A stretch of DNA of 64,000 nt, taken from positions 186,001-250,000 of the forward strand of contig NZ_FQVC01000003.1 in assembly GCF_900128975.1 (NCBI RefSeq). Reading direction: 5' to 3'. Shown piece by piece: positions 1-64,000 of the stretch (the stretch's first letter is position 1; every line of letters starts with the position of its first letter). A program made the translations under genes and the position numbers. The notes under the pieces were generated by a model. The model did no database searches. It was not told where the DNA came from and saw nothing but the letters and a program-made list of their open reading frames with translations. The stretch is from Devosia limi DSM 17137. Its GTDB lineage: Bacteria; Pseudomonadota; Alphaproteobacteria; Rhizobiales; Devosiaceae.

Positions 1-18
1 CGCCGTAAAAACGGGCAT
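1..18 (-). CDS. Phage tail gene, 5' end only (continues off the window)
   Basis: An ATG at 18-16 on the minus strand opens a frame reading MPVFTA that runs off the window edge. A GGGGA Shine-Dalgarno-like run lies about 8 nt upstream, between this ATG and the stop of the acetyltransferase gene. The gene would be the next member of the leftward tail operon, where tail-tip or host-specificity proteins are usual. Only six codons are visible, so the product is inferred from position. Confidence 0.4.
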
Positions 19-30
19 GTAGGAAGTCCC

Positions 31-468
31 CTAAAGTCGCTTGAGGTAGTGGGTTTCGGTCCGGGCGTAGCCGCGGCGCTCATAGATGCGGCCGGCGCGC
101 GGGTTGGCCTCCATCGCTGCCATGCAGCAGAAGGTTGCGTTTCGCTGATCGGCCCAGAGCTCAAACGCGTCCATCATCTCGCCGGCGGCGACACCCCGAT
201 GGCCCGGATCAATCCACCACCCGAAGTCTCGAGCGAATGAAATGCTGGCCATAGGCGACGGCGCCACATAGCCAAGCAGGAAGCCGCGAGCGATACCGTC
301 CGGGGCATAGACAATGCAAACCCGATCGGCTTGGTCGAGCGACTGCTGGAACAGCTGATCGGCATGGACCGCGCTAAAGTTCCACGGCAGCTTGCCGGCG
401 ACATGGGCGGCCTTTGACATCGCCACCACGCGCAGGCAATCGGCGGCCACTGCCGCGCGGACGGTCAT
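31..468 (-). CDS. Phage-encoded GNAT family N-acetyltransferase
   Basis: A 145-aa protein with a GNAT-like pattern: an N-terminal MTVRAAVAADCLRVV strand-helix start and, near the C-terminus, EANPRAGRIYERRGYAR, the acetyl-CoA-binding helix and 'Y-x-x-x-G-Y/F' signature. GNAT enzymes transfer acetyl groups from acetyl-CoA to an amine; the substrate cannot be read from sequence. The ATG at 468 overlaps the upstream stop as ATGA, which favours this start over an upstream in-frame one. It sits inside the tail operon, where such acetyltransferases occur in phages of alphaproteobacteria; it may modify a virion or host protein (inference). Confidence 0.75.
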   Translation of the reverse strand: MTVRAAVAADCLRVVAMSKAAHVAGKLPWNFSAVHADQLFQQSLDQADRVCIVYAPDGIARGFLLGYVAPSPMASISFARDFGWWIDPGHRGVAAGEMMDAFELWADQRNATFCCMAAMEANPRAGRIYERRGYARTETHYLKRL

Positions 469-1145
469 AGGAACCCCAGAAAGCCGCCCCAGCCGAACAG
501 GCCCTTGGGCTTGGTCTCGACTTTGGTTTGGCCGTTGTCGCCCCAGTAATGGTCCCACTCGGGACACACCGCAGCGTCGACGAAGAACGCGTCACCTGGC
601 GCGCGGACCTGTTGATCGGCATGGCTGCGCGTCGAGGGGTTTGCCCGGGTCAATTCCTGCGTGTGGCTGGTGCAGGTCAGTGTCACCCCACCATCCTCAT
701 TCTCGGGCGGGGTCGTGATGGGTGCCTCGTCGACAAAGCCGACGAACAGCGGTTCGGCCGGATCGACCAGTTTGCGGCTGTCGGGATCGAGCAAGCCGGT
801 ATGGATTTCAACACGACCCTGCTTCAGGTCGTATTGGCGCACCACCTGTTCAACCAGATCATCGAGCTGGCTCATCTTGATGGTGACGCGTTGGACGGTC
901 ACGCCAGCAATGGCCGGGATGTCACTGATCTGGATAAGGGAACCCTGGCCCTTGTAGTTGCGCATCACTGGCAGGCCGGTGTCTGGATCGATTACCAGCG
1001 CCGCCACGGTGTCATAGCCGGAATAGAAATGGGCGGTTTCGGGCAGGCCGGTTGTGCGGTTGCGCGCAGTGATGGACAGGAAGTCGACAGGCAGCAACAC
1101 CCGGGCAGCAAGCGCCGCCTGGTTGGCTGGAGAGATGGATTTCAT
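465..1145 (-). CDS. Phage tail-associated protein (baseplate/tail-tip region)
   Basis: A 226-aa protein starting MKSISPANQAALAARV; a longer reading frame upstream lies inside the neighbouring gene and looks non-coding, so the ATG at 1145 (8 bp after the previous stop) was chosen. It has a beta-rich middle (residues 30-150) and ends in a Gly/Phe-rich tail, GLFGWGGFLGFL. Its place directly after the tape measure and another distal tail gene fits a distal tail or tail-tip component. No catalytic motif is visible and the family could not be named with certainty. Confidence 0.7.
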   Translation of the reverse strand: MKSISPANQAALAARVLLPVDFLSITARNRTTGLPETAHFYSGYDTVAALVIDPDTGLPVMRNYKGQGSLIQISDIPAIAGVTVQRVTIKMSQLDDLVEQVVRQYDLKQGRVEIHTGLLDPDSRKLVDPAEPLFVGFVDEAPITTPPENEDGGVTLTCTSHTQELTRANPSTRSHADQQVRAPGDAFFVDAAVCPEWDHYWGDNGQTKVETKPKGLFGWGGFLGFL

Positions 1146-1153
1146 GTTGGCCT

Positions 1154-1768
1154 CTAGCCGCGCGCTTCGATGGCGTCGAACGACACCGACCCGCGCCCGG
1201 TGCGCAGATCGCCGGACGCCTGCAGCGAGTTGGGAACGATCACCATCAGGCAGGATGGCTTGGCGATGACGACAGCCTGCCCGGTAAATGCGGCGGGCCA
1301 CAGGTGAGGCCGGATTTCAAACAGTGGCGTCAACCCGGCCACAGCGGCGGCCGGCTCACGCACCTGGTGCAGGTTTGGACCGATCTGGATCAGGTCGCCA
1401 ATGTCCAGCCGGATAGTGGGCAAGCCGTCCGCGCGGATGGATTTGTTGTTGGCACCGATGGTGTGCAGCGTGCCGGTGGGCAGCGGCAGATTGCCGGGAT
1501 GATGGATAGGCCGGCAGCGAGACAGTGCCCGGCCATAGAACGTCATCTGGTCATTCATCGCCGCCGACAGGATAGCCCGCCAGCGGTCCAGTTCGTTTGC
1601 GCGCATCACCCGCGAGACATAGCTTGCCCGCCAAAGTGGCGACCCGAAATCCTTGGTTCGGGTGCGACCGGCAGCGCTGCGGGATTGCTCCTGTCGCGCC
1701 ATCAGATCGAAGCTCGTCGACCAGCCGGGGAAGCCGTCAAGCAGGTCGAGCGGTTCAGTTACAGCCAT
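1154..1768 (-). CDS. Phage distal tail protein (hypothetical)
   Basis: A 204-aa protein starting MAVTEPLDLLDGFPGW, 3 bp after the tape measure stop. It has a beta-rich sequence with no membrane segment or catalytic motif. In siphovirus tail modules the gene after the tape measure usually encodes the distal tail (Dit-like) component, and position is the main argument here. The next gene starts 8 bp downstream, so it is part of the same leftward operon. Confidence 0.65.
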   Translation of the reverse strand: MAVTEPLDLLDGFPGWSTSFDLMARQEQSRSAAGRTRTKDFGSPLWRASYVSRVMRANELDRWRAILSAAMNDQMTFYGRALSRCRPIHHPGNLPLPTGTLHTIGANNKSIRADGLPTIRLDIGDLIQIGPNLHQVREPAAAVAGLTPLFEIRPHLWPAAFTGQAVVIAKPSCLMVIVPNSLQASGDLRTGRGSVSFDAIEARG

Positions 1769-1771
1769 GGC

Positions 1772-3640
1772 CTACCACCCTTCCTTGCTACGGCGAGAGA
1801 CGATCTTGCGTACCCTGCCCTCAAACTCGGCACGATCGCGCGCCATGACTTGGGCCAGTTTAGCCACCGCCGCCTCGTCAGCGCCGCGGGCATCAATGGT
1901 TGGCGCGTAGGTGACGCTTGCACTACCACCACCGCCGCCGCTCGGCAGCCGTGGGAGGATCACGCCATTCTGCGTGGGAACGAATAGTTCCGGGCGGCGC
2001 TCGCCCACGACATAAGGCTGCCCGGCCTGGACAGGCCCACCGCTTTCCCTGCCGGGTATCTTGAGCAGACCACCGAGCAAACCGCCTCCGCTGGCGCCGC
2101 CGCTGAACAGGCTGTCGAGCCCCATGTTAATGAGACGGTTGCCGATGTTGGCGAGGGCATTGCCCAGCGCCTCGGTGGCGTTCTTGCCTGCCAGCACGTC
2201 CTGGATGAACCCAGAAAGCGCAGCGCGGCCAGCGTCGGAAAACTCGCGCACCTGATCGTTGACCAGATCCAGCGCGGCTTGTTCTTCATAGGTCGCGTTC
2301 ACCAGCGCGATGATCGCCTCGCGCTGCGTGTCTGTTGCCGCGGCGCCCGCCTGTCGCAATGCGTTGGCCACCGCCTTCTGTTGCGCATTGAGGCCCAGCA
2401 ATGTTTGTTCGTGTTCCAGAGCGGCGATAAGCTCCAGCACGGCATCGCGCTCGCGGTTTTCGGTCTTGCCGGCAGAGCGTTCAGCCGATGCCAGCTTCGA
2501 GCGGCGATCTTCGGCGGCCAGACGCCCTTGGGCAATTTCCAGCGCCTGCTGATCGCTGACCAGTGTCTTTCCGCGCTCTGCCTCGGACCTGACCCGCGCT
2601 ATCTCGTTTTCAAGGTTGAGCTGGTCTGCGGTCAGGCCGTTGAGCCGCTCTTGTTCCGCAATAAACTCGCGGTTCGCATTGAAGGCACTGACCTGCGCGA
2701 CAGGCTCGTTCAGTTTAGCTTGTTCCTCTCGGAAAACTGCCGCCTCTCGCGATGCCGTGGCCAAAGCCTGGGAAACGCCTGCGAGAATGCCCTGCAGCGA
2801 AACTAGGCTGGGCACTGTGCTAGCACCGGTCGTCTGCGCCAGCAGCTCCATCATGCGTTCAAGGTCAGCCGTGGTCGCGGAACCATCTTCGGCACGCTTG
2901 CGTAGCGTATCGAATTCACTCTGCAATGCATCGATCTCCTGCGCGCTCGCCCCAAGCGCTGCAAGATCGGTGCGCGCAGCTGCAAACTCCGCACGGGTTT
3001 CGCTTAGGGTCGACCGAAGGGTCTCGAACTGGCGCAGGACAACCTCGTCATAGGCCTGCCCCAGGCTGGTCTGATCCTTTGCGCGATCGAGTTGGTCGAC
3101 ATATGCCTTGAGCGCGGGGACTGCATCCCCCCACTTCTCTGCCACGCTGCGTATCGTCTCGTTGTGTTCCTTGAGCAGTTCTTCGGCTGACTTGCCCTCG
3201 CCCAATAGCTTGCCGAGGTACTGCGCCGCAGCACCACCCAGAGCAATGGCCGCGATGGTCGCCAATGAGATGGGATTGACCATCTGCATAAAGCCAGCGC
3301 TGAGCGCAGCAATCGGGCTCTTAGACTGGTTCAGCACAGCGCTGAGCTGGGTGCCCTGTTGCATGGCGATCAAAAACGGCGACTGTCCGCCCTGCAATTG
3401 AACAGCAATATCCTGAAACTGGGCAGCAATGTTGCTGGTCTGCCCAGCGACAGGCTGAAGCGCGCGGGCGGTGTTGGCACCCGCATTATTAATGGATTTC
3501 GTCATGCCGTCGAAGCGCTGCTGGACGCGCTTAACGTTGGTGTCCGTGACACCCATCGCCTTCGACCATTCGCGCTGGTATTTGACGAACGAGGCCTCCA
3601 TCTGGACGACGAGGCGCTGCAGGTCTACTTCTGTCGCCAT
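1772..3640 (-). CDS. Phage tail tape measure protein
   Basis: A 622-aa protein, the longest in the tail module. Residues 1-75 resemble the N-terminus of lambda-type tape measures (prophage tail length TMP_2 type), followed by the GQTSNIAAQFQDIAVQLQGG and FLIAMQQGTQLS segments common in this family. Residues about 105-150 are hydrophobic (membrane-insertion region), residues 150-480 are Ala/Glu-rich coiled coil, and the C-terminus is Gly-rich. The protein sets tail length and is ejected with the DNA. It lies between the tail chaperones and distal tail genes, as in other siphoviruses. Immediately upstream is a divergent moron-like gene. Confidence 0.9.
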   Translation of the reverse strand: MATEVDLQRLVVQMEASFVKYQREWSKAMGVTDTNVKRVQQRFDGMTKSINNAGANTARALQPVAGQTSNIAAQFQDIAVQLQGGQSPFLIAMQQGTQLSAVLNQSKSPIAALSAGFMQMVNPISLATIAAIALGGAAAQYLGKLLGEGKSAEELLKEHNETIRSVAEKWGDAVPALKAYVDQLDRAKDQTSLGQAYDEVVLRQFETLRSTLSETRAEFAAARTDLAALGASAQEIDALQSEFDTLRKRAEDGSATTADLERMMELLAQTTGASTVPSLVSLQGILAGVSQALATASREAAVFREEQAKLNEPVAQVSAFNANREFIAEQERLNGLTADQLNLENEIARVRSEAERGKTLVSDQQALEIAQGRLAAEDRRSKLASAERSAGKTENRERDAVLELIAALEHEQTLLGLNAQQKAVANALRQAGAAATDTQREAIIALVNATYEEQAALDLVNDQVREFSDAGRAALSGFIQDVLAGKNATEALGNALANIGNRLINMGLDSLFSGGASGGGLLGGLLKIPGRESGGPVQAGQPYVVGERRPELFVPTQNGVILPRLPSGGGGGSASVTYAPTIDARGADEAAVAKLAQVMARDRAEFEGRVRKIVSRRSKEGW

Positions 3641-3664
3641 TGCGGGGCACCTCGGGGAGAGCGG

Positions 3665-3958
3665 ATGTTAAAGGCTTTGATTGTGACTGCCTGCGTTGTG
3701 GTAATCGCCGTCGGCGCATACTTCGCCTGGGGAGAGTTCATCCGCATCGACAGTGAACGACAGGCAGCGGAAGCACGGACACGAGTTTGGAACGGACTGG
3801 CTCGTGATTTAGATGTCGATGCTGCATCCCCAGAAGCGATGCGCACCGCATGCACAAAGTCTGCTGCGACCGCGCAAGCGGGGCAGCTGTCGCCCGAAGC
3901 CCAGACCACAGCTGATCGCATTGTGAATGCCTGCCAGGGCCTAGGCCTGCTGAGCTAG
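3665..3958 (+). CDS. Small membrane-anchored protein, moron-like, antisense to the tail operon
   Basis: A 97-aa protein whose ATG follows a GGGGAGAG ribosome-binding sequence. Residues 4-24 (KALIVTACVVVIAVGAYFAW) form one hydrophobic segment, anchor or uncleaved signal. The rest is hydrophilic and has two Cys residues, consistent with an extracytoplasmic domain. It is transcribed against the tail genes, its start only 24 bp from that of the tape measure, and its 3' end overlaps the chaperone T stop by 18 bp. It fills what would otherwise be a 300-bp hole in the late operon. Expression from the prophage (lysogenic conversion or exclusion) is inference; no homologue was recognised. Confidence 0.65.
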   Translation: MLKALIVTACVVVIAVGAYFAWGEFIRIDSERQAAEARTRVWNGLARDLDVDAASPEAMRTACTKSAATAQAGQLSPEAQTTADRIVNACQGLGLLS

Positions 3959-4575
3959 CAGCTTTAGCCGCTCTCCCGACCACGCGTACCGGGGGAAATG
4001 CTTCAAGCCATTGGCCACCGGCACATCGTCGATCCAATCGAACAGGGCTTGCGCATCGCTCTCGCTGATCTTGCTGCCGTCGCTGTTAGCGGCGACATAG
4101 CCATTCCAGGCGGCGAGAAACTGCCAAAAGCTTTGGCGATCCACTTCTTGCGGGGCCATGCCCAGAACAGCGCCTTGGGCGTAGATGATGCTTATTCGCC
4201 ATTTCCCGTTGGGGAGGTCGTCGAGGCGGTCGCCGCCTCCCCCTCGGGCTCCCCCGGAGCCTCATCAGGTGCCCCCTGCAAAGCGGTGCCGAGGATGCCT
4301 TGGGCCAGCGGCAGGCTTTCCACCGGTGGCCGGGTTTCGACATACTGCTGCACGAAGGTCAGAGCCTCGGGAGCCGGCATGCCGCCGCCAATAAGCCCCA
4401 GGCGGATCGTGTTGCTGATGTCGCCCATCTTCCAGCCGCCGGTCATCAGGCGAGTGTAGACGACGAAGGGACCGGCGTCGCAGTGCTCCTGGAGCTTGAT
4501 CAACTCGCCCCAGGCCATGCGGAAGGTCTTGGGACCGTCCGCGAATGGGAGGGTGATCGAACCGTCCCGGCTCAT
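3941..4575 (-). CDS. Tail assembly chaperone G-T fusion made by -1 ribosomal frameshift
   Basis: The zero-frame gene (4192-4575) and the downstream frame ending at 3941 are joined if ribosomes slip back one base at GGGAAAT (4207-4201). The fused product would be 211 aa: 125 residues of G, then WRISIIYAQGAVLG, then the 72 residues that begin at an internal Met. The downstream frame has no obvious ribosome-binding site of its own and reads smoothly back across the slip site, as in lambda gpG/gpGT. Its T part (SFWQFLAAWNGYVAANSD...) resembles small alphaproteobacterial tail-assembly chaperones. The chaperone pair coats the tape measure during tail assembly. Confidence 0.75.
4192..4575 (-). CDS. 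Tail assembly chaperone G (short, non-frameshifted product)
   Basis: A 127-aa protein starting MSRDGSITLPFADGPKTFRM, resembling the gene-transfer-agent/tail assembly chaperone family (Phage_TAC_11 type). The ATG at 4575 overlaps the major tail protein stop as ATGA. The Pro/Glu/Ser-rich C-terminus (about residues 100-127) is the flexible linker where the slip site lies. The normal stop TAA follows the slip site by two codons, so most ribosomes should make this short form. Confidence 0.85.
   Translation of the reverse strand: MSRDGSITLPFADGPKTFRMAWGELIKLQEHCDAGPFVVYTRLMTGGWKMGDISNTIRLGLIGGGMPAPEALTFVQQYVETRPPVESLPLAQGILGTALQGAPDEAPGEPEGEAATASTTSPTGNGE
4201..4207 (-). other. Slippery heptamer for -1 programmed frameshift
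   Basis: On the minus strand the sequence is G GGA AAT in the frame of chaperone G, that is X XXY YYZ; re-pairing one base back gives GGG AAA. Lambda G/GT uses the related GGGAAAG. The zero-frame stop is two codons further on, and the -1 frame stays open to 3941. Confidence 0.75.
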
Positions 4576-5036
4576 GGAGTGGTCACATCGGCCATGGCGC
4601 CGTCCGACTGCATACTGATATTGGCGGTGACACGGCGGCCATTCGGCGCGGTCCATTCCATGCTCTCGACGTGCATGTTGCCCGTAAAGGTCAAAAGCGT
4701 GGTTGGCATCTCCACCTCGATTTTGACGGGGACGGAATCGACATCCTTCCATGCGGCCAGCCAAGCGGGCAGTGACTCCACGGCCAGCACGCCCTCGCCG
4801 GAGACGCTGATCGAGAGCGACACCGCATCGCGCAGAAGCCAGGACACAGCGTCCGGATCGGTGCAGCTCACACCCTGGGTATCTTCCAGTGCTTTGCTGA
4901 GGGTCACCGTCTTTGAGGTGAAGCCACACGGCGCGGCGTAAACGATGGGATCCTCGGGATCGACCGGAAGCGTCCCGAGCAGCACGCGGACCTTGCCGCC
5001 CTTGATGGTAGTTGCGTCAGCCACGGTGGCCTCCAT
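4572..5036 (-). CDS. Phage major tail tube protein
   Basis: A 154-aa protein of the phage major tail protein 2 / TIGR02126 type: N-terminal DATTIKGGKVRVLLG, a central beta-sandwich and the MEWTAPNGRRVTANISM strand near the C-terminus. It polymerises into the tail tube. Size and its position directly before the tail assembly chaperones match siphovirus modules. Confidence 0.85.
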   Translation of the reverse strand: MEATVADATTIKGGKVRVLLGTLPVDPEDPIVYAAPCGFTSKTVTLSKALEDTQGVSCTDPDAVSWLLRDAVSLSISVSGEGVLAVESLPAWLAAWKDVDSVPVKIEVEMPTTLLTFTGNMHVESMEWTAPNGRRVTANISMQSDGAMADVTTP

Positions 5037-5065
5037 GAAAAAGGCCGCACTGGGCGGCCGGATGA

Positions 5066-5494
5066 TTAGGGGGTCTCGACTTCGCCAGAGAACTGGACGA
5101 CGCCATGGGTAATGGCTGGATTTGGATCATCCAAAATCCGGGTCATCTCCCAATTGAAGGTCACCAGCGCATTGGCGGTGAGGGAAAGCGGGACATCATG
5201 CAGAGCGCGCTTGATCGCATCGCAGATCTTGCGGCACTCGACAGAGCCGAACGCCTCGCCCGCTCCGCTCGACCACACGTCAAACTGGATGGTGATTTCC
5301 TCGCCCATGACACAGTCATAATCGGCGGGGATGGAGACGCTGGGACCGAGCGAGACATATGGAAATTCTACGTTGCGCTCTGCTCGCTGCTGCTCTGGCA
5401 CTCGATCGAAAATCCCGGTGATCTTCGACATCACCGCAGGGGTGGCTTCAAGTCGGGCTCGCAGTGCCATGATCAGGTCAACACTGGCATCCAT
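5066..5494 (-). CDS. Tail completion / terminator protein, DUF3168 family
   Basis: A 142-aa protein with the DUF3168 pattern: N-terminal helix DLIMALRARLEATPAV, then FPYVSLGPSVSIPADYDC, ITIQFDVWSS and a C-terminal strand pair. This family caps the tail tube and joins it to the head. It lies between the HK97 gp10-like gene (3 bp away) and the tail tube gene (29 bp away), the conserved order. Confidence 0.85.
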   Translation of the reverse strand: MDASVDLIMALRARLEATPAVMSKITGIFDRVPEQQRAERNVEFPYVSLGPSVSIPADYDCVMGEEITIQFDVWSSGAGEAFGSVECRKICDAIKRALHDVPLSLTANALVTFNWEMTRILDDPNPAITHGVVQFSGEVETP

Positions 5495-5497
5495 GGG

Positions 5498-5971
5498 TTA
5501 GCCTCCCGCAGCCGTCGTGCGGGCCGCCTTGCGAATTGCGCGGCTGGTTCTGCCCTTGATGCGCTTCCGCATGGACCGATAGGCCGGAAAGAAAAAGGGT
5601 CGCGCGATGGTGCCGGGATGCTGCGTTCCGGGGAACCTGCCACCGTTGATATGCGCGGAGGTGCCGAATTCGACCCACCGCGCATAGTAGGCTTTGCCGC
5701 CGCCGGCATAGACCGTGATGGCCATGTTGCCGACGCCCTTGCCCTCATTGCGGACGGAGCCCAGCACCATCGAGCCTTTCGGGGCATCGCCCCAGGTCCA
5801 GTTGATCGACATCTGCAGGTCGCCGTCATCGACCGGCGCCAGCGACTTCATCAGCCGCACCAATTCCTCGGCGCTCTGCTCCATGGCTGCGGCGATCTCT
5901 TTGCGAGCCATCACCGAAAAGCGCGTCATCTTGCGCTTGAGCTTGTCGACGCCCTCAATCTTGGTCGCCAT
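5498..5971 (-). CDS. HK97 gp10-like head-tail component
   Basis: A 157-aa protein, basic (many K/R), with MATKIEGVDKLKRKMTRF at the N-terminus, APVDDGDLQMSI in the middle and a YARWVEFGT segment, the pattern of the HK97 gp10 family. The ATG at 5971 shares a base with the previous stop (TGATG), so the shorter start is preferred over one 13 codons upstream. It acts at the head-tail interface. Confidence 0.85.
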   Translation of the reverse strand: MATKIEGVDKLKRKMTRFSVMARKEIAAAMEQSAEELVRLMKSLAPVDDGDLQMSINWTWGDAPKGSMVLGSVRNEGKGVGNMAITVYAGGGKAYYARWVEFGTSAHINGGRFPGTQHPGTIARPFFFPAYRSMRKRIKGRTSRAIRKAARTTAAGG

Positions 5972-6360
5972 CAGCTCGGCGGGCCTTCGACCACCAGCAG
6001 CTCGATCCACTGATTCTTGCCGTCCGGATCAGTTGGCGGTGCCACGATCTGGAAGACACGGTTCGGCTTGCCGTTGGTTTCACCTGCTCGCGCGTCTACG
6101 AGCCGCCACGCGGGCGTTACCTGCTTGAGGCGGGCATTGGCTCGGACTGTGACGACATAGGGTTGACGGCCTCCCAGCCGCGCCGCAGTGACTGCTTCCG
6201 ATCCAGTGCGTGGCCGCATGCCGGCCGATAGGGTGAATTGAGTGGTGAAGACCCCGGCGCCGGGAATGGGCGGGCCGCCCCAACCGTCGCCAGCCGGTGG
6301 GCTCGACTGGAAGTGCAGCCGGTCGCGCAGTGCGCCGGGCCGCCGCCAGTTCTCAGCCAT
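5971..6360 (-). CDS. Phage head closure / head-tail joining protein
   Basis: A 129-aa protein beginning MAENWRRPGALRDRLHFQS, the typical opening of the SPP1 gp16-like head-tail joining family (PF05521 type), and containing the conserved GSEAVTAARL and WRLVDAR segments and a C-terminal WIELLVVEG strand. It closes the connector after packaging. It overlaps the upstream 66-aa gene by 8 bp. Confidence 0.85.
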   Translation of the reverse strand: MAENWRRPGALRDRLHFQSSPPAGDGWGGPPIPGAGVFTTQFTLSAGMRPRTGSEAVTAARLGGRQPYVVTVRANARLKQVTPAWRLVDARAGETNGKPNRVFQIVAPPTDPDGKNQWIELLVVEGPPS

Positions 6361-6553
6361 TGGCCTTGGCCGGCTTGGAGACCACGGGCTTGGCGGGCTC
6401 GGGATCAGCCTCGACGATCTCGCCGACGCCAGCAGCTTCGCCAGCCTTGGCGCATGCCTGGGTGACAGTTCCAGTCCATCCGGCCTTGTAACCGATGGTT
6501 GCCTGGTCGCTCGGCTTGAAGTCGAAATCCTTGGAGAAGCGAACTTTGGTCAT
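6353..6553 (-). CDS. Small phage protein of the head-tail region
   Basis: A 66-aa protein, MTKVRFSKDFDFKPSDQ..., with a compact N-terminal half and a Pro/Ala/Lys-rich tail. Small proteins of this kind often occur between the connector and head-closure genes; the function is unknown. It is coding by context: tightly packed between two connector genes, on the same strand, with its own ATG. Confidence 0.7.
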   Translation of the reverse strand: MTKVRFSKDFDFKPSDQATIGYKAGWTGTVTQACAKAGEAAGVGEIVEADPEPAKPVVSKPAKANG

Positions 6554-6562
6554 CGTGGCCTC

Positions 6563-6910
6563 CTAAGCCATGCTGGGTTTGCGCAGGCGCCAGAGCAGCG
6601 CTGCGATGGGATTGCGCTGATCGACATTCACGCCGGACAACCCGCTGATCATCGCAAGGCTGTCCTCGCTTTCATCGAGCAGGCACCCAACAGCCACAAT
6701 GATCGCAGCGGTGACTCGGCCGGGCGCGTCATCGGCGGTCCAGGCGGGGTCTGGTTTGGGCTGGATGAAGTCGAGGCAGATGTCTTCCGCCTGCTTGATC
6801 TTGAGTAGGACATCGGGGCTGCGTTCGTCGGTAGAAAAGTCTGGTTCGGTGCCCTCCAGATCGAGGCGCAGCGCGCTATTGACCTGGGCAAGACTGACAA
6901 GAGTTGCCAT
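6563..6910 (-). CDS. Phage head-tail connector protein (gp6-like)
   Basis: A 115-aa helical protein with the pattern of the gp6-like head-tail connector family (PF05135 type): N-terminal LAQVNSALRLD, a long helix LLKIKQAEDICLDFI, and PGRVTAAIIVAVGCLLDE. The family forms the ring below the portal. It ends 9 bp before the next small gene and starts 1 bp after the previous stop. Confidence 0.85.
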   Translation of the reverse strand: MATLVSLAQVNSALRLDLEGTEPDFSTDERSPDVLLKIKQAEDICLDFIQPKPDPAWTADDAPGRVTAAIIVAVGCLLDESEDSLAMISGLSGVNVDQRNPIAALLWRLRKPSMA

Positions 6911-6911
6911 G

Positions 6912-7676
6912 TCAGCCCCTCAGCTTGATGGGGGTGGGCGCGGCCTGTTCGCGGACAACCGCGTCCTTGCCGTCCCTGCCCTTTTTCACGGACAGCCGCC
7001 ACGTTTCGGGGGAGCCCCCCGGCTTGTCGCCGTTGTCGTCCTTTTGAGAGATCCAGAACGAGCCCGCCCAGGTGACACCATCGCCCTTGGCGTAAATGTC
7101 CCCCTCTCGATGAATGCCGCGGTCAATGACGATCGGCAGCACCATGGGGAATTCCTTCACCTGCTCGCCGCGCGTAAAGCTCAGCGTCAATCCACGTTCC
7201 CCGTCGTGCGCCACAGCCAGGTCATCGAACCCAAGCCCGGGCTCGCCCGGTTTGCCGTCCGTCCCACAGACCGGGCCGACGTCTTTGGTGGCCCCATCGG
7301 TCAGGGTCAGTACGAGGTGGCCGCCGCGATCAATCAGGGCACTGGATACCGCCGCAGGGGGCGTTGTCGCCTCAATGGTGTCGAGCCGCTTGAGAATTGC
7401 AGTCAGCTCATTGGCGCTTTCGCTGGCGGCCGGAACCGGCGGGACAATTTCGGTCGCCCCATCCTTGCCGCATATGAGACCGACATCCTTCGTGGCGCCG
7501 TCTGACATGGTCAGGATCAAATGCCCCTCGCGATCGACGACAGCACCGGCGACACTGACAGGCTCGGACTTGCCTTCGAGAGCGTCCAGCCGCTTGGCAA
7601 GGGCTGACAGTTCGCCGTCGACGTACTGCTTGACGGCCTCGAAGCCCTCATCAAATGCCTGCTGCAGGTCCATCAT
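6912..7676 (-). CDS. Phage structural protein with two beta-repeats (possible head fibre/decoration)
   Basis: A 254-aa protein. After an N-terminal helix (residues 1-35) come two copies of a roughly 35-residue repeat, with core phrases EGHLILTMSDGATKDVG and GGHLVLTLTDGATKDVG, each followed by a C-G-x-DG motif. The middle contains GKPGEPG-like turns, and the C-terminal half includes YAKGDGVTWAGSFWISQ, a sequence type seen in phage fibres and carbohydrate-contacting domains. It lies between portal and connector; its ATG overlaps the portal stop. A virion surface or fibre role is inferred. Confidence 0.6.
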   Translation of the reverse strand: MMDLQQAFDEGFEAVKQYVDGELSALAKRLDALEGKSEPVSVAGAVVDREGHLILTMSDGATKDVGLICGKDGATEIVPPVPAASESANELTAILKRLDTIEATTPPAAVSSALIDRGGHLVLTLTDGATKDVGPVCGTDGKPGEPGLGFDDLAVAHDGERGLTLSFTRGEQVKEFPMVLPIVIDRGIHREGDIYAKGDGVTWAGSFWISQKDDNGDKPGGSPETWRLSVKKGRDGKDAVVREQAAPTPIKLRG

Positions 7677-9037
7677 GCGGCCTTTCGTGTGGCGAACAGT
7701 CGTTTGATCTGGCGGGGATCAATTTGCTTATCCTCAACCTTCTCAGGGACTGGCGGAGCGAGCAGCAATTGGGCGGGCTCGGCCGGCGCAGCATCGGCGG
7801 TAGCGATCAGTTGCGCATCGCGGGCGGCGATCGCCTCTATCGAGTGATCCTGCTGCTGCATGTAGATCGTTTCGCCACCAGGGACGCCCTTGAGGTCGAG
7901 CCGGCGACGGCGCTCATTCAGTGTCATCACGCTACGGGCCTTTTCCAGCACATCCATCTGGGAGGCGCTGTCCATGCGCAGCAGATTGTCGATATCGAAT
8001 TCCGTGCCCAGCGCGTCGCCGGTTTCCAGCCCTTCATCGAGGCAAAGTTCGATCGCCTCGAACAGAACCTGAAGGCACTGCGAATAATACTCGGTGTTGA
8101 GCGCCTGGACGTTGTTATAGGTTGGCTGGGCGCCAATCCCGATCTTGTAGGGCGGGACGTGATAGGTACTGCAAACCACTTCGGCCGACCATTTGAGCTG
8201 CTCGATCATCTGCGAATCGACGGCCTTCGCTGCAACCGGCTCAAACTTGAGCCCATCGCCCAGCACGGCGACCTTGCCGCGGTTCGCGCCGCTGAACATC
8301 TGTTCCCATGCGGTCTTCATCTCGGCAGCAGTGTCATCGTCAATGGCACCGGCGGCGGTCAAGATGCCACCTGGCAGCGAGCCGTTCTTGAAGAACGTGG
8401 CCGAATTGTTCTGGATCGCAAGGCCCTGCGCTGCCGCCAGCCCGCCGGCAAAAATCGGGGACAGACCAACGAGGGGATGGAAAAAGCAGTTGAACCGATC
8501 GTGGATGATTTCGCGCGCCGGGACGATGACGCGGTCTGGAAGGCCAGCCAGTTTGTCGGTGTTCAGCTCATAGAAGACTTCGCCGCTGTCGGCTACCAGT
8601 GGCTGGGTCAAGGCCGGATCAAGGATGTAGAACTTGACCACCACGCCCCGGCCATCGCGCTGCTTGAGCACGTAGGTATTGCCGCGCGATAGCTTCGAAA
8701 GCACCCAGTTTTCCATGAACTGGATGCGGTTCTGGAAGTGGTTCGGCTTGCGCAGCACCGGCGAATAGGCGGGGCTCTTAGTTTCGGTCCAGATGCCCTG
8801 CTCATCCTGCTGCACCAGCTTGATGCGCAGCTTGGAAATATCGGAGGCGATCAGCGTCTGGCAGGCAAACACGGCATGGTTCGCCAGCACGCTGTCCAGG
8901 TTCACCTCGATATTCTTCTGCCAGGCGCCGGTGAAGGGCTCCATAACGCGAGGCCACCAACCGCCGCGCGTGTCGGGGCGAGTGAGATTGCCGGCCGCCT
9001 TTTCGCGGGTGATGTTGAGGCCAAAGGGTAGACGCAT
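7673..9037 (-). CDS. Phage portal protein, HK97 family
   Basis: A 454-aa protein of the HK97 portal family (PF04860 type): VLANHAVFACQTLIASDISK near the N-terminus, LRKPNHFQNRIQFMENW, then the wing and stem, PPYKIGIG, and LDLKGVPGGETIYM near the end. It forms the dodecameric ring through which DNA is packaged. It is followed by the repeat-containing structural protein and connectors, and preceded by the capsid gene with one small gene between. Confidence 0.92.
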   Translation of the reverse strand: MRLPFGLNITREKAAGNLTRPDTRGGWWPRVMEPFTGAWQKNIEVNLDSVLANHAVFACQTLIASDISKLRIKLVQQDEQGIWTETKSPAYSPVLRKPNHFQNRIQFMENWVLSKLSRGNTYVLKQRDGRGVVVKFYILDPALTQPLVADSGEVFYELNTDKLAGLPDRVIVPAREIIHDRFNCFFHPLVGLSPIFAGGLAAAQGLAIQNNSATFFKNGSLPGGILTAAGAIDDDTAAEMKTAWEQMFSGANRGKVAVLGDGLKFEPVAAKAVDSQMIEQLKWSAEVVCSTYHVPPYKIGIGAQPTYNNVQALNTEYYSQCLQVLFEAIELCLDEGLETGDALGTEFDIDNLLRMDSASQMDVLEKARSVMTLNERRRRLDLKGVPGGETIYMQQQDHSIEAIAARDAQLIATADAAPAEPAQLLLAPPVPEKVEDKQIDPRQIKRLFATRKAA

Positions 9038-9042
9038 CAGGG

Positions 9043-9288
9043 TCAGTCCTTCGCCTGCATGCGGCGCGTTTGATACGAGTTACCCCGCTTGCGCGTAGGG
9101 CTGTTTTCGGATGGCGTCGGCTTAGGTGCGGCCGCGGACGACGTAGGGGAGACGCCATCGGGAGCGTCAGTAGCCTTACGGATGGCCTTCAGCGTGCGCC
9201 CATCGCGTTCGTTCGATGCCGCGAATTCATCGCCCGGCTGCAGGTTTTTGCCAGCGTAACGCATGGCTTTCACAGCAATGAGTTTCAT
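9043..9288 (-). CDS. Small phage protein between capsid and portal genes
   Basis: An 81-aa protein, MKLIAVKAMRYAGKNLQPGDEFAAS..., with an N-terminal half that looks like a small beta-barrel and a disordered, basic C-terminal tail. Similar short proteins with the 'Y-x-G-x-x-L-x-P-G-D' phrase are found next to portal genes; their role is not established. It lies 5 bp upstream of the portal gene. Confidence 0.7.
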   Translation of the reverse strand: MKLIAVKAMRYAGKNLQPGDEFAASNERDGRTLKAIRKATDAPDGVSPTSSAAAPKPTPSENSPTRKRGNSYQTRRMQAKD

Positions 9289-9353
9289 GCCTCGCCTCCT
9301 GTCGAAATCAGGGAAAAGGGGTCAGCCCAGATTTGGGCCGACCCCTCGTTTCA

Positions 9354-11312
9354 TCAGCCGACGTAGGCGGCGCTGTCGATGTACTGGACGGCGCCAGGGC
9401 GGCGCTTGGCCCAGTTGATGTAACGCTCGGCGCGGATGCCCACGAGGTTCATCTGCCACAGGCTGACCAGCACGGTGGCGGCGACCGGTGGATTGGTCGG
9501 GGCGCTGTCCATCTGCAGCGATGCCTGGCTGGACGCATCCAGCAGGGTTTCGCCGTCGTCGGCCAACAGGATCTCGTTGGCCTTGGCCAGGATGATGCGA
9601 TCGCCTGCGCCAACCAGCGGATCACCAGCGCCCGGGTTCGCCGGGATGTTCTCCGACAGCACCACCGGCAGACCCATGAACGTGCCGCCGCTATCGCCGT
9701 TGATGTTGATGTCGGGGAATTCGCGCTGGCCGAGCGGATTGAGCATCAGCGCAAAGCTGAGGGCCCGCATCTCGGTCATGATCCACACGGCGCCGGTCAG
9801 CGACATGTTGGCGGTGAGGAACTTGCCGAACAGAGCCTTCACGTCGGCGCGGACATGGTCAGCCGTGGTGCCGCTGGCCACCACTGGCGTGACGCCATTG
9901 GTGATCGAGGCAGGCTTGACCGTGGCAGTGCCAGCATTGGCCGGGTCGACGAAGTCTCGGTCCATCGTCTGCACGATGGTGTTGATCAGATCCTGGCGAA
10001 CGATTGCTTCAGCAGATGGGCTCGATGCGCGGACCAGCTCGTCAGTCATCACCACAATGCCGGCCAGCTTGGTCGTCCCAAGCAGGATCTGATCGAAGCC
10101 CAGGGCAGACACAGGCTTAGGCGCACCTTCACCAACCCACTGGGCAGACGATCCACCGGTCTGGCGCGGCACCTTGATGTTGAATGGGACGTTCCGCAGG
10201 CCCGGGATGCGGCCGATAATGGTTGCGGGGCGCAGCAGCTCGGCAAACTCCGAGGCCATGTTCTGGTATTCAACCAGGGGCTTGGCCCAGGCGGCATCGG
10301 TGGTGGTGCCGGCGGCGACGGCGGCCTTGAGGACCGTTTCCACTTCCGGGGTCTGATCGGCCCAGCGCTTGGCGATCTCGGCCGACTGCATCAGGTTACC
10401 CTTGCCGGCCATGAGAGCCATGGCAAAGCGGGTGAAGGCGGTGCCCTTGGCAACAGAAGCCTTGACGGCAACAGGAGCAAGCCCGGTGCTGCGCACGGCG
10501 GCGGCGGCATCAACCGAGGTCGCGGCATTGACCGGCTTGGCCGAGACAGCATTCATCTTTTCGACGGCCCGCAGGCGCTTCAGGTCGGCATCGATCGCCG
10601 CCACTTCCTGCTCCAGGGTGTCGAAATCTTCCTGTTCGGCCTGATCGGTCGAGCGGGCTTCAGCGATGCTCTTGGTCATCACTTCGTTCATGCGCGCGAC
10701 GTTGGCAGCGCGCTTGGTTTCCAGAGCAGTGATCTGCTCAGCAATGGTCGTCATTTTGGTGCCCTCCAGGGGCTTGAGGTTCACGTTGAAGGATTTCCCA
10801 GTCGCGGGAGGGTCATTCGGCCGGCGCCCCGTTTCGCCAGTCGCGGCGGGAGCATTGGTGTCGAATTGCTTGACGGAGGTGATCGACGCTTCGGCCTGGG
10901 CCGGAATGGTCACGGCGGATAGCTCCAGCCATTCCCATTTCTGGTAGATCATCCCCCAGGAATTGGGGATCTGTTCGGTGTCGATGCCGCGGAAGCCGAT
11001 CGACAGGCCGCGCACAAGGCCGGCCTTGATCAGTTTCCATGCCTTCTCGATGTCATCGGTGACATCCTTGGCGATGGTGGCGACAATCTCGATCCCCTTC
11101 GCCGTGACCTTCGCCTGAATGACGTGGCCGATCGGCTCGGTTGATCGGTGCTGCCACAGCAGAGGCAGCGGAAGATTGAAGACGGCGCCTTCGGGCAGCA
11201 CGATGTCGCCGGCCCGGTCGGTGCTGGGCGTCGAGGCAATGCCGGTAATAGTGCGCGTGTCGTCGTCCACCCCCTTGATCTCAAGGAGGCTGTAAGCTCG
11301 GTTCATGGTCAT
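9354..11312 (-). CDS. Fused prohead protease and HK97-type major capsid protein
   Basis: A 652-aa polyprotein. Residues 1-155 are a U35/S78-type prohead protease with catalytic His55 in LLWQHRSTEP and Ser104 in GLVRGLSIGF. Residues about 185-255 are an Ala/Glu/Lys coiled coil, as expected of the scaffolding (delta) domain. Residues about 290-650 are an HK97-fold capsid (GRIPGLRNVPFNI, TDELVRASS, LGQREFPDI, FMGLPVVLSENI). Protease and capsid are usually separate genes; the fused form is known in some phages and would self-process. Terminase precedes it. Confidence 0.9.
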   Translation of the reverse strand: MTMNRAYSLLEIKGVDDDTRTITGIASTPSTDRAGDIVLPEGAVFNLPLPLLWQHRSTEPIGHVIQAKVTAKGIEIVATIAKDVTDDIEKAWKLIKAGLVRGLSIGFRGIDTEQIPNSWGMIYQKWEWLELSAVTIPAQAEASITSVKQFDTNAPAATGETGRRPNDPPATGKSFNVNLKPLEGTKMTTIAEQITALETKRAANVARMNEVMTKSIAEARSTDQAEQEDFDTLEQEVAAIDADLKRLRAVEKMNAVSAKPVNAATSVDAAAAVRSTGLAPVAVKASVAKGTAFTRFAMALMAGKGNLMQSAEIAKRWADQTPEVETVLKAAVAAGTTTDAAWAKPLVEYQNMASEFAELLRPATIIGRIPGLRNVPFNIKVPRQTGGSSAQWVGEGAPKPVSALGFDQILLGTTKLAGIVVMTDELVRASSPSAEAIVRQDLINTIVQTMDRDFVDPANAGTATVKPASITNGVTPVVASGTTADHVRADVKALFGKFLTANMSLTGAVWIMTEMRALSFALMLNPLGQREFPDININGDSGGTFMGLPVVLSENIPANPGAGDPLVGAGDRIILAKANEILLADDGETLLDASSQASLQMDSAPTNPPVAATVLVSLWQMNLVGIRAERYINWAKRRPGAVQYIDSAAYVG

Positions 11313-11330
11313 TGAATTCCCCTTGGGGCT

Positions 11331-13151
11331 CTAGAAGACCCGCACGCGGTATTTCGCGGGCTTCTTTGCCTCTGGCAGTTCGTTGTCAGCGGCCCCAACG
11401 CCCATGGCGATGGTCACCACGCCGTCGATGCGGCCCCGGCTGCGCTTCTTGTCGAAGGCACGGTTGTTCATCTCATCTGAGCGGATCATCACGTTGGCCG
11501 CGCACATCGTCGTCACCGGGCTTTTATCAATGGTGACGGTCCCGTTCAGAATGCGATCCTCCAGCCGCTCGACTGAGCGCGGCATGCTGAGCGACCGTTC
11601 CTGAAACACGATACGCGGCCCCTGCCCGTGCCGAACCAGCTTGAGGCCCTCGCCCTCTGGTTCGTCTGGCCCCTCGAATTGCCAGACCGGCAGGTCAACA
11701 TCTTCGAGGGCGCAGGCCGCGGTAAAGTCGTCGATCTTGGCCGGATCAACCGCCATGAATTCGACCTTGTGACCTTCGACCAGGCGTTTCACCTGGCGCG
11801 CCACGAACGCATAATCAATCACCGCGCCATCCAGCGCAGTCATTCCACTGCGCACTGGATCTGCCGCCCATTCCTCATAAGGGGCATTGTCGTCTCGAGC
11901 CCGATCGGCAAGACCGGTCTTGGTGGTGAAATACCAAGTCTTTGACCAGAGGTGTCCCTTGGCATCCACCCACGTGGCAGTGACGGCGGTCAGATCGTTC
12001 TTCTTGGACAAGTCCAGCGAGAGCCAGCATCGACAGCCCTTGAGCTGGTCGGGGTCCACCGCGCCCAGGCATGAATTCCACGCCTCCTCGGAGATCCAGA
12101 ACCCATCGCTGCCGACTGGAATGCCGAAGTATAGCCGCTTGGTGGCGAGCGCCTCCGATAGCAACAGCTTGGCCGTCTGGACGCGCTTGCGCACGTTGTC
12201 GATCGGGAACGTGACATCGAGCGCCGGCAGAGCCTTTTGCCAGACAGCCTCGTTGTCGAAGACCGTTTCAATGTCCTCTTTGTCGACCCGAGCAATGAAG
12301 CTGAACAGGCTATCGTCCTCGGCGGCACCGGTGGCAATGCGCTGGAACAGGTCCGAATACTCGGTGCCGACGATCTGGTTTGACGCCGGGGTATTGGTGC
12401 CCAGGATCATCAGCGGGTCACCGCTCATCTTGTCGATGGCGGCTTTCCATATCTGCAGCGCATAGGCGCTTTTGAATTCGTGGATCTCGTCGGCCAACAC
12501 CGCATAGGGTCGCGGGCCGGAGATGGAATCGACACTGGCCATGGACTGAAACTTCGAGCTCGTGTCGGGGTGCTCGATCTTCCAGGCGTTGTCACCGGTG
12601 CCGCGGATAACCACAGTGCCACGGGCTTCGAGGCTATCCCCGTCGTCACAGTCTGGGATCGTCGCGCGCGACATGCCCACAGCATCCTTGAACAGGACGT
12701 TGGCCTGATCTTTGTCGCTGGCAATCGCGTAGACTTCCGAGCGCTGCTTGCCCGCAAAGCCCATCATGTAGAGGCCCATGCCTGCCATGAATGGCGACTT
12801 GGCCTGTCCCTTGCCCGTTTCCATCCAGGCCATGCGGTAGCGCCGCAAGCCGTCCTCACGAAACCAGCCATGCAGCGAGGCGGCAACAAAGCCGTGCCAC
12901 TGCAGCAGGTCGAACGGCTGGCCCTCTTTAATGCCCTCGGTCACGGTCAGCACTGACGGGAAGAACCCGCAAGCATGTTTGGCCTTGTCGGCATTGAACA
13001 TCAGGCCGCGTGCCGACCCAATCTCAAGGTCTTTGAGGTGCCGAGCGCAGGCAGCTCGAACAAACGCCCCTGCTACAATCTTGCCGTCGATAACGTCGAG
13101 TGCGTACCGGGTGGCGAGGTCGTCAGCGACCGGTCGAGCCGAGATAGGCAT
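11331..13151 (-). CDS. Terminase large subunit
   Basis: A 606-aa packaging motor. The ATPase has a Walker A-like METGKGQAKS at residues 111-120 and Walker B AVLADEIHEF with Asp221-Glu222; the C-terminal nuclease starts near WLSLDLSKKNDLTAV. The pattern fits the HK97/phi-type TerL family (PF03354 type). The ATG at 13151 was chosen over a longer frame because it leaves a 29-bp overlap with the small subunit rather than burying the start deep in it. Confidence 0.92.
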   Translation of the reverse strand: MPISARPVADDLATRYALDVIDGKIVAGAFVRAACARHLKDLEIGSARGLMFNADKAKHACGFFPSVLTVTEGIKEGQPFDLLQWHGFVAASLHGWFREDGLRRYRMAWMETGKGQAKSPFMAGMGLYMMGFAGKQRSEVYAIASDKDQANVLFKDAVGMSRATIPDCDDGDSLEARGTVVIRGTGDNAWKIEHPDTSSKFQSMASVDSISGPRPYAVLADEIHEFKSAYALQIWKAAIDKMSGDPLMILGTNTPASNQIVGTEYSDLFQRIATGAAEDDSLFSFIARVDKEDIETVFDNEAVWQKALPALDVTFPIDNVRKRVQTAKLLLSEALATKRLYFGIPVGSDGFWISEEAWNSCLGAVDPDQLKGCRCWLSLDLSKKNDLTAVTATWVDAKGHLWSKTWYFTTKTGLADRARDDNAPYEEWAADPVRSGMTALDGAVIDYAFVARQVKRLVEGHKVEFMAVDPAKIDDFTAACALEDVDLPVWQFEGPDEPEGEGLKLVRHGQGPRIVFQERSLSMPRSVERLEDRILNGTVTIDKSPVTTMCAANVMIRSDEMNNRAFDKKRSRGRIDGVVTIAMGVGAADNELPEAKKPAKYRVRVF

Positions 13152-13563
13152 CAGATGCTCGGCTCCTCGTCTTGGGTGCCGGCGCCTTTGAGGCCGATGA
13201 CCGGCGGCGCGGTGCAAGCCCGAATTCTGCTTCAAGGGTGGCTGCGTCTGACCCCAGCTCGCGCATGGCGGCGAAGTGGGGGCTGGTCCGCGCAATAGCT
13301 TTCGGATTGCCGCGCTTCGGCTTGGTCACAGCACCATGTTCGGCCACTTCCCGCAGCGAGCGGTCATAGAGGACGTAGGCGACGATCAGCCGTTGCATGG
13401 CGTGGGCATTGCCTGGCGATAGGATGTTCCGGCTTTTCAGTTCAGCCGAAACCCGGCGCCAGTGTTCCTTGGCAGCCTCAATTTCCAGCGCGTCATTGAA
13501 CAGCGCTTCCCAGTCCGGCTCTGGGACGATTTCGCCGGTGCCGTCTAGGGTTACAACGTTCAT
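13123..13563 (-). CDS. Terminase small subunit, P27 family
   Basis: A 146-aa protein matching the P27-type small terminase: WRRVSAELKSRNILSPGNAHAMQRLIVAYVLY is the typical helical core (residues about 37-68), followed by FGLAPRRRSS near the C-terminus. It recognises packaging-start DNA and hands it to the large subunit. It starts with MNVVTLDGTGEIV. The C-terminal tail is basic. Confidence 0.85.
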   Translation of the reverse strand: MNVVTLDGTGEIVPEPDWEALFNDALEIEAAKEHWRRVSAELKSRNILSPGNAHAMQRLIVAYVLYDRSLREVAEHGAVTKPKRGNPKAIARTSPHFAAMRELGSDAATLEAEFGLAPRRRSSASKAPAPKTRSRASDAYLGSTGR

Positions 13564-13682
13564 CGCAACTCATCCCCTTCGGGGATGGCCTCAACTTTTT
13601 GTTCTGAATTCGGTTTCGGTGAAAATGGAGGGGGGACGCGGGTGCAGAAGATCGGTCGATCAGGACCCGCGAAGGCCCCCCC

Positions 13683-14054
13683 CTATGGGGTCAGACGGCC
13701 CGGGGCCCGCTCCGGCTCGCCCTTAGTCAACACTGCGATGTCTATGCCCCTATCGAGGATGATCACCTTGGCATTGACGCCCAGGTTGTCGACCAGCGCC
13801 GTGAAAGCGCTCTTGAGGTGGAAGGCCTCGTCTCGGGTGACAACGTGAGGGCACTTGATCACCAGGCAATCGCCATCAGTGATGTTGAACTTTACTGCCT
13901 CGGTTCCGGTGTAGCTCTCCAGCTCGTCGATGAGCTTGCGAACGCCAAGCCCTGACCTCTCTGCCGCTTCTCCCACTTGGTCCGCCAACGCTTCGAGATC
14001 GACATTCGGGTAGCGTGGGGCAGCCTCAACGCCGAAGTGCTTGCGCCCGCTCAT
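13683..14054 (-). CDS. Hypothetical phage protein
   Basis: A 123-aa protein starting MSGRKHFGVEAAPRYP; the ATG at 14054 shares its first base with the upstream stop (TGATG). It looks like a small alpha/beta protein with the strands DCLVIKCP and AKVIILDRGIDIAVL at the C-terminal end. No family was recognised. It lies in the late operon between HNH nuclease and terminase; 120 bp separate it from the small terminase gene. Confidence 0.65.
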   Translation of the reverse strand: MSGRKHFGVEAAPRYPNVDLEALADQVGEAAERSGLGVRKLIDELESYTGTEAVKFNITDGDCLVIKCPHVVTRDEAFHLKSAFTALVDNLGVNAKVIILDRGIDIAVLTKGEPERAPGRLTP

Positions 14055-14248
14055 CACGCCACCGCCATCTCGGTTGCAAGCTGCGCCATGTATGCGGCGC
14101 TCGTCTCGCCGTAGGAGGGCTCTCGTCCATTCTGCTCGTCGGCTAGGAACTGGTTGACCATCTCGAACTCACGAGCGAAGCGGTCGGGTTCCTCGATATA
14201 CCGGCGCATCCATTCGTTGAAGCACTGAGCCATCTGAGCATTCGTCAT
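14054..14248 (-). CDS. Small hypothetical phage protein
   Basis: A 64-aa acidic, helical protein, MTNAQMAQCFNEWMRRYIEE..., with several aromatic residues and no membrane segment. It is translationally coupled to the following 123-aa gene by a one-base overlap and lies 7 bp after the HNH gene. No family was recognised. Confidence 0.65.
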   Translation of the reverse strand: MTNAQMAQCFNEWMRRYIEEPDRFAREFEMVNQFLADEQNGREPSYGETSAAYMAQLATEMAVA

Positions 14249-14255
14249 AGTGGAT

Positions 14256-14606
14256 CTATCCTCGGTTCCATGGGTGGTCAGCGGCCACTGGCCTGCCGTC
14301 CTCGGTGCTGCCCTTCACATAGCCAAGGCGTTCCTCGCTCTGCTTGACCTTGGAGTGGCAACGCCAGGGGTCCGCATCACAGAGGCTTTGGAACGGACCG
14401 GCGAAGAATGTGTTCGGGTCCAGCTTAGTCTTGGGGTCGACGTGGTCGCAGACGGTGGCGACAGTCACGCGGCCATAGCGCAGGCAGTTCTCACACAGCG
14501 GCTGCTTGAACAGCTGCTCTGCCCGGGCGCGCTTCCACCGGTTCGTCCAGTAGTGCTTGCGGTAGGCCTCGGCCTGGGGTGAACGGCGATGATGGGGCCG
14601 CGCCAC
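14256..14606 (-). CDS. HNH endonuclease (packaging-associated)
   Basis: A 116-aa protein with a zinc-bound HNH core: CENC at about residue 38, ATVCDHVDP giving the conserved His, and later WRCHSKVKQSEE with the final Cys/His. HNH nucleases next to terminase genes stimulate cleavage of cos or pac sites in several siphoviruses. The start is GTG at 14606; no in-frame ATG lies before the conserved region. Confidence 0.88.
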   Translation of the reverse strand: MARPHHRRSPQAEAYRKHYWTNRWKRARAEQLFKQPLCENCLRYGRVTVATVCDHVDPKTKLDPNTFFAGPFQSLCDADPWRCHSKVKQSEERLGYVKGSTEDGRPVAADHPWNRG

Positions 14607-14608
14607 GG

Positions 14609-14983
14609 CTATCGGATGTCGATATCGGGGACGATCACCGAAGGCTTGAACACCACACGGTAATGGTAGGCGCTGACGCTAGCTGCTTCCAGCTGCTCGG
14701 CAAAATAGGTCACGTTGTCGGACAGACCAAGGAAGTGTTTCTTGTAGGCACCCGGACCGGTCTTGCAGGTTACCGTCAACTGCCCCTTGCTGTCGGCATT
14801 TCCGAGGGAACACAGGCCCTCAACGCTCAGGATGTAGTCACCGGTGATGCCGTTATAGAAGACGACGCGGCGGTTGATCTCGAACTGGTCCGCAGCCTTC
14901 GACAGGTTGGCCGACGCGACATCGGCATCGCTGCAAGCGGCGAGCGCGACCAGTGGCAGCAACACCGCGGCGTATTTGAGCAT
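14609..14983 (-). CDS. Prophage lipoprotein
   Basis: A 124-aa protein starting MLKYAAVLLPLVALAACSD: positive n-region, hydrophobic core and lipobox LAAC with Cys17. The mature part is mostly beta, with FYNGITGDYILSVEGLC and a second Cys pair region that could form a disulfide. The ATG at 14983 is preceded by GGAG at 6 nt. It is the first gene after the terminator at 14,997-15,025 and precedes HNH and terminase. Phage lipoproteins can block superinfection; that role is inference. Confidence 0.8.
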   Translation of the reverse strand: MLKYAAVLLPLVALAACSDADVASANLSKAADQFEINRRVVFYNGITGDYILSVEGLCSLGNADSKGQLTVTCKTGPGAYKKHFLGLSDNVTYFAEQLEAASVSAYHYRVVFKPSVIVPDIDIR

Positions 14984-14996
14984 GTGGCTCTCCAGC

Positions 14997-15025
14997 AAAA
15001 AGCCCCGCTTGCTAGAGCGAGGCTT
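14997..15025 (-). terminator. Rho-independent terminator at the head of the late operon
   Basis: On the minus strand AAGCCTCGCT pairs with AGCGGGGCTT (10 bp with one G-U), loop CTAGCA, followed by a run of T. It lies just ahead of the lipoprotein ribosome-binding site, so leftward transcripts must read through it to express late genes. Confidence 0.75.
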
Positions 15026-15157
15026 GGGGAAGGTGTGATGGGTGGTGCCTAAATGGCGACTCAGGCGAGATGGATTCGCGCCCTCAAACCCCAGCGTTTC
15101 CGGGGCTTACAGGTTGATTTCCTCGGACAAAACCCCGATGCGATTCGCACTCTTATT
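15026..15157 (-). other. Untranslated late-leader segment
   Basis: No gene is seen on either strand. It holds one further hairpin (AAGCCCC / GGGGTTT, about 15,086-15,108) without a full T-run. Together with the promoter at 15,420-15,448 and the terminator at 14,997 it forms a leader of about 400 nt. Confidence 0.4.
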
Positions 15158-15277
15158 TCAGTGCGGCGTCCACTCGTCGAGGCTGCGCGGCCAGCGTCCG
15201 AACTTCATTCGAAATGCGCCACCCCAGAACACACCCCACGAAGCCACCAACACGCCCAGTCCGATAAACCATGTCAT
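15158..15277 (-). CDS. Small Trp-rich membrane protein in the late leader
   Basis: A 39-aa frame, MTWFIGLGVLVASWGVFWGG followed by a basic, amphipathic tail ending DEWTPH. Residues 3-21 are one transmembrane segment. A weak GCAGGG ribosome-binding sequence lies about 8 nt upstream. Its place in the leader downstream of the candidate late promoter is where lambda has lysis genes, so a holin-like role is possible but unproven. No homologue was recognised. Confidence 0.45.
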   Translation of the reverse strand: MTWFIGLGVLVASWGVFWGGAFRMKFGRWPRSLDEWTPH

Positions 15278-15419
15278 GTGCGGCGCCCTGCTTCACGGAT
15301 CCCGCTGTCTGCCTAGACCGGAGCCGGACCCGGGGGACCATTCGGCAGGTAAGGGATCGAAAGGGAACAAAAGCAAACGGCCCCGCATCATTTCTGACGC
15401 AAGGACCGCGATTAACCAA

Positions 15420-15448
15420 AACATAGATGATTTGGCCCGCCTTGGCAA
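15420..15448 (-). promoter_or_regulatory. Candidate late promoter (pR'-like)
   Basis: On the minus strand TTGCCA (15448-15443) and TATGTT (15425-15420) are separated by 17 bp. The site is just downstream of the 276-aa gene that closes the early operon and about 400 bp ahead of a terminator, the layout of lambda pR'-tR'. Confidence 0.5.
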
Positions 15449-15476
15449 GCAGGCCAGCGATGGCCCTTTTGCGTTA

Positions 15477-16307
15477 TCAGCCCTCTGGCTCATCGGGCAG
15501 CACAAGCGGCGGCCGATCTGCATCACGCCACCCTGTCGGCTTGCCCTTCTCTCTCGGCAGGAGGTTGAAGCAGCCCACCAGCACGTCCAGTGCGTCGAGC
15601 AGTTCCTTTTCAAGGCGGCGCCGGGCTTGTCCACCCTGCCCCAACTTCAGGTTTTCACACAGACTGCGCACCGATAGGCCGTGAACGACGATCTTGTCGA
15701 CGATGCTTGCCGCCCGCGCGCCCAGCGCCCTGCGGCAGCTATCCAGCTCGGCACGGGTGTCGTCCTGTGAGGCCGAGACCTGATCTTGGCGCGGCCCCGA
15801 CGTGTCGACACGCACCTGGGAGTAGTCAGTGGCCTGCATGGGCCCAATCTGGCTGGTTTCGTAGAGGTGGCAATAATGGGCCGCTGCCATGAACTGGGCT
15901 TCGGTCTTGCCCTTCACACGCGCCAGCCCGCCAACCAGCACTACCTGGTTCTTGGCGGCCATGATGCTGGCTTCGTGCTTGGTGGCCACCTCACCGCTGG
16001 CAACGGCATCGAGCAACCCCTGGGTAATCATCGGGTTGGGCACCAGCTCGAATTTCGGCACGGTCCGGCCTTCGCCGGCGTCGACCACCGCGCGCAGTTC
16101 GTCGACCCGACGCAAAGCTGTTTTTGACTTGGCCCCTTGCCGCGCAAGAATGGCGTGCAAAGCGCGCAGCTGCAGAATGCACTGTTCGTAGGCTTCGGAA
16201 TAAGCGGATGACAACGCCCGGGCTTGCGCCTCGGCTGCAGGAAGCTCTGATGCCGCCTGATCGAACGTCAGTGGCTTGGAGGCTTTGGCTTTGCTGGCCT
16301 TAGACAT
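15477..16307 (-). CDS. Phage regulator candidate (Q position, C-terminal HTH-like region)
   Basis: A 276-aa protein starting MSKASKAKASKPLTFDQAA. The N-terminal 70 residues are helical and basic; the C-terminal part, ASIVDKIVVHGLSVRSLCENL followed by GQGGQARRRLEKELLDALDVL, looks like the helix-turn-helix region of DUF6456-type proteins. It is the last gene of the early operon, directly before the candidate late promoter, so an activator or antiterminator of late genes is likely. The start codon is preceded by GAGAGG at 7 nt, and that sequence is locked in a 9-bp hairpin. Confidence 0.65.
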   Translation of the reverse strand: MSKASKAKASKPLTFDQAASELPAAEAQARALSSAYSEAYEQCILQLRALHAILARQGAKSKTALRRVDELRAVVDAGEGRTVPKFELVPNPMITQGLLDAVASGEVATKHEASIMAAKNQVVLVGGLARVKGKTEAQFMAAAHYCHLYETSQIGPMQATDYSQVRVDTSGPRQDQVSASQDDTRAELDSCRRALGARAASIVDKIVVHGLSVRSLCENLKLGQGGQARRRLEKELLDALDVLVGCFNLLPREKGKPTGWRDADRPPLVLPDEPEG

Positions 16308-16311
16308 AGAA

Positions 16312-16335
16312 CGACCTCTCGGGTGGGAGAGGTCG
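16312..16335 (-). promoter_or_regulatory. Hairpin covering the ribosome-binding site of the 276-aa gene
   Basis: CGACCTCTC (minus strand, 16335-16327) pairs perfectly with GAGAGGTCG (16320-16312) around a 6-nt loop. The second arm contains the GAGAGG Shine-Dalgarno, 7 nt from the ATG at 16307, so translation should be low unless the hairpin opens. Confidence 0.55.
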
Positions 16336-16352
16336 GGCAGGCTGGTCGGACA
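16331..16352. repeat. 22-bp inverted repeat, copy 1
   Basis: This 22-bp sequence (starts GGTCGGGCAGG, ends GGTCGGACA, plus strand) is found exactly, in inverted orientation, at 20,615-20,636. It contains a GGTCGG direct repeat. Both copies lie 24-36 bp upstream of a minus-strand start codon. Confidence 0.7.
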
Positions 16353-16382
16353 GTCCTTTTATGCCCGAACTGCCGTGAGTTT

Positions 16383-16565
16383 TCAAGCGCGCCAGGCCAA
16401 TATCCCTTTGTGCCGGATGACGTCGGCTGGGGGCTCTATCTCATCCCTTGCTCGGCGCTGTTTCTGCTCAACTTTCGGGTTAAAGTAACGGCCTCCCACC
16501 TGGTGGGTCAGTCGAAACGCTACGCCACTCTTCGCCGCATGACGCTGGCTTGACCACTTGCCCAT
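16383..16565 (-). CDS. Small basic phage protein
   Basis: A 60-aa protein, MGKWSSQRHAAKSGVAFRLT..., rich in Lys/Arg and with HQVGGRYFNPK in the middle. The ATG shares its first base with the stop of the ParB-like gene (TGATG), which supports translation. No family was recognised; size and charge suggest nucleic-acid contact (inference). Confidence 0.6.
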   Translation of the reverse strand: MGKWSSQRHAAKSGVAFRLTHQVGGRYFNPKVEQKQRRARDEIEPPADVIRHKGILAWRA

Positions 16566-17416
16566 CAGGATGCCTTTCGCTTCTTGCGGCACTTCCTGAA
16601 CCAGATAGACGCTAGCGCCTTCCAGATGGGAACGCGATGGGTGGCGGCGAATATCTTGGCCTCGTCGTCGACGGTCCACCCCAGACCTGCCACCGCCTCA
16701 GTCAAAGCTTCGGCTTCAATCGCTTCCTTGAATTCGTCCTCGGTCAACAGGTGCTCGACGGCCTTGATCTGGTTGGATGTGATTGGTGCTAACTCTGCCT
16801 TTGCCAGCACGTCGAGGATTTGCCTCGCGCGCATGGCGCCCCTGCGCGAGACCAAACCCGCGATAGCAGTGACTGCAACGGTCTCGCGCGCCTCAAATTC
16901 CCTGCCGGTGTAACGCAGGATCTTGATACCTGCCCGGTCGCAAACCTGCGCCACCGTCACAGCTTCAGGGTCGCCGGCAGCCACCGCCGCATAGTGCAGC
17001 TGCAGCGCAGTGATGCCCAGGCGATCCTTGTTCTGGCCAAGGAACGCCTCTGCCTGGGACCGGGTGTCCGGTGCCTCGACGATCATCACTGGGATCAGCG
17101 CCACATGCGGATTGCTGGCGCAGGCGATTGCGGTGTGCTGGCCGTCCAGCACCTTCAGCACGGTCTTGCCGTCCTCGTCCTCGGCAAAGGCGCAGACCGG
17201 CGGCTTGAACTTCGTCCAGTCGAAATTCTCGATGATGCGGCGCACCTGCTTGATGCCACGCTCGCCAACCGGGCGCTGATAGGCTGGGTCGACCCAAAGG
17301 TCGCGGGGGTCCACCATCTCGCAAATGGGCATGCCGGTTTCGGGCTTTGCCGGAGTGAGGCCAATGAGGCCGATGGGTGCGATCTGGCGCAGAGCTTGTT
17401 CGGGGGCGTTCATCAT
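16565..17416 (-). CDS. ParB/DUF6551-like nuclease-domain protein
   Basis: A 283-aa protein. Residues 30-150 have the ParB/Srx pattern: WVDPAYQRPVGERGIKQV, then FDWTKFKPPVCAF, and VLDGQHTAIAC with the conserved G-Q-H. The C-terminal half is helical. Phage proteins of this type accompany replication genes; DNA binding is likely but activity is not proven. It overlaps the primase stop (ATGA) and is followed by the 60-aa gene. Confidence 0.75.
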   Translation of the reverse strand: MMNAPEQALRQIAPIGLIGLTPAKPETGMPICEMVDPRDLWVDPAYQRPVGERGIKQVRRIIENFDWTKFKPPVCAFAEDEDGKTVLKVLDGQHTAIACASNPHVALIPVMIVEAPDTRSQAEAFLGQNKDRLGITALQLHYAAVAAGDPEAVTVAQVCDRAGIKILRYTGREFEARETVAVTAIAGLVSRRGAMRARQILDVLAKAELAPITSNQIKAVEHLLTEDEFKEAIEAEALTEAVAGLGWTVDDEAKIFAATHRVPIWKALASIWFRKCRKKRKAS

Positions 17417-18369
17417 TGCGTCCTCAGTTTTGACAGAAGCACGTCGTTCCAGTCGGTGCCGGGTTCAGGCGGGATCACCACCTCGGCCATGATCGATTGG
17501 TTGAGCCGCTTGCCCAGCGCATAGGCTGCCGCCTGCCCCACCGAGTTGGTGTCGTTGTCGCCAAAGACCACAACCTCCGTGACGCCCTCGGGCGGCTGCC
17601 AGGCTTCGAGCCGGCCTGCATTGAGCGCAGACCAGCAGGGGATGCCGTGTAGGGCAGTCGCCGCCAGTGCTGTTTCGACGCCCTCGGCAATGCCGAGAAC
17701 CTTGTCGTGCTTCGCCAGCCGAACGGCGCCGCCAGCCGGCAAGCTTCCCATGGTGAGCCGTGGCGCATTGCCGGTCACCTTCTCGCCGCCCTGCGTGAGA
17801 AAGGTTCGCTGCAATCCTGCCAGATCGCCATGCACGTCGACGAACGCCGAGATCAGCGCCGCACAGGGCTGGCCGTTACGGTTCAAGGCCGGGTGGAAGC
17901 GCAGTGCCCGCGATGGTGCATAGGCGCCGACGCGCTTGCGCAGATACTGGTCAGCGATGTCGTCGGTGGTAATCCATTTGGCGGCTTTCCACACAGCCCT
18001 CACCGCAGCGTAGGTCTCTGCCTGCTCATGGCGAGGATCGGCAACGATGGGTTGCTCTACCGGCTCGCTGTCGGTCCCGATCACGGTCTCGACTAGGCGC
18101 GCGGCCTCGGCAAAGTCACAGGACTGCATGTCCATCAGCAGGCGGAAGCCGTTGCCGGCGCTGCCGCTGGCATTGGACGATTCCGTGCCATGCTGCTGAG
18201 CGCAAAACCACGTGCCCTTGCCGTCCTTGTCGTCGAAGCGAAACCGATCCTTTCCACCGCACACTGGGCACGCGCAGTGCTTCCCGGTGATGGATGCCGC
18301 TGGTATGCCCAGCGACGGCAGGATTTCCTTCCAGCGCCCCTGGACGCGATCGCCAATCTTACGCTGCAT
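17413..18369 (-). CDS. Phage DNA primase (zinc ribbon plus Toprim)
   Basis: A 318-aa protein. Residues 33-60 form a zinc ribbon with CPVCGGKDRFRFDDKDG and a later Cys and His (WFCAQQHG), typical of the P4-type primase zinc-binding domain. Residues about 200-310 form a Toprim domain: VLGIAEGVETALAA supplies the Glu, and EVVVFGDNDTNSVG the D-x-D. It makes primers on the template opened by the upstream helicase. It overlaps the helicase gene by 11 bp. Confidence 0.88.
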   Translation of the reverse strand: MQRKIGDRVQGRWKEILPSLGIPAASITGKHCACPVCGGKDRFRFDDKDGKGTWFCAQQHGTESSNASGSAGNGFRLLMDMQSCDFAEAARLVETVIGTDSEPVEQPIVADPRHEQAETYAAVRAVWKAAKWITTDDIADQYLRKRVGAYAPSRALRFHPALNRNGQPCAALISAFVDVHGDLAGLQRTFLTQGGEKVTGNAPRLTMGSLPAGGAVRLAKHDKVLGIAEGVETALAATALHGIPCWSALNAGRLEAWQPPEGVTEVVVFGDNDTNSVGQAAAYALGKRLNQSIMAEVVIPPEPGTDWNDVLLSKLRTQ

Positions 18370-19843
18370 CTGGTGCCCCTCCCGTCTTCTGTTCCTTTCC
18401 GCGGCCCTTCGCGTATCTGATCTGCGAGGCCCTCACGTAATTCCGACAATGCACGTCTGGGGTCGCCGGCACCGCGCGCAGGCTGCGCGGCCACATGCCG
18501 AAGCGTTCTTTGAATTTGTGGCTGGCCCAACCCTCAGAATATCCCCGCTCGTCGCAGTACCAGAGCAGCCCAGACCAGAACCGTTGCTTGGTGGCTCGGT
18601 CGTCCTTTGTCTTGCCGCCTTGCACCTGGAACAGCTCGCCGTCGACGGTGGCGACATCCTCGCGCCGTGCGGGCGCAAAGCCACATTCTGGGCAGACATG
18701 CACACCAGCAGGCTTGAGGTAGGTGCAGGACGTGCATTCCTTGGGGAGCTTCACCGCGCGTACCTTGGGCTCGGCCTTCCTGCCCTTTGCCATGCGGCCC
18801 GCGTCGAGCTTTTCGTGCTTGATGTCGGTCACATAGCCCAGCGTCTGGGTGGTGTCGGAATGGTCGAGGATGATGCAATCCTCTTTCCCGTCTGCGGTGC
18901 GCAGGCCTCGCCCGATGATCTGGGTGTAAAGAATTTCGCTCTTGGTCGGCCGCGCCAGGATGATGCAGCGCACATCCCAGTCGATGCCGGTGGTCAGAAC
19001 CCCGACGTTGACGACCACCTTGACCAATCCAGTGGCAAACGCCCGGCCGATCTTGGTTCTGTCATCGCGCTCGGTATTGGCATCGATGTAGGCCGTGGTG
19101 ACGCCGGCTGCACGGAACTCGTCCTCGAGACTGCGCGCATGCGCCCGGTTCACCGCAAAGCACAGCGTAGGCCGGTTCTCCCCAGACTTGAGCCAGGTCG
19201 TGACGATGTCAGCAGTCAGCTGCGGTTTGTCCATGGCCTCAGCGGCTTGGCCTTCGTCGTAGTCGCCAGCGACCGTTCCGACGCCCGACAGGTCTGGATG
19301 GGATGGGGCGAAGGCCCGGAAGGGTGACAGAAATCCCCGCGCAATCAGGTCGCGGGTGGTCGCCGCAATGATCAGGTCGTCATAGTGCTTGCCCAGTCCC
19401 TTGGTCCAAGGCGTCGCGGACAGCCCGACAAAGGGCAGCTTTGGCCGATCGGCCATCCAGTTGAAGATCACCTTGAACGCTTGGTGCGCCTCGTCGACCA
19501 GCACCATGTCGGTATCGGGCAGCGCCCGGCGCGCGAGCGTCTGGACGCTGGCTATCTGGACCCGGGCCATCCAATCCACCGCGGGGTGGTCGGCTTGGAT
19601 AACGCCGATATCGGTGATCCCCTCTGCTCGAAATTCGTCGAGCGTCTGGTCGATCAGCGAGATCGCCGGCACCGTGAAGCAAACACGATTGCCCTTGTCC
19701 AAGGCCATCTGGATCACGGCGGCCGCAGTCAGAGTTTTGCCGAAGCCGGTGGGCGCCTGCAGCATGGGTCGCTTGTGGCCTGATGCCAGCGATTGCCGGA
19801 GCATGCGGATGGCATCGGACTGGTGGTCACGCAGGGGCCTCAT
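18359..19843 (-). CDS. Phage DEAD/DEAH-box helicase (SF2)
   Basis: A 494-aa protein with motif I APTGFGKT (residues 30-37), motif II DEAH (117-120), motif III LSATPWTKG, and motif VI in QIIGRGLRTADGK. A C-terminal zinc-binding cluster, CTSCTYLKPAGVHVCPECG, follows the RecA lobes. It probably unwinds DNA at the phage origin together with the primase. Its ATG overlaps the stop of the putative initiator gene. Confidence 0.9.
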   Translation of the reverse strand: MRPLRDHQSDAIRMLRQSLASGHKRPMLQAPTGFGKTLTAAAVIQMALDKGNRVCFTVPAISLIDQTLDEFRAEGITDIGVIQADHPAVDWMARVQIASVQTLARRALPDTDMVLVDEAHQAFKVIFNWMADRPKLPFVGLSATPWTKGLGKHYDDLIIAATTRDLIARGFLSPFRAFAPSHPDLSGVGTVAGDYDEGQAAEAMDKPQLTADIVTTWLKSGENRPTLCFAVNRAHARSLEDEFRAAGVTTAYIDANTERDDRTKIGRAFATGLVKVVVNVGVLTTGIDWDVRCIILARPTKSEILYTQIIGRGLRTADGKEDCIILDHSDTTQTLGYVTDIKHEKLDAGRMAKGRKAEPKVRAVKLPKECTSCTYLKPAGVHVCPECGFAPARREDVATVDGELFQVQGGKTKDDRATKQRFWSGLLWYCDERGYSEGWASHKFKERFGMWPRSLRAVPATPDVHCRNYVRASQIRYAKGRGKEQKTGGAPDAA

Positions 19844-20343
19844 TTGCCGCCCGCCTTGGCTCGTGCCCGTGTCTTACCACCCTGCCCTACTGAGAGATCC
19901 TGCCCTGTATGGCTAAGTTCTGAATCCCTCATCCCTCCTCCCTCCTCCATCTGCGGAGCGATTTCCCCATTTGGGGGAAATGGTTCCGGAATAGACGGCG
20001 GTAAGCGGACGTAATTTCGGAAATCATCCGGCATAGGGTGGATGTCATTGGGGGATTTTGGACGCTGGAACTTACGGAAATTCCGAATTGCGCCGTACTT
20101 ACGTCCGTCGACTTCGTAATTGGCGATGGCGTCAATCGACACCAATTCCGCAAGCAGGGTATCGATGTCGAGGGTGTCCGCCGGAAACAGGCGCATCTTG
20201 AGAGTGGTGATTTTCCACTCAAAGGCGCCCTTGTCGTCAGCCTCGACCCATAGCCCCAGCAATAGCAAACGAGCATCTCGGCTCACCTGAACCAAGTCCT
20301 CGTCGGTGAAAAAGCCCGGGTGGATAGATCGAATGCGGCTCAT
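19840..20343 (-). CDS. Putative phage replication initiation protein
   Basis: A 167-aa protein starting MSRIRSIHPGFFTDEDLVQV. The first 110 residues (LLLLGLWVEADDKGAFEWK, YGAIRNFRKFQRPKSPND) match the winged-helix N-terminus seen in phage replication and helicase-loader proteins. The C-terminus is disordered and basic. It is shorter than usual initiators, which often carry a second domain. Its place just before the helicase supports a loading role. Confidence 0.65.
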   Translation of the reverse strand: MSRIRSIHPGFFTDEDLVQVSRDARLLLLGLWVEADDKGAFEWKITTLKMRLFPADTLDIDTLLAELVSIDAIANYEVDGRKYGAIRNFRKFQRPKSPNDIHPMPDDFRNYVRLPPSIPEPFPPNGEIAPQMEEGGGMRDSELSHTGQDLSVGQGGKTRARAKAGGK

Positions 20344-20579
20344 ACCCGGTCGATCCCCATAATGTCGGCAAACCCGTTCCAGGCCGCGACCAGCGCCGCC
20401 GCGTTGGCAAGGGTCGGATCGTCAGCGTTGTGCCTGAAGGCCACGCGATAGGCGTTGAACGCGGCGCGCTGCGGCTCCTGCTGCAGATCGACGACCATGT
20501 GCGTGCCGATCAGGTGAGTGGCGTCGATGCCCTCAACGGCGGACATGGCTTCGCCGTCCACGATTTCGTCGTGTTTCAT
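20340..20579 (-). CDS. Hypothetical phage early protein
   Basis: A 79-aa acidic protein, MKHDEIVDGEAMSAVEGID..., with a helical Ala-rich C-terminal half. It is coupled to the following gene by an ATGA overlap and is the second gene of the leftward early operon. No family was recognised. Confidence 0.65.
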   Translation of the reverse strand: MKHDEIVDGEAMSAVEGIDATHLIGTHMVVDLQQEPQRAAFNAYRVAFRHNADDPTLANAAALVAAWNGFADIMGIDRV

Positions 20580-20698
20580 GGTGGTTGATTTCCTTGAAGG
20601 GGTGGGCAGCGGGTTGTCCGACCAGCCTGCCCGACCGAGATTATGGGATCAGCGCAAAACTGCGCTGGTCGGGCCATCACGCGCATGTGGGTGCGAGA
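20580..20698. other. Leader between cro-like gene and early operon, with hairpin
   Basis: No gene is seen. It holds the second copy of the 22-bp inverted repeat (20,615-20,636) and a perfect hairpin, CAGCGCA / TGCGCTG with a 4-nt loop (20,650-20,667), without a T-run. Its place after the cro-like gene is where lambda has nutR; an antitermination role is only a guess. Confidence 0.4.
20615..20636. repeat. 22-bp inverted repeat, copy 2
   Basis: This is the exact reverse complement of 16,331-16,352. It lies 36 bp upstream of the 79-aa gene. The repeated occurrence in two leaders of the early operon suggests a protein-binding site. Confidence 0.7.
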
Positions 20699-20899
20699 TC
20701 ACGCAGCAACCTCTTCGCGCGGGTAAATATCTGGGCGGAGATCGTGTCGACTTACGCCGCTGGCCTTCTCAACTGCCAGCACACGCAGAGCCGGCACTCG
20801 ACGCCACTGACTTACGGCTTGCGGGGTCACACCGATTTTCTCGGCAAACTTTTGGGCCGTGCCCACGGCCTTGATGGCAGCTTCGAGTGCGTTTTCCAT
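20699..20899 (-). CDS. Cro-like regulator (YdaS-type helix-turn-helix)
   Basis: A 66-aa protein, MENALEAAIKAVGTAQKFAE, then KIGVTPQAVSQWRR, a clear helix-turn-helix of the YdaS/Cro type, and a C-terminal RVLAVEKASGVSRHDLRPDI. The ATG at 20899 is preferred over an upstream GTG that falls inside an operator. The -10 element of its promoter is only about 6 nt ahead of this ATG, so its mRNA may be leaderless. It is divergent from the repressor and shares its operators. Confidence 0.82.
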   Translation of the reverse strand: MENALEAAIKAVGTAQKFAEKIGVTPQAVSQWRRVPALRVLAVEKASGVSRHDLRPDIYPREEVAA

Positions 20900-20903
20900 A
20901 GGC

Positions 20904-20934
20904 GTATTAAGCACGGCTTAAGGTTAAAATCAAG
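20904..20934 (-). promoter_or_regulatory. Candidate leftward early promoter
   Basis: On the minus strand TTGATT lies about 17-18 bp upstream of TTAATAC, whose centre overlaps the operator at 20,907-20,921. Transcription would start at or next to the ATG at 20899. Repressor on that operator would block it. Confidence 0.45.
20907..20921. promoter_or_regulatory. Operator 1 (left cluster)
   Basis: TTAAGC-ACG-GCTTAA, a perfect 6-3-6 palindrome and the best match to the consensus shared by five sites around the repressor gene. Confidence 0.75.
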
Positions 20935-20944
20935 CACCACTTCA
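20930..20944. promoter_or_regulatory. Operator 2 (left cluster)
   Basis: TCAAGC-ACC-ACTTCA, a degenerate copy of the palindrome; its centre is 23 bp from operator 1 and 24 bp from operator 3, about two helical turns. Confidence 0.6.
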
Positions 20945-20972
20945 TTGTTCACCTAAAGCAATGCTTTATGAT
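20943..20972 (+). promoter_or_regulatory. Candidate repressor promoter (PRM-like)
   Basis: TTGTTC (20,945-20,950), 16 bp, then TATGAT (20,967-20,972). Operator 3 sits inside the spacer and touches the -10 element, so cro-like protein or excess repressor could shut it off. The repressor ATG is 24 bp downstream. Confidence 0.5.
20954..20968. promoter_or_regulatory. Operator 3 (left cluster)
   Basis: TAAAGC-AAT-GCTTTA, a perfect palindrome with one symmetrical change from the consensus, nearest to the repressor gene. Confidence 0.75.
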
Positions 20973-20995
20973 GTTGTTCAAACAGGAGAATTGCA

Positions 20996-21649
20996 ATGTC
21001 TGCACTTGGAGACCGCATCCGCGATAGCAGAAAGGCTGCGGGGATGACGCAGGCGGACCTGGCACGGGCGCTTGGCATTAGCGTGCAAGCGATTTCGCAA
21101 TGGGAAAGCGGCAGGACAGTACCAACAGCGGACCGACTTATTTTTATCGGCGACCTACTCGGATTAGACCTGAGAACAGCGTACTTCGGCGGGGAGTTGG
21201 GCCCCTATCGCGGAGACACGAGGGAGGGTCGGTTTGTCGTTCCGATGCTCAGTAAAGTGGCTGCAGGGAACTGGTCGGAAACAGTCGCCCAGCAGCATGT
21301 CGCTGATGAAATGCGGGCGTTCGAAATCCACTGGAAGCCTTCTGGCCCCACGTTTGCACTAGAGATCGATGGCGAAAGCATGATGCCAGAATTTAAGCCT
21401 GGCGACGTCATTATCGTAGACACCGGCCTCGAGCCTATACCAGGGGACTATGTTGTGGCCGCGCTCGAAGGAGAGAGTGAGGCAACCTTCAAAAAGTATC
21501 GACCAAGAGGGAATGATGCTGACGGTAAGCCAGTGATCGAATTGGCGCCCCTTAATCCCGATTATCCCAGCCTGACGATATCATCGAAATCACCGGGGCG
21601 AATTGTCGGAACCATGAAAGAACATCGTTCATTCCGGCGGACAAGGTGA
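20996..21649 (+). CDS. Prophage repressor, CI/LexA type with S24 peptidase
   Basis: A 217-aa protein. Residues 5-60 are a Cro/CI helix-turn-helix (MTQADLARALGISVQAISQW). Residues about 80-215 are a LexA-type latent protease with an Ala90-Gly91 cleavage site (VAAGNW), nucleophile Ser128 in DGESMMPEF and general base Lys at 166 in TFKKY. RecA-stimulated self-cleavage would induce the prophage after DNA damage. A strong AGGAGA lies 7 nt before the ATG. The gene is flanked by operators on both sides. Intact catalytic residues suggest a working switch. Confidence 0.93.
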   Translation: MSALGDRIRDSRKAAGMTQADLARALGISVQAISQWESGRTVPTADRLIFIGDLLGLDLRTAYFGGELGPYRGDTREGRFVVPMLSKVAAGNWSETVAQQHVADEMRAFEIHWKPSGPTFALEIDGESMMPEFKPGDVIIVDTGLEPIPGDYVVAALEGESEATFKKYRPRGNDADGKPVIELAPLNPDYPSLTISSKSPGRIVGTMKEHRSFRRTR

Positions 21650-21668
21650 AGCGACACTTGATTTTAAA

Positions 21669-21683
21669 TTAAGCATCACTTGA
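21669..21683. promoter_or_regulatory. Operator 4 (right cluster)
   Basis: TTAAGC-ATC-ACTTGA; left half matches the consensus exactly and the right half has two changes. It overlaps the -35 element of the rightward promoter. Confidence 0.65.
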
Positions 21684-21708
21684 CATTAAGGTTAAGCGGG
21701 GCTTTACT
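21680..21708 (+). promoter_or_regulatory. Rightward early promoter
   Basis: TTGACA (21,680-21,685), 17 bp, TTTACT (21,703-21,708). Both elements lie in operators 4 and 5. It would drive the 113-aa gene through the integrase and be silenced by the repressor. Confidence 0.65.
21692..21706. promoter_or_regulatory. Operator 5 (right cluster)
   Basis: TTAAGC-GGG-GCTTTA, one change from a perfect palindrome; centre 23 bp from operator 4. Confidence 0.72.
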
Positions 21709-21737
21709 ACCTTCAGCGAACACCGTTGGAGGCCGAT

Positions 21738-22079
21738 ATGCCGTCACCCCTTCCCAAGCTCTTCGAGGCGGCCCGCAAGCGCGGGTTCGATCCTCTCCTG
21801 CTTGCAATTGCTGAATACCGCGTGGGTGCTGCAGCGTTCAACGCGACACCACATTACCTAACCGACATCGGCGACTTAGAGGCTTTGGCGACCAGCGAAG
21901 GCTACGGGACTGCGCTCGATGCCTTGCGTACATGGAACACGCCTCCGTCCAGCATGCAGAGCGCCATCGCCGGGCTGGAACTCGGCATTGAAGAACTTCG
22001 CAATGGCGACCACGAAGTCGCTGACTGCATGATGGAGAGCGTTCTGGCGTTCTTGAGAGCGCAGCAGCCTGCCGTCTGA
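21738..22079 (+). CDS. Hypothetical prophage early protein
   Basis: A 113-aa protein, MPSPLPKLFEAARKRGFDPL..., helical and mildly acidic, with no membrane segment. The ATG at 21738 is preceded by GGAGG at 5 nt; an upstream TTG lies before that site and was rejected. It is the first gene under the repressed rightward promoter. No family was recognised. Confidence 0.7.
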   Translation: MPSPLPKLFEAARKRGFDPLLLAIAEYRVGAAAFNATPHYLTDIGDLEALATSEGYGTALDALRTWNTPPSSMQSAIAGLELGIEELRNGDHEVADCMMESVLAFLRAQQPAV

Positions 22080-22091
22080 TCCGAATAAATC

Positions 22092-22124
22092 GGCTCGGGC
22101 AAGCGCTGTAACGCTCCCCGAGCC
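22092..22124 (+). terminator. Intercistronic hairpin (possible attenuator)
   Basis: GGCTCGGG pairs with CCCGAGCC, and the inner AGCG/CGCT extends the stem. No clear T-run follows, so it may be a processing or partial termination site between the first two genes of the rightward operon. Confidence 0.4.
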
Positions 22125-22153
22125 TCCCACAATTCTACCGCTGGAGGTCAATC

Positions 22154-22522
22154 ATGGATGCCGCATCCAATACCCCAAATTTCCCGTCTGATAAATACTC
22201 AGCGATGACCGTCTGGGAGCTCTATTCCGTCATGTCGACCATGGTGTCCATTTTGAACACCTTCGACCTCACGTGCCGCGCTGCGGCAGACGGCGAGTCT
22301 GCGGTCTTCGGTTGGGCCGAGGAACATGAGAAACGCCTAGACAGGGAATTGCAGGCGATGTCGGGCAATCTCGCCGCGCGGCTCGGCCTATCGAGGGACG
22401 ACGAGGACGTTCGCGACATGGCCTTCGCTCGCGTCGACGGCCTGGTGCCATCCTTCATTTGGGCCGATGGCCGCGCTAACCGCATGCGCACCGCCACCGA
22501 GCTCCGGAAGGCAGGTGCGTGA
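22154..22522 (+). CDS. Hypothetical prophage early protein
   Basis: A 122-aa protein, MDAASNTPNFPSDKYSAMTV..., mostly helical. GGAGG lies about 7 nt before the ATG. The stop overlaps the next ATG (TGATG). No family recognised; it begins a chain of coupled small genes leading to the integrase. Confidence 0.7.
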   Translation: MDAASNTPNFPSDKYSAMTVWELYSVMSTMVSILNTFDLTCRAAADGESAVFGWAEEHEKRLDRELQAMSGNLAARLGLSRDDEDVRDMAFARVDGLVPSFIWADGRANRMRTATELRKAGA

Positions 22523-22758
22523 TGGCCAGTTACGACCTGAACGACCTGCATACCGATCTCACCAACATGGGCGAGCTGATCGACACCGTGGCCGAAACCA
22601 TCTTGGGATGCGACTTTGGCCCGCCAGGTGCCAGGGTCCCACATATGGATCGCCTGAACGCCCTTATCTGTATCGCTCGCGATCAGATGGAGAAGCTCAA
22701 CGGCCTTGTCGACGACAACTTCGTTGAGATTGGGTCGACTGTCGTGGGAAGGAGATGA
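22522..22758 (+). CDS. Small hypothetical prophage protein
   Basis: A 78-aa acidic, helical protein, MASYDLNDLHTDLTNMGELI..., without membrane segments. It starts on the base shared with the previous stop and overlaps the next gene by ATGA. No family recognised. Confidence 0.65.
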   Translation: MASYDLNDLHTDLTNMGELIDTVAETILGCDFGPPGARVPHMDRLNALICIARDQMEKLNGLVDDNFVEIGSTVVGRR

Positions 22759-22961
22759 GCGGTCGCGAACAGAACCGGATGAAGGCAGCTGATGACCTTA
22801 ACCGCGGCCTTGCCATTGTCACCACGGCTTGGCTGGCCCTGGACGCCGCCGAGACGGCAGACGATCAAGCAGCCATCCATGAGACGCTTTACGAGGCCAT
22901 ACAGAAGCTCAAATCGGCCGAGGTGCTTCTGGGCGTCTACACGGCAGGGGAAGGCAAATGA
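22755..22961 (+). CDS. Small hypothetical prophage protein
   Basis: A 68-aa all-helical protein, MSGREQNRMKAADDLNRGLA..., coupled to both neighbours by ATGA overlaps. GGAAGGAG lies just before its ATG. No family recognised. Confidence 0.65.
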   Translation: MSGREQNRMKAADDLNRGLAIVTTAWLALDAAETADDQAAIHETLYEAIQKLKSAEVLLGVYTAGEGK

Positions 22962-23236
22962 ACCACTCCCAGCTGCGGCAGCGCGCCGAGGCGATGATCG
23001 AAGAACTGATCGAGATGCTCGACCAGATCGACGGGGATCCGGATTTTGAGGCAAACGGCGACCTTGAGCCGTCCTTGGGCCTCGGGATGCTCTTTGACGA
23101 AACCGGCCGCTGGCACTGGTCGGGGGAAGACAGGGAGGGCCACGACGCCGGCGATGAGCCCGACATGGACTTTTGCGCCCAGACGATGAACCCGTCTCCC
23201 ATCCGGACCAAGCGCATCACCAGGAGGGCTGCGTAA
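22958..23236 (+). CDS. Small hypothetical prophage protein
   Basis: A 92-aa very acidic protein (many Asp/Glu) with an N-terminal helix, MNHSQLRQRAEAMIEELIEM, and a Trp-containing middle. Acidic early phage proteins sometimes mimic DNA, but nothing here shows this. Its stop shares a base with the next ATG. Confidence 0.65.
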   Translation: MNHSQLRQRAEAMIEELIEMLDQIDGDPDFEANGDLEPSLGLGMLFDETGRWHWSGEDREGHDAGDEPDMDFCAQTMNPSPIRTKRITRRAA

Positions 23237-23667
23237 TGCACGAGAAACCAATCGGCGCATTTGATGCCATGGGTCTGATCGTCCGCGAAGGTGTCGCCGT
23301 TCGAGACCTGAAAACCCGCGAAGAATGCGTCCAGGCTGTCGTTGATATCGATATGCAGATCGAAGGCATGCTGTCTCAGATCAGCCGTGTTGAAGCCGAT
23401 CCAGAGCACAGCTTAAACAGGCCTGGCTGGCGCTCGAAGGTGCAAGGCGCAATTCGTTGGAAGAAACGAGCGAAGGCAGCAGTTAATAAGCTCATCGTCC
23501 AGTTTGATAAGGGCAAGCCGGCCGATCCAAGCAAGGACAGCTTCCGCTACGTTCTCTTGGACACACTGCGCCAGGAGCTTGGCGACGCCGAGTTCGATCG
23601 CATCCGAGATATCGCGCGGGATCGATATCGGGTGGCCTTCCCATCCTGTGATGGGAATGCGCCGTGA
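23236..23667 (+). CDS. Hypothetical prophage protein
   Basis: A 143-aa protein starting MHEKPIGAFDAMGLIVREGV. Residues 25-100 are helical and basic (GWRSKVQGAIRWKKRAKAAV), suggesting nucleic-acid or membrane-surface contact. The start is fixed by a TAATG overlap with the preceding stop. No family recognised. Confidence 0.65.
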   Translation: MHEKPIGAFDAMGLIVREGVAVRDLKTREECVQAVVDIDMQIEGMLSQISRVEADPEHSLNRPGWRSKVQGAIRWKKRAKAAVNKLIVQFDKGKPADPSKDSFRYVLLDTLRQELGDAEFDRIRDIARDRYRVAFPSCDGNAP

Positions 23668-23837
23668 GGCTCTTATGGGTTACCGCATGCGCTCTGTCCG
23701 CATGGACCTGCGCATCGTGGGCAACAGGCCTCACCCCGGAGCACAACCTTGCCGTGGATTACATCTGGCTCTGGTGGCTGCCGGCGTTCACCTGGACCCT
23801 GACGGCGATCAGGACAGCTATGGGGGAACGGGGATGA
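23664..23837 (+). CDS. Small Trp-rich membrane protein, GTG start
   Basis: A 57-aa frame starting on GTG that overlaps the previous stop (GTGA), and whose own stop overlaps the next ATG (ATGA). It reads RLLWVTACALSAWTCASWAT, then DYIWLWWLPAFTWTLTAI; the two hydrophobic stretches (residues 2-20, 31-50) could each span a membrane. It has seven Trp. Tight coupling on both sides is the main argument that it is real. Confidence 0.6.
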   Translation: MRLLWVTACALSAWTCASWATGLTPEHNLAVDYIWLWWLPAFTWTLTAIRTAMGERG

Positions 23838-24097
23838 CAAAATCCGCCATCCGCCGCCTAATGTCGCGCTCCGAGGCTGCTGCCTATTGCGCTTTGTCGG
23901 TCCCAACCTTTACGGCCGTTTGCTCAGTGCGCCCCGTTCCTCTGGGGCCGGGCAAACGCCTAGAGCGATTTGACCAAGCGGATTTGGACAAATGGATTGA
24001 CGGGCTCAAAGGGATAGAGGCCAAGTCGGATTTCGATCAAGCACTGGAAGCGCTGAATGGCGACGAGGAAGAAGAAACCGGGAATACCCGGCATTAA
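23834..24097 (+). CDS. Excisionase-like DNA-binding protein
   Basis: An 87-aa protein. MTKSAIRRLMSRSEAAAYCA opens a MerR/AlpA-type winged helix (SRSEAAAYCALSVPTF, later RFDQADLDKWIDGL), the common form of excisionases. The acidic tail overlaps the integrase start by 41 bp. Together with the integrase it would control excision. Confidence 0.75.
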   Translation: MTKSAIRRLMSRSEAAAYCALSVPTFTAVCSVRPVPLGPGKRLERFDQADLDKWIDGLKGIEAKSDFDQALEALNGDEEEETGNTRH

Positions 24098-25148
24098 GCG
24101 ATACTTCGAGCCGAAGTCCGGGAACTGGTATTCTTACCACCGCAAGACCGGTAGGCGGATCGAAGCTGAATACGGCACCGCCGATTTTGTTGCGGAAGTC
24201 GCACGGATCAACGAGGAAGTAGCAAAGGCCGCAACAGGCAACGCGAAGGCTGGCACGTTGGGTGCGTTAATCACCATGTACCGCGCCACCGCCATGCCGC
24301 TGCTGGCCACGCGCACCAGAACCGACTACCAGAAGGTATTCGACTACCTCAAGCCTATGCGTGATCAGCCCCTCGCAGCTTTCACCAGTGGCGCCATAGT
24401 CAAGATCAGAGACAAGGCTTACGCGAAGCACAAACGTCGTTTTGCCAATTATGTGGTCGCCGTCTTCTCCATCATTTTTGAGTTCGCGCGCGAGCGGGAG
24501 ATGGTGTCGACCAACCCCGTGATCAGAACCGTGAAAAAGATTCGTCGGCCGAAGGGAATGGCGGACGCTAACCGGGCATGGTCACAGGCCGAGCGCGAAG
24601 CAGTGATGTCTGCGGCCCCTATTCATCTCAAGGTGCCCATTGCCTTGGCGATGTACGTTGGTCTGCGCGAGGGCGACGTGTTGCGGATGACATGGGCGCG
24701 ATACAATGGCCACGACATCTCCACCACGACCAGCAAGGCGGGAACCTTCGTCTGGTGGCGCTGCCCAGTTGCCCTGCGAGAAATCCTTGATGAAGCCCCA
24801 CACTTCGATGAGGTGCCAGAGATCGCTGCTACCAGCCGAGGCACAGCCTGGACCGAAAGCGGCTTTCGCGCTTCCTGGCGGAAGTTCAGAATGGCTTTGG
24901 AGCAAAAGGGCCTGGTCCAGCCAGGCCTGACCATTCATGGCTTGCGCCATACAGTCGCAACAACCCTGCGCGAGCAAGGCTTCGATACCCGAACAATTGC
25001 AGACGCCCTCGGCCAGAAGACGGAAATCATGGCCGCGCACTACAGCAAAAACGCAGACCTCAAGAACAAAATGGCGACGGTAACTGACGCCATGGACCGT
25101 CTGCACCAGAACGAACAAGAACAGAAGCTGTCTAGACGCATTGTCTAG
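24057..25148 (+). CDS. Prophage integrase, tyrosine recombinase
   Basis: A 363-aa protein. Residues 1-60 resemble an arm-binding domain, 65-165 a SAM-like core-binding domain (LGALITMYRATAMPLLATR), and 175-345 the catalytic domain with Arg204 (GLREGD), Lys227 (TSKAG), His294 and Arg297 (HGLRHT) and nucleophile Tyr329 (AHYSK). The usual second His of the 'LGH' box is Gln320 here (ALGQKT). The gene ends 60 bp from the tRNA 3' end, the standard position for tRNA-site phages. Confidence 0.93.
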   Translation: MATRKKKPGIPGIKRYFEPKSGNWYSYHRKTGRRIEAEYGTADFVAEVARINEEVAKAATGNAKAGTLGALITMYRATAMPLLATRTRTDYQKVFDYLKPMRDQPLAAFTSGAIVKIRDKAYAKHKRRFANYVVAVFSIIFEFAREREMVSTNPVIRTVKKIRRPKGMADANRAWSQAEREAVMSAAPIHLKVPIALAMYVGLREGDVLRMTWARYNGHDISTTTSKAGTFVWWRCPVALREILDEAPHFDEVPEIAATSRGTAWTESGFRASWRKFRMALEQKGLVQPGLTIHGLRHTVATTLREQGFDTRTIADALGQKTEIMAAHYSKNADLKNKMATVTDAMDRLHQNEQEQKLSRRIV

Positions 25149-25176
25149 AACACGTTTCGTTCTTCTGGACCGAAAA

Positions 25177-25204
25177 CAAAAAACCCCCGGTTTCCCAGGG
25201 GTTT
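25177..25204 (-). terminator. Terminator downstream of tRNA-Met
   Basis: On the minus strand AAACCCC pairs with GGGGTTT around a 10-nt loop, followed by a T-rich run. It would end the tRNA transcript. It lies on the prophage side of the tRNA end, so it may be phage-supplied or within the attachment region. Confidence 0.65.
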
Positions 25205-25208
25205 GAAA

Positions 25209-25245
25209 TGGTAGCGAAGCCCAGATTTGAACTGGGGACACACGG
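25209..25245. other. Probable prophage attachment site (attR)
   Basis: The 3' part of the tRNA gene, including the encoded CCA, abuts the integrase end. Phages that insert here normally carry an identical copy of the tRNA 3' end. The matching attL is outside the window, so the core length cannot be measured. Confidence 0.5.
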
Positions 25246-25285
25246 ATTATGATTCCGCTGCTCTAACCAACTGAGCTACTCCGCC
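25209..25285 (-). tRNA. tRNA-Met (CAT), elongator type
   Basis: A complete 77-nt cloverleaf with encoded CCA. Acceptor stem GGCGGAG/CTTCGCT (two G-U pairs), D-arm GCTC-AGTTGGTTA-GAGC, anticodon stem GCGGA/TCCGT with loop ATCATAA (anticodon CAT), and T-arm CCCAG-TTCAAAT-CTGGG. An elongator Met tRNA is most likely; a lysidine-modified Ile tRNA has the same anticodon and is the alternative. Confidence 0.92.
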
Positions 25286-25582
25286 CCAAGATGGTGCGAC
25301 CGGCCAAGCCATGTCGCAAAGCGCTCGGGGAGCGCATGGACGTATTAGATTTGCGCATTGCCACTGTCAACCCCGCTGCGCTGACTGATCGCGATAGTAT
25401 GAACACGATAATAGTCCAACCTGGATTGGTCACGAATTCAGCCACCCCGCGCCCGATCGTTCGGGAAACGGCAACAGCTTGTTGTTATTGGCCCTCTGCT
25501 CCACACTCGATAAATGGCCTATCTCATTGGCAACGGCGCTAACGGACCACATCAGATCACGCGCCCCTTCAGGAGAACGAAT
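25286..25582. other. Intergenic region between tRNA-Met and the dioxygenase gene
   Basis: About 300 bp without a convincing gene. It must hold the promoters of the tRNA (leftward) and the dioxygenase gene (rightward). A short hairpin, CCGATCGTTCGG, lies near 25,452-25,463. Host sequence begins here. Confidence 0.5.
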
Positions 25583-26533
25583 ATGACCCTTACCCTTTCG
25601 GGCATTCATCATCTGACGGCCGTCACCGCCGAGGCCGCCAAGAACCTCAATTTCTACACCCAGACCCTGGGCATGCGGCTGATCAAGAAGACCGTAAACC
25701 AGGACGACACCACCGCCTATCATCTGTTCTATGGTGACGGCGTCGCCTCGCCCGGCGCCGACTTGACCTTTTTCGATTTCAACACCGGTCGGGAAAAGCG
25801 CGGCACCCATTCGGTGACCCGCACGGGCCTGCGCGTTGATAGCGAGGAGACGCTCAACTGGTGGAAAGAGCATCTGCAGACCCACAATGTCGGCACCTCG
25901 GCCATCAAGGAGCGCGCCGGTCATGTCTCGCTCGATTTCGAGGATTTTGAAGGCCAGCGCTTCCGCATGGTGATCGACAATGCCAACAAGGTCATCCCCT
26001 GGGCCAAGAGCCCGGTGCCGGCCGACAAGCAGATCATCGGGCTAGGCCCGATCACCATGAGCGTGCCGCGGCTGGACCGCACCGAAGCGGTGCTCACCCA
26101 GGTGATGAATATGCGCAAGGTGCGCACCTATCCGGCCAAGGAACGCAGTGGCGAAGTCCATGTCTTCGAGATGGGCGAAGGCGGCCCCTCGGCCGAACTG
26201 CATGTGGCTGTCGAGCCGGATCTGCCGGTCACCCAGCCGGGCGCCGGCGGTGTCCACCATGTCGCGTTCCGCACGCCCGATCAGGATACGCTGCGCCAAT
26301 GGGTGCGCCGGGTCGGTGAATTCGGGCTGCGCTCGAGTGGGGAAGTCGAACGGTTCTACTTCACCTCGCTCTACTTCCGCGAGCCCAATGGCATCCTGTT
26401 CGAAATCGCCACAGACGTCCCCGGCTTTGCTGCCGACGAGCCGATGGAAACCCTTGGCGAAAGCCTGGCTTTGCCGCCTTTCCTCGAAGGTCGACGCGCC
26501 AGTATCGAGGCCAACCTCAAGCCGCTGGTCTAG
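25583..26533 (+). CDS. Ring-cleaving dioxygenase, VOC family (MhqO/glyoxalase fold)
   Basis: A 316-aa protein with two vicinal-oxygen-chelate modules. Probable metal ligands are His in SGIHHLTAV at the start of module 1, His in GGVHHVAFR at the start of module 2, and Glu in PNGILFEIATD. Proteins of this length and layout are annotated as hydroquinone-type ring-cleaving dioxygenases; the substrate is not readable here. AGGAGA precedes the ATG at 25583 by 7 nt, which rules out the longer frame. It is the first host gene after the tRNA. Confidence 0.85.
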   Translation: MTLTLSGIHHLTAVTAEAAKNLNFYTQTLGMRLIKKTVNQDDTTAYHLFYGDGVASPGADLTFFDFNTGREKRGTHSVTRTGLRVDSEETLNWWKEHLQTHNVGTSAIKERAGHVSLDFEDFEGQRFRMVIDNANKVIPWAKSPVPADKQIIGLGPITMSVPRLDRTEAVLTQVMNMRKVRTYPAKERSGEVHVFEMGEGGPSAELHVAVEPDLPVTQPGAGGVHHVAFRTPDQDTLRQWVRRVGEFGLRSSGEVERFYFTSLYFREPNGILFEIATDVPGFAADEPMETLGESLALPPFLEGRRASIEANLKPLV

Positions 26534-26545
26534 TCTCGGACAGCC

Positions 26546-26574
26546 GCCCCCCGCGACAAGCGGGGGGCCTTTCC
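26546..26574 (+). terminator. Terminator after the dioxygenase gene
   Basis: GCCCCCCGC pairs with GCGGGGGGC (loop GACAA), followed by CTTTCC. It separates the dioxygenase gene from the convergent VWA gene. Confidence 0.75.
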
Positions 26575-26646
26575 TGCTGGCGCAGGGAACGTGGATGCAT
26601 CGTGCCGGAATCGTGGATAGCGCAGCGAGCATCAGGCCAGGCAGGC

Positions 26647-28740
26647 CTACTTTTGAATCGGTGAGTCCGGCTTCAGGATGGCGGCGTCCCCGATCAGCTG
26701 GATGAACTCGGCGCGGTAGCCGCTTTCATCGGCGCCACGGCCGGACTGGGCCAGGGCGCGGATATCGGCCCAGCTGATATCGCCATAATCAGACCCCTTG
26801 AGCTTCTGCCCGAAGGCAGCCACTGCGGCGGCGAAGCGCATGTCGTCGCTGATATCGGCGATATCGCCATGCACCAGCTCCGGGGTTACCGCCAGTTCGA
26901 TCAGCTGACTGACATCCTCGTCCGGCAGCTTGTACCGCATCTTGAGGAAGGCGATTTCGTCGCCGACATCGGTCGCGGCCACCGGAGCCGCCGCGCCATA
27001 ACGCAGGGGTTCGACCAGTTCGGCGCCCGAGCCAACCGGGGTGATCTCATAGATCGCTGTGACGGTGTGACCGGCACCGATATCGCCCGCATCGACCTTG
27101 TCATTGTTGAAATCCTCGCGGTTGAGGGCGCGGGTTTCATAGCCGATCAGCCGGTATTCCGAGACCATGGCCGGGTTGAACTCGACCTGGACCTTGACGT
27201 CCTTGGCGATCATTTCCAGCGTCGAGCCGCCCTCCTCCACCAGCACCTTCTGAGCCTCGCGGAAGTTGGAAATGTAGCTGGCATTGCCATTGCCGTTCTG
27301 GGCCAGCGCCTGCATCGTCGCATCATCGAGATTGCCGCGACCAAAGCCGAGCACCGACAGGGTCACCCCACCATCGCGCTTGGCCTTGATGAAGTCTTCC
27401 AGTGCTTCGGGCTCGTCGATCCCGACATTGAAATCGCCATCTGTGGCCAGGATCACCCGATTGGTGCCGCCCACGATCTTTGCCTGTTCGGCCAGCTTAT
27501 AGGCCAGCGCAATGCCCTCGGCGCCCGCCGTGCTGCCACCGGCGCTGAGCTGGTCGAGCGCAGCCAGTATCCTGGCTTTTTCGGTCGCCACCATCGGCTC
27601 CAGCACCACGCCGGCCGAGCCGGCATAGACCACGATCGACACCGTATCGTTGCCCGATAGCTGATCGACCAGGAGACCAAAGGCGCGTTTCAGCAGCGGC
27701 AGCTTGTCCGGCTCGTCCATCGAGCCTGATGTATCGATCAGGAACACCAGATTGTTCGGCTTGTCCTCGCCCGCCGCCGGCACATAGCCCTTGATGCCGA
27801 TATGCAGCAGCTGGGTCTTGGGATTCCATGGCGTCGGATAGACCGCGATACTCGGCTGGAACGGCACGTCGCCACTGGTCGGGCCGGCATAATCATAGGG
27901 GAAATAATTGATCAGCTCTTCGATGCGCACGGCATCGGGCTCGGGCAGAGAGCCGTCCTCCAGCTGGCGCCGCACATAGGAATAGCTGGCCGTGTCGACA
28001 TCGATCGAGAAGGTCGACACCGGCTCATCGGCCACCGCCTTGAGGCGCTGTTCGTCAAAGCGAGTGAACTGGTCCCCGCTCGGCTCATTCGGCCGCGCCA
28101 CCATGCTGGGCATTGGCGCGGGCATATAGAGCGCCTCGCTCTCTGCAACCAGGCCAGGGGCACGCATCAGCACCGCGCTATTGCCCAGCCCCTGCGGTGA
28201 TTGGGCCATGTCAGCCATTTCCTGATCCGCCATTGGCGCGGGCGCTGCCGGTGCGGCTGCCTGCTGCTGGGGCGTGATCGGGAGGGTCACGGCGGGTGGC
28301 GCCACGACCGCTTCCTTGCGCTCATCGGTCGGGGCAATCTGCGGCGCGGCGGCCGGAACAGTCGTCGCCGTCTCGGTCGCAGCCTTGGGCTCGCGCGTTG
28401 CGGCCTGCTCGACGGCCGTCGGCGTTGCGGCCGGGGTCATCGAGGTACTCGAATAAAGCTGGTAGCCGAGCGGCAGCACCAGCAAGGCAATGGCCGCGGT
28501 GCCGATGGGAAGACGCATATCCATGATCCAGTTTCCTTTAAGGGATGGAACGATGGACATGAGACGGCGGCGCCACTGACTTCCTTGGGCACTCGACTGG
28601 ATTTTTTTCGACTGTTCGGAATTGGCAGCGGCAAAGGCAGCCATGCCGGCGGTGCGCGCCCGTGCCTTGGCCTCGGCGCGCGCATCGGGAACATTGGTCT
28701 GGCCCAGGGCCTTGAATGGATCGTTCATATCGTCGCTCAT
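26647..28740 (-). CDS. VWA-domain membrane protein encoded with an ECF sigma factor
   Basis: A 697-aa protein. Residues 1-75 are hydrophilic and cytoplasmic, 77-97 form one transmembrane segment, and 100-225 are a Pro/Ala-rich linker. Residues about 230-330 match the YfbK-type region, then comes a von Willebrand A domain with MIDAS motif DTSGS at 336-340. The C-terminus resembles DUF3520. The ATG overlaps the sigma factor stop (ATGA), so the two are co-translated. The cytoplasmic N-terminus plus a periplasmic VWA sensor suggests an anti-sigma-like role (inference); no classic zinc anti-sigma motif is present. Confidence 0.85.
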   Translation of the reverse strand: MSDDMNDPFKALGQTNVPDARAEAKARARTAGMAAFAAANSEQSKKIQSSAQGSQWRRRLMSIVPSLKGNWIMDMRLPIGTAAIALLVLPLGYQLYSSTSMTPAATPTAVEQAATREPKAATETATTVPAAAPQIAPTDERKEAVVAPPAVTLPITPQQQAAAPAAPAPMADQEMADMAQSPQGLGNSAVLMRAPGLVAESEALYMPAPMPSMVARPNEPSGDQFTRFDEQRLKAVADEPVSTFSIDVDTASYSYVRRQLEDGSLPEPDAVRIEELINYFPYDYAGPTSGDVPFQPSIAVYPTPWNPKTQLLHIGIKGYVPAAGEDKPNNLVFLIDTSGSMDEPDKLPLLKRAFGLLVDQLSGNDTVSIVVYAGSAGVVLEPMVATEKARILAALDQLSAGGSTAGAEGIALAYKLAEQAKIVGGTNRVILATDGDFNVGIDEPEALEDFIKAKRDGGVTLSVLGFGRGNLDDATMQALAQNGNGNASYISNFREAQKVLVEEGGSTLEMIAKDVKVQVEFNPAMVSEYRLIGYETRALNREDFNNDKVDAGDIGAGHTVTAIYEITPVGSGAELVEPLRYGAAAPVAATDVGDEIAFLKMRYKLPDEDVSQLIELAVTPELVHGDIADISDDMRFAAAVAAFGQKLKGSDYGDISWADIRALAQSGRGADESGYRAEFIQLIGDAAILKPDSPIQK

Positions 28741-29291
28741 AGCAGCCCCCTCAGGGTCTTGCGCGCTTCGAAGATGTGCCAGGACACAGTGGCTTCCTTG
28801 CATCCCATGATGTCGGCGGCCGCAGCGTGGCTCAGCTCTTCGGCATAAACCAGCAGCACCGAATCGCGCTGTTTTTCCGGCAGGGTCCGCACCGCCGCCC
28901 AGAGCTGGCTGGAGGTTGCGGCCTCTTCCTGCTCGGCCGGCACATCTTCGGGACTGACATGGGCATAGGCTTCGGCATATTTCGCCCGCCGCCCCCGCGC
29001 CCGCTGCATGTCGCGCACGGCATTGAGGGTGATGCGATAGACCCAGCTGGAAAATGCCGAGCGGCCGTCAAACCCGGAAATGGCGCCGCCCAGCTTGACG
29101 CAGACGTCCTGGGCAATGTCTTCGGCATCGCTGCGATTGCCGCACCATTTCCAGGCGGTGCGATGGATGAGGTCATAATGATCCTCGATCAATTCGCCAA
29201 ACGCCTCGGCATCGCCATTCTGGGCACGCGCCACCAGCGCCCGCGTCAGCGCCGCGGCGTGGTCAATTGGCGCTGCGGCAGTCAGTCCCAT
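28737..29291 (-). CDS. ECF-type sigma-70 factor
   Basis: A 184-aa sigma factor. Region 2 spans about residues 20-90 (LIEDHYDLIHRTAWKWCGN, DAEDIAQDVCVKL), region 4 about 120-180 (LPEKQRDSVLLVYAEELSHA, then MGCKEATVSWHIFEARKTL). An ATG at 29291 and a GTG 15 nt upstream are both possible; neither has a strong ribosome-binding site. It directs RNA polymerase to stress or envelope genes, probably controlled by the VWA protein downstream. Confidence 0.87.
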   Translation of the reverse strand: MGLTAAAPIDHAAALTRALVARAQNGDAEAFGELIEDHYDLIHRTAWKWCGNRSDAEDIAQDVCVKLGGAISGFDGRSAFSSWVYRITLNAVRDMQRARGRRAKYAEAYAHVSPEDVPAEQEEAATSSQLWAAVRTLPEKQRDSVLLVYAEELSHAAAADIMGCKEATVSWHIFEARKTLRGLL

Positions 29292-29459
29292 CACTGGAGC
29301 GTACACTCGTGCTTTACCTAAGCTGACAGTCTAGAGGTATGACGCCGCTGCCGGGCCACTCCTTGGGATATTTGCAAAGATTTTTTGACCCGCCCCGGTC
29401 CGGGACCATGACAATGCCCTGTTAAGGGCCTATCTGCGTAGCAACGAAAGGCCATTCCG

Positions 29460-29654
29460 ATGGAAGAACCCAAACTGAGCCCATTCAAGCTGACGCCGTC
29501 GCGGATCATTCTTCTGATCTTCGGCGTGCTCGTCCTGCTGATCGGCATTTCGACCGCCATGGGTGGCCTGAACTCCTACCAGGAACTCAAGGGCGCATCC
29601 GCGGCCGCCCAGAACGGCGAATCCGTGGAACCGGCCAGCACGCCGACGCCCTGA
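29460..29654 (+). CDS. Small single-span membrane protein
   Basis: A 64-aa protein, MEEPKLSPFKLTPSRI, then IILLIFGVLVLLIGISTAMG (residues 16-36, one membrane span) and a Ser/Pro-rich tail. It is divergent from the sigma factor gene and ends 5 bp before the mnmA stop on the other strand. No family recognised; a C-terminus outside the membrane is likely. Confidence 0.7.
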   Translation: MEEPKLSPFKLTPSRIILLIFGVLVLLIGISTAMGGLNSYQELKGASAAAQNGESVEPASTPTP

Positions 29655-29659
29655 CCCCG

Positions 29660-30811
29660 CTAGGCGGCAAACACCGCCGGGACCGCCTCGGCGATGAAGC
29701 CGCCGCCCCAGACCTCGGAGGTCGCGGTATCGTCGGCATAGAACACGCAGGCCTGGCCCGGCGAAATGCCGTATTCGCCGGACACCAGGGTGACGTAGAC
29801 ATGCTCGCCCTGCATCTGGATCACTGCGGGCTGCGGGCCACGCGTCGAGCGAACCTTGACCTCGACCGGCGCGCCATTGCCGGCAGATAGCTCGGCCAAT
29901 GGCCGCCCGCCCAGCCAGTTCACATCGCGCAGCCGCACCGTATGGGTCTTGAGCGCCTCGCGCGGCCCCACGATCACGCGGCCGGTCTTGTGCTCGAGCT
30001 TGATGACATAAAGCGGCTCGCCAGCGGCAACACCAAGGCCCTTGCGCTGGCCCACCGTGTAATTGACGATGCCCTCATGGGTGCCAAGCACCCGTCCATC
30101 GAGATGAACGATCTCCCCCGTGGCGACGGCCTCGGGATGCATCTTGCGGATGATATCGGCATACTTGCCCTGCGGCACGAAGCAGATGTCCTGGCTATCG
30201 TGCTTTTCGGCGATTTCCAGCCCCATGTCGCGGGCCAGTTCGCGCACTTCGGCCTTTCCCATGCCGCCCAGCGGAAAACGCAGGTAGTCCAGCTGGCTCT
30301 GCGTGGTGGCAAACAGGAAATAGGTCTGGTCGCGCTCGGCATCGACAGGCCGGAACAGCTGGCGGCGGCCATCTGCACCCAGCCGGGACTGCACATAGTG
30401 GCCGGTCGCCAGCGCGTCGGCGCCCAGATCCTGCGCCACGGTCATCAGGTCGATGAACTTGACCGACTGGTTGCAGGCAATGCAGGGCACCGGGGTTTCG
30501 CCCTGCTGATAGGCATTGGCGAAGGGCGCGATGACGCTCTGCTTGAAGCGCTCTTCATAATCGAGCACGTAATGGGGAATGCCCAGGGTGGCGGCGACGC
30601 GGCGGGCATCATGAATATCCTGCCCGGCGCAGCAGGCGCCCTTGCGGTGCGTGGCTTCGCCATGATCGTAAAGCTGGAGCGTTACCCCAACCACGTCATA
30701 GCCCTGGCGGGCCAGGAGCCCGGCAACGACCGAAGAATCCACGCCCCCAGACATCGCAACCACAATGCGCGTGTCTTCGGGACGCTTGGCGATATCAAGC
30801 GAGTTCAGCAT
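29660..30811 (-). CDS. mnmA: tRNA-specific 2-thiouridylase MnmA
   Basis: A 383-aa enzyme that places sulfur on U34 of Lys, Glu and Gln tRNAs. The ATP-binding PP-loop SGGVDSS is at residues 21-27. The catalytic cysteines are Cys113 (IACNQSVKF) and Cys210 ([13 protein letters not shown]). The C-terminal beta-barrel ([14 protein letters not shown] and on) is complete. Length matches the family. It is a single gene, convergent with the small membrane protein. Confidence 0.95.
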
Positions 30812-31022
30812 CTTTCTGGTATCCGGTTGGGTTCAAGGGCCAGCGGACGGAATGTCGAGGGGCGCTTTTACGCCTTTCGCCCCAGCGAGGCAACACACAC
30901 CCGGCAGCTTTTGCCGCCGCGCGACATTTGCTGCCGCCCTGCGCCGGCCAAACGCAGTCACTGCGCCCTCCCAAGGCATCACAACCCATTGTAACCGCTG
31001 ATAGTTTTTCGACGACTCCGAC

Positions 31023-31040
31023 TTGGCAAGGCTCTTGCAT
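31023..31040 (+). promoter_or_regulatory. Sigma-54 promoter of fliK
   Basis: TTGGCAAGGCTCTTGCAT carries GG and GC exactly 10 bp apart (-24/-12) and matches the consensus TTGGCACG-N4-TTGCA at all but one or two positions. Transcription would begin near 31,050, about 29 nt before the fliK start. It links fliK-flgD to the FlbD activator encoded 7 kb away. Confidence 0.8.
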
Positions 31041-31078
31041 CGCTGGGACTGGATTAGTCTCTGCCGAGGGCGCCTGCC

Positions 31079-32554
31079 GTGTCGTCTAACCTTATCATCA
31101 CCGCTGCAGCCAATGCCGGCAAGGCCGTGCGCGGCCCCACGCCGCCAGCATCCAGCGAGGACCGCAAGGCCTTCGCCAGCATGCTGAGCGATGCCGGCGA
31201 CACCACGCGCGCCAATGATGCCCGCAAGCCCAACCGCACCGAAGAAACCGAAGCCGGCAGCAATAGTCCTGATCGCCGTGCCGACGATCCCGAACTGATC
31301 GCCGCCGTCGTCGACCCAGTCGTCCCCATCCAGGCCGAGCCGCTGATGAACCAGCCGCTGCTGGGCGACCTGCTCAACGGCCTGGCCGACCTGCGCGCTG
31401 CGCTCGAAGCCGGTATTACGCCCACCCCGGCCGATCTCGAAAAGCTCAGCACCGCGCTCGATGCGCTGGCCGAAGCGCTTGGTGTGTCGCTTGAGAGCTT
31501 GCCCAGCATGGAAGACCTGCAGGCGCTGGCCACCCAACCGCTGGCTGAGGGCGCTTCGCTGGCCGATCAATTGTCCCAGTCGCTGGCGCCGCTGGCCGAA
31601 ACGCTGCTGGGTGCCACCGATGATGGCAGCGATACCGCCGCGACGCTGAAGTCGTTGGGCGAAAAGCTTGCCGCCCTATTGCAGGCGCTGGAAACCGGCG
31701 AGGTCGACGCCAAGCAACTGGCCGCGCTCGGCCTCGATGGCGAAACCAGCGCGATCGATCCCGATCTGGCCGCCGCCATCGCCAAGTTGACCAAGCCGGC
31801 GGCTGCCCCCACCGAGCCTGCCCCCGCTTTTGCCGCCGCCGAACTCAAGCTCTCCGAGCCAGTGCTGACTGGCAAAAGCACGCCGAGCACCGACACCGTC
31901 GCCCCTACGGCTGACACGGCGATCAAGGTCGCTACCGATCCCAAGGCGGGCAATAATGCAGGCCAGTCCGACAGCAAATCCAGCGACCGCTCCGCGCCGA
32001 TCATTGCGGCGGCAACAGTCGAAACGGCCCCGGACGCACAGAGCACCGGCCAGATTGGCGCCCAGCCGATCCGCGTCGAGGCCGCCGCCTCCGTTCGCCC
32101 CATTCAGGCCGGCTACCAGACCAGCCAGCAGCAGCTCAACCTGCCGCAACTGGCGTTCGAACTGGTTCGGCAGGTCAATGAGGGCAATACCCGCTTCCAG
32201 ATCCGCCTCGATCCGCCCGAACTGGGCCGCATCGATGTGCGGCTCGACATCGACGCCAATGGCCAGGTCAATGCCCGCCTCACCGTCGAAAAGGCCGAAA
32301 CCCTCGACCTGATGCAGCGCGACCAGCGCGGTCTGGAACGGGCTTTGCAGCAGGCCGGCCTTGATGGTGCCAAAACCAATCTTGAATTCTCGCTGCGCCA
32401 GAATGGCAGCGGTGGGAACCAGCAGGGTCAGGATGACCAGGGCGGGCGCGGCGGACTGTTTGGCAACGAAGCCGAGGCCGAGGATATTCCGGCCCCCACC
32501 GTCAATCTTTATCGCGGCAGCCTCACGGCCAGCGGCGTCAATATCATCGCGTAG
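31079..32554 (+). CDS. fliK: Flagellar hook-length control protein FliK
   Basis: A 491-aa protein. The first 370 residues are low-complexity, rich in Ala/Asp/Thr/Pro as usual for the ruler part. Residues about 375-455 form the conserved hook-length control domain (RFQIRLDPPELGRIDVRL, TLDLMQRDQRGLERAL). It measures hook length and switches export specificity. The start is GTG, with GAGGGCG a few bases upstream. It is followed by flgD after 9 bp. Confidence 0.88.
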   Translation: MSSNLIITAAANAGKAVRGPTPPASSEDRKAFASMLSDAGDTTRANDARKPNRTEETEAGSNSPDRRADDPELIAAVVDPVVPIQAEPLMNQPLLGDLLNGLADLRAALEAGITPTPADLEKLSTALDALAEALGVSLESLPSMEDLQALATQPLAEGASLADQLSQSLAPLAETLLGATDDGSDTAATLKSLGEKLAALLQALETGEVDAKQLAALGLDGETSAIDPDLAAAIAKLTKPAAAPTEPAPAFAAAELKLSEPVLTGKSTPSTDTVAPTADTAIKVATDPKAGNNAGQSDSKSSDRSAPIIAAATVETAPDAQSTGQIGAQPIRVEAAASVRPIQAGYQTSQQQLNLPQLAFELVRQVNEGNTRFQIRLDPPELGRIDVRLDIDANGQVNARLTVEKAETLDLMQRDQRGLERALQQAGLDGAKTNLEFSLRQNGSGGNQQGQDDQGGRGGLFGNEAEAEDIPAPTVNLYRGSLTASGVNIIA

Positions 32555-32563
32555 GAGACTGTC

Positions 32564-33292
32564 ATGGCTGTCAGCGGCGTTTCAGGCAATTCCGGCACAG
32601 GTTCCACGCTCGATACGAGCCGGCGCGGCATCGCCGACAATTTCGACACCTTCCTCAACATCCTGACCACCCAGTTGAAGAACCAGAACCCGCTGGACCC
32701 GATGGATACCAACCAGTTCACTCAGCAGCTGGTGCAGTTCACCGGTGTCGAGCAGCAGCTCAAGGCCAATTCCTATCTCGAAGCGCTGATGCTGGCCAAC
32801 CAGTCGGCGGTCAACACCGACGCCGTCTCCTATATCGGCAAGGAAGTCACCGCCGCTGGCACCAAGTCCGAGCTCAAGGGTGGCGGCGCCACCTGGGCTT
32901 ACAATGCCGATGCGGCCGTATCCGACGCGCGCGTCACCATCAAGGATGCGCTGGGCAATGTCGTCTATACCGAAACCGGCTCACTCAATAAGGGCCCCGG
33001 CAACTTCCTGTGGAACGGCGTCGGCTCGGATGGCAAGCTGCGACCCGATGGCGCCTATACGATCAGCATCGATGGCAAGAACCTGGCCGGCAACAACGTC
33101 GCCATCTCTACATCGACCGTCGGCGTGGTCTCTGCTGTCGACTTCTCCGGCTCCGAGCCCATCCTGACAGTCGGCGGCTCCAAGATAAAACTCTCCGACG
33201 TCACCAACGTGCGTATCCCGATCGAGAACAAACCGGTCGATCCCAAGCCCGATACTGATACCGACGCGGACACTGAATCCGAAGCCGCCTGA
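32564..33292 (+). CDS. flgD: Flagellar hook assembly scaffold FlgD
   Basis: A 242-aa protein. The N-terminal signature FLNILTTQLKNQNPLDPMDT (about residues 29-48) followed by NQFTQQLVQFTGVEQQ is diagnostic for FlgD; the C-terminal half is the FlgD Ig-like/Tudor module (YTETGSLNKGPGNFLWNG, DGAYTISIDG). It caps the growing hook. The Asp-rich tail (PDTDTDADTES) is an unusual acidic extension. A terminator follows. Confidence 0.93.
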   Translation: MAVSGVSGNSGTGSTLDTSRRGIADNFDTFLNILTTQLKNQNPLDPMDTNQFTQQLVQFTGVEQQLKANSYLEALMLANQSAVNTDAVSYIGKEVTAAGTKSELKGGGATWAYNADAAVSDARVTIKDALGNVVYTETGSLNKGPGNFLWNGVGSDGKLRPDGAYTISIDGKNLAGNNVAISTSTVGVVSAVDFSGSEPILTVGGSKIKLSDVTNVRIPIENKPVDPKPDTDTDADTESEAA

Positions 33293-33313
33293 GGCCATCA
33301 CGGTTAATGCCAG

Positions 33314-33337
33314 GACGGGTCGCAGGGCCCGTCTTTT
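33314..33337 (+). terminator. Terminator of fliK-flgD
   Basis: GACGGG pairs with CCCGTC around an 8-nt loop, followed by TTTT, 22 bp after the flgD stop. Confidence 0.7.
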
Positions 33338-33428
33338 GCATGTCCGACTTGCCATTGCGGGGCCTCAGCAAGTCTTTCCAGAGGCGGCGGAGCTGGATTC
33401 CAATCAATTGAAAATCCAGATCATTCTT

Positions 33429-33465
33429 AACCTGTTGTAAGTTTCCCCTTAGTCGAATTTTAAGG
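33429..33465 (+). promoter_or_regulatory. Two candidate CtrA boxes upstream of sciP
   Basis: TTAA-N7-TAAG at 33,429-33,443 and TTAG-N7-TTAA at 33,451-33,465, each one base from TTAA-N7-TTAA, 22 bp apart. In Caulobacter sciP is a CtrA target, so the position 50-85 bp before the gene fits. Confidence 0.5.
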
Positions 33466-33514
33466 GCAACGGGCTACTCTTCAACCTATATGGTCAGGTC
33501 GAGTAGAGAGTAAA

Positions 33515-33793
33515 ATGACCGTACAAATGCGTCCTCGCGTTAAGTACGTTATCGGACCGGACGGAAGTCCGCTCACGATTGCAGATCTTCCCCCCGCCAA
33601 TACGCGGAGGTGGGTCATCCGCCGTAAAGCCGAAGTCGTCGCAGCAGTGCGCGGCGGGTTGCTCAGCCTCGAAGAGGCCTGCGACCGCTATACACTGAGC
33701 GTCGATGAGTTCCTCAACTGGCAGGCCGCCATCGATAAACATGGCCTTGCCGGTCTGCGGACCACCTGGATCCAGCATTACCGCGAAGGTTAA
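33515..33793 (+). CDS. sciP: CtrA inhibitor SciP (DUF1153)
   Basis: A 92-aa protein containing RPRVKYVIGPDGSPLTIADL and RRWVIRRKAEVVAAVRGG, then LLSLEEACDRYTLSVDEFLN, a trihelical helix-turn-helix. These are the highly conserved SciP sequences. SciP binds CtrA at its promoters and stops it recruiting RNA polymerase, closing CtrA-driven transcription in the swarmer/G1 state. It is placed between flagellar genes, as in other alphaproteobacteria. Confidence 0.92.
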   Translation: MTVQMRPRVKYVIGPDGSPLTIADLPPANTRRWVIRRKAEVVAAVRGGLLSLEEACDRYTLSVDEFLNWQAAIDKHGLAGLRTTWIQHYREG

Positions 33794-33813
33794 TGCTCCA
33801 GGCCAACTCTTTC

Positions 33814-33850
33814 AAAGCCCGCCAGCGCAAGCCGGCGGGCTTTGTGTTTT
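33814..33850 (+). terminator. Terminator of sciP
   Basis: AAAGCCCGCC pairs with GGCGGGCTTT around a 10-nt loop, followed by GTGTTTT. Confidence 0.8.
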
Positions 33851-34101
33851 GCGGCTGCCCACTAAGTCCTCGCGCAGGCGGGATATCCTTCCCGTGCTCG
33901 GAAAACTCAATGACCACCAACCCGTCCCAACCACCGCGCTGTCCCCGGACTTGATCCGGGGACCACTCCCAACCCGGCACAAGCGGAGAACGGCCCACGG
34001 ATCAAGTCCGTGGGCAGCCGGTGGGTGGAGTGACTCTAAGAATTCACGTGGGCGCGTAGGCAGGCGGCAACCGCAAGTCGCTGAGCACGCGCCGAAAACC
34101 C
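33851..34101. other. Intergenic region with extragenic palindromes
   Basis: No gene is seen. It holds the repeat element at 33,941-34,014 (see that entry) between the sciP terminator and the 3' end of the GST gene. Confidence 0.6.
33941..34014. repeat. REP-like extragenic palindrome pair (ACTTGAT family)
   Basis: Two imperfectly matching palindromes: CCCCGG-ACTTGAT-CCGGGG (33,943-33,961) and CCCACGG-ATCAAGT-CCGTGGG (33,994-34,014). The same ACTTGAT/ATCAAGT core recurs at 45,910-45,982. Confidence 0.7.
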
Positions 34102-34725
34102 TTACGGCGTTGCTGCGGTCATCACCTCCGCACCCGCCGGCCGGGCTTTCACCCGCTCGTAATAGTCCTCCACCGCCGGCAACGCCACGCGCTCGATAGG
34201 CACGCTGAACCAGCGATGTACGGTCAGCCCGATGGCGATGTCGGCGACGCTGAATGCGTCACCCGCGATAAAGGCCCCGGTCTTGGCGACCTGCGCTTCA
34301 AGGATCTCCATCGTCCGCGTCCAGCGCGCGATCGCATCGGCCAGCCTGGCCGGATCTTCATAGCCGGGCGTCTTGCGGATCAGCGCATGCACGGGATAGC
34401 CCGAATAGGCACCCAATTCCGTCGCCTGCCAGACCAGCCATTGCTGCACCAGCGCCCGCTGCTGGATGTCGGCCGGCAGCACGCCACCCCGGCCGTATTT
34501 CTCACCCAGATAGAGCAGGATGGCATTGCTCTCCCACAGCACGAAGCCGTCGTCGATGATCACCGGCACCTGGCCATTGGGGTTGAGCGCCAGGAACTCG
34601 GGCACTTTGGGATCGCGCAGCGGCAGTCCCCAATCCGTGCGCTCACACGGCACCCCCATTTCGGCCGCAGCCCATGTGACCTTGCGCACATTGATCGAGG
34701 TCACTCGTCCGAGAATTTTCAGCAT
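34102..34725 (-). CDS. Glutathione S-transferase family protein
   Basis: A 207-aa protein. The N-terminal thioredoxin-like domain has VTSINVRKVTWAAAEMGVPC, LNPNGQVPVIIDDGFVLWES with the cis-Pro and the glutathione-binding ES, and AILLYLGEKYG. The C-terminal helical domain has FIAGDAFSVADIAIGLTVHR, the N-capping box. The catalytic residue would be Ser or Asn near residue 10-13, since no Cys is there. Substrate unknown. Confidence 0.88.
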   Translation of the reverse strand: MLKILGRVTSINVRKVTWAAAEMGVPCERTDWGLPLRDPKVPEFLALNPNGQVPVIIDDGFVLWESNAILLYLGEKYGRGGVLPADIQQRALVQQWLVWQATELGAYSGYPVHALIRKTPGYEDPARLADAIARWTRTMEILEAQVAKTGAFIAGDAFSVADIAIGLTVHRWFSVPIERVALPAVEDYYERVKARPAGAEVMTAATP

Positions 34726-34792
34726 CGCGCTTTCACCCTTTCCTCACCCTGATCGGCATTTTTTGCCGGAATTCGCATTCTGCCACCTGTAG

Positions 34793-34807
34793 TTAAGACA
34801 TTGTTTA
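34793..34807 (+). promoter_or_regulatory. Candidate CtrA box upstream of fliF
   Basis: TTAA-GACATTG-TTTA, one base from TTAA-N7-TTAA, about 80-95 bp before fliF. CtrA drives the fliF operon in Caulobacter. Confidence 0.5.
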
Positions 34808-34886
34808 CCATCTACTAGGTAATTTTTGCCTAACGGCTGGTTTGTGTGTTTCGCGCCCGACCGCCTGACAAGAATTGAGAGACGGC

Positions 34887-36512
34887 GTGGAAAACTTCAC
34901 CAAGCTTATCAACCGCATAGGGATGCCGCGAGTCGCTGCGATGGCAACCGTAGCGGTTCTGATGCTCGGTTTCTTCGGCTTTTTGGTCATGCGCGCTTCG
35001 GCGCCGACCCTGGCCCCCCTCTATACCGGCCTTACGCTGGAAGACTCCTCGGCTATCGTCACCGAATTGCAGACCCTGAACGTTCCGTTCGAGCTGCGTG
35101 GCGAAGGCGACACCATTCTGGTTCCCCGCGACCAGATTACGACCCTGCGCATGAACCTGGCCGGCTCGGGCCTGCCGACGCGCGGCCAGGTCGGCTACGA
35201 AATCTTTGACGAGCAGAATACGCTGGGCGCCACCAGCTTCGTGCAGAACATAAACAATGTCCGTGCGCTGGAAGGTGAGCTCGCCCGCACCATCGCTTCG
35301 CTGGCCCGCATCAAGAGCGCCCGCGTGCATCTGGTGCTGCCTGAGCGCGAACTGTTCCGCCGCGAGCGCAAGGATCCATCGGCCTCTATCGTGCTGGGTG
35401 TGCGCGGCGAGCTATCCGCCGGTGAAATCCGCGCGATCCAGCATCTGGTGGCCTCGGCCATCGAGGGCCTGACCCCCACCCGCGTCTCGATCGTTGACGA
35501 CACCGGACGTCTCCTGGCCTCCGGCACCGAAGACGCCCAGGCCGGCGCGCTGTCCGGGGAAGCGGCGGAACGCACGCTCGGTTACGAGAATCGCCTGCGC
35601 ACCCGCATCGAAGACCTGCTTGCCAACGTCGTCGGCGCCGGTCGCGCCCGCGTCGAAGTTTCCGCCGAAGTCGATTACAACCGCTCCACGACCACCTCGG
35701 AAACCTTCGACCCCGAAAGCCAGGTCGTTCGCTCGAGCCAGGTGCGCGAGCAGGAAAACCTGGCCAATGGCAATGACGGCCAGGTCACGGTTGCGAACGA
35801 GCTGCCCGGCGCCAGCCAGAACAACGGCGCCGCCGGCACTACCGAGCAGGGCAAGAGCACCGAAGAAGTCACCAATTACGAGATTTCCAAGACCACCCAG
35901 ACCGCCGTCACCGAAGCCGGCGCGCTCAAGCGCCTGTCGGTCGCCGTCGTTGTCGATGGAGTCTATACCGATGTCAGCGGGACCGCGACCTATGCGCCGC
36001 GCACGTCTGAAGAGATCGCCCAGATCCTGGCACTGGTCCGCTCCGCCGTTGGCTATTCGGAAGCGCGCGGTGACAGCGTCGAAGTGGTCAACATGCAGTT
36101 CGCCGAGCGTCCGGGCCTGACTTCTGCCGGCACCGACGCCAATGGTGGCCTGCTCGATTTCACCCGCGACGACCTGATGAATGGCGCAGAAATGGCCGTG
36201 ACCCTGTTGATCGCGCTCGCTCTGGTATTCTTCGTCATGCGCCCGCTGCTGCGCCGGGTCTTGTCGCCCGAAGCCCAGCCGCTAGCCTTGCCGCCGGGCA
36301 CAGAAATGGGCGCCCTGGCCATGACGGGCGCCGGCGGGGAATTGGTTCCCAGCGACGAGACGCCGCACGACCGCACACCCGCCTGGGTCAGCAACGCCAA
36401 ATCGATGGGCGAAACCCAGCTCCAGACCCTCAAGACCGTCGGTACGCTGGTCGAGGAAAACCCCAAGCAGGCCGCGCTGATCGTGCGCGACTGGCTCCAT
36501 AGCGCAGCATAG
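34887..36512 (+). CDS. fliF: Flagellar MS-ring protein FliF
   Basis: A 541-aa protein. Residues about 16-36 form the first membrane span; the ring-building domains follow ([56 protein letters not shown]), and the second span is near residues 435-455 ([18 protein letters not shown]). The C-terminal tail binds FliG. The GTG at 34887 ([12 protein letters not shown]), preceded by GAGAG, was chosen; a TTG four codons upstream is the alternative. It heads the fliF-G-H-N-flbD run. Confidence 0.93.
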
Positions 36513-36514
36513 AC

Positions 36515-37591
36515 ATGTCCCTTATTTCCCAATCCGACGATGATACCGCCCCCCAGGTCAACCCGCAGCTGGTGCTCGGCAACAGCACCAATCAGCGTAT
36601 CCTGAAGGGCGACGAAAAGGCTGCCGTGCTGCTGCTGGCGCTTGGTCCCGATTATGGCAAGCCGATCTTCAACGAACTCGACGAACTCGAGATCAAGGCC
36701 CTGTCGCGCGCCATGGTGCGCCTGGGCCCGATCACCCAGGAAATGCTCGACGATCTGATGATCGAATTCGTCACGACTATTTCTTCCAATGGCTCGCTCT
36801 CGGGCAATTCCGACACGACCGAGCGCCTGCTGCTGTCGTTCCTGCCCCAGGATCGCGTCGATTCGATCATGGAAGAAATTCGCGGACCTGCCGGCCGCAA
36901 TATGTGGGAAAAGCTCTCCAACGTTCAGGAGGACGTTCTCGCTGCCTACCTGAAGAACGAATACCCCCAGACGATCGCCGTAGTGCTGTCCAAGATCGCC
37001 ACCGACCACGCCTCCAAGGTACTGGCCGTTCTGCCCGAAGAGCTGGCGATGGATGTCGTCCAGCGCATGCTCGGGCTCGACCCGGTGCAGAAGGAAATCC
37101 TCGAAAAGATCGAGACCACCCTGCGCACCGAATTCATGTCGACGCTTAGCCACACCAAGCGCCGCGACAGTCACGAACAGATGGCTGAAATCTTCAACTC
37201 CTTCGATCGTCAGACTGAAGCTCGCTTCATCACCACGCTCGAGGAAAACAGCCGGGAGGATGCCGAGCGCATCAAGGCGCTGATGTTCACCTTCGAAGAC
37301 CTGAGCCGCCTGGAGGCATCTGCCATCCAGACCCTGCTCAGCAAGATGGACAAGAAGGAACTGGCTATGGCCCTCAAGGGTGCCAATGACCAGCTCAAGG
37401 ACTTTTTCTTCGCCAATATGTCCGCACGCTCTGCCAAGCTGCTGCGCGACGATATGGAAGCCATGGGCCCGGTTCGGCTCAAGGACGTCGACGAAGCGCA
37501 GGGCCGCATGGTCTCCGTCGCCAAGGATCTGGCCGCCAAGGGTGAAATCATCATCCTCAAGACCAAGTCCGACGACCAGATGGTGGCCTAG
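36515..37591 (+). CDS. fliG: Flagellar switch protein FliG
   Basis: A 358-aa protein with all three helical domains: [20 protein letters not shown] (N), the middle EHPQT-like segment ([20 protein letters not shown]), and the C-terminal torque helix (LPEE... and [20 protein letters not shown]). It couples the motor to the ring. It starts 2 bp after the fliF stop. An N-terminal tail of about 30 residues precedes the usual start of homology. Confidence 0.93.
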
Positions 37592-37594
37592 ACC

Positions 37595-38233
37595 ATGGCC
37601 CAGCCCGCCCGCTTCACCTTCGATCTGGATCTGGGAGAGCGCACCGCAGCGCCCGTCCCCACCATGCCCGAAGATCTCGTCGCCCAGCTGCTCGCCCAGG
37701 CGCGCGAAGAAGCCTATGCCGAAGGCAAGGCCCAGGGGGAGCGCAACGCCACTGCCATGGCCGCGCAAACCATCGCCGCCGCCGCCGGCGCCATTGCGGC
37801 CCGCAGTAGCGAGATGGTCGCGGCGCTCGACGATGCGAGCCAGACCAATCGGCGTGAAGCGATCGAACTGGCCGCCAGCGTCGGCCGCAAACTGGCTGTC
37901 CACTTGCTTGCCCGCCAGCCGGCCGCCGAGCTTGCGGCGCTGATTGCCGAATGCATGCAGAGCCTGGAGGGCGTGCCGCACCTTGTCATCCGCTGCCATC
38001 CAGAGATTGCCGACGCTATTCGCGACATCGCTACCGCCCATATGGCAACCTCCGGCTTTTCGGGGCGGCTGATCGTCATGGGCGACCCCGACCAGCGCCT
38101 CGGCGATGGCCGGCTTGAATGGGTCGATGGCGGCATCGTGCGCGACATCAATGCCATCTCGCGATCCATCGACAGCAAGATTTCAGCTTACATCGCCGCC
38201 CAGCGCGGCCAGCATGAGGGGACGGCCCATTGA
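37595..38233 (+). CDS. fliH: Flagellar export regulator FliH (FlbE-like)
   Basis: A 212-aa protein: an N-terminal coiled segment (LLAQAREEAYAEGKAQGERN, residues about 31-50), then the ATP-synthase-like stalk region and C-terminal domain (HLVIRCHPEIADAIRDI, LGDGRLEWVDGGIVRDIN). It binds the FliI ATPase and steers it to the export gate. Sequence divergence is normal for alphaproteobacterial FliH, and position between fliG and fliN supports the name. Confidence 0.85.
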   Translation: MAQPARFTFDLDLGERTAAPVPTMPEDLVAQLLAQAREEAYAEGKAQGERNATAMAAQTIAAAAGAIAARSSEMVAALDDASQTNRREAIELAASVGRKLAVHLLARQPAAELAALIAECMQSLEGVPHLVIRCHPEIADAIRDIATAHMATSGFSGRLIVMGDPDQRLGDGRLEWVDGGIVRDINAISRSIDSKISAYIAAQRGQHEGTAH

Positions 38234-38580
38234 GCCCGAACACTCCGAACGACGACATCACCGCCCAGGAGCCAATTTCCTTCGAGGAAATGATGCCGCC
38301 CGGCCGCCCCGGCGATCCCGAACCCTTTGCCGAAAAATCCGCCTCCGATCTTGAGGCCGTTTTCGACGTTCCCGTGCGCATTTCGGTCGTGCTCGGTCGC
38401 ACCAAGATGCCGGTTTCCCAGCTGCTGCGCATGGATGTCGGCACCGTCATCGAACTCGACCGTCAGGTCGGCGAAGCCGTCGAGATATTCATCAATGATC
38501 GTCTGGTCGCCCGTGGGGAAATCGTGCTGGTCGAAAGCCGGCTCGGCGTCACCATGACCGAAATCATCAAGCCGCAATAG
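38230..38580 (+). CDS. fliN: Flagellar motor switch protein FliN
   Basis: A 116-aa protein. The SpoA domain covers residues about 40-115 ([49 protein letters not shown]). The start is TTG at 38230, overlapping the fliH stop and preceded by GAGGGGA at 8 nt; an ATG 20 codons on would remove only disordered tail. It forms the C-ring rim with FliM and receives CheY signals. Confidence 0.9.
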
Positions 38581-38590
38581 GGAGCTCGCC

Positions 38591-39955
38591 ATGAGACTGC
38601 TGATCGTCGGAGCCCTCGAAGGCCAGTTGAGCACCGCCACCAAGATGGCGATGACCGGCGGCGCCAAGGTTGCCCATGCGCCCTCCATCGAGATCGCCCT
38701 GGCCGCTTTGCGCGCCGGGCGCGGTGCGGACCTGCTGCTGGTTGATGTGATGATGGACATTGTCGGCTTGATCGCTGGCCTGGAAGCTGAACGCATCTCC
38801 ATTCCCGTGGTTGCCTGCGGCGTCGAGACCAATGCCGCAGCCGCCGTCAACGCCATCCGCGCTGGCGCCAAGGAATACATCCCGCTGCCGCCCGATGCCG
38901 AACTGATAGCGGCGGTAATCGCTGCCGTTGCCCGCGACAACAGCGAATTCCTTTTCCGCGACCCGGCAATGGAACGCGTGGTCAAGATGGCTGACCAGAT
39001 CGCCGGCTCGGAAGCCTCTGTGCTGATCACTGGCGAAAGCGGCACCGGTAAGGAGGTCATTGCCCGCTACGTGCATTCACGCTCCAAGCGTGCCCACAAG
39101 CCCTTCATTTCGATCAACTGCGCCGCCATTCCCGAGGCCCTGCTCGAAAGCGAGCTGTTCGGCCACGAAAAGGGTGCCTTTACCGGCGCCGTGGCCCGGC
39201 GTATCGGCAAGTTCGAAGAGGCCAATGGCGGCACCCTGCTGCTCGATGAAATCAGCGAAATGGATTTCCGCCTGCAGGCGAAGCTCTTGCGCGCCATCCA
39301 GGAGCGCCTGATCGATCGCGTTGGCGGCGCCAAGCCGGTACCGGTTGATATCCGGATCCTCGCCACCTCCAACCGCAATCTCAACGACGCTGTCCGCGAG
39401 GGCCAGTTCCGCGAGGACCTGCTGTTCCGTCTCAATGTCGTCAACCTCAAGCTCCCGGCCTTGCGCGACCGCCCCGGCGATATCGCGGCGCTTTCCGAGC
39501 ATTTCGTCGCCAAATATGCCAAGGCCAATGGCCTGCCGCCACGCATGCTCAATGCCGAGGCGCGCGACGCCCTGCTCCGCGCGCCCTGGCCCGGCAACGT
39601 GCGCGAACTGGAAAACACCCTCCACCGCGCCGTTCTGCTCTCGTCCGGCGACATGATCGGCGCCGATGCCATCCTGATGCCCGATGGCACCGGCCTGACC
39701 GAGGCGGCGCGCAGCCATTCGCTGTCGTCGCAGCTGGCCCAGACCGCCGAAACCATGTCGCGCGCCCTGGTCGGCCGCACCGTGGCCGATGTGGAGCGGG
39801 ACCTGATCCTCGATACCCTCGACCACACGCTGGGCAATCGCACCCACGCCGCCAATATCCTGGGCATCTCGATCCGAACCCTGCGCAACAAGCTCAATCA
39901 ATATGCCGACGAGGGCACCCTGGTGCCCTCTCCCGGTGAGCAGCGGGTCGCCTAG
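38591..39955 (+). CDS. flbD: Sigma-54-dependent flagellar regulator FlbD
   Basis: A 454-aa activator. Residues 1-115 are a degenerate receiver domain (LLLVDVMMD), then an AAA+ domain with Walker A GESGTGKE (148-155), GAFTGA loop (195-200), which contacts sigma-54, and Walker [13 protein letters not shown]. The C-terminal Fis-type helix-turn-helix ends [15 protein letters not shown]. Synteny fliF-G-H-N-flbD matches Caulobacter, where FlbD activates late flagellar genes from sigma-54 promoters and represses fliF. A sigma-54 promoter is present before fliK. Confidence 0.92.
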
Positions 39956-40000
39956 TGCAGTCCAGGAGCTCGCGCACCATCATCGCCGGCTCCTTCCAGT

Positions 40001-40021
40001 CCCTCCCCGGTTCGGGGAGGG
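40001..40021. repeat. Extragenic hairpin (CCCTCCCC family)
   Basis: CCCTCCCC-GGTTC-GGGGAGGG between flbD and flhA; the same family recurs at 57,963 and 61,262. With no T-run it is better seen as a repeat than as a terminator. Confidence 0.55.
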
Positions 40022-40088
40022 CATTGCTGTTTCCTTGCCGCACTGCTAGCACGCCCTTCACAGCGTCTATTCACTACGGGCCCAAATC

Positions 40089-42221
40089 ATGACCGATGCC
40101 CCCTCCGGCAAGGTGCCCGGCCCCGCTTTCAAGATCCCCACTCTCGCCGCGGTGCTCACCACCTTGCGCTCGGGCGACATTGCCCTCGCCACCGGCGTTA
40201 TGGGCATCATCGTCATCCTTATCCTGCCGATGCCGCCGATCCTGCTGGATATGCTGCTGGCGATCTCGATCGTCTTCTCGGTGATGATCCTGATGACGGC
40301 GCTGTTCATTCAGAAACCGCTGGAATTCTCATCCTTCCCGACGGTGCTGCTGATCGCCACCATGTTCCGGCTCGGCCTCAACCTGGCGACCACCCGCCTG
40401 ATCCTGAGCGAGGGCCACACCGGCACCGATGCCGCCGGCCACGTGATCGAAGCCTTTGGCAATTTCATCATGCGGGGAAATTTCATCATCGGCGTGGTGG
40501 TGTTCATCATCCTGGTGATCGTCAACTTCATTGTCATCACCAAGGGTTCCGGCCGTATCGCCGAGGTTGCGGCCCGCTTCAACCTCGATGCCATGCCCGG
40601 CAAGCAGATGGCCATCGACGCCGACCTGAGCGCCGGGCTGATCGATGAAGCGGCCGCCAAGACGCGCCGCGCCGAACTCGAAGGCGAAAGCGCCTTCTTC
40701 GGCAATATGGATGGTGCCTCCAAATTCGTGCGCGGCGACGCCATTGCCGGCCTGATCATTACCTTCATCAATGTTATCGCCGGCATGATCATCGGCATGA
40801 TGCAGGAGGGTCTTTCCCTGCAGGAGGCTGGCAATGTCTATACGCTGCTGACCATTGGTGATGGCCTTGTCTCTCAGATCCCGGCGCTGATCGTCTCGAC
40901 CGCCGCCGGCATTCTCGTCTCCAAGTCGGGCGTCACCGGCTCGGCCGACAAGGCCCTTTCAGCCCAGTTTACGGGCTATCCCAAGGCCCTGGGCATGTCC
41001 TCGGCGGTGATGGGCGTTCTCGCATTCCTGCCGGGCATGCCGTTCTTCCCCTTCATGGCCCTGGCCGGGGGCGTCGGCTATCTGGCCTGGCGCTCGGCTG
41101 CCAGCAAGGATGCCGACAAGGCGACTGCTGCGCTCAAGGATGCCATAGACAATCCCCAGGCACCCGCCGGCGCGGCCGCCGAAGTGCCGATCAGCGACAG
41201 CCTCAAGATCGACGAACTCAAGCTGGAGCTGGGCTATGGCCTGCTCAGCCTGGTCAAGGAAGATGAGAACGGCTCCGATCGCCTGACCGAGCAAATCAAG
41301 GCATTGCGTCGCCAGCTGGCCGCCGAACTCGGCTTCGTCATGCCGCCGGTACGCATTCTGGACAATATGCAGCTCGAACCCAATGACTACAAAGTCCGTA
41401 TCAAGGAAGTCGAAGCTGGCCATGGGCAGATCTGGGCCAATCAGCTGATGGTGATGGATCCGATGGGGCGCGAGATCGACCTGCCCGGCCACCACACCAC
41501 CGAGCCCACTTTCGGGCTCCCTGCAACCTGGATCGAGCCCGCTTTCCGCGATGAGGCCGAGTTGCGCGGACTCTCGATCATCGATCCTTCGACGGTGATT
41601 TCGACGCACCTGACCGAAGTGCTCAAGGCCAATGTTGCCGACCTCCTGAGCTACGCCAATGTGCAATCACTGCTGGCCGGCCTCTCCAAGGATCAGCAGA
41701 AGCTGGTCGAAGACATCGTGCCCGGCCTGATCTCGGTTTCGGGCATCCAGCGCGTGCTGCAGGCCCTGCTCAACGAACGTGTCTCGATCCGCGACCTGTC
41801 AACCATCCTCGAAGGCATGGCAGAGATAGCCGGCCCCGGCCGCTCGACCCAGACCATTGCCGAGCATGTCCGCTCGCGCCTTGCCCGCCAGCTCTGCGCC
41901 GCCAATATGGGCCCGGACGGCAATCTGCCGCTCCTGACTCTCTCGCCGGCCTGGGAACGCGATTTCGCCGAAGCCATGGTCGGCGATGGCGAGAACCGCC
42001 ACCTCGCCATGGCACCGTCGCGCCTGCAGCAGTTCATTGGCGCGGTACAACAGGGCTTTGAACGGGCCGCCCAAATGGGTGAGCTGCCGGTGTTGATCAC
42101 CTCGCCGGGCATCCGCCCGCATGTCCGCTCCATCGTCGAACGCTTCCGCCCACAGACCGTGGTAATGAGCCAGAACGAGGTCCACCCCCGCATCCGCCTC
42201 AAGACCATCGGGAGCATCTAG
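40089..42221 (+). CDS. flhA: Flagellar export gate protein FlhA
   Basis: A 710-aa inner-membrane protein. About eight membrane spans lie in residues 25-330, including the signature MFRLGLNLATTRLILSEGHT and the FHIPEP-like loop (GRIAEVAARFNLDAMPGKQM). The C-terminal cytoplasmic domain (about 360-710) docks chaperone-substrate complexes. Length and ends match the family. It starts ATG at 40089, 133 bp after flbD. Confidence 0.95.
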   Translation: MTDAPSGKVPGPAFKIPTLAAVLTTLRSGDIALATGVMGIIVILILPMPPILLDMLLAISIVFSVMILMTALFIQKPLEFSSFPTVLLIATMFRLGLNLATTRLILSEGHTGTDAAGHVIEAFGNFIMRGNFIIGVVVFIILVIVNFIVITKGSGRIAEVAARFNLDAMPGKQMAIDADLSAGLIDEAAAKTRRAELEGESAFFGNMDGASKFVRGDAIAGLIITFINVIAGMIIGMMQEGLSLQEAGNVYTLLTIGDGLVSQIPALIVSTAAGILVSKSGVTGSADKALSAQFTGYPKALGMSSAVMGVLAFLPGMPFFPFMALAGGVGYLAWRSAASKDADKATAALKDAIDNPQAPAGAAAEVPISDSLKIDELKLELGYGLLSLVKEDENGSDRLTEQIKALRRQLAAELGFVMPPVRILDNMQLEPNDYKVRIKEVEAGHGQIWANQLMVMDPMGREIDLPGHHTTEPTFGLPATWIEPAFRDEAELRGLSIIDPSTVISTHLTEVLKANVADLLSYANVQSLLAGLSKDQQKLVEDIVPGLISVSGIQRVLQALLNERVSIRDLSTILEGMAEIAGPGRSTQTIAEHVRSRLARQLCAANMGPDGNLPLLTLSPAWERDFAEAMVGDGENRHLAMAPSRLQQFIGAVQQGFERAAQMGELPVLITSPGIRPHVRSIVERFRPQTVVMSQNEVHPRIRLKTIGSI

Positions 42222-42222
42222 G

Positions 42223-42501
42223 ATGGGCAAGGTCTACCTGGATGGCTATCTGGAGGTGCCGCTCGACCGTATCGCAGCGGTCGCCGCGGCTTTGCCGGCC
42301 CATATCGCGCTGACCCGCGCCGAACCGGGCTGCCTGGCCTTCTCTGTCAGCCAAAATCCGGACGTGCCGACGCATTTCGAGGTCTCCGAAGTCTTTGCAG
42401 ACCAGGCCGCTTTCGAGACGCACCAACAGCGCGCCTCGACTTCAGCCTGGGCTAAGGTCACGGCTGGCCTGTCGCGCCATTATTCCATTCGCACCGAGTA
42501 A
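42223..42501 (+). CDS. ABM-domain (antibiotic biosynthesis monooxygenase-like) protein
   Basis: A 92-aa dimeric alpha+beta barrel protein: VYLDGYLEVPLDRIAAVAAA, EPGCLAFSVSQNPDVPTHFE, and VFADQAAFETHQQRAST, typical of the YgiN/ABM fold with conserved His near the end of the third strand. It may oxidise quinols or act in oxidative stress; substrate unknown. The ATG is one base from the flhA stop, so it may be co-translated with it although functionally unrelated. Confidence 0.82.
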   Translation: MGKVYLDGYLEVPLDRIAAVAAALPAHIALTRAEPGCLAFSVSQNPDVPTHFEVSEVFADQAAFETHQQRASTSAWAKVTAGLSRHYSIRTE

Positions 42502-42596
42502 GCCCAGCCTGGTGCGCCGAAAGTGCACCTCGGTGTCGACGGCGTTTTCCAGGCTGTCGACCTGCGGGGCGATGCAGTGTCCTTGCGCTACAAAGA

Positions 42597-43208
42597 TCAG
42601 CGCTCGGTCAGAGCGAGCCTGGCGCCCAACAGGACGAATGCACCGGCGAAGGTGCGGCGCATCCACATCATGATCGCCGGGCGCGATATCACGTGACTGC
42701 GGATCGCGGCGGCGAACAGGCCATAGACCGCGAACACCACGAAGGTCATCGCCATGAACACGGCGCTGAGTTCCAGCATGACCGGCACGGCATTGCCCTG
42801 CCCAATCGGCACAAATTGCGGCAGGAAGGCAAAAAAGAAGATCGAAAGCTTGGGATTGAGGATGTTGAGCAGGATGCCATCGACGATGACCTGCCGGAAT
42901 GAACGCGGCATCGCGTCGCCAGCGACGCTCAGGGCACCCGTCTCACGCAGCGTCTTCCACGCCATATAGAGCAGATAGGCTACACCCAGATATTTGATGA
43001 CTTCAAAAGCCACGGCGCTGGTATGCAGCAGTGCCGCCAGCCCCGAAATCGCCGCGATCAGATGCGGAAGAATGCCCAGGGTGCAGGCGAAGGATGCAAC
43101 CATGCTGGCCCGCATCCCGCGCGCAAGGCCCGCCGCCAGTACATAGAGCACCCCGGTGCCCGGCGCCGCGACGACGATCAGGGTAGTCAGCAGAAATTCA
43201 ATGCTCAC
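42597..43208 (-). CDS. LysE/RhtB family amino acid exporter
   Basis: A 203-aa membrane protein with six predicted spans. The signature AAPGTGVLYVLAAGLARGMR (residues about 14-33) is the LysE/RhtB conserved N-terminal motif, and GILLNILNPKLSIFFFAFLP is the second conserved block. It exports amino acids or derivatives. It is a single gene, divergent from the GNAT gene. Confidence 0.9.
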   Translation of the reverse strand: MSIEFLLTTLIVVAAPGTGVLYVLAAGLARGMRASMVASFACTLGILPHLIAAISGLAALLHTSAVAFEVIKYLGVAYLLYMAWKTLRETGALSVAGDAMPRSFRQVIVDGILLNILNPKLSIFFFAFLPQFVPIGQGNAVPVMLELSAVFMAMTFVVFAVYGLFAAAIRSHVISRPAIMMWMRRTFAGAFVLLGARLALTER

Positions 43209-43347
43209 GGGATCCTCCAGCCTGGGGCAGCCAGCCTAGGCACTGCGCCAAGCTGGCGCAAGCGGATGCAGGGTTCTCTGCACACCCCCGGTTTTCTCGC
43301 CGACCGCGCTTGGTTAGACTGCGCCTGTTTTCAGCATCAGGACCACC

Positions 43348-43785
43348 ATGACCACGCCCGTTATTCTTCAGGTTCCACCCTTTTCGGCCCTTTGCAACGC
43401 TGCCTTCGCCCTGCGCCGCGAGGTGTTTGTCTGGGAGCAGAAGGTGCCCGAGGAAGACGAACATGACGCCCACGACCTGACCGCCACTCACTTCGTCGCC
43501 ATCGTCGAAGGCGAAGTGGTCGGCACGTTGCGCCTGATCGCCCGCCCCGAGCACACCAAGATCGGCCGCGTCGCAGTCCGGCAGCACTGGCGCGGCCATG
43601 GCATTGCCAGGACCATGATGCGCGCCGCAATCGAGCACGCACGCGCGCGGGGCCAGGAGCGTCTCTATCTTGCTGCCCAGTCCGACAAGCTCGCGTTCTA
43701 CGAAAAGCTCGGCTTCGTCGCATATGGGGATGAGTTTCCCGACGGCGGCATGCCCCACCGCGCCATGCGCAATTACGACCTCTAG
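43348..43785 (+). CDS. GNAT family N-acetyltransferase
   Basis: A 145-aa protein with the acetyl-CoA loop RVAVRQHWRGHGIARTMM (motif A, residues about 72-89) and KLAFYEKLGFVAYGDEFPDG (motif B). Residues 15-45 (FALRREVFVWEQKVPEEDEH) match the opening of ElaA/YjcF-type acetyltransferases. Substrate unknown. Confidence 0.9.
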   Translation: MTTPVILQVPPFSALCNAAFALRREVFVWEQKVPEEDEHDAHDLTATHFVAIVEGEVVGTLRLIARPEHTKIGRVAVRQHWRGHGIARTMMRAAIEHARARGQERLYLAAQSDKLAFYEKLGFVAYGDEFPDGGMPHRAMRNYDL

Positions 43786-43929
43786 CCCGACACCGGGTCG
43801 CTCCCGCGCCGGGCAGAGATGTCCTGTGCATGCACCCATCCCTCAAATGCCCTCGCCGCCATTAACCAATTAGGAACGTTTTAACGACGATCGGCACCCG
43901 CGGGTGCCCCGCCCCGCTTTCCACGCTAT

Positions 43930-44078
43930 GGTCCTTCATGTCGGGAGCCCCGCGCGCAGTGTCGCAGCAAGGGTTTCAGAACAACAGGCATGCTTCTGCT
44001 GCGTGGAGTAGCAAGCATGACCCAAAATCCGCCAGGGAGGCGGAGAAGGCCGGCCTCGAATTCGAGAGCCGGCCTTTT
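43930..44078 (+). ncRNA. Candidate small RNA (two-stem, terminator-ended)
   Basis: A stem, CATGCTT-ct-GCT / AGC-AAGCATG (43,989-44,019, loop GCGTGGAGT), is followed by about 26 nt of single strand and a strong terminator: AAGGCCGGC-CTCGAA-TTCGAG-A-GCCGGCCTT plus TTTT (44,046-44,078). The upstream gene ends 145 bp before the first stem and no reading frame explains the unit. The 5' end is unknown; a TATGGT at 43,927 could be a -10 element but no good -35 is seen. Confidence 0.4.
44046..44078 (+). terminator. Strong terminator upstream of the PRC-barrel gene
   Basis: A nearly perfect 15-bp stem, AAGGCCGGC CTCGAA / TTCGAG A GCCGGCCTT, followed by TTTT. It ends a transcript from the left, before the PRC-barrel gene. 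Confidence 0.8.
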
Positions 44079-44242
44079 CAATTCCTGCGACGGATTTGCT
44101 CCGCGACAGTTTTGTCGCAACAAAAAATCGGAACGGTTGGGAGAGTCTGGCGTTGTCAAAGCAACAGGCCGCACGGCGCTCCACCTGCAAGTTTTGCACC
44201 GCACGGCCTTGTTCATCAACTAATGAACCAACGGAGCTTACA

Positions 44243-44839
44243 ATGATCCGCACCCTTTTGACTACCACTGCTTTGTCCCTGATGCTGGCAACTGGCGCTA
44301 TTGCGCAGGATGCTGCACCCGCGACTACTACAGAGACGCCAGCAACGACTACGCCCGCGCCGATGGCGCCTGCTGCTCCGGCAGCTGTTGATGCCGCCCC
44401 GGTTGAAAGCGGCGCCCTTGAAACCACCGATGTGCGCGAGCCTTGGGACATGTCGGCCGGCTATGTGGCTGCCGACACCGACAATCTCGGCACCCGCCTG
44501 ATCGGCCAGCCGGTATTCTCCTCGGCCGGCGATGATGCCGAAGAGATCGGCAATATCTCCGATATCGTGTTTGACGAAAATGGCCAGATCGTTGCCGTGG
44601 TGATCGGCGTCGGCGGTTTCCTGGGCTTGGGCGAAAAGGCTGTTGCCGTGGACTTCCAGACCCTGGAATTCACCCTGGCTACCGACAATACCGAACGCTG
44701 GGTCGTGCCGACCACGGCGGACGCTCTGAACGCTGCTCCAGAGTTTGTCTGGGCTGACGACGTTCCCGCCGATGCAGCTCCCGCTGCCATGACGCCCGCT
44801 GATGGCGGTGCCATGGCTCCGGCCCCTGCCGTTCAGTAA
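44243..44839 (+). CDS. Secreted PRC-barrel protein 1
   Basis: A 198-aa protein. MIRTLLTTTALSLMLATGAI plus AQ is a Sec signal peptide with cleavage near residue 22. A Thr/Pro/Ala-rich linker follows, then one PRC-barrel domain (about residues 75-160: GTRLIGQPVFSSAGDDAEEI, VVIGVGGFLGLGEKAVAVDF), and an Ala/Pro tail. GGAG precedes the ATG by 7 nt. PRC barrels bind proteins or RNA; the function of periplasmic ones is unknown. A paralogue is encoded 81 bp downstream. Confidence 0.82.
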   Translation: MIRTLLTTTALSLMLATGAIAQDAAPATTTETPATTTPAPMAPAAPAAVDAAPVESGALETTDVREPWDMSAGYVAADTDNLGTRLIGQPVFSSAGDDAEEIGNISDIVFDENGQIVAVVIGVGGFLGLGEKAVAVDFQTLEFTLATDNTERWVVPTTADALNAAPEFVWADDVPADAAPAAMTPADGGAMAPAPAVQ

Positions 44840-44862
44840 TGCGGCCAGTGTGCTGAACTCGA

Positions 44863-44887
44863 GGCCGGCCCTTAGTGGCCGGCCTTT
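44863..44887 (+). terminator. Terminator between the two PRC-barrel genes
   Basis: GGCCGGCC-CTTAGT-GGCCGGCC followed by TTTCT. The paralogues may therefore have separate transcripts. Confidence 0.75.
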
Positions 44888-44920
44888 CTCGCGTCCTGTT
44901 GATCCCTGAAGGAATGCCCC

Positions 44921-45847
44921 ATGTTGCGCACACTTCTCATCTCATCTGCTCTGGCCTCGCTCCTGGTCCCTTCCGTCCTGGCGCAGGACGTTATTCCGGT
45001 TCCAGTGGCGCCGACAGAGCTTGAGCAGGTCGGGCTCACCCCACCGACGGTGCTGTCTGAGGGTTATGCCTCGCAGGGGCAGGATGTACTGGTCACCCGC
45101 CTTCTCGGTGAAAAAATCTATGCCTCCATCGCTGATGACGCCGAGGACATTGGCACCATCAACGACATGGTGGTGACCTCCGGCCAGGGTATCTCCGCAG
45201 TAATCGTCGGTGTCGGCGGCTTTTTGGGGGTCGGCGAGAAGGACGTTGCCGTCGCCTTTGCCGATCTCGATTGGGCCGAACGCGCCGATGGCAGCCGCCG
45301 TTGGGTGCTCGGCACCACCAGGGACGCCCTGAATGCGGCCCCGGCTTTCATCTGGACGCAGAGCGAAGCTGCCACAGGCCCAGCAATGACCCCCGCCCAA
45401 GAACAGGAACAACTGGTCGAAGGTGATCCAAACGCGACACCGATCGATCCGACCCTGACCACCGACCAGCCAGATGCCCAGCCCACGACCGAGCAGGTGG
45501 ATCGGACCGCCCTTGACGATTTTGACGAAAGCACGCTTGGCGCCGACGACCTGCGCGGAACCGGCGTCTATGGCATTGATGACCAGCAGATCGGCAGCAT
45601 CGGCGATGTGCTCCCCGCTGCAGGCGGCGGCATCGACGCGGTGATCGTTGATGTCGGCGGCTTCCTTGGCCTTGGTGCCAAACCAGTCGCAGTGGGCTTT
45701 GAAAACCTGACCTTTTCCTCCGACACCTTTGGCAACCGTTACCTGTTTCTCAACACCACCCGTGAACAGCTCGAAGCCCAGCCCACCTACAACCCGGAAA
45801 CCTACGCCACCGACCGCGCTTCCCAACGCATGGTGATCGCGCCTTGA
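44921..45847 (+). CDS. Secreted PRC-barrel protein 2 (two PRC domains)
   Basis: A 308-aa protein. MLRTLLISSALASLLVPSVL then AQ is a signal peptide. PRC domain 1 is at about residues 45-140 (TRLLGEKIYASIADDAEDIG, VIVGVGGFLGVGEKDVAVAF) and PRC domain 2 at about 205-300 (GVYGIDDQQIGSIGDVLP, AVIVDVGGFLGLGAKPVAV). The GGFLG-LG phrase is shared with the first protein, so the pair arose by duplication. No membrane anchor is seen. Confidence 0.82.
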   Translation: MLRTLLISSALASLLVPSVLAQDVIPVPVAPTELEQVGLTPPTVLSEGYASQGQDVLVTRLLGEKIYASIADDAEDIGTINDMVVTSGQGISAVIVGVGGFLGVGEKDVAVAFADLDWAERADGSRRWVLGTTRDALNAAPAFIWTQSEAATGPAMTPAQEQEQLVEGDPNATPIDPTLTTDQPDAQPTTEQVDRTALDDFDESTLGADDLRGTGVYGIDDQQIGSIGDVLPAAGGGIDAVIVDVGGFLGLGAKPVAVGFENLTFSSDTFGNRYLFLNTTREQLEAQPTYNPETYATDRASQRMVIAP

Positions 45848-45909
45848 TGCGGTGAGCGACACCTAAACGGCTCGAACCACTTCTACCGGCCCTCCCACCC
45901 ACTGCGCTG

Positions 45910-45982
45910 CCCACGGACTTGACCCGTGGGCCACTCTCACCTCGGCGCGCGCGACGAATGACCCGCGGATCAAGTCCGCGGG
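45910..45982. repeat. REP-like extragenic palindromes (ACTTGAT family, second locus)
   Basis: CCCACGG-ACTTGAC-CCGTGGG (45,910-45,930) and CCCGCGG-ATCAAGT-CCGCGGG (45,962-45,982), inverted relative to each other, as at 33,941-34,014. Confidence 0.7.
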
Positions 45983-46044
45983 CAGCACCGAGGGCATGGC
46001 TATGCTCACAGGATTGCAACTGTATCCCGGCTTGCGCCGGCGGT

Positions 46045-46071
46045 GTCATCCCGGCGCAAGCCGGGATCCAG
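46045..46071. repeat. REP-like extragenic palindrome (CATCCCGG family)
   Basis: ATCCCGGC-GCAA-GCCGGGAT is the core; a near-identical copy lies at 59,191-59,217. This family is common in alphaproteobacterial intergenic DNA. Confidence 0.7.
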
Positions 46072-46097
46072 GTTCCCACCACCACCGGACACCACCT

Positions 46098-46127
46098 AAA
46101 ACGCAAAAAGGCCCGCAAATGCGGGCC
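46098..46127 (-). terminator. Terminator of fliI-fliJ
   Basis: On the minus strand GGCCCGC-ATTT-GCGGGCC is followed by TTTTTGCGTTTT, 23 bp after the fliJ stop. Confidence 0.8.
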
Positions 46128-46150
46128 CTTCTCGTCGCTGCGACAAAATC

Positions 46151-46564
46151 CTACTGGCCGCGGAAGCGCAACCGGCCGATTTCGTCATATTCGGATTGTT
46201 CGACCTTGAGCTGCTCGGCGGCCTCGCGCTGGTGCTCCCGCTGGTCGAGCAATTCAACCTTTTTGAGGTCTTCCAAGGCTTCGGCCAGCGCGTCCTGCGC
46301 GCCTTCGAGCTTTTCGCGCATGTCGTTGGCCGAGGCCAGCAGGTTGTCCCGCCGCGTCAGCGCCGCTTTGGCGAAGGTGGAATAGGCAAAGTGGGCGACA
46401 TCAGAGATGCCGGTTTTGGTCTGCTCGATTTCGATCTGCTGGTCGAGTTCGCCCGCCATGCGTTCGAAATCGGCCACCATCATCTCGATCTGGCTGACCT
46501 GGCGGCGCTTTTCGTCCACCTGGAATTTCTTGAGCCTTATCAGGCTCTCGCTGCGAGACTTCAC
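46151..46564 (-). CDS. fliJ: Flagellar export chaperone FliJ
   Basis: A 137-aa coiled-coil protein starting MKSRSESLIRLKKFQVDEKR with long heptad-rich helices throughout. FliJ links the FliI hexamer to FlhA. It follows fliI by 52 bp, on the same strand. Sequence is weakly conserved across the family, so synteny carries weight here. Confidence 0.88.
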   Translation of the reverse strand: MKSRSESLIRLKKFQVDEKRRQVSQIEMMVADFERMAGELDQQIEIEQTKTGISDVAHFAYSTFAKAALTRRDNLLASANDMREKLEGAQDALAEALEDLKKVELLDQREHQREAAEQLKVEQSEYDEIGRLRFRGQ

Positions 46565-46616
46565 GACCTGTACTCCTTACACATCAAGTCAGTTCCGGAG
46601 CGCAAACACTGCTCCA

Positions 46617-47945
46617 TCAGACCGCCGCCTCTGCCGCCCGGATGATCGCCTCGAGCTGCTTATAGCCGTCGGCAATATTCGTCGTCTCTTCCCGCTGCTG
46701 GGATAGGAATCCCTCCAGCGCCGGGTTGATGGCTATGGCGCGGTCCACTTTCGGATCTGACCCTTTCCGGTAAGCCCCTAGCCGGATCAGCTCCTCCATG
46801 TCGGAATATATCGACATGAGTTCTCTTGCCTTGGCCAGGACCGGTCTGGATTCGACCGGCACACACCCTGGCATGGTGCGCGAGATGGACCGGAGCACGT
46901 TCACCGCCGGGTAACGTCCCCGCTCGGCAATACCGCGCTCCATTACGATGTGCCCGTCAAGAATGCCGCGTACGGCGTCCGCAATGGGCTCATTGTGATC
47001 ATCACCTTCGACCAAAACGGTAAATAGACCGGTAACGGAGCCCGAGTTTACCGTCCCGGGACCCGCCCGCTCCAATAAACGTGGCAATTCTGTGAAAACC
47101 GTCGGTGGATAACCCTTGGCGGTGGGCGGTTCGCCGATCGCCAGCCCGATCTCGCGCTGCGCCATGGCAAAGCGCGTCAGACTGTCCATCATGCACAGGA
47201 CACGCTTGCCCTGGTCGCGGAAGAACTCCGACAGCGCCATGCTCATATAAGCCGCCTGCCGCCGCATCAGCGCCGCCTCGTCCGAAGTCGCCACCACCAC
47301 GACGGCGCGGCGCAGGCCTTCCTCGCCCAGATATTCCTGAATGAACTCGTGCACCTCGCGGCCGCGCTCGCCGATCAGCCCGATCACCGAGACGTCGACA
47401 TCGGTATTGCGCGCCAGCATCGACATCAGAACGGACTTGCCGACGCCCGAGCCGGCAAAGATGCCCATGCGCTGGCCTTCGCACAGCGTGGTAAAGGTAT
47501 TGAGGCACCGCACCCCCAGATTGAGCGGATCGCCCACCCGCACGCGGTCATGGGCCAAGAGCGGATCCTGGCGCAGCGGAAAAGCCTTGGCCCCGCGCGG
47601 CAATGGGCCCTTGCCGTCGATCGGCTCGCCATTGGCATTGATCACCCGGCCCAGCCAGGCCTCGGAAGGAAAGGCCGCCCCATCATGGCGCTGGAACACC
47701 GCCTTGCACCCCAGCCTCACCCCGGCCAGCTGCCCGAATGGCAGGCAGAGCGCATGCCCGTCCTTGAAGCCGATAATCTCGGATGCCAGCTCGGCGCCAT
47801 TGGTGGTTTCGATGATGACGCGGCCGCCGACGCGCAGTTCGCGCACCGGGCCGATAATTTCGATAAGCAGACCCTGGACGGATTTGACCCGCCCATACAC
47901 TTCTACATCATCGATGGCGTCGATCGCCGAAATCAGCGCTTTCAT
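46617..47945 (-). CDS. fliI: Flagellum-specific ATP synthase FliI
   Basis: A 442-aa F1-beta-like ATPase. Walker A GSGVGKS is at about residues 165-171, Walker B in [20 protein letters not shown], and the FliI-specific [20 protein letters not shown] block is intact. It powers export with FliH and FliJ. The ATG at 47945 ([12 protein letters not shown]) was chosen; another in-frame ATG lies 18 nt upstream. It is divergent from ctrA, with a candidate CtrA box in between. Confidence 0.93.
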
Positions 47946-47963
47946 GGTACAAGGCCCGTTCAT

Positions 47964-48362
47964 CGATGTGGCGGCTTCATGGCTTTCGTGTGACTCGAAT
48001 CGCCGTCGCCACGAATCACAGGGTAACCATACGTTAAGGAAAAAGCGCTAACACCCAATGTGGAGCTGTTTCTACCCGCCTGCGCGCCGGTTATCCGCTC
48101 CCCCTCCCCAACCCACAATTGCATGAATCCAAAGAGTCGCTTAACGCGGCTACTTAAACCATTTTATTAAGAAAGTTAGATCCAATTAACCCTTAAATTT
48201 CAACAACTTAATATTAATTCACCTTACCGTCGTTTGCGTATTGCAGAGGTGAATTAAACTTTGTTAACTATTTGGGCTTAGGGTTCAGTCATATCCAGTA
48301 GGGTTGGCGTGGGACAGGCAGGTCTCACGGTTCCAGCAGGAACGAATGACAAGGGGAATATA
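47964..48362. promoter_or_regulatory. fliI-ctrA intergenic control region
   Basis: About 400 bp without a gene. Five GANTC sites (47,992; 47,997; 48,013; 48,125; 48,134) cluster in 150 bp. An A+T-rich stretch (48,140-48,270) has nine TTAA tetramers, two pairs with 6-bp spacing (48,214 and 48,254), just off the CtrA spacing of 7. This matches the idea of methylation- and CtrA-controlled ctrA promoters, as in Caulobacter. Confidence 0.6.
48023..48037 (-). promoter_or_regulatory. Candidate CtrA box for fliI
   Basis: GTAA-CCATACG-TTAA, one base from TTAA-N7-TTAA and including the CtrA half-site TAACCAT, 60-78 bp before fliI. Confidence 0.5.
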
Positions 48363-49064
48363 ATGCGGGTACTCCTTATTGAGGACGACAGCGCAACAGC
48401 GCAGAGCATCGAATTGATGCTGAAGTCCGAAAGTTTCAACGTCTATACCACCGATCTGGGTGAGGAAGGCGTCGATCTCGGCAAACTGTATGATTACGAT
48501 ATCATCCTGCTCGATCTGAACCTGCCCGACATGAGCGGATATGAAGTGCTGCGCACTCTCCGCGTCGCCAAGGTGCAGACGCCGATCCTGATCCTGTCAG
48601 GTCTGGCCGGCATTGAGGACAAGGTTCGCGGTCTCGGCTTCGGCGCCGATGACTACATGACCAAGCCGTTCCACAAGGACGAACTCGTGGCCCGCATCCA
48701 CGCCATCGTCCGTCGCTCCAAGGGCCATGCCCAGTCGGTCATCTCGACCGGCGAACTGACCGTCAACCTCGACACCAAGACCGTCGAAGTCCAGACCCAG
48801 CGTGTCCACCTGACCGGCAAGGAATACCAGATGCTGGAGCTGCTCTCGCTCCGCAAGGGTACGACCCTGACCAAGGAAATGTTCCTCAACCACCTCTATG
48901 GTGGCATGGACGAACCCGAACTCAAGATCATCGACGTGTTCATCTGCAAGCTGCGCAAGAAGCTTTCCGTTGCGACCGGCGGCAAGAACTACATCGAAAC
49001 CGTCTGGGGCCGTGGCTATGTGCTGCGCGAGCCCGACGAGCAGGAATATTCCGAAAGCGCCTGA
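48363..49064 (+). CDS. ctrA: Cell cycle master regulator CtrA
   Basis: A 233-aa OmpR-type response regulator. The receiver domain has acidic pocket Asp9-Asp10, phospho-acceptor Asp51 ([11 protein letters not shown]) and Lys101 ([10 protein letters not shown]). The C-terminal winged helix ([52 protein letters not shown]) is nearly invariant in alphaproteobacteria. It controls flagellar, division and envelope genes. The ATG at 48363 follows AAGGGG. chpT, which passes phosphate to CtrA, is 5 kb away. Confidence 0.96.
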
Positions 49065-49100
49065 TCTATCGGGACTTCCAGATCCACGTCACAGCCTGCT

Positions 49101-49134
49101 GCCCCGTGCGACACCGTCGCGCGGGGCTTTTGTT
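49101..49134 (+). terminator. Terminator of ctrA
   Basis: GCCCCGTGCGAC pairs with GTCGCGCGGGGC (one G-U) around a 3-nt loop, followed by TTTTGTTT, 37 bp after the stop. Confidence 0.85.
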
Positions 49135-49181
49135 TGCGCCCGCGCCTAGACTTGCCTCCGGGCCATTCGAGGGAGCCAGCA

Positions 49182-49706
49182 ATGCGACGACTTTTCACCT
49201 ATCCCGATCACGGCGCCCTGATGGGCCATTTTCAGCCTGGCGACTTTCTCGACAGCCAGGCCGCCCCCCTGCCCCATCCGGCGCCCGACGCTGCAGGGCT
49301 GGCGATTGCCACATTCTTTGCCATGCCGAGTTGGGCGGTGGCCCTGCTGCGCCTGCGCAACCTTATCGTCTCCCCTTTCGGCCTCAAGACCGGCGACGAA
49401 CCAGGCGGATTTCCGCCCCCCAGCCGCACCGAAATCAACCAATTGACCTATGACGGGGTCTTTGCCGTCCACAGCGCCACCGAAGCCGAAGTCGTGTTCG
49501 GCGCCGACGACAAGCATCTTGATTTCCGCGTATCAGTCCTGAAATCGGAGCAGGAAGACCTGGTTGCGATCAGCACCTGGGTGCATCCGCACAATCTGTT
49601 CGGGCGGGCCTATCTGGCCGCGGTCTACCCGTTTCATCGCCTCATCGTGCGCCGCAGCCTGGCGAGAGCCAGCCGCCTTGGCGTCACAATTCCACGCCAA
49701 AAATAA
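49182..49706 (+). CDS. DUF2867 family protein
   Basis: A 174-aa protein with the DUF2867 pattern: FAMPSWAVALLRLRNLIVSP near the middle, then FAVHSATEAEVVFGADDKHL and LVAISTWVHPHNLFGRAYLA. The family is of unknown function; some members sit next to redox or lipid genes. GAGGGAG lies 7 nt before the ATG; the longer frame upstream was rejected. Confidence 0.8.
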   Translation: MRRLFTYPDHGALMGHFQPGDFLDSQAAPLPHPAPDAAGLAIATFFAMPSWAVALLRLRNLIVSPFGLKTGDEPGGFPPPSRTEINQLTYDGVFAVHSATEAEVVFGADDKHLDFRVSVLKSEQEDLVAISTWVHPHNLFGRAYLAAVYPFHRLIVRRSLARASRLGVTIPRQK

Positions 49707-49795
49707 TCATCGCCTGTGTCGAAGCCATCCTGAGCCGTTCGTCGTGTTGCCAGAACCAGGGCAATTCCACGCCCTGCAACAAGGAAGGAACCATC

Positions 49796-50671
49796 ATGGG
49801 CAAGCTGATCGCTCCATTGGCAACCACCGCCCTCCTGCTCGCGGGCACCGCCGCCTTCGCCCAGAGCGAACCCAAGGGCGCCAGCGTCTCGGTCAATGGC
49901 ATGGAGATATATTACGAGACCAGCGGAGAGGGGGATCCGCTGATCGTGCTGCATGGCGCCTATATGAATATCGACACCATGGGCGAGATCATCCCCATGC
50001 TGGCCCAAACCCATCAGGTCATCGCCATCGAATTCCAGGGCCATGGCCGCACCACCGATATCGACCGCCCGATCACCTATCCCAACCTTGCCGATGATGT
50101 TGCCGATTTCATGGACGCCATCGATATCGAGAAGGCCGACGTGTTCGGCTATTCGATGGGTGCGGCAGCCGGGCTGCAACTGGCCATCCGCCATCCCGAA
50201 AAGGTCGACCAGTTGATCGCTGCCTCGGTCGCCTATGACGTTTCGGGCTGGCAGCCGGCCTTCACCGCCTTTATTCCGCAAATGGCGCCCGAAATGTTCG
50301 TCGGCACTCCGATGGAGGACGACTGGAAGAAACTGGCCGCCAATCCCGAGGGTTTCCGCGCTCTGGTCGAAAAGCTGATCGCCCTCGAAAAGGAACCTAT
50401 GGCCTGGGAGGCCGAGGTCAAGACACTCAAGACACCCGTTCTGATTATTGCCGGCGATGCTGACGTCTCGACGCTTGAGCACAATGTGGCCCTGTTCCGC
50501 CTCCTGGGCGGCGGCGACATGGGCGATATGGGTCAGCCCCTGGCCGCGTCGCGCCTCGCCGTCCTGCCCGCCACCTCCCATACCGCCGTCATCAGCCAGC
50601 CCGCGCTGCTGCACATGCTGATCGAGCCCTTCCTGCAAGGCACGACCCCCGCATCCTTCATGGGCATGTAA
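49796..50671 (+). CDS. Secreted alpha/beta hydrolase
   Basis: A 291-aa protein with a signal peptide (LIAPLATTALLLAGTAAFAQ, cleavage after residue 22-23), oxyanion region PLIVLHGAYMN, nucleophile Ser in VFGYSMGAAAG, acid in IIAGDADVS and catalytic His in LPATSHTAV. It probably cleaves an ester or lactone in the periplasm; substrate unknown. It heads a group with the YciI and ECF42 genes. Confidence 0.88.
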   Translation: MGKLIAPLATTALLLAGTAAFAQSEPKGASVSVNGMEIYYETSGEGDPLIVLHGAYMNIDTMGEIIPMLAQTHQVIAIEFQGHGRTTDIDRPITYPNLADDVADFMDAIDIEKADVFGYSMGAAAGLQLAIRHPEKVDQLIAASVAYDVSGWQPAFTAFIPQMAPEMFVGTPMEDDWKKLAANPEGFRALVEKLIALEKEPMAWEAEVKTLKTPVLIIAGDADVSTLEHNVALFRLLGGGDMGDMGQPLAASRLAVLPATSHTAVISQPALLHMLIEPFLQGTTPASFMGM

Positions 50672-50694
50672 GCCAAATCCACAGGAGACCTGCA

Positions 50695-51123
50695 ATGCGT
50701 TTCATGATCCTCGTCAAGGCCACCGCAGAATCGGAGGCAGACATCTTGCCGTCTTCCGAGTTGATCGCCGCCATGGGCGAATTCAACGAAACCCTGATCG
50801 ATGCCGGCGTCATGCTCGGTGCCGAAGGGCTGCACTCCTCGAGGAAGGGCGCCCGCATCAAATCCAGCGGCGGCCATATCACCGTCACCGATGGCCCCTT
50901 TGCCGAAACCAAGGAACTGCTAGCTGGCTTCTGGTTGATCCAGGCGAAGGATCGAGACGAAGCCATTGCCTGGTGCAAGCGCATTCCACTGCAAGATGGA
51001 CAGGAAGTCGAACTGCGCCAGGTATTCGAAGCCTATGACTTTCCCGCTGACAGCCTGACTGAACAGCATCTGCGCAAGGAACAGGCCTGGCGTGACGAGA
51101 CCCAGAAACCGCTGACGCGATAA
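50695..51123 (+). CDS. YciI-like DGPF-domain protein
   Basis: A 142-aa protein. MRFMILVKATAESEADILPS opens a ferredoxin-like fold and HITVTDGPFAETKELLAGF carries the DGPF motif that names the family. Proteins of this type are the usual genetic partners of ECF42 sigma factors, as here (51 bp apart). Role unknown. Confidence 0.88.
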   Translation: MRFMILVKATAESEADILPSSELIAAMGEFNETLIDAGVMLGAEGLHSSRKGARIKSSGGHITVTDGPFAETKELLAGFWLIQAKDRDEAIAWCKRIPLQDGQEVELRQVFEAYDFPADSLTEQHLRKEQAWRDETQKPLTR

Positions 51124-51174
51124 GTCGCTGCCCACACTTGCCGCGGCGGCGCGATGCTGCTTTCATTCGCCATC

Positions 51175-52443
51175 ATGACCGCCGCGACCCAAGCAGAAAC
51201 GCACCGCGCCATAACGGCGGTGTGGAAAATCGAGCAGCCCCGCCTGATCGCAGGGCTAACCCGCATGGTTCGCGATATCTCCATGGCCGAGGAACTGGCG
51301 CAGGACGCTTTGCTGATCGCGCTCAAGACCTGGCCGCAAACCGGCGTACCGAAAAATCCCGGCGCCTGGCTGATGGCCACGGCCAAGCGCCGCGCCATCG
51401 ATTATTTCCGCCACAACAAGATGGCCGCGCGCAAACTCGAGGAAGTCGGCCACGGCATCGAGACCGATACACCCGACACGGTCGAACGGCTGCACGAAGC
51501 GCTCGACGATGAGGTCGGTGACGACCTGCTACGGCTGATCTTCACCTCCTGCCACCCGATCCTGCCGCCGGAATCGCGGGTAGCGCTCACCCTGCGCCTG
51601 ATCGGCGGTCTCACCACCGAAGAAATCGCCCGCGCCTTCCTCGCCGCCGAACCGACGATCGGCCAGCGCATTGTCCGTGCCAAAAAGACCATTGCCGAGG
51701 CCCATATCCCCTTCGAAGTGCCGCGCGGTCCCCAGCGGGCCGAACGCCTGGCCTCGGTGCTGGGCGTGCTTTACCTGATCTTCAATGAAGGCTATTCCGC
51801 CACCGCTGGCTCGGACTGGATGCGCCCGCAGCTCTGCGACGAGGCCATGCGTCTCGGCCGCATCCTGGCCCGTCTCACCCCCGAAGAACCCGAAGTGCAT
51901 GCACTGGTTGGCCTGATGGAAATTCAGGCCTCACGCACCAATGCCCGCACCAATGCCATGGGCGAGCCGGTGCTGCTTCTCGATCAGGACCGCGCCCGCT
52001 GGGACCAGTTGCTGATCCGCCGCGGCCTCGGCGCACTCGCCGAAGCCGAGCGGCTGGGCGGCATCGCCGGTCCCTATGCCCTGCAGGCCGCTATCGCCGC
52101 CTGCCACGCCCGCGCCCGCCGCGCCGCCGATACCGACTGGCCCCGCATCGCCGGGCTCTACGCCATCCTGGCCCAGGTCACGCCTTCGCCGGTTATCGAC
52201 CTCAATCGTGCCGTTGCCATCTCCATGGCCCAAGGCCCAGCCCCCGCTCTGGAATTGGTCGACACCATCAAGGATGCCCCGGCGCTCAGAAACTATCACC
52301 TGCTTTACGGGGTGCGCGGGGACCTGCTCAGCAAACTCGGCCGCCATACCGAAGCCAACCTCGAATTCCGCCGCGCCGCCGACCTCACCCGCAACGAGCG
52401 GGAACGGGCGTATCTGCTGGGCCGCGCGGCGGATGCGGGCTAG
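51175..52443 (+). CDS. ECF42-type sigma factor with C-terminal TPR-like extension
   Basis: A 422-aa protein. Residues about 15-85 are sigma region 2 (RLIAGLTRMVRDISMAEELA, LMATAKRRAIDYFRHNK), 115-165 are region 4 (LPPESRVALTLRLIGGLTTE, EPTIGQRIVRAKKTI). The rest is the DUF6596/TPR-like domain of ECF42 factors (LYLIFNEGYSA, PYALQAAIAACHARA, LNRAVAISMAQGP). The ATG at 51175 fits family N-termini; one seven codons upstream is possible. No anti-sigma is expected for this group. Confidence 0.88.
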   Translation: MTAATQAETHRAITAVWKIEQPRLIAGLTRMVRDISMAEELAQDALLIALKTWPQTGVPKNPGAWLMATAKRRAIDYFRHNKMAARKLEEVGHGIETDTPDTVERLHEALDDEVGDDLLRLIFTSCHPILPPESRVALTLRLIGGLTTEEIARAFLAAEPTIGQRIVRAKKTIAEAHIPFEVPRGPQRAERLASVLGVLYLIFNEGYSATAGSDWMRPQLCDEAMRLGRILARLTPEEPEVHALVGLMEIQASRTNARTNAMGEPVLLLDQDRARWDQLLIRRGLGALAEAERLGGIAGPYALQAAIAACHARARRAADTDWPRIAGLYAILAQVTPSPVIDLNRAVAISMAQGPAPALELVDTIKDAPALRNYHLLYGVRGDLLSKLGRHTEANLEFRRAADLTRNERERAYLLGRAADAG

Positions 52444-52611
52444 ACGGATACCGCTCACCACTCTCTCCACCCATCGTCATTGCCCGGCTCGTCCGGGCAA
52501 TCCATCTGCTCGGCGGCATGTGCCAAACCGACAGCGACCCGCCTATCAGGTCGCGGGCAGCCCGGGAGCTATGCAATTCTGATGTGACATGCCGCCAACA
52601 TGAACAGCAGC
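52444..52611. repeat. Intergenic region with a GCCCGG palindrome
   Basis: No gene is seen. GTCATTGCCCGGCTCGTC followed by CGGGCAATCC (52,476-52,504) is a hairpin-forming element of the type common in rhizobial intergenic DNA. It lies between two convergent genes. Confidence 0.6.
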
Positions 52612-52980
52612 CTAGGCCGCTGCATTTTCCCACTCGAACTTGGCCTCGAGGATGCTGCGGTCGAATGGCTTCATCATGTAGTCGCTGGCCCCGGCTTTCA
52701 GGGCCATGGCGATGGCGCCGATGTCGTTCTCGACGGTGCAATAGACCACTTTGGGCTTCTCGCCACCGACATAACCGCGCAGCAGCTTGAGGAATTCCAT
52801 GCCGCTCATGATTGGCATGTTCCAGTCGAGCAGGATCGCGTCCGGCATTTCCTGCCGGCACTTGTCAAAGGCTTCCTGGCCGTCCTCGGCCTCTTCGACG
52901 ATGTAGTCCATGTCTTCCAGAATGCGTCGCGCGACTTTGCGCACGACGCTGGAATCATCGACGATCAAGCAGGACTTCAT
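52612..52980 (-). CDS. Single-domain response regulator beside chpT
   Basis: A 122-aa CheY-like receiver with no output domain: Asp8-Asp9 (IVDDSSVVRKVARR), phospho-acceptor Asp52 (LLDWNMPIMSG), Thr82 (YCTVEND) and Lys104 (MMKPFDR). All phosphotransfer residues are intact. It follows chpT by 78 bp on the same strand, so it could take part in the CtrA phosphorelay or in motor control; it is not obviously CpdR or DivK. The ATG at 52980 was chosen over a GTG three codons upstream. Confidence 0.88.
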   Translation of the reverse strand: MKSCLIVDDSSVVRKVARRILEDMDYIVEEAEDGQEAFDKCRQEMPDAILLDWNMPIMSGMEFLKLLRGYVGGEKPKVVYCTVENDIGAIAMALKAGASDYMMKPFDRSILEAKFEWENAAA

Positions 52981-53058
52981 TGGAACCACGCTCTCGGCAC
53001 AGCTGACGCTTGCCGATTATGCAGTCTGACTGCCTACGGAAAGGTTATCGAAGCCGCT

Positions 53059-53832
53059 TCACTTAATCGTTTCAGTCGAAGTTTCTGAGGTTTCTGGCGC
53101 CGCGGGCACATCTATTGCCGCAGGCGTGTCCACCACTTCGGGCGCACCGATCACGTCTGGCTCGGCCGCGACAGCCGCCTTCGGCACGGCGTTGAAATAA
53201 AACATGTCATTCTCGATGCCGATGGAGATGTCCATGTCGGTCATGCGTGCCAGGATTCCCGTGTAAAACGGCTGGATGCCCCGCGCATCGACGGAGCCCT
53301 CTTCGGGCGTACCGGCCAGCAGTCCCACGCAACCTGCCGGGATCAGGGTCTTCTGGCGCTTTTCAGGGTCGCTTTTGGACGAGAACTCGAACTTCTCTTC
53401 GCCGGTTGCGCCGGTGATCGAAGCCTTGACCTGGCCGCCGCGCGGCACCGACATGGCTGCAATCAGCAGCATGTTCATGAACAGCTTGGCCTTGTGCTTG
53501 GGCAGAAGGATCAGTGGCACATTCCACTCGAGATCGGCTTTTTCGATCTCGAACAGGATGCGGGCAACTCGCTCGCATTCACGCGTATCGATATCGGTGC
53601 CTGCGGTCGAGGAGGCGCCGTAGGCAAGGCGCGCGAATTCGAGCTTGGCGCGGCTCTGCTTGGCAGCGCTGGCGATCAGGTCGCGCGCACCGTCGGCCAT
53701 GTCACCCTGGCCGGGGTCGCCCAGCACTTCCAGGCCATTGCCGATCGCCCCGATCGGATTGATCAGGTCGTGGCACACCCGGCTGCACAGCATGGCGGCC
53801 AAATCAGTTGCCTTGAGCTCGATGATTTCCAT
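53059..53832 (-). CDS. chpT: Histidine phosphotransferase ChpT
   Basis: A 257-aa protein. The first helix pair has LAAMLCSRVCHDLINPIGAI, where His21 is the phosphorylated residue, then AKQSRAKLEFARLAYGA; a degenerate Bergerat-like domain follows (KLFMNMLLIAAMSVPRGGQV, PFYTGILARMTDMDIS). ChpT receives phosphate from CckA and passes it to CtrA and CpdR. The C-terminal 35 residues are an Ala/Pro/Thr/Glu-rich tail not needed in the family. Confidence 0.92.
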   Translation of the reverse strand: MEIIELKATDLAAMLCSRVCHDLINPIGAIGNGLEVLGDPGQGDMADGARDLIASAAKQSRAKLEFARLAYGASSTAGTDIDTRECERVARILFEIEKADLEWNVPLILLPKHKAKLFMNMLLIAAMSVPRGGQVKASITGATGEEKFEFSSKSDPEKRQKTLIPAGCVGLLAGTPEEGSVDARGIQPFYTGILARMTDMDISIGIENDMFYFNAVPKAAVAAEPDVIGAPEVVDTPAAIDVPAAPETSETSTETIK

Positions 53833-53899
53833 GAGGCGTCTCCGTGAGGCAGTATCGGGGAATCACTACCCCGACGCGTGAAAGGAATTGGCTTTTGCA

Positions 53900-54403
53900 T
53901 TATCGCGTCGAGAGCGTTTTGGACAGCGTTTGCCAACGCTCCTCGCCCTGCAGGGCCGCGTGTTCGGGCGCCAGCAGGAACGCTTCGCGATTGCCGGCTG
54001 AATAAAAGAAATAGAGCCGCTGCTTGAACACAGTGTAAAGACGGGGGTCCCCGTCCGATAAAAAACCGCGCGCCATGCTCATCGCGCCATGTCCGCCATA
54101 TTGCGGCGCGTAGATCTCGGGCGCCCGGCGGAACACGTCGAGATTGGCCGCGCTGGCAAAATGCCAGGGCACGCCGCTCCACTCATATTCGAACTCCTCG
54201 AGCCCCTGCAGCGGCGCCGGATCGGTGAAATAGGACACGGGATCAAGCCCATCGATGGCCAGGCCCGTCAGTGGGTTGGTCATGATCGCCGTCACCAGCG
54301 ACTGCGCCCGTGCCGCACCGGAAAACGTGACCAAAGCCCCGGCCAATATGGGCAAAACAAAGGCAAGCATGGTTAAGATTTGTTTAGAGGTTTGCTTCAT
54401 CAT
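53900..54403 (-). CDS. Secreted YHS-domain protein
   Basis: A 167-aa protein. Residues 1-33 are a signal peptide (ILTMLAFVLPILAGALVTF, then ARAQ). The rest is a YHS-like domain with DPVSYFTDPAPLQGLEEFEY, HFASAANLDVFRRAPEIYAP and QYGGHGAMSMARG. YHS proteins often bind metals; the usual Cys is absent here. It lies 67 bp upstream of chpT on the same strand; chpT may be in the same transcript. Confidence 0.82.
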   Translation of the reverse strand: MMKQTSKQILTMLAFVLPILAGALVTFSGAARAQSLVTAIMTNPLTGLAIDGLDPVSYFTDPAPLQGLEEFEYEWSGVPWHFASAANLDVFRRAPEIYAPQYGGHGAMSMARGFLSDGDPRLYTVFKQRLYFFYSAGNREAFLLAPEHAALQGEERWQTLSKTLSTR

Positions 54404-54459
54404 GCATCCAATGATCGGCGCGCCCGTGCCATGCCAGTCCTAGCTTGTCCTCAAAAAGC

Positions 54460-54476
54460 TTAAAGTCTGTGTAACC
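54460..54476 (+). promoter_or_regulatory. Candidate CtrA box upstream of eipA
   Basis: TTAA-AGTCTGT-GTAACC, one base from TTAA-N7-TTAACC, 31-47 bp before the eipA start. In Brucella eipA is a CtrA target, which fits. Confidence 0.55.
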
Positions 54477-54506
54477 ACGGTCGGCCCTCCACTGGAGTAT
54501 CGACCC

Positions 54507-55064
54507 ATGTTCAAGCGCTTGTTGCTCATCCTGGCCCTGTTCACCGCCAGCTTGGCCCCTGTCAACGCTCAGTCGCTCAGCGACAGCTATTCGGGCGACG
54601 AACTGGTGCAGAAGGGTGGCGAATTCTTCGGCTCTGCCGCCCAAGGTCTCGCCTCGCTGGTCGAACGCGCGGTCAGCCAATTCGGCCTGCCCAATGGCTA
54701 TGTGCTCGGGGAGGATGCCGGTGGCGCTCTGTTCGCCGGTGCCCGCTATGGCGAAGGCACCCTCTACACCCGCAATGCCGGCGAAATGCCGCTATTCTGG
54801 CAGGGCCCCAGCATAGGCTTTGACGTCGGTGGCGACGGCTCCAAGGTGATGATGCTTGTCTACAACCTGTCCAGCGTGCAGGAAATGTTCGGTCGTTTCG
54901 CCGGTGTGGATGGCTCGGCCTATGTGGTAGGCGGCTTCGGCATGACCGTCATCAAATACGGCAATGTCGTCATGGTGCCGATCCGCTCCGGCGTAGGCGC
55001 CCGCCTCGGCATCAATATCGGCTACCTCAAATTCACCCCCGAACCGACCTGGAATCCGTTCTGA
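54507..55064 (+). CDS. eipA: Envelope integrity protein EipA (DUF1134)
   Basis: A 185-aa secreted protein. MFKRLLLILALFTASLAPVN then AQ is a signal peptide. The DUF1134 domain is a short beta-barrel (YVLGEDAGGALFAGARYGEG, MPLFWQGPSIGFDVGGDGSK, GGFGMTVIKYGNVVMVPIRS). EipA supports cell-envelope integrity in Brucella, where its gene also neighbours chpT. It is divergent from the YHS gene. Confidence 0.88.
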   Translation: MFKRLLLILALFTASLAPVNAQSLSDSYSGDELVQKGGEFFGSAAQGLASLVERAVSQFGLPNGYVLGEDAGGALFAGARYGEGTLYTRNAGEMPLFWQGPSIGFDVGGDGSKVMMLVYNLSSVQEMFGRFAGVDGSAYVVGGFGMTVIKYGNVVMVPIRSGVGARLGINIGYLKFTPEPTWNPF

Positions 55065-55244
55065 GACATGCTTTCGGGGAATGTCATATTCAAGGTCGGG
55101 GCAACCACGCTCCGGCCTTTGTTGTGACTGGACCCTCCAAACTGATAGAGTTACCCCTTGGCAAGGATGCCGGCCCGGGGCCATAGCTGACAGATAGGAC
55201 AATCAGGACACGCTCGCCTCCTGGTCAGTTCCGGAGTTCGGACG

Positions 55245-56417
55245 ATGCTCATCGAAAACATCATGTACTTTGCCCTTGGCCTGCTCGTTGCGGGCCTGGT
55301 GGCCTTGATCATCCTGCCAGCAGTGTGGAAGCGCGCCGTGCGCCTCACCAAACGTCGCATCGAAGCCGCCACCCCCATTACCATGGCCGAGTTCCGTGCC
55401 GACAAGGACCAGCTGCGCGCCGAGTTCGCGCTCTCGACCCGGCGCCTTGAAATGAATGTCGAAAGCCTGCGCCAGCGCCTCGCTGAACAGCTGAGCGACG
55501 TCAATCAAAAGCGCAGCGATCTGGGTGCCCTCAAGGCCGAGCGTGACCAGCACCTGGCCATCGTCGCCGAGCTGGAAAGCCGCGAAGTCGAACTGCGCGC
55601 CCGCGTGCTGGAGTTGGAGCGCGACGGCACTGATCTGGCGCAGCGCCTGCGCATGCGCGACCGCGAACTGTCCGCGCGCACCGGCGAGCTGGAATCCCTG
55701 CGCGACGCGGTGCGGGGAGAGTTGCCGCGCGGGACCGATATCGATGGCGAAGGCCTCTCGGGCCATTATGACGAGGATATCGAGCGGCTGATGACCGCGA
55801 TGGCTATCGAGCGCAAGCGCGCCACCTTCCTCGAGGACCAGGCCAAGAGCCTGATCAGCCGCCTGGAAAATTCCGACCGCCGCAGCGCCGAGGCCAATGC
55901 TGCAATTGCTCAGATGCGCGAGGCGCTGGCCAGCAAGGATGACCGCCAGGCCGCCGATACCGAAGGCCTCATCGCCGCTGAAGCCCGCATTGCCAGCGCC
56001 GAGCACCGCCTCAATACCATTCTCGCAGAAACCAGCCAGGCCATGGACAAGAGCGGGCGCCCTCAGCAATTGCTGGCCGACACGCTCGGCCAGGAAGCCG
56101 AGATCGAAGCTTTAAGGGCCAAGGTCGAGGGGGTGGAAGCCACGATCATGGCCGATTGGGACAGCGACCGAATCGAGGAAACCCATCTGCGTGAGCGTCT
56201 CAACGACATCGCCGCCAATGTTGCACGCCTGGTCTACGCCGCCGAAGCCGAAGCCACCCCGACCGCCAGCGAGGAGAGCCTGTTCGACCGCGTCCAGCGC
56301 TTCGCCGATGATGGCGAGCAGGTCGAAACCCTGCCCGTCGCGCCGGCCTCGGGCAAACGCAAACGCGGTTCGGTCTCCGACCGCATGACCGCGCTCAAGG
56401 CGATCCAGAACCGCTGA
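55245..56417 (+). CDS. Membrane-anchored coiled-coil protein, unknown function
   Basis: A 390-aa protein. Residues 5-27 form one membrane span (NIMYFALGLLVAGLVALIIL), then a basic stretch and about 280 residues of Glu/Arg/Ala-rich heptads with a likely break near 168-178 (DIDGEGLSGHYDED). The tail is basic. No homologue was recognised by name; the design resembles envelope-tethered scaffolds. GGAG lies about 11 nt before the ATG. Confidence 0.78.
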   Translation: MLIENIMYFALGLLVAGLVALIILPAVWKRAVRLTKRRIEAATPITMAEFRADKDQLRAEFALSTRRLEMNVESLRQRLAEQLSDVNQKRSDLGALKAERDQHLAIVAELESREVELRARVLELERDGTDLAQRLRMRDRELSARTGELESLRDAVRGELPRGTDIDGEGLSGHYDEDIERLMTAMAIERKRATFLEDQAKSLISRLENSDRRSAEANAAIAQMREALASKDDRQAADTEGLIAAEARIASAEHRLNTILAETSQAMDKSGRPQQLLADTLGQEAEIEALRAKVEGVEATIMADWDSDRIEETHLRERLNDIAANVARLVYAAEAEATPTASEESLFDRVQRFADDGEQVETLPVAPASGKRKRGSVSDRMTALKAIQNR

Positions 56418-56534
56418 GGCGATGGGGCCGGACCGTGCGGCTAGCGGTTGTCACGGCATCGCCGCCCCCAATCACCGGCCTGCCCACGGATTTGTTCCAT
56501 GAGCAGCATCGTCGCGCCAACGCCAACTCTGGAA

Positions 56535-56888
56535 TTATTGCGCCCCGATTTCCACCGACCGCGTCAATTCGCCGGTCTCCTGATTGAACAGACCCAGCGT
56601 CACCGTGCCGTCCAGCCGATAGGTCACGTTGACCGCTCCATCGGCCACAACCGCCGAAATTACCTCGGCACCACTGGGCAAAGCCAGCATCTCGGCCATG
56701 ACCGGCGGCGGAGCGTCGCGCATCACACGATAGACAAGGGCGAAGCCAATCGCCATAAAGCCCAGCAACAGAATGCCGATCGAAATCCCGAAGGATCGGC
56801 GCGCCTTGCTGAACATGGCCAGCGCCTCGGGAGATAGCGGCTCATCCGCTTTGGGGCCCATCGGCCCAGTCTGATTAGGATCGCTCAT
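56535..56888 (-). CDS. Small single-span membrane protein, head-to-head with rluD
   Basis: A 117-aa protein. MSDPNQTGPMGPKADEPLSP is cytoplasmic, residues 32-54 form one span (SFGISIGILLLGFMAIGFAL), and a beta-rich domain follows outside. It may belong to the DUF6476 kind of small alphaproteobacterial proteins, but this is uncertain. Its ATG and that of rluD overlap by 2 bp on opposite strands, so each leader lies in the other gene. Confidence 0.72.
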   Translation of the reverse strand: MSDPNQTGPMGPKADEPLSPEALAMFSKARRSFGISIGILLLGFMAIGFALVYRVMRDAPPPVMAEMLALPSGAEVISAVVADGAVNVTYRLDGTVTLGLFNQETGELTRSVEIGAQ

Positions 56889-57915
56889 GGCCGAAAATAC
56901 CGTTGAAGAGTTCGAGGGCGACGAAGTCGAAGTCATTATCGATGCCGAACTGGCAGGCGGGCGGCTCGATGCCGTTCTCGCCAAGGTCCATTCCGTCCTG
57001 AGCCGCAGCCGCCTCAAGGATCTGATCCTTGCCGGTGCAGTCACGATCAATGGCACGACCGTTAGCGAGCCCAAATATCGCGTCAGTGCCGGCGAGACAA
57101 TCGTTCTAATTGCCCCACCCCCCGAAGACCCCGAGCCCAAGGGCGAGAATATCCCGCTCGATATCCTCTATGAGGACGATCAGCTCATCGTCATCAACAA
57201 GCCCGTCGGCATGGTGGTTCACCCCGCGCCCGGCAGTCCCGATGGCACGCTAGTCAATGCGCTGATCTTCCATTGCGGTTCCTCCCTGCAGGGCATTGGC
57301 GGCGTCAAGCGTCCCGGCATCGTCCATCGCCTCGATCGCGACACTTCCGGCGTCATGGTCGCCGCCAAAACCGAACATGCCCACAAACACCTGTCCGACC
57401 AATTCGCCGACCATGGCCGCACCGGCCCGCTGCACCGCGCCTATATCGCCTATGTCTGGGGCACCACCGAGACCGCCAAGGGCACTGTCGACGCCCCCCT
57501 GGGCCGCGATCAGAACAACCGCTTCAAGCAGACCGTGCGCAAGGACGGCCGCGAGGCCATCACCCATTACATGGTCGAAGCCCGCTTCGGCGATGAAGGC
57601 TGGGACATCACCCGTATCCAGTGCCAGCTGGAAACCGGCCGCACCCACCAGATCCGTGTCCACATGGCCCATATCGGCCATCCGCTGGTTTCCGACATGG
57701 TCTATGCCTCGGGCTTCGCTACCAAGGTCAATCGACTCCCGGAAGAAGTCGCCGCGCCCATCATCGCGCTCGGCCGCCAGGCCCTGCACGCCGCCGAACT
57801 TGGCTTCGAGCATCCGACAACAGGCGAAGAAATGATGTTCGAAGCCCCGTTGCCGCCCGATCTCGAAGCCCTCGACGAGGCGCTGCAGGGTTTTGACAAG
57901 GCGTTCGCGCGCTAA
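56887..57915 (+). CDS. rluD: 23S rRNA pseudouridine synthase RluD-type
   Basis: A 342-aa enzyme. Residues about 20-85 are an S4 RNA-binding domain (GGRLDAVLAKVHSVLSRSRL), then the RluA-fold with catalytic Asp in GIVHRLDRDTSGVMV, and motif GRTHQIRVHMAHIGHPLV. The acidic N-terminal tail is short. It isomerises uridines in helix 69 of 23S rRNA if it is true RluD. It precedes rpoH, as in many rhizobia. Confidence 0.88.
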   Translation: MAENTVEEFEGDEVEVIIDAELAGGRLDAVLAKVHSVLSRSRLKDLILAGAVTINGTTVSEPKYRVSAGETIVLIAPPPEDPEPKGENIPLDILYEDDQLIVINKPVGMVVHPAPGSPDGTLVNALIFHCGSSLQGIGGVKRPGIVHRLDRDTSGVMVAAKTEHAHKHLSDQFADHGRTGPLHRAYIAYVWGTTETAKGTVDAPLGRDQNNRFKQTVRKDGREAITHYMVEARFGDEGWDITRIQCQLETGRTHQIRVHMAHIGHPLVSDMVYASGFATKVNRLPEEVAAPIIALGRQALHAAELGFEHPTTGEEMMFEAPLPPDLEALDEALQGFDKAFAR

Positions 57916-58215
57916 GCGCTATTGAGTAACATCGTTTCTCCACGGATCTAGCCTCCGTTCGCCTCCCTCCCCCTTGAGGGGAGGGACCGAGGGTGGGGGT
58001 CGGTAGTTCCAGCCGCCAAACGCCGGCGCCGCACAACACGCCATTGTGAGAGCTTTCACTTGCAACGTGCTCAACTTCCGCACGTTTCGCCCTATTGCTG
58101 ACTCTTACAATCGTCAAATTGCTGCCTATATATCCAAGAACTTGCCCGCTGTGCCGGCTGGACGGCGGGGAATTTTCCGCCCGTGCAATGCGGGGGACCA
58201 GAAAGGGGTGCATGC
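57916..58215. other. Intergenic region, rpoH promoter
   Basis: Exactly 300 bp without a gene. A CCCTCCCCC-family repeat lies at 57,963-57,999. Upstream of rpoH a weak -35/-10 pair, TTACAA-N16-TATATA, can be seen near 58,105-58,132; the real promoter may be sigma-32 or another type. Confidence 0.5.
57963..57999. repeat. Extragenic palindrome (CCCTCCCCC family)
   Basis: CCCTCCCCCTTGAGGGGAGG and a GGGTGGGGG tail. The same arrangement, with small changes, lies at 61,262-61,298, and a shorter form at 40,001. Confidence 0.65.
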
Positions 58216-59100
58216 ATGGCCCAAACCAATTTGCCTGTTCTTTCCGCTGAAGGCGGACTGAGCCGCTACCTGCAGGAAATCCGCAAGTTCCCGATGCTGG
58301 AACCGGATGAAGAATTCATGCTGGCCAAGCGGTACAAGGAGCATGCCGATCCTTCGGCTGCCCAGAAACTCATTACCTCCCATCTGCGGCTGGTCGCCAA
58401 GATCGCCATGGGCTATCGCGGCTATGGCTTGCCGATTTCCGAAGTGATTTCGGAAGGCAATGTCGGCCTGATGCATGCCGTCAAGCGCTTCGAGCCCGAT
58501 AAGGGTTTCCGCCTCGCCACCTATGCGATGTGGTGGATCCGCGCGGCCATTCAGGAATATGTCCTGCGGTCGTGGTCGCTGGTCAAGATCGGCACCACCG
58601 CCGCTCAGAAGCGTCTGTTCTTCAACCTGCGCAAGGTGAAGGGCCAGATTGCTGCGCTCGAGGACGGTGCTCTGCATCCCGACCAGATCAAGCAGATCGC
58701 CACCACCCTCAAGGTCACCGAGGACGACGTGGTGTCGATGAATGCGCGCCTGTCCGGCGACGCTTCGCTCAACTCGCCGATGCGGGCTGACGAAGGCTCG
58801 TCCGAATGGCAGGACTGGCTGGTCGACGATACCCCCAGCCAGGAAACCGTGCTCGGCGAAAGCGAAGAATACCAGCAGCGGATGGGCCTTCTGACCAATG
58901 CGATGGATGTGCTCAACGAACGCGAACGCGCCATCTTCCAGGCCCGCCGCCTGCAGGACAATCCGTCCACGCTCGAAGAGCTGGCCCAGCAATACGACGT
59001 CAGCCGCGAGCGCATCCGCCAGATCGAAGTCCGTGCCTTCGAAAAGGTCCAGGATGCCGTCAAGGACGCCGCCCGCTCCAGCGCCGGCGTCGACGCCTGA
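58216..59100 (+). CDS. rpoH: Heat-shock sigma factor RpoH
   Basis: A 294-aa sigma-32. Region 1.2 to 2 (SRYLQEIRKFPMLEPDEEFM, EGNVGLMHAVKRFEPDKGFR, ATYAMWWIRAAIQEYVL), the RpoH box (AQKRLFFNLRKVKG, about residues 133-146), and region 4 (LAQQYDVSRERIRQIEVRAF). The ATG at 58216 follows AAAGGGG. A strong terminator follows. Confidence 0.95.
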   Translation: MAQTNLPVLSAEGGLSRYLQEIRKFPMLEPDEEFMLAKRYKEHADPSAAQKLITSHLRLVAKIAMGYRGYGLPISEVISEGNVGLMHAVKRFEPDKGFRLATYAMWWIRAAIQEYVLRSWSLVKIGTTAAQKRLFFNLRKVKGQIAALEDGALHPDQIKQIATTLKVTEDDVVSMNARLSGDASLNSPMRADEGSSEWQDWLVDDTPSQETVLGESEEYQQRMGLLTNAMDVLNERERAIFQARRLQDNPSTLEELAQQYDVSRERIRQIEVRAFEKVQDAVKDAARSSAGVDA

Positions 59101-59127
59101 TCACAAAAAACGCTGAATGTTTACCGA

Positions 59128-59157
59128 ACAGCCGCCCTCCGGGGCGGCTGTTTTGTT
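59128..59157 (+). terminator. Terminator of rpoH
   Basis: ACAGCCGCCC-TCCG-GGGCGGCTGT followed by TTTGTTGT, 27 bp after the stop. Confidence 0.88.
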
Positions 59158-59190
59158 GTGCAGCCACGCGTGCCCTACCACCCACCAGCC

Positions 59191-59217
59191 GTCATCCCGG
59201 CGAAAGCCGGGATCCAG
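59191..59217. repeat. REP-like extragenic palindrome (CATCCCGG family, second copy)
   Basis: ATCCCGGC-GAAA-GCCGGGAT between rpoH and the thiamine pyrophosphokinase gene; differs from the copy at 46,045 by one loop base. Confidence 0.7.
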
Positions 59218-59306
59218 TTTCCTTGCACCACCCAAACTGGACGCGTGTGCGGAAGCATGGTGCCAGTGCACGGACCCACCGGGCAGCCCGGTGACTGGCG
59301 GGGACC

Positions 59307-60011
59307 CTACCGCAGTGCCGCCATCAAATCCCACAGCCGCCCTTTGTCCAGGATCAGCAGCCACGGCACGCCCATCGACGCCGCCGCCGGCACAATCTCG
59401 ACCCGCCCGCCAATTGCCGCGTTGGACGTTCCCAACATCCCGCCCGGCGCCAGGTGCAGCCCATCGAGCGGATAATCCAGCCCCGTCGACCCGGAAAAAT
59501 CGATCGGCTCCAGCGGATGCAGCGACACCCGCTCCCCCGCTGCCGCATCGAATGCAAATGCCCCCACCGCCGCAAACGCCACGTCGACCTCGTCGACCAG
59601 CAGCAGCCGGCGCGATGGCGCATATTCCAGCACCGCACTCAGCGCCGCCAGCGTGTGGTCGAGCCGCTTGCCGGTCATGCCCAACGCCAGCGTCACCGGC
59701 GCGCGGGTCGAATACAGCACCTTCTGGAAGTCTGTCGTGGCCTGCTCGGCAAGATGGACCACCCGCGTCCGGGCCTCCCAGCCGGCACGATCCGCCAGCG
59801 AATCCAGATCCCCGATGATCGCCGCCGGCACCAGCCCGGCCGCGCCGATCACGTCGCCACCGCCATCGGCACCCACCAGCGCCACGCCGCGCGCTGCCAA
59901 CGCCGCCAGCAATTGCGGCTCGACCGCACCGCCCCCGACAATGGCGATTGGCCCCTCAAACACGATGGGCAACCCATCCGCCGCCGTCACGGAAGTCTCT
60001 TGCACTGTCAC
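59307..60011 (-). CDS. thiN: Thiamine pyrophosphokinase
   Basis: A 234-aa enzyme that makes thiamine diphosphate from thiamine and ATP. It has the substrate/ATP motifs VGADGGGDVI, AAIIGDLDSL (conserved G-D-x-D-S), EQATTDFQKVL (the T-D-x-x-K motif) and LGMTGKRLDHTLAAL (G-x-x-G-x-R-x-D-H). The GTG at 60011 has GAGAG 4 nt upstream; a longer frame would run into the divergent TPP riboswitch. The same gene type is also called tnr3. Confidence 0.85.
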   Translation of the reverse strand: MTVQETSVTAADGLPIVFEGPIAIVGGGAVEPQLLAALAARGVALVGADGGGDVIGAAGLVPAAIIGDLDSLADRAGWEARTRVVHLAEQATTDFQKVLYSTRAPVTLALGMTGKRLDHTLAALSAVLEYAPSRRLLLVDEVDVAFAAVGAFAFDAAAGERVSLHPLEPIDFSGSTGLDYPLDGLHLAPGGMLGTSNAAIGGRVEIVPAAASMGVPWLLILDKGRLWDLMAALR

Positions 60012-60034
60012 AAAGCTCTCATTAAGTGTTGGTC

Positions 60035-60120
60035 GTCTCGCTGGGGTGCTCCGGGTTACCGGAGCTGAGAAATTACCCATTGAACCTGAACCAGGTCATG
60101 CTGGCGGAGGAAGTTCGAGA
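60035..60120 (+). promoter_or_regulatory. TPP (THI-box) riboswitch
   Basis: P1 is TCTCG/CGAGA; within it lie GGGGTGCTCCGG, GCTGAGAAATTACCC, TGAACCTGAACCAGG and TCATGCTGGCGGAGGAAG, the conserved core of the TPP aptamer. Coenzyme binding would switch off thiBPQ downstream. Confidence 0.93.
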
Positions 60121-60160
60121 TGGCAAGTGCGCCCTCGGACCCACTGCCATTGACACACAA

Positions 60161-60193
60161 CCCTTCACTCATGGCCGCACACCAATGAAGGGA
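60161..60193 (+). promoter_or_regulatory. Hairpin over the thiB ribosome-binding site
   Basis: CCCTTCA (60,161-60,167) pairs with TGAAGGG (60,186-60,192), which contains the GAAGGGA ribosome-binding sequence 7 nt before the thiB ATG. This is a probable expression platform acting on translation. Confidence 0.6.
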
Positions 60194-60200
60194 TGACCCG

Positions 60201-61208
60201 ATGGTCAAACTCACGCATCTGGCGCTTGCGGTCCTTACCGGACTGGTCGCCGCGCCTATCCACGCCGAAGAAGTGCCGATCCTCAAGATCTATACCTATG
60301 ACGCCTTTGCTGCCGAATGGGGCCCCGCTGGCCAGCTCAAGGCCGGCTTCGAAGCGATCTGCGGCGGCTGTGTCGTCGAATTCATCGCCACCGACAGCTC
60401 GATCGGCACCCTGCGCCGCGTCCAGCTCGAAGGCGCCACCACCGAGGCCGACCTGATCGTTGGGCTGGATACCGCCGTCGCCGGCGAAGCCCGCGCCACC
60501 GGCCTGTTTGCCGATCATGGCCTCGATCTCACTGGCCTCTCCATGCCCGAGCCCTGGAAAGACCAGCAATTCGTGCCCTTCGATTACGCGCACTTTGCCT
60601 TCGTCTATGACACCGACACCACGGCCACGCCGCCAAAGTCGTTCGAGGAGCTGATCGCCCTGCCCGACGATTTCAAGATCGTCATTCAGGACCCGCGCTC
60701 GTCCACCCCCGGTCTTGGCCTCGTGCTGTGGATCAAGGCTGCCTATGGCGACCGCGCCCCCGAAATCTGGGCAGGCCTCAAGCCGCATATCCTGACCGTC
60801 ACCCGTGACTGGTCAGAAAGCTACGCGCTGTTCCTTGATGGCGAGGCCGATATGGCGCTCTCCTACACCACCTCGCCCGCCTACCACATCATCGAAGAAG
60901 GCGACGAGACCATCCATGCCGCCCTGTTCGATGAGGGGCATTTCCCCCAGATCGAGGTGGCCGGCATCCTCAAATCCTCGGGCAAGCAGGAGTTGGCGCG
61001 CGACTTCCTCGCTTATCTGGCTTCTGTCGATGGCCAGAAGATCATCCCCACCACCAATTGGATGTTCCCGGTGGTCGATCTCGGCGCCGAGCTGAACCCG
61101 GCCTTCGGCACCCTGCCGCAGCCAGCCAGGACGTTGACCATCCCCGACGACGAGATCAACGCCAATGCCAAGGCGTGGACCGACGAAATGCTGGCCGCGA
61201 TCCAGTAG
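60201..61208 (+). CDS. thiB: Thiamine ABC transporter, substrate-binding protein ThiB
   Basis: A 335-aa periplasmic protein with a signal peptide (residues 1-22, THLALAVLTGLVAAPIHA). The binding-protein features include ILKIYTYDAFAAEWGP, DLIVGLDTAVAGEA, QFVPFDYAHFAFVYDTD and a Trp/Tyr-rich C-terminal lobe (SYTTSPAYHIIEEGD), typical of ThiB. It binds thiamine and its phosphates. thiP follows. Confidence 0.92.
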   Translation: MVKLTHLALAVLTGLVAAPIHAEEVPILKIYTYDAFAAEWGPAGQLKAGFEAICGGCVVEFIATDSSIGTLRRVQLEGATTEADLIVGLDTAVAGEARATGLFADHGLDLTGLSMPEPWKDQQFVPFDYAHFAFVYDTDTTATPPKSFEELIALPDDFKIVIQDPRSSTPGLGLVLWIKAAYGDRAPEIWAGLKPHILTVTRDWSESYALFLDGEADMALSYTTSPAYHIIEEGDETIHAALFDEGHFPQIEVAGILKSSGKQELARDFLAYLASVDGQKIIPTTNWMFPVVDLGAELNPAFGTLPQPARTLTIPDDEINANAKAWTDEMLAAIQ

Positions 61209-61261
61209 CGCCAATGCACCCCACCCTCCCGATCAGCCCGCATCATTGGGCTCCATCGCCG

Positions 61262-61298
61262 CCCGCCCCCTTGCGGGGCGGGATTGAGGGTGGGGATC
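61262..61298. repeat. Extragenic palindrome (CCCGCCCCC family) inside thiB-thiP
   Basis: CCCGCCCCCTTGCGGGGCGG plus GGGTGGGGA, between thiB and thiP. It shares the layout of 57,963-57,999. It may stabilise or limit the polycistronic transcript. Confidence 0.6.
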
Positions 61299-61320
61299 GT
61301 CCCTCGCCGCGTCACCGCTG

Positions 61321-62919
61321 ATGACCAGCCTCACCCTGCCGCACCGTCCCGGCCGCATCGCCATTGCCACGGCGCTGGCGCTGGCCATCGCCGCGCTGGT
61401 GGCCCTCGTGCTCTGGGCCATCTTCACCACGGCTGCCGGTGAGCCTGCTACCGGCTCACGGGTCGATATCCCCCACCTGCTGCGCATGACCAGCATTCAG
61501 GCCGGCCTCACGGTCATCCTGTCTCTGGCCGTCGGCATTGTCCTGGCCTGGGCGCTCAATCGACTGCGCTTTCCCGGCCGCGACCTCGTCGTCGGGCTGT
61601 TCGCCTCCGCCATCGTCACTCCCGGCATGGTCGTTGCCTTCGGTCTGCTTTCTATCTGGGGCCGCAATGGCTGGATCAACCAGGCCAGCAATGCGCTGTT
61701 CGGCGCCCCGATCGGCAATCCGGCCTTCGGGCTATCGGGCATTCTCCTCGCCCATGTGATTCTCGACGGCGCTTTTGCCGCCTGTATCCTCCTCGCCCGG
61801 CTTGACGCCATTCCCGCCAGCCGCCTCAAGATGGGCCAGAGCCTCGGGCTGACCGCCCGCCAGCGCTTCGCCATCATCGATTGGCCCGCCATGCGCGGCA
61901 CCCTGCCCGGGCTCGGCGCCATCATCTTTCTCCTGGCCTTCACCAGCTTCCCCATCGTGCTGATGCTGGGCGGCGGTCCCGCCAACCAGACGCTTGAAGT
62001 CGCCATTTATGCCGCCGTGCAGCAGGATTTCGACCTCCATGGCGCGGTGTTGCTGGCACTGACCCAGATCGGCGTCTGCTCGCTGGTTATCCTCACCGCC
62101 TCGGCTCTGGCCCCCGTCCCCACCGGCCTCGGCCCATCAGTGACGCCGACCTGGCGCGATCGGCTTCCGGCCCGGGCGCTGGCCTGGCTCATCCTGATCC
62201 TCGCCATGCTCGGCTTTGGCCTGCCGCTGCTGTCGGTACTGGCCGATGCCTTGCGCGGCGGCCTCGGCGCGCTCACCAGCCGCCCGGCCTTCTGGTGGGC
62301 CACCGCCACCAGCCTCGTCATCGGCGCCAGCTCGGCGCTGCTCACCCTGATCCTCGCCATGGCTCTGGCACTCGGCCGCGCCGCCACCGGCAATGGTGCC
62401 CTCCGCACCGCACTGGGTGTGCCCGCCTATGCCTATCTCGCCGTGCCCGCCGTGGTGCTGTCGCTCGGCTTTTTCCTCCTGGTCCGCAATCTGGGCATCG
62501 CTCCCGGCGCCGCCGCGCCCTTCGTGGTTGTCATCGCCAATGCGCTTCTGGCCCTGCCCTTTGCCATGGCGACGCTGGGTCCGCCCCTCGAAGCCATAGT
62601 CCACACCCGCGGCAAGCTGATCCGCTCTCTAGGCCTCTCCGGCTGGCGGCAGCTGGCCTGGGTAGAGTATCCGCTGATCAGCCGCGATATCGGCATCACC
62701 ATTGCTCTGGCCTTCTGTTTTTCACTGGGCGATCTCGGCGTTATCGCCCTGTTCGGCACCCAGGATTTCCAGACCCTGCCGCTGATGATGTACCGTGCGC
62801 TCGGCGCCTACCGAAACAATGACGCCGCCGCCATCGCCGCCATCCTGCTGATTGGTACCATCATCGCCTTCGTCGCCCTGCCGCGGCTTTTCGAAAGACC
62901 TGCCCATGCTTCGCGCTGA
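61321..62919 (+). CDS. thiP: Thiamine ABC transporter permease ThiP
   Basis: A 532-aa fused permease with about twelve spans. Each half carries an EAA-type loop: SRLKMGQSLGLTARQRFAII in the N-half and KLIRSLGLSGWRQLAWVEYP in the C-half. It forms the membrane channel for ThiB-ThiQ. It starts ATG at 61321, 112 bp after thiB, with a repeat between. Confidence 0.92.
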   Translation: MTSLTLPHRPGRIAIATALALAIAALVALVLWAIFTTAAGEPATGSRVDIPHLLRMTSIQAGLTVILSLAVGIVLAWALNRLRFPGRDLVVGLFASAIVTPGMVVAFGLLSIWGRNGWINQASNALFGAPIGNPAFGLSGILLAHVILDGAFAACILLARLDAIPASRLKMGQSLGLTARQRFAIIDWPAMRGTLPGLGAIIFLLAFTSFPIVLMLGGGPANQTLEVAIYAAVQQDFDLHGAVLLALTQIGVCSLVILTASALAPVPTGLGPSVTPTWRDRLPARALAWLILILAMLGFGLPLLSVLADALRGGLGALTSRPAFWWATATSLVIGASSALLTLILAMALALGRAATGNGALRTALGVPAYAYLAVPAVVLSLGFFLLVRNLGIAPGAAAPFVVVIANALLALPFAMATLGPPLEAIVHTRGKLIRSLGLSGWRQLAWVEYPLISRDIGITIALAFCFSLGDLGVIALFGTQDFQTLPLMMYRALGAYRNNDAAAIAAILLIGTIIAFVALPRLFERPAHASR

Positions 62920-63544
62920 AGATCTATGCTTTGCCTATCCCGGCCAGGCAGAGCCCTATCGCTTCACCTTCGCTGCCCGGCCCGGAGAAATCACCGCCAT
63001 TTCAGGGGCCAGCGGCTCCGGCAAATCCACCCTGCTCGATCTGCTGGCCGGCTTCCTGTCGCCCCGGTCAGGCAAGCTGACCCTTGACGCTACCGACCTG
63101 CTGCCATTGGCACCCGAAGAGCGCCCGATTTCGCTGCTGCTGCAGTCCGAAAGCCTCTTCGAACACCTGAGCGCCGGCCGCAATATCGCCCTTGGCCTGC
63201 CCGACAACATGGCGAGACATGACATAGCGGCCAATGTTGCCAACGCCTTGGCCGAAGTCGGGCTGGAAGGCTTTGGCGAACAGCGCGCGGCAACCCTGTC
63301 CGGCGGTCAGAAGCAGCGCGTCGCCCTGGCGCGCACGCTGCTCCGCGATCGAGCGGTGCTGCTGCTCGACGAGCCCTTCTCGGCATTGGATGACGATACC
63401 CGCCAGCTCATCCGCACCCTCGTACGCACCCTGACCACCCGCCACAACTGGCACACGATTCTCGTCAGCCACCACGCCGACGATATCGACGCCATCGCCC
63501 ATTGGCGCTACCGCCTCGCCAATTTCCACCTGACCGCCGAATAG
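62906..63544 (+). CDS. thiQ: Thiamine ABC transporter ATPase ThiQ
   Basis: A 212-aa ATPase. Walker A is SGASGSGKST (about residues 33-42), the Q-loop is LLLQSESLFEHLSAG, the signature is LSGGQKQRVALAR, Walker B is VLLLDEPFSALDD and the switch His is VSHHADD. It overlaps the thiP stop by 14 bp. Confidence 0.93.
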   Translation: MLRAEDLCFAYPGQAEPYRFTFAARPGEITAISGASGSGKSTLLDLLAGFLSPRSGKLTLDATDLLPLAPEERPISLLLQSESLFEHLSAGRNIALGLPDNMARHDIAANVANALAEVGLEGFGEQRAATLSGGQKQRVALARTLLRDRAVLLLDEPFSALDDDTRQLIRTLVRTLTTRHNWHTILVSHHADDIDAIAHWRYRLANFHLTAE

Positions 63545-63554
63545 CCCAAACAAA

Positions 63555-63579
63555 AGCCCCCGGATCATCTCCGGGGGCT
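63555..63579. terminator. Bidirectional terminator of thiBPQ and the next gene
   Basis: AGCCCCCGG-ATCATCT-CCGGGGGCT, followed by CTTCAATT on the plus strand and by TTTTGTTTG on the minus strand; it serves two convergent genes. Confidence 0.8.
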
Positions 63580-63601
63580 CTTCAATTCACAGGTCAAGAC
63601 C

Positions 63602-64000
63602 CTACTGCCAGACAGCAAACACCTTGTCGAAAAGGGCCTGCGCAGCCTCGTCCTTCTCCAGCGTGATGATGGCATTGCGGCCAGTCCCGTAGATCACCGC
63701 CAGATCCATCCACTTGCGGTTTTCCAAGAGGTCGCGATTGGTCTCGGCATCGGTTGGCGAAGCGCTGAGCGCGAACAGGAACGAATTGCCCACCACTCGC
63801 GCTGAAGCGCCAACCAGCGGCGTACCCGGCACCAGCTCGGCATCCTTCAGCAACACCCCTGGCAGCGCGGAGATGGTGCCGCCAATGAACGTGTCATTGA
63901 CGTCGAAGTCGACTTCCATCAGGTGACTGGCCGGCAGGCTCGGATCGGCATTCTTGCGAATGGTCAGATCGACGCCCAGATTGCGCGCCGGAATATTGGC
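63602..64000 (-). CDS. C-terminal part of a protein of unknown function (runs off the window)
   Basis: The frame is open from the window edge (first residues ANIPARNLGVDLTIRKNADP) to TAG at 63602, giving 132 residues without an upstream start in view. A Met lies at residue 28 of the visible part but reading continues before it. It has a mixed alpha/beta pattern, including VVGNSFLFALSASPTDAETN and WMDLAVIYGTGRNAIITLEK, and no known motif. Confidence 0.65.
   Translation of the reverse strand, partial: ANIPARNLGVDLTIRKNADPSLPASHLMEVDFDVNDTFIGGTISALPGVLLKDAELVPGTPLVGASARVVGNSFLFALSASPTDAETNRDLLENRKWMDLAVIYGTGRNAIITLEKDEAAQALFDKVFAVWQ

Follow-up and report, generated by a model that had tools for sequence, protein, structure and literature searches.

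The region around the repressor gene in the 64,000-nt stretch of Devosia limi DSM 17137 DNA analyzed here (the window) is very probably the immunity region of a temperate phage, laid out as in lambda and P22, with three operators on each side of the repressor gene. The switch is a new example of this known design rather than a new mechanism. The sites, the genes, their layout, and the recurrence of that layout in relatives were all observed (Table 1). The six sites are degenerate copies of TNAAGC-N3-GCTTNA, and the left triplet sits between the repressor gene and a divergent Cro-like gene.

Table 1. Features of the switch region and the surrounding prophage, followed by operator positions in phages sharing the operator word
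Feature	Position	Strand	Sequence or product	Remarks
OR1 operator	20907-20921	no strand	TTAAGCACGGCTTAA	in the -35/-10 spacer of predicted Pcro
OR2 operator	20930-20944	no strand	TCAAGCACCACTTCA	overlaps -35 of predicted Pcro, abuts -35 of predicted PcI
OR3 operator	20954-20968	no strand	TAAAGCAATGCTTTA	between -35 and -10 of predicted PcI
OL3 operator	21647-21661	no strand	TGAAGCGACACTTGA	overlaps repressor stop codon
OL2 operator	21669-21683	no strand	TTAAGCATCACTTGA	overlaps -35 of predicted PL
OL1 operator	21692-21706	no strand	TTAAGCGGGGCTTTA	between -35 and -10 of predicted PL
Predicted Pcro	20906-20933	-	TTGATT-N16-CTTAAT	weighted score 6.9, weak
Predicted PcI	20945-20972	+	TTGTTC (20945-20950)-N16-TATGAT (20967-20972)	weighted score 7.9
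Predicted PL	21680-21708	+	TTGACA (21680-21685)-N17-TTTACT (21703-21708)	weighted score 12.1
Leftward early genes	15477-20579	-	replication initiator, helicase, primase, ParB-like, two of unknown function	PHROGs
Cro-like gene	20699-20899	-	66 aa, YdaS/P22-Cro type HTH	divergent from repressor
Repressor gene	20996-21649	+	217 aa, HTH_3 + Peptidase_S24 (Pfam)	P22 C2-like
First gene of rightward operon	21738-22079	+	113 aa, unknown function	no Pfam/PHROG match at E 0.01
Excisionase-like gene	23837-24097	+	PHROG excisionase/regulator	weak (0.0018)
Tyrosine integrase gene	24057-25148	+	Pfam Phage_integrase 9.3e-11; PHROG integrase 4.2e-33
att core	25206-25253	no strand	48 bp	overlaps tRNA-Met (25209-25285, minus strand)
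L122/L123 sites	OR 18, 41, 65; OL 451, 474 or 449, 472			relative to cro start
L125 sites	OR 46, 93; OL 783, 805, 828			relative to cro start
L126 sites	OR 19, 42, 67; OL 1923, 1958			relative to cro start
L130 sites	OR 34, 57, 81			relative to cro start; no OL seen
L152-L155 sites	OR 16, 39, 83; OL 1290, 1313			relative to cro start
L189 sites	40, 98			relative to cro start; no OL seen
L092 (1447-2248) sites	OR 2193, 2218, 2241; OL 1477, 1454			1477 at end of repressor gene

Predicted operators flanking the repressor gene

A sequence-only reading had earlier proposed five TTAAGC-N3-GCTTAA palindromes at this locus, three before the repressor gene and two after it, and all five were present where it placed them (20907-21706). 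The step sizes it gave also held, being 23 and 24 bp between centers on the left and 23 bp between its two sites on the right. However, the palindrome was exact at 20907-20921 only, and the other four sites carried 1 to 3 mismatches at the 12 fixed positions (0 mismatches at 20907, 1 at 21692, 2 at 20954, 2 at 21669, and 3 at 20930). Likewise, three sites were found before the gene as claimed, but there are also three rather than two after it, OL3 at 21647-21661 having been missed. The six centers are at 20914, 20937, and 20961 (OR1 to OR3) and at 21654, 21676, and 21699 (OL3, OL2, and OL1), giving steps of 22 and 23 bp in the right triplet. The distances between the clusters are 785 bp for OR1-OL1, 739 bp for OR2-OL2, and 693 bp for OR3-OL3; the ~740 bp of the earlier reading is the OR2-OL2 distance, whereas the inner centers are 693 bp apart. 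The likeness between the two clusters extends beyond the operators, since they are partial inverted copies of each other (21-nt arms 81% complementary, 26-nt arms 77%).

With up to 2 mismatches allowed, the palindrome occurred four times in the 64-kb window, every time at the repressor locus (0.65 expected), and none of 100 shuffled windows reached four matches. In a leave-one-out matrix scan, the first five sites ranked 3rd to 6th among ~64,000 window positions. OL3, which was outside the training set, scored 16.3 bits and ranked 7th under the matrix of the other five. Scores at the OL3 level appeared 0 times in 1,000,000 simulated bases of the window's composition and ~13 times per million at 46% G+C; in the latter simulation the chance of an OL3-grade match within 2 bp of the expected place was ~6.5e-5. 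Position as well as score therefore speaks for OL3 as a putative sixth operator. Another operator-like site, at 52965-52979 in host DNA outside the prophage, scored 17.0 to 17.5 bits (17.0 with the five-site matrix), which is above OL3, and is probably a chance match; among 20 shuffled windows, one had a site equal to the worst of the five. A site at 24094-24108, in the overlap of xis and int, reached 14.4 bits with the six-site matrix and 13.5 with the five-site matrix and was rejected, since 0.38 sites of 13.5 bits would arise by chance in every 64 kb. A scan of the 20 kb to the left of the window for more operators found none above 8.8 bits.

Genes and predicted promoters of the prophage switch

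The repressor belongs to the PHROG "transcriptional repressor" family (4.9e-40), and its solved relatives are lambda CI and P22 C2. Its Ser128, Lys167, and Ala90-Gly91 align with the LexA-type self-cleavage residues of P22 C2. In an alignment of five phage repressors including P22 C2, Ser128, Lys167, and Gly91 were invariant, whereas the Ala-Gly pair was common to the window, P22 C2, L125, and L088 repressors but not to that of L120. By these residues, the protein would combine an HTH domain with a self-cleaving S24 domain. The Cro-like protein matched Pfam YdaS_toxin (1.4e-16) and P22_Cro (2.8e-09), a PHROG transcriptional repressor family (8.7e-19), and the PDB Cro structure 3bd1 (4.4e-06); YdaS itself is described elsewhere as equivalent to Cro (PMC9986795). 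The recognition helices of the two proteins are alike (QAISQW in cI and QAVSQW in Cro).

Promoters were scored with a weight set, and the operator letters themselves raise these scores. PL is strong by this prediction, and Pcro and PcI are weaker divergent candidates. A consensus promoter scan of 20600-22200 reported none, because its rules need an A at position 2 of the -10 and four matches per hexamer. The proposal that each cluster overlaps a promoter holds for predicted promoters, by weighted score and by placement in relatives but not in the consensus scan. The best support for the predicted promoters is the like placement of PL across relatives, a comparison made without a shuffled control: the -10 begins 4 to 6.5 bp past the OL1 center in 17 of 20 loci, the exceptions being L127, L146, and L005. 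The predicted PcI is placed likewise in L122, L123, and L125. With a start 7 bp past the -10, the OR2 center would lie at about -42 from the PcI start; lambda OR2 is likewise at -42 relative to PRM. Transcription from the predicted Pcro would begin on the A of the ATG of cro, and by eye no ribosome-binding site was apparent (20897-20911), so the cro mRNA may be leaderless, for which PY54 offers a precedent (PMC4488713). OR1 is similarly close to cro in L122, L126, L127, and L146.

The 48-bp att core is repeated exactly at window positions -12884 to -12837, and from these repeats the prophage is ~38.1 kb long and lies at tRNA-Met. Taken with an adjoining 27-bp match one base away, the core extends to ~76 bp (25178-25253), repeated at -12912 to -12837. 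The PL operon leads through several small unknown genes to xis (a weak match) and int. Replication genes follow in the cro operon, and still further left are those for terminase, capsid, portal, and tail. The 79-aa gene next leftward after cro was checked for likeness to CII, and the 113-aa first PL gene for likeness to N; neither had a Pfam or PHROG match at E 0.01. Four other genomes among the 136 of the family, all in the same genus, carry weak homologues of the first PL gene, and its search in viral contigs returned an identical copy only. Window positions 15996-25148 occur letter for letter in IMG/VR (L036), which is probably the same phage and was therefore excluded as an independent relative. 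A DNA-level search with the region against 50,697 phage records and 72,556 plasmid records gave no match.

The layout in known systems and distant relatives

The resemblance to lambda OL/OR suggested by the sequence-only reading was borne out in gene order, operator number (with the sixth site), spacing, and predicted promoter placement. Both have two sets of three operators around the repressor gene and the same promoter assigned to each cluster, this region being the mirror image of lambda with the left triplet as OR and the right triplet as OL. Lambda int and xis belong to the PL operon, as in the window. The operator and the Cro family differ from those of lambda, and the clusters are ~0.7 kb apart with cI alone between them, compared to ~2.3 kb in lambda, where the rex genes lie between OL and OR.

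P22 immC shares the cro-OR-c2-OL order. Its OR centers are 23 and 25 bp apart, compared to 23 and 24 bp in the window, and its OR1-OL1 distance is 819 bp, compared to 785 bp. P22 C2 is 34% identical to the window repressor in the alignment, and both systems use a TNAAG-type half-site. However, several differences were apparent. P22 operators are AAG-N4-CTT and those of the window AAG-N5-CTT; P22 has two OL sites 35 bp apart, whereas the window has three at 22 to 23 bp; the -10 of predicted Pcro lies on the opposite side of OR1 in the two; and the first rightward gene of the window, which has no family match, shows no detectable likeness to P22 gene 24. The temperate Rhizobium phage 16-3, for which oL1, oL2, oR1, and oR2 are named (PMC12429752), has two and two operators by that description, compared to three and three in the window.

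Because a repressor homologue at E of ≤1e-10 was present in only 2 of 136 family genomes, the prophage's own included, conservation was tested on distant relatives. The repressor search gave 35 loci in genome_contigs, 46 in viral_contigs, and 362 phage records, and a search with the Cro-like protein gave 78 viral loci. From these, a motif-free set was hand-picked for near full-length matches and enough flank. It comprised 23 of the 81 repressor loci, 6 phage records including P22, 43 of the 78 Cro loci, and the window, or 73 loci with 67 distinct upstream regions (the identical copy L119 was left out). A triplet of palindromic sites next to cI, sought at 20- to 27-bp steps only, was found in 44 of the 67 upstream regions, of which 32 scored at least 8; the other 35 of the 67 had none at score 8. 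In 31 of these 32 loci none of 20 shuffles matched the triplet score, and in L089 one did. A matrix built from each locus's own triplet was then used to find pairs of sites 20 to 37 bp apart with a pair score of at least 28. Such a pair was found beyond cI in 20 of the 32 triplet loci (15 of 23 by sequence clusters) compared to 0 of 32 on the cro side, where the best score was 12.8; this control stretch was shorter than the far side in the six phage-record loci L086-L091. The cutoffs of 8 and 28 were chosen after the scores had been seen, and no far-side score fell between 20.3 and 30.4. In the 12 loci without a far-side pair (L001, L040, L041, L043, L047, L051, L007, L063, L088, L120, L130, and L149), a single far-side site of at least 14 bits was found in four (L001, L041, L043, and L120). 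A lack of conserved spacing in relatives, which the sequence-only reading had named as a refutation, was not found: in other phages the steps stay at 21 to 25 bp and operators flank the repressor gene, as seen in searches allowing only 20 to 27 bp for triplets and 20 to 37 bp for pairs.

The same layout was also found with other operator words, of the ACAGTT-N2-AACTGT type in L089, L090, and several Gilliamella prophages and of the GAAAG type in L127 and L146. The operators of L188 are of the ACAACA type, which we take to recall those of Rhizobium phage 16-3. Among 15 cluster representatives, the OL pair was spaced 22 to 24 bp in eight and 34 to 36 bp in seven, with none between, within the 20 to 37 bp allowed by the pair search. 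The two spacings differ by about one helical turn, and the P22 pair, at 35 bp, is of the long kind. The PL -35 lies mostly inside OL2 with the short spacing and mostly between both sites with the long one.

Some relatives share the operator word itself. The six-site matrix found at least two sites near cro in 10 of the 43 other Cro-found loci (L122, L123, L125, L126, L130, L152-L155, and L189); the remaining 33 were without the word. OL pairs were present in 8 of the 10, the exceptions being L130 and L189. In L125, whose repressor is the closest of those aligned (58% identical), the middle OR site was below the matrix cutoff and was found by the triplet search, and one OL site is at the end of cI. 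L122 and L123 have the same operators on both sides of a 106-aa HTH-like repressor, which runs from +83 relative to the cro start on the cI-oriented strand and leaves no room for an S24 domain; their OL-OR distance is ~0.4 kb. Among 112 loci recovered by other means, with copies of the window set aside, three from genomes of the same taxonomic order share the word: L092, L103, and L106. These three were the loci inspected in detail among those from that order. A Cro-like gene with QAVSQW adjoins in L092. The OR triplets of L103 and L106 have steps of 24/22 and 22/24 bp, with no OL site of at least 9 bits in the stretch scanned. An Acinetobacter repressor locus present in six copies (L007, L008, and L056-L059) gave two matrix matches 98 bp apart inside the repressor gene, which were not counted as operators.

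Proposed switch and alternative explanations

We infer binding, promoter activity, cooperativity, looping, and induction from the sequence, as follows. Repressor dimers would bind OR1 to OR3, between cro and cI, and OL1 to OL3, just after cI. Occupied OR1 and OR2 would block the leftward lytic promoter, while OR2, ~42 bp upstream of where cI transcription is inferred to begin, could aid polymerase at PcI as lambda OR2 does. OR3 inside PcI would allow autorepression at high repressor levels. OL1 and OL2 would cover PL, which reads to the excisionase and integrase genes. The 22- to 24-bp steps would place neighboring dimers about two helical turns apart, as in cooperative pairs. RecA-stimulated cleavage of the S24 repressor would then lead to prophage induction. 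Cro probably binds the same sites, as its recognition helix resembles that of the repressor.

Contact between OL and OR over ~0.7 kb is plausible because the 693 to 785 bp of the window are within the looping range of coliphage HK022 and the telomere phage phiKO2, whose OL and OR also flank the repressor gene. Looping was measured there (~700 and ~630 bp, respectively; PMC8053113), and in the window we somewhat favor it by analogy. Lambda loops over ~2.3 kb between its two sets of three operators (PMC5880393). The phiKO2 system is described as having five operators, a Cro that binds OR3 only, and a repressor, CB, in which the conserved residues of self-cleaving repressors were not detected (PMC4997575).

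A competing explanation, to which we give a smaller though substantial share of belief, is that the clusters are independent, each repressing its own promoter with local cooperativity and no OL-OR loop. It differs from the preferred explanation by the loop alone, and the likelihoods given to the two are not exclusive. PL and Pcro, as predicted, each have operators placed for direct occlusion, and the OR1-OL1 distances of the 15 cluster representatives span 456 to 1939 bp with no signal of helical phasing (Rayleigh p of ~0.43 at 10.5 bp, n = 15). Also, L122 and L123 retain both clusters with their 106-aa repressor, which means that two-sided operators need not imply looping through an S24 domain. 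However, the lambda, HK022, and phiKO2 repressors are reported to loop between just such clusters, and OL3, being upstream of the PL -35, is hard to account for by occlusion of PL alone. At the other extreme, it is highly improbable that the palindromes are chance or structural features such as a terminator or an RNA hairpin. OL3 does overlap the end of the repressor gene, a place where a terminator would not be surprising, and the unrelated place at 52965 scores as high. But a terminator scan of the + strand over 20600-22200 found none, by which the terminator reading was ruled out; such scores are rare in both simulations; and other phages carry the sites with the same spacing.

It is also unlikely that the main binder is Cro and not cI, with the operator letters tracking Cro. 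The Cro search did recover phages with the same operator word, L126 and L152 share the word though the first 50 residues of their repressors look different by eye, and L122 and L125 retain the TPQAVSQW helix. However, the 58%-identical repressor of L125 goes with a shared operator too, the repressor-found L092, L103, and L106 share the word, and the recognition helices of cI and Cro resemble each other. Probably both proteins bind the operators.

The preferred reading, then, is a compact switch of the lambda type, whose operator word can be named and recurs in a group of relatives. We suggest only speculatively that these form a phage set with a common word and switch design, having OR1/OL1 in the promoter spacer, a leaderless cro, OL pairs at 22 to 24 or 34 to 36 bp, and repressors ranging from an S24 self-cleaver to a 106-aa HTH-only protein. 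The comparison makes testable the reason for the two OL spacings and whether an S24-less repressor needs two-sided operators. If such a set is real, Cro would have as large a part as cI in fixing the operator code, and looping would be optional.
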